Shown piece after piece: positions 1 through 5,918 of a DNA stretch of 5,918 bases. Under the pieces are notes generated by a model. The model was not told the origin of the DNA and did no database searches. It worked only from the letters and a program-made list of their open reading frames with translations. The DNA is from Pseudomonadota bacterium. GTDB lineage: Bacteria > Pseudomonadota > Gammaproteobacteria > Steroidobacterales > Steroidobacteraceae. The DNA lies in contig JAKAZP010000168.1 of assembly GCA_021815905.1 (NCBI GenBank), positions 1 to 5,918 on the forward strand, read 5' to 3'. Every line of letters starts with the position of its first letter. The first letter of the stretch is position 1. The translations under genes and the position numbers were made by a program.

Positions 1-629
1 CCCTTCTTGTCGGCGTGGTGCGCGTTCATCTCCTGCTGATCGAGATAACGGTAGGTCTTGGCGGTCAAAGTGAGGGAGAGCTGGTCGTAGGCCTTCTCGG
101 TCGTCGGCGTGATCGAGATGTCGTGCAGCGTCACGATCCGGGGGAGCGCCGCGATGCCGCTCACGAACTCGCCGAACTGGTGATAGCTGCCGGTCAGCAC
201 CATCTTGATGGGCAGGACCGCGTAGAACTCCTGGTCCTGCTCCGGACCGGGCTGAAAGAGCTTCTGCTGCAGGCCCGCGCCGAGAGCGGTCTGGGAGATG
301 TCGACGAGCAGGTTCGGCACCTGCGTCTTGCCCGGGAGCTGGCGCAGGAGCGCGCCGAAGGAGCGCCTGAGGTCCTTCAGCTGCTGCTTGTAGACCGCGA
401 GGTTCACGGCCTTCGCGTGCTTGGCGACGAACTCCTGCTTGAGGGTCGTCTCCTCGGCCTCCTTCTTCTGCAGCTCCGGCCGTACGCCCTGCCACACGAA
501 GAAGTACACGAGAGCGAGCGTCAGCACGACGAAGGCCGCGCCCACCGCGCCGCCGCGCACCGCGAGCGGCCACCGGCCGGGCTCCCGCGGGTCGAGATCG
601 CGCAACTCCTCGAGGAAGGACAGGTTCAT
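1..629 (-). CDS. pilO: PilO, type IV pilus inner-membrane alignment protein (3' end outside window)
   Basis: PilO is a bitopic inner-membrane protein that pairs with PilN through periplasmic domains and, with PilM and PilP, connects the pilus motor to the PilQ secretin. I translated 209 codons from the ATG at 629-627 without meeting a stop, so the gene leaves the window at the left edge. PilO proteins are usually a little over 200 residues, so only the tail should be missing. The N-terminus MNLSFLEELRDLDPREPGRW is typical of the family. A membrane segment spans about residues 24-47, followed by a charged heptad-like stretch (about 50-90) and a globular periplasmic domain with LVDISQTALGAGLQ, SYHQFGEFVSGIAALPRIV and LTLTAKTYRYL. 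The start overlaps the pilN stop as ATGA, and GGAG lies 7 nt upstream (637-640 on the plus strand). Identification rests on this sequence pattern plus the pilM-pilN context. Confidence 0.96.
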   Translation of the reverse strand, partial: MNLSFLEELRDLDPREPGRWPLAVRGGAVGAAFVVLTLALVYFFVWQGVRPELQKKEAEETTLKQEFVAKHAKAVNLAVYKQQLKDLRRSFGALLRQLPGKTQVPNLLVDISQTALGAGLQQKLFQPGPEQDQEFYAVLPIKMVLTGSYHQFGEFVSGIAALPRIVTLHDISITPTTEKAYDQLSLTLTAKTYRYLDQQEMNAHHADKK

Positions 630-1240
630 CGCTGCGCTCCGGAGCGGGCCATGAAGCGCCGTGCGGCCGCGCCGCTCAGCGGGCCGGCGAGGTTGCTCTC
701 GCTCGGGCCGGAAGACTCCTGCGCATCGAGGGTGAAGTTCGAGCCGAACGCGCCCTTGGAGGACTGGATCACCTCGAGCGTCGGGTTCTTCAGCCACTGC
801 GAATGATCGATGTTGCGCATGAACGCCGACACGCGCGTGCTCGACTGCGCCACCCCGGTGAACTTCAGGTGATCTCCGCTTTGCGTGATGCCCGTGAGAT
901 AGACGCCGTTCGGCAGCGTCTTCACGATCTGATCGAACACGTGCACGATCTCGGGCCGCGAGCGCTGCAGCTTCTCGATGATCTGCATGCGGGCGATGAA
1001 CTTGCGCTTGGTGGCCTCGAGGTTGTTGATCTCCTCGATCTGCCGGTCGAGGTACGCGATCTGCGCGCGCAAGGTGGCGTTGCGGCTCTCCTGCGCGTCG
1101 ATGAGCCCGCTGTAGAGCAGATAGACCGCGAAGGTGACCAGGCAGGCCGAGAGCGCCGCGACGCCGAGGGCGACCAGGAATGCGAGCTTGCGCTCGTTGC
1201 GCTCGGCCTCACGCCAGGGAAGTAGGTTGATGCGTGGCAT
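626..1240 (-). CDS. pilN: PilN, type IV pilus inner-membrane alignment protein
   Basis: PilN anchors cytoplasmic PilM to the membrane through its short N-terminal tail and dimerises with PilO in the periplasm. The 204-residue product has the signature tail MPRINLLPWREAE (residues 1-13; the INLLP segment is the known PilM-binding peptide), one membrane span at about 19-43, a coiled-coil-like region at about 45-95 (QIAYLDRQIEEINNLEATK) and a small periplasmic alpha/beta domain (VFDQIVKTLPNGVYLTGITQ onward). A longer reading in the same frame would start at 1417 inside pilM. I chose the ATG at 1240-1238 because it places INLLPW at the N-terminus, has GGAG 9 nt upstream and overlaps the pilM stop as TGATG. 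Length and organisation are normal for the family. The C-terminal residues after the domain (SGPSESNLAGPLSGAAARRF) are low in complexity and probably flexible. Confidence 0.97.
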   Translation of the reverse strand: MPRINLLPWREAERNERKLAFLVALGVAALSACLVTFAVYLLYSGLIDAQESRNATLRAQIAYLDRQIEEINNLEATKRKFIARMQIIEKLQRSRPEIVHVFDQIVKTLPNGVYLTGITQSGDHLKFTGVAQSSTRVSAFMRNIDHSQWLKNPTLEVIQSSKGAFGSNFTLDAQESSGPSESNLAGPLSGAAARRFMARSGAQR

Positions 1241-2304
1241 CAGTCGAAGCTCCGCAATGCCAGGCCGCACGCCGTGAGGAGTGCGGTCGCGTCCCGTTGC
1301 ACCGCCTGCGCCCTGGCGCGCGAGGACAGCTTCATCTGCCCGAGCGGTTCGCCCTTTTCCGCGGCGATGCCCACCCGGCTGCCGATCACGTCGGCGACGC
1401 CCGGGATGTTGGCGCAACCGCCGCAGACCAGGATCTTCTCCGGCTGCTCGCGCCCCGAGCCCGAGGCGAGATAGAACTGCAGCGACCGGCTCACCTGCTG
1501 GGTCATGTCGTCGATGAACGGATCGAGCACCTCGACCTGATAGTTGCCGGGGAGCCCGCCTTCCTTCTTCGCGCGTCCGGCCTCCTCCATGGAGAGGCCG
1601 TAGGTGCGCATGATCTCCTCGGTGAGCTGCTGCCCGCCGAAGGCGAAATCGCGCGTGTAGACGACCTTGAGATTGCGCAGCACGCTGAAGGTGGTGCTGC
1701 TCGCCCCGAAGTCGACCAGGCCGATCGTCCGGTCGATGCCGCCGTCGGGCATCTGATGCGTCATCAGCTTGCAGGCGTTCTCGAGCGCGAACGCCTCGAC
1801 GTCGACGATCCTCGCGGACAGGCCCGCGGCCTTGACGGCCGCCTGGCGCTGCTCGACGTTCTCGGTGCGCGTCGCGACGAGCAGCACGTCGTTCGACTCG
1901 GTGTCCTTCTCCGAAGGCCCGAGCACCTCGAAGTCATAGCTGACCTCGTCCATGGGGAAGGGGATGTACTGGTCGGCCTGCATCTCGACTTGGGACTCGA
2001 GATCGCCTGCGCGCAGCGACCGGGGCATCTGAATGATCTTGGTGATCGCGGCATCGCCGCTGATCGCGACGGCGACCTCGGTGCTCTTGGCGCCCGAGCG
2101 CTTCACCGCGCGGCGCACGGCCTCGCCCACCGCCTCGGCATCGACGATCGCCTTCTCGTTGATGGCGTTCTGGGGCGTGGGCTCGGCGGCATAGGCCTCC
2201 ACGCGGTACTGCCCCCCTCCCATGCTAAGCTCGATGAGCTTGACCGAGGACGTCGTTATGTCAAGTCCCAGGAGGGGCCGGTACTTGCGCTGGAAAAGGA
2301 ACAT
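1240..2304 (-). CDS. pilM: PilM, actin-like ATP-binding type IV pilus assembly protein
   Basis: PilM is a cytoplasmic FtsA/actin-like protein that binds ATP and the N-terminal tail of PilN, forming the inner face of the pilus alignment complex. The 354-residue product is full length for the family. Visible motifs are the phosphate-1 loop LGLDITTSSVKLIEL (12-26, with Asp15), the phosphate-2 segment GLVDFGASSTTFSVL (195-209, with Asp198), the adenosine-binding segment ILVCGGCANIPGV (291-303) and the family block DQYIPFPMDEVSYDF (111-125). It is the first gene of the operon. The ATG at 2304-2302 is preceded by AAAAGG with 8 nt spacing. Upstream lie a stem-loop that covers this site, a candidate proximal promoter and, further away, a c-di-GMP riboswitch on the same strand, so both transcriptional and RNA-level control are likely. 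Confidence 0.98.
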   Translation of the reverse strand: MFLFQRKYRPLLGLDITTSSVKLIELSMGGGQYRVEAYAAEPTPQNAINEKAIVDAEAVGEAVRRAVKRSGAKSTEVAVAISGDAAITKIIQMPRSLRAGDLESQVEMQADQYIPFPMDEVSYDFEVLGPSEKDTESNDVLLVATRTENVEQRQAAVKAAGLSARIVDVEAFALENACKLMTHQMPDGGIDRTIGLVDFGASSTTFSVLRNLKVVYTRDFAFGGQQLTEEIMRTYGLSMEEAGRAKKEGGLPGNYQVEVLDPFIDDMTQQVSRSLQFYLASGSGREQPEKILVCGGCANIPGVADVIGSRVGIAAEKGEPLGQMKLSSRARAQAVQRDATALLTACGLALRSFD

Positions 2305-2314
2305 TATATTAACC

Positions 2315-2338
2315 TTTTCAGGTTCTTATGCCTGAAAA
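2315..2338 (-). repeat. 8-bp perfect inverted repeat in the pilM leader, overlapping its ribosome-binding site
   Basis: The plus strand reads TTTTCAGG (2315-2322), an 8-nt spacer and CCTGAAAA (2331-2338), which are exact reverse complements. In the pilM transcript this gives a stem whose 3' arm (CCTGAAAA) runs into the GAAAAGG Shine-Dalgarno sequence, about 10 nt before the ATG. It could be an RNA stem-loop limiting ribosome access or a DNA operator downstream of the candidate proximal promoter. The symmetry is seen directly; the function is inferred. Confidence 0.6.
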
Positions 2339-2365
2339 TGACCGCCCCATGTGAACGCCAGCTGC

Positions 2366-2394
2366 ACTATATATCAGCGCAAAGTTAAATTGAA
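2366..2394 (-). promoter_or_regulatory. Candidate proximal sigma70-type promoter for pilM
   Basis: On the minus strand, TTCAAT (2394-2389) is followed after exactly 17 nt by TATAGT (2371-2366). The -10 matches the TATAAT consensus at five of six positions and the -35 at three. The block sits in an AT-rich island (about 2295-2400) inside otherwise GC-rich DNA. It predicts a start near 2359 and a leader of about 55 nt. This would transcribe pilM without the upstream riboswitch. No sigma54 motif was found here. Confidence 0.45.
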
Positions 2395-2588
2395 CGTGAG
2401 GCGGCTCACGGAAAGCGCGAACCGGCCCAGGTTCACCTTCCGCAGCGCGCAAAATGCCGAAGGCGTCACGAAGAGCCGGCTTCGGATGGATATCGGGATA
2501 CTTCGCCTTGACCAAGCGTGCCTGGAGACGAGCCTCAAGCAGAAGGTCTGGCACGCGCCATGCGAGGACGGCCTCGAACTTCCAGACC

Positions 2589-2606
2589 CCGTGCGTGGTC
2601 GCACGG
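2589..2606 (-). other. Strong GC hairpin downstream of the aptamer (possible expression platform)
   Basis: CCGTGCG and CGCACGG pair perfectly across the four-base loop ACCA (minus strand), about 15-30 nt after the aptamer's 3' edge. No U-tract follows, so it is not an ordinary intrinsic terminator. Just upstream, AACCC (2619-2615) can pair with GGGTT (2639-2635) of the aptamer core, which would be mutually exclusive with ligand binding. Together these could form the switching part of the riboswitch. The stem is seen; its regulatory role is inferred. Confidence 0.4.
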
Positions 2607-2621
2607 AGCAACGTGGGTTAA

Positions 2622-2715
2622 TGTTCGGACCGGCAACCCCGCTGTCATAGGCACGTGCGTCCCTTAGACCGGAGGCTTTGCGTCCCCACCTTTCGGTGAG
2701 TTTGCCCTGAAACGG
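2622..2715 (-). ncRNA. Cyclic-di-GMP class I (GEMM-I) riboswitch aptamer upstream of pilM
   Basis: Read on the minus strand, the segment follows the class I c-di-GMP aptamer (compare the Vibrio cholerae Vc2 RNA). In order it shows CAGGGCAAAC (2709-2700); a hairpin CTCACC-GAAA-GGTGGG with the GAAA tetraloop at 2694-2691; the core GGGACGCAAAGCCTCCGG (2686-2669); a second hairpin carrying tetraloop-receptor halves TCTAAG (2668-2663) and TATGA (2649-2645); then AGCGGGGTTGCCGG (2643-2630). The G expected to contact one guanine of the ligand (third G of AGGGC, 2705) and the C expected to pair with the other (2633) are both present. The G, rather than A, at the first site favours c-di-GMP over 3',3'-cGAMP. 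GTTT (2713-2710) can pair with GAAC (2626-2623) to close the outer helix. It is oriented toward pilM, fitting known control of surface appendages by c-di-GMP. Outer boundaries are approximate. Confidence 0.92.
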
Positions 2716-2720
2716 GCGTT

Positions 2721-2749
2721 ACTATGCATAGCGCCTGCCGGTAGCGCAA
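2721..2749 (-). promoter_or_regulatory. Candidate promoter for the riboswitch/pilM leader transcript
   Basis: On the minus strand, TTGCGC (2749-2744) is separated by 17 nt from CATAGT (2726-2721), matching consensus at three of six and four of six positions. The predicted start near 2714 coincides with the 5' edge of the aptamer, which supports the call despite the modest hexamers. The -10 region lies within the perfect palindrome CTATGCATAG (2722-2731), so the same DNA could also be read in the ponA direction. No confident ponA promoter could be assigned. Confidence 0.4.
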
Positions 2750-2768
2750 GCAGAGAGAGTCATTTTCT

Positions 2769-5222
2769 GTGAAATGGAAGCATTTTCGGATTCCGGTCAT
2801 CGCTGCGGCGACTGTGATGTTGATCACACTGTGCGGGCTGTACGCGTACGCCTGCACGTACGTGTACCTCGAGCCCTCGCTCCCGACGCTCGGGCAGATG
2901 CGGCACGTGGAATTGAAGGTGCCGCTGCGGGTGTACACCGTCGGCGGACAGCTGATTGCCCAGATCGGCGCCGAGCAGCGCACACCGGTGAGCTACGACC
3001 AGATCCCGCCGCTGCTGCGTGAGGCGTTTCTCGCGGCCGAGGATCACAATTTCTTCCACGAGGGCGGCATCAGCCTGCTCGGCATCGCCCGCGCGGCGAT
3101 CATCGATCTCATCGCGGGACGCAAGGTTCAAGGCGGCAGCACCATCACCATGCAGACCGCCCGCAACATGTTCCTGACGCTCGACAAGACCTTCCGCCGC
3201 AAGCTCCAGGAGACCTTCGTCGTCTACGAGATGGACCATACCTTCACCAAGGACGAGATCTTCCGGCTCTATCTCAACGTCATCTTCTTCGGCCAGCGCT
3301 CCTACGGCGTGGCGGCGGCGGCGCAGACCTACTTCGGCAAGAGCCTGAATCAGCTCACCCTGCCCGAGGTGGCGACCCTCGCCGGCATTCCGCAGGCGCC
3401 CTCGCTCTATAACCCGATCGTGCATCCGCACCTGGCGGCGGCACGCCGCAAGTACGTGCTGCAGAGGATGCTCGCCTTGGGCTACATCGACCCGGCGCAG
3501 GCGCAGGAAGCCAACCAGACCCCGATCGATGCGCGGCCGCACGCCCCACGGGTGTACGTGCAGGCGCCCTACGTCGCGGAGATGGTGCGCGAGGAGATGC
3601 TGCGCCGTTACGGCCCCGATGCGACCACCGCGGGCTACAGCGTCTACACGACGCTCGACGGGCGGCTGCAGGAGGCGGCGAACCGCGCCGTCGAGCTCGG
3701 GCTGATCCGTTACGACCGGCGCCACGGCTGGCGCGGCCCCCTCGGGCGCACCGTGCTCGCATCCGACGCCACGCCGAGCCAGTTGCAGGCGCTCGTCGAT
3801 GAGTACGCCCCGATCGGCCTGCTCTCCCCGGCGGTGGTGGTGCAGGTCGGCGATCGCAGCGCCGAGGTCTACGTGCGCGCGCACGGATTCGCGGAGATCG
3901 CCTGGAACGGGCTGTCCTGGGCGCGCAAGGAGCTCGGCAGCGAGAGCGTGGGCCCGGCGCCGAAGACGGCGGCCGACGTGCTCGCCCGCGGGGACGTCGT
4001 GTACGTGGTCGCGGACGATGCCGGGCACGCCCAGCTCGCGCAGGTGCCGCAGGCGCAGAGCGCGCTCGTGGCGCTCAATCCGAACGACGGCGCCGTCGCG
4101 GCGCTGGTCGGCGGGTTCGACTACTTCACCAACAAGTTCAACCGGGCGACCGATGCCAAGCGGCTGCCGGGCTCGGGATTCAAGCCCTTCTACTATTCCG
4201 CGGCGCTCCAGGACGGCTTCACCCCGGCGAGCACGCTGCTCAACGCGCCGCTCGTCGTCGGGGGCAACGGCCTCGAGAGCACGTGGCGCCCGGAGAACGA
4301 CACCGGCTCCTTCAGCGGTCCGGTGCGGCTGCGCGTGGCGCTCGCCCACTCGCTCAATCTCGTCTCGATCCGCCTCATGCGCGATCTCGGCACTCCGTAC
4401 GTGACCCGGTACGCGACCCGCTTCGGATTCGATCCGAAGCAGTTGCCGCAGAACCTGACGCTCGCGCTCGGGACGCTGCGCGTCACGCCGCTGCAGATGG
4501 CGAGCGCGTACTCGGTGTTCGCGAACGGCGGCTTCCGCGTGCAGCCCTACTTCATCGATCGGATCGTGGACGCCTCGGGCAAGGTCATCTGGCAGGCGAC
4601 ACCGCAAATCGCCACTCCGGCTTTCCTTCCGCAGGCCCCCGCGGGCCTGAAGAGCGTGAGCGCGCGAACCCCGCCCGCACGGCCCGCCGAGGGCGCGCTG
4701 ACCACGGACCCCGGAGCGCTGCCCTCGAGCGAGGTCGCTCCGCGCGTCATCACGCCGCAGAACGACTACATCATGACTTCCATGATGAAGGACGTCATCA
4801 AGTACGGCACCGGAGTCGCCGCGCGCGCATTGGGACGCGATGACATCGCGGGCAAGACCGGCACGACCAACGACTGGCGCGATGCCTGGTTCAACGGCTT
4901 CACGCCCGAGATCGTCGCCTCGGTCTGGGTCGGCTTCGACGACAACCGCTCCCTCGGCTGGGACGAGGAGGGCGCGCGCGCGGCGCTGCCCATCTGGATG
5001 TCCTTCATGCGCCAGGCGCTCGCGGGCGTGCCGCAGTGGCAGCGGCCGATGCCCCAGGGCATCGTGACGCTGCGCATCTCGCCCCAGACCGGCGGCCTGG
5101 TGAGTGACGAGAACCCGGAGGGCATTCCGGAGGTCTTCATGGCCAATCACCTGCCCACGGCGGCCCCGGGAGCGGCGCGGGCGAGGGCGGCGAATCAGGC
5201 CGGAGCGGACTCGATATTCTGA
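2769..5222 (+). CDS. ponA (mrcA): Penicillin-binding protein 1A, bifunctional glycosyltransferase/transpeptidase
   Basis: This class A PBP polymerises lipid II into glycan strands and cross-links the peptides at the periplasmic face of the inner membrane. The 817-residue product has a short basic N-terminus and one membrane anchor (about 8-30). The GT51 domain (about 60-235) has candidate catalytic Glu91 in AAEDHNFFHEGG, QGGSTITMQTARN (121-133) and RRKLQETF (143-150). The PBP1A-type YDRRHGWRGP is at 315-324, followed by an OB-like insert (about 325-430). The transpeptidase domain (about 432-740) has Ser469-Gly-Phe-Lys472, Ser528-Leu-Asn530 and Lys696-Thr-Gly698. All three penicilloyl-serine motifs are intact. 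The start is GTG at 2769: an in-frame stop lies at 2742-2744, and the next ATG (codon 17) would cut into the membrane segment. AGAGAGAG (2752-2759) is a weak ribosome-binding site. The gene is divergent from pilM, as in Pseudomonas, and overlaps the next gene by 1 nt. Confidence 0.98.
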   Translation: MKWKHFRIPVIAAATVMLITLCGLYAYACTYVYLEPSLPTLGQMRHVELKVPLRVYTVGGQLIAQIGAEQRTPVSYDQIPPLLREAFLAAEDHNFFHEGGISLLGIARAAIIDLIAGRKVQGGSTITMQTARNMFLTLDKTFRRKLQETFVVYEMDHTFTKDEIFRLYLNVIFFGQRSYGVAAAAQTYFGKSLNQLTLPEVATLAGIPQAPSLYNPIVHPHLAAARRKYVLQRMLALGYIDPAQAQEANQTPIDARPHAPRVYVQAPYVAEMVREEMLRRYGPDATTAGYSVYTTLDGRLQEAANRAVELGLIRYDRRHGWRGPLGRTVLASDATPSQLQALVDEYAPIGLLSPAVVVQVGDRSAEVYVRAHGFAEIAWNGLSWARKELGSESVGPAPKTAADVLARGDVVYVVADDAGHAQLAQVPQAQSALVALNPNDGAVAALVGGFDYFTNKFNRATDAKRLPGSGFKPFYYSAALQDGFTPASTLLNAPLVVGGNGLESTWRPENDTGSFSGPVRLRVALAHSLNLVSIRLMRDLGTPYVTRYATRFGFDPKQLPQNLTLALGTLRVTPLQMASAYSVFANGGFRVQPYFIDRIVDASGKVIWQATPQIATPAFLPQAPAGLKSVSARTPPARPAEGALTTDPGALPSSEVAPRVITPQNDYIMTSMMKDVIKYGTGVAARALGRDDIAGKTGTTNDWRDAWFNGFTPEIVASVWVGFDDNRSLGWDEEGARAALPIWMSFMRQALAGVPQWQRPMPQGIVTLRISPQTGGLVSDENPEGIPEVFMANHLPTAAPGAARARAANQAGADSIF

Positions 5223-5845
5223 TGCCTCACAAACCGAAGCGATACTCGACGCCCCGCGGCGAGAACCTGCGGCGTGCGCTCGCGCAGGAGGCCGCGCGCA
5301 TCATGGCCGAGCACGGCATCCGCGACTTCTTCGTCGCCAAGCGCAAGGCCGCCGAGCGGCTCGGGATGCTCGATGGCGTCGCGGCGTTGCCGAAGAACAC
5401 CGAGATCGAGACGGCGCTCGCGGAGTATCAGCGCCTCTTCGGGGGCGAGTCGCACCTCGAATCCCTGCAGGCGCAGCGCCGCGCGGCGCTGTCGGCGATG
5501 CAGCACCTGCGCGAGTTCGAGCCGCGACTCGTGGGAGCGGTGCTGAGCGGCACGGCGACGGAGTACGCCGAGGTGCAGCTGCACCTCTTTGCCGACTGCG
5601 CCGAGTCGGTGGCGCTGAAGCTCATCGATTCCGGCATCTCGCACGAGGTGACCGAGAAACGCGTGCGCATGAGCGCCGAGCGGGTGCTCGCCTACCCGGG
5701 GCTGCGCTTCGAGCTCGAGGATCAGCCGATCGAAGTCACGGTGTTCCCGCCCGACGGCATCCGCCAGGCGCCGGTGAGCCCGGTCGATGGCCGGCCGATG
5801 CGCCGCGCGAGCGCGGGGGAAGTCGAGGCGCTGCTCGGGGAGTGA
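5222..5845 (+). CDS. Uncharacterised protein with degenerate nucleotidyltransferase-like fold
   Basis: I do not recognise a named gene. The 207-residue product has a basic N-terminus, a helical region (about 14-50) with ARIMAEHGIRDFFVAKRKAA, the block LPKNTEIETALAEYQRLFGG (56-75), then LVGAVLSGTATEYAEVQLHL (103-122), a strand IEVTVFP (170-176) and a C-terminal SPVDGRPMRRAS (186-197). The layout recalls proteobacterial proteins annotated as nucleotidyltransferases with a G-S-x-x-x-G segment followed by S-D-x-D. Here the equivalents are GAVLSG and AEVQ, so the paired catalytic aspartates seem replaced. No signal peptide or membrane span is visible, so it is probably cytoplasmic. The ATG overlaps the ponA stop as TGATG, and the nearest GGAG is about 16 nt upstream, so translation is probably coupled to ponA. 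The family link is from memory of sequence pattern; no function is claimed. Confidence 0.85.
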   Translation: MPHKPKRYSTPRGENLRRALAQEAARIMAEHGIRDFFVAKRKAAERLGMLDGVAALPKNTEIETALAEYQRLFGGESHLESLQAQRRAALSAMQHLREFEPRLVGAVLSGTATEYAEVQLHLFADCAESVALKLIDSGISHEVTEKRVRMSAERVLAYPGLRFELEDQPIEVTVFPPDGIRQAPVSPVDGRPMRRASAGEVEALLGE

Positions 5846-5911
5846 GCCGCCCGAGAGCGGCCGCGCGCGGTGGCGTGGCGCGCAGCGCGGGTCGAGGCCC
5901 CCCGCGGGGTC
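5846..5911 (+). terminator. GC-rich hairpins after the last gene (weak terminator candidate)
   Basis: Directly after the stop codon, GCCGC/GCGGC pair across a six-base loop (5846-5861), and further on GGCCCC/GGGGTC pair across CCGC (5896-5911, one G-U pair). Neither is followed by a U-tract, so these are at best weak or Rho-assisted 3' structures. Random pairing in very GC-rich DNA is an alternative. Confidence 0.25.
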
Positions 5912-5918
5912 AGGCGCG

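Follow-up and report, generated by a model that had tools for sequence, protein, structure and literature searches.

Protein effectors are the main route by which c-di-GMP acts on type IV pili in the species studied most closely. RNA-based sensing of cyclic dinucleotides in a pilus gene leader is described in Geobacter metallireducens, in which the pilM riboswitch takes cGAMP as its ligand and acts as a transcriptional ON-switch whose terminator excludes the aptamer fold (PMC9262584). In C. difficile, the riboswitch Cdi-2-4 precedes the major pilin gene pilA1 and has a class II aptamer with transcriptional read-through in the presence of c-di-GMP (PMC6200980). The class I c-di-GMP aptamer Vc2 of V. 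cholerae tfoY is served by several promoters, and those lying within or after the aptamer give sensor-less transcripts, a bypass driven by VpsR (PMC7371385).

The locus described here lies in a 5,918-nt stretch of DNA from a member of the Steroidobacteraceae (the window, by which the whole analyzed stretch is meant), and it resembles each of these systems in part. With G. metallireducens it shares a pilM leader that contains an aptamer of the GEMM fold, and a cyclic dinucleotide as the likely signal; with C. difficile, the presence of a c-di-GMP riboswitch on type IV pilus genes; and with V. cholerae, a class I c-di-GMP aptamer accompanied by more than one promoter (predicted here), the gene being pilM and the putative activator site being of CRP type instead of tfoY and VpsR. 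The Geobacter switch relies on cGAMP and a terminator (PMC9262584). In the window, by contrast, the ligand-bias position is a G, no terminator is consistent across loci, 324 nt separate the aptamer from pilM, and a CRP-type promoter block lies downstream of the aptamer. The original prediction had called an RNA sensor on this operon a direct and less common route of control, which holds in part, but a pilM riboswitch is already known in G. metallireducens and a class II riboswitch at pilA1 in C. difficile (PMC9262584 and PMC6200980). Among the matches listed from the open-licence literature, none reported a c-di-GMP riboswitch on pilM in Gammaproteobacteria by its title or the start of its abstract.

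The features of the window are listed in Table 1. In one relative (locus L003), the operon continues with pilP and pilQ, and the (PQ) part of the pilMNO(PQ) operon is therefore likely to lie beyond the end of the window, which falls inside pilO. A 207-aa gene following ponA (5222–5845, plus strand) has no Pfam or NCBIfam match. A possible asponA antisense RNA at 2765–3053 reached only 22.1 bits against a gathering score of 113 and was rejected as ponA coding sequence, and an open reading frame of 97 aa in the leader (2318–2611) was rejected as a gene on the grounds that it has no Pfam or NCBIfam match and that leader indels vary between relatives.

Table 1. Positions of genes, the aptamer and predicted regulatory elements in the window.
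Feature	Positions	Strand	Basis or remark
pilO, cut by the window end	3..629	-	PF04350, 174.8 bits
pilN	626..1240	-	PF05137, 77.8 bits
pilM	1240..2304	-	PF11104 (PilM_2), 415 bits; TIGR01175, 365 bits; first gene of the pilMNO(PQ) operon
Leader from aptamer to pilM, 324 nt, without recognised expression platform	2305..2628	-	
Hairpin TTTTCAGG / CCTGAAAA touching the ribosome-binding site, common to both predicted transcripts	2315..2338	-	RNAalifold, 24 leaders
Predicted promoter P2, TTCAATTTAACTTTGCGCTGATATATAGT, extended -10 TGATATATA	2366..2394	-	Leader alignments; after the aptamer
CRP-type site B, CGTGA-GCCGCC-TCACG	2395..2410	.	Centred near -41.5 of P2
c-di-GMP-I riboswitch aptamer (RF01051)	2629..2716	-	cmscan 78.3 bits, E 9.7e-15; own model 84 bits (partly circular, the window being one of its 31 source rows)
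Predicted promoter P1: TTGCGC (2749-2744), 17-nt spacer, CATAGT (2726-2721)	2721..2749	-	Conserved just before the aptamer
ponA (PBP1A), divergent from pilM; 5' codons hold CRP-type site A	2769..5222	+	Transgly, Transpeptidase and PCB_OB domains; TIGR02074, 608.5 bits
CRP-type site A, TGTGA-N6-TCACA	2813..2828	.	Within codons 15-20 of ponA; some 105 bp separate it from the expected start of P1, which lies downstream

The class I c-di-GMP aptamer that had been proposed for the ponA-pilM spacer was borne out by the covariance-model search suggested along with it: the Rfam c-di-GMP-I match runs along the minus strand from 2716 to 2629, covers model positions 1–87 of 87 and lies well above the gathering score (78.3 bits vs. 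35). The motifs and strand given in the original prediction were right, but the ends of its interval (2622–2715) were off by one and seven bases. The minus-strand signature motifs are present as quoted and face pilM (PilM_2, 415 bits); they comprise AGGGCAAAC, a GAAA-capped hairpin, GACGCAAAGCCTCCGG and GCGGGGTTGCCGG. On 46 distinct aptamers, 97.2% of cells are paired under the structure and 12 cells have both sides changed, and the covariation score was reached by none of 500 shuffles. Two further measures on the same aptamers, pairs with a change on both sides (3, matched by 44 of 500 shuffles) and further pair types (15, as high in 383 of 500), did not go beyond chance because the aptamer hardly varies.

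The binding pocket of the window, at positions that we take to correspond to Vc2 numbering including G20, contains a G at the G20 place, the intercalating A and a C in the closing strand. An A instead of a G at the G20 position characterizes GEMM-Ib, the cGAMP type, and such an A was found neither in the window nor in any of 49 aptamers, in which the G is conserved in 48 (the sole exception being a C), the A in 48 and the C in 48 or 49. Since the window and 48 of the 49 aptamers carry this G, c-di-GMP is likely to be the ligand of the window aptamer. Geobacter is only distantly related to this group. A cGAMP-sensing aptamer similar to that of the Geobacter pilM riboswitch, which the shared gene and fold family would favor, is very improbable given the near-invariant G, even though G20 is described as a selectivity factor that biases binding and not as a hard filter (PMC9262584).

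Related loci were taken as the best 80 of 287 confirmed PilM loci from a PilM profile search of genome contigs, with those titles that name a family giving Steroidobacteraceae, and were searched with a model built from 31 aptamers of the group including the window and five other pilM aptamers (partly circular for these). In addition to the window, 47 of the 80 loci have an aptamer that precedes pilM and shares its orientation, with the gap between aptamer and pilM confined to 227–386 nt across the aptamer loci; three of the 80 (L027, L032 and L066) have just 0–113 nt of upstream DNA. Rfam gathering matches were obtained on all five aptamer loci that were re-tested and were absent from the aptamer-less control L035. 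A wider draw of 59 genomes from the order of one relative (this relative included) contained the c-di-GMP-I family in 44, and an aptamer stood at the best pilM locus in 13 of 49 loci by our own model, with which the Rfam and PilM lists set side by side agree; these 49 represent the 58 other genomes, the remaining nine having weaker PilM matches, and some of the 49 have little upstream DNA. The host genomes of the 80 loci carry the c-di-GMP-I family in 78 cases, with 1–9 matches each, and two genomes of the order (G086 and G136) have 21 and 17 matches. Among the 30 best aptamer loci in the host genomes (L081–L110), 20 precede one protein type and four a second, related-looking type, and neither type (e.g., L088 1664–3085 and L097 985–2088) has a Pfam match in the one protein of each that was scanned.

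Mapped onto a 76-row tree of PilM proteins, aptamer presence requires four changes as opposed to 22.8 in shuffles; five loci were omitted from this tree because little upstream DNA was present, the gene was cut or the aptamer was degenerate, and the bootstrap of the tree is not quite settled and its root is undefined. The simplest reading is an old presence of the aptamer followed by a few losses, and within the group, repeated losses of the aptamer seem to have left the CRP-type block in place. At locus L074, a degenerate and shortened aptamer precedes pilM (1924–1989, 32 bits), which is perhaps a decaying riboswitch.

The leader between the aptamer and pilM was searched for an expression platform. 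Weak matches to an intrinsic terminator after the aptamer occur in 19 of 48 leaders, and none is consistent. An anti-aptamer helix about 50–80 nt downstream, suggested by constrained folds of several of the seven loci viewed, was rejected as its complementarity is no better than that of shuffled leaders (mean z of 0.04 over 48 loci, with 3 of 48 at or below 0.05), and the conserved leader block in the same region is unremarkable (mean percentile of 0.52 in 24 leaders). Access to the ribosome-binding site did not differ between forced folds in 40 loci, eight of the 48 having been dropped where the simple motif finder missed a strand. RNAalifold applied to 24 leaders gave no convincing platform, only weak long-range pairing without covariation, and in the hairpin at the ribosome-binding site (Table 1) just one pair has both sides changed, in one sequence. 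C exceeds G in 44 of the 48 leaders, and Rho-dependent termination is a first guess at the mechanism because no consistent intrinsic terminator was found and the leader is C-rich, the C excess being just a hint. A plasmid search with the leader gave no match. A block around CTTGGACA and CATTCGTTGA (2530–2485, minus strand) has fixed spacing and appears by eye to be conserved in many close relatives, and is weaker in the window.

Class II CRP-dependent promoters carry GTGA-N6-TCAC centred near -41.5, a weak -35 and a good -10 element. This layout, with GTGA-N6-TCAC at a fixed distance to the -10, recurs in the window in predicted promoter P2, where site B has its centre at 2402.5, near -41.5 of an expected start at about 2361 (some 57 nt before pilM), and where the order of elements is CGTGA-N6-TCACG followed by TTCAATTTAAC..TGATATATAGT. 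An exact GTGA-N6-TCAC stands no more than 200 nt from pilM in 66 of 78 loci including the window (shuffles, 0.1%), and allowing one mismatch raises this to 73 of 78 (shuffles, 4.0%). The exact form occurs in 41 of the 48 aptamer-bearing loci and in 25 of the 30 without a called aptamer. All 66 exact copies are followed by ATTTRAC and 50 by TATATA, whose distance from site B is identical (22) in 49 of the 50; the other 16 loci have different -10-like sequences or none evident. Both P1 and P2 were read from the leader alignments post hoc and were missed by a simple consensus sigma-70 scan of the window. Judged by its position after the aptamer, the P2 block would yield a pilM transcript without the sensor.

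The same palindrome could instead be read as RNA, with P1 as the sole promoter, the riboswitch governing the whole operon and the CRP-like palindrome together with TATATAGT serving as the expression platform, in which a hairpin CGUGAG-NNNN-CUCACG followed by UUCAAUUU would form a weak intrinsic terminator. In some loci the palindrome can indeed form a hairpin of 5–7 bp with T-rich sequence after it, 16 of the 19 terminator-like matches fall on it, and a scan of the window gave a match at 2410–2395, but in the scan of the 48 leaders the only match of the window was elsewhere than at the palindrome. The palindrome is, moreover, exact in most of the loci that have no called aptamer to serve, the next stretch in most core loci (TTCAATTT) is too T-poor for the terminator scan, and, as in a CRP site, constant arms flank six variable bases, so that a sole P1 with a terminator at this place is unlikely.

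Predicted promoter P1 has a block that ends four bases ahead of the aptamer, and its expected start, at about 2714, coincides with the aptamer 5' end. The P1 pattern TTG-N-YAWADT is found in 39 of 61 aptamer loci and TATGCATAGTA in 35 of 61, and GCATATT variants were seen by eye at this place in several of the remaining aptamer loci. In the window, TACTATGCATAG at 2720–2731 has the minus-strand -10 of P1 overlapping TACTAT on the plus strand, and P1 and a ponA promoter might share one symmetric -10.

A second CRP-type site, site A, differs from the usual class II arrangement in that it falls within the reading frame of the divergently transcribed ponA. Allowing one mismatch, it lies upstream of the aptamer in 31 of 60 aptamer loci, none of them among the 13 from the wider draw. 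At the homologous ponA codons, it was found in 21 of 27 loci with the aptamer as opposed to none of 22 without, as read in the 49 of 81 loci where a simple motif located the ponA start, the frame being probably incorrect for one of the 22 (L053). Of the six aptamer loci without site A, five belong to an outer clade and the sixth (L065) is a long-branch row, and aptamer and site A are jointly absent from two separate clades of the pilM tree. The lineages without site A are few and represent about two independent losses, so the co-occurrence of site A and aptamer is suggestive only. The codons at site A, which lend supporting evidence only, are biased toward ACA (29 of 31) and a third-base T (27 of 31) in comparison with 4.9% and 7.6% elsewhere in ponA, in loci that had been pre-selected for at most two mismatches to site A (15 of 48 dropped for mismatches or lacking sequence, and two more for short frames). 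As it is missing from 29 of the 60 aptamer loci, including all 13 of the wider draw, site A is a feature of closer relatives only.

A candidate regulator for such sites occurs in the group: of 20 genomes of relatives, 19 have a protein that scores above the cut-off of the CRP equivalog NF008732; the aptamer-bearing genome G020, of uncertain completeness, has no CRP over this cut-off. The scores of protein L161 are 257 bits for the catabolite gene activator (CRP) and 254 for Vfr, but 213 for the catabolite activation-like protein 3iwz, which we take to be Xanthomonas CLP, and L161 aligns at the RS residues that presumably form part of the cAMP pocket. A c-di-GMP-binding regulator of CLP type was rejected on the lower score with 3iwz, in the comparison of this one protein. 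Because L161 scores higher with CRP and Vfr, the better guess is a cAMP-type regulator rather than a c-di-GMP-binding CLP.

The original prediction had placed the pilMNO(PQ) operon under the riboswitch. The orientation and recurrence of the aptamer before pilM are supported, but with a CRP-type promoter block after the aptamer and no expression platform found, the claim is narrowed to the P1 transcript, and the aptamer probably controls only part of pilM operon expression. In the arrangement that we consider moderately probable, P1 would start an RNA whose first bases are the aptamer and which would run about 400 nt into pilM, so that the c-di-GMP class I riboswitch would head the distal of two pilMNOPQ transcripts, while P2, with its layout of a class II CRP/Vfr-dependent promoter, would supply pilM mRNA that bypasses the sensor. 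P1 may be served by its own upstream CRP-type site inside ponA, and cAMP-CRP acting at both promoters would then be combined with c-di-GMP acting on the P1 transcript only; we infer that both promoters are used and that CRP binds at them. Confidence in this whole model is slightly reduced by the partial selection behind the codon test and by the limitation of site A to closer relatives.

It is also conceivable that the P1 RNA ends within the leader, as an attenuated stub or an independent small RNA that responds to c-di-GMP, with pilM expressed from P2 alone and little effect of the aptamer on pili. The long leader with its poorly conserved middle and the conserved downstream promoter block would fit such an RNA, Vc2 of V. 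cholerae reportedly controls a small RNA encoded upstream (cited in PMC7371385), and in Bacillus a long-platform riboswitch of class I left expression unchanged with c-di-GMP (PMC11218506), a caution that an aptamer may be present without functioning. The bounded distance between aptamer and pilM and the invariable pilM sense in 47 loci argue for a link to pilM, however, and make a detached stub improbable.

Under the preferred two-promoter reading, initiation at the operon probably responds to cAMP-CRP, while c-di-GMP is sensed on the P1 transcript alone, and the locus illustrates that some transcripts of a gene may escape a riboswitch that lies upstream of it. With an RNA sensor of c-di-GMP retained at the alignment-complex operon across related genomes, beside CRP-type blocks, the locus offers a testable meeting of two second messengers in one leader. 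More tentatively, the two could form a gate in which CRP acts at two promoters, one of them from a site in ponA codons, and the riboswitch passes or stops the distal polymerase before P2, and a polymerase that is let through may in turn occlude the CRP-driven P2. If this gate, which we regard as possible though doubtful, were true, the supply of the alignment complex would be tied to both cAMP and c-di-GMP, in opposite or combined ways.
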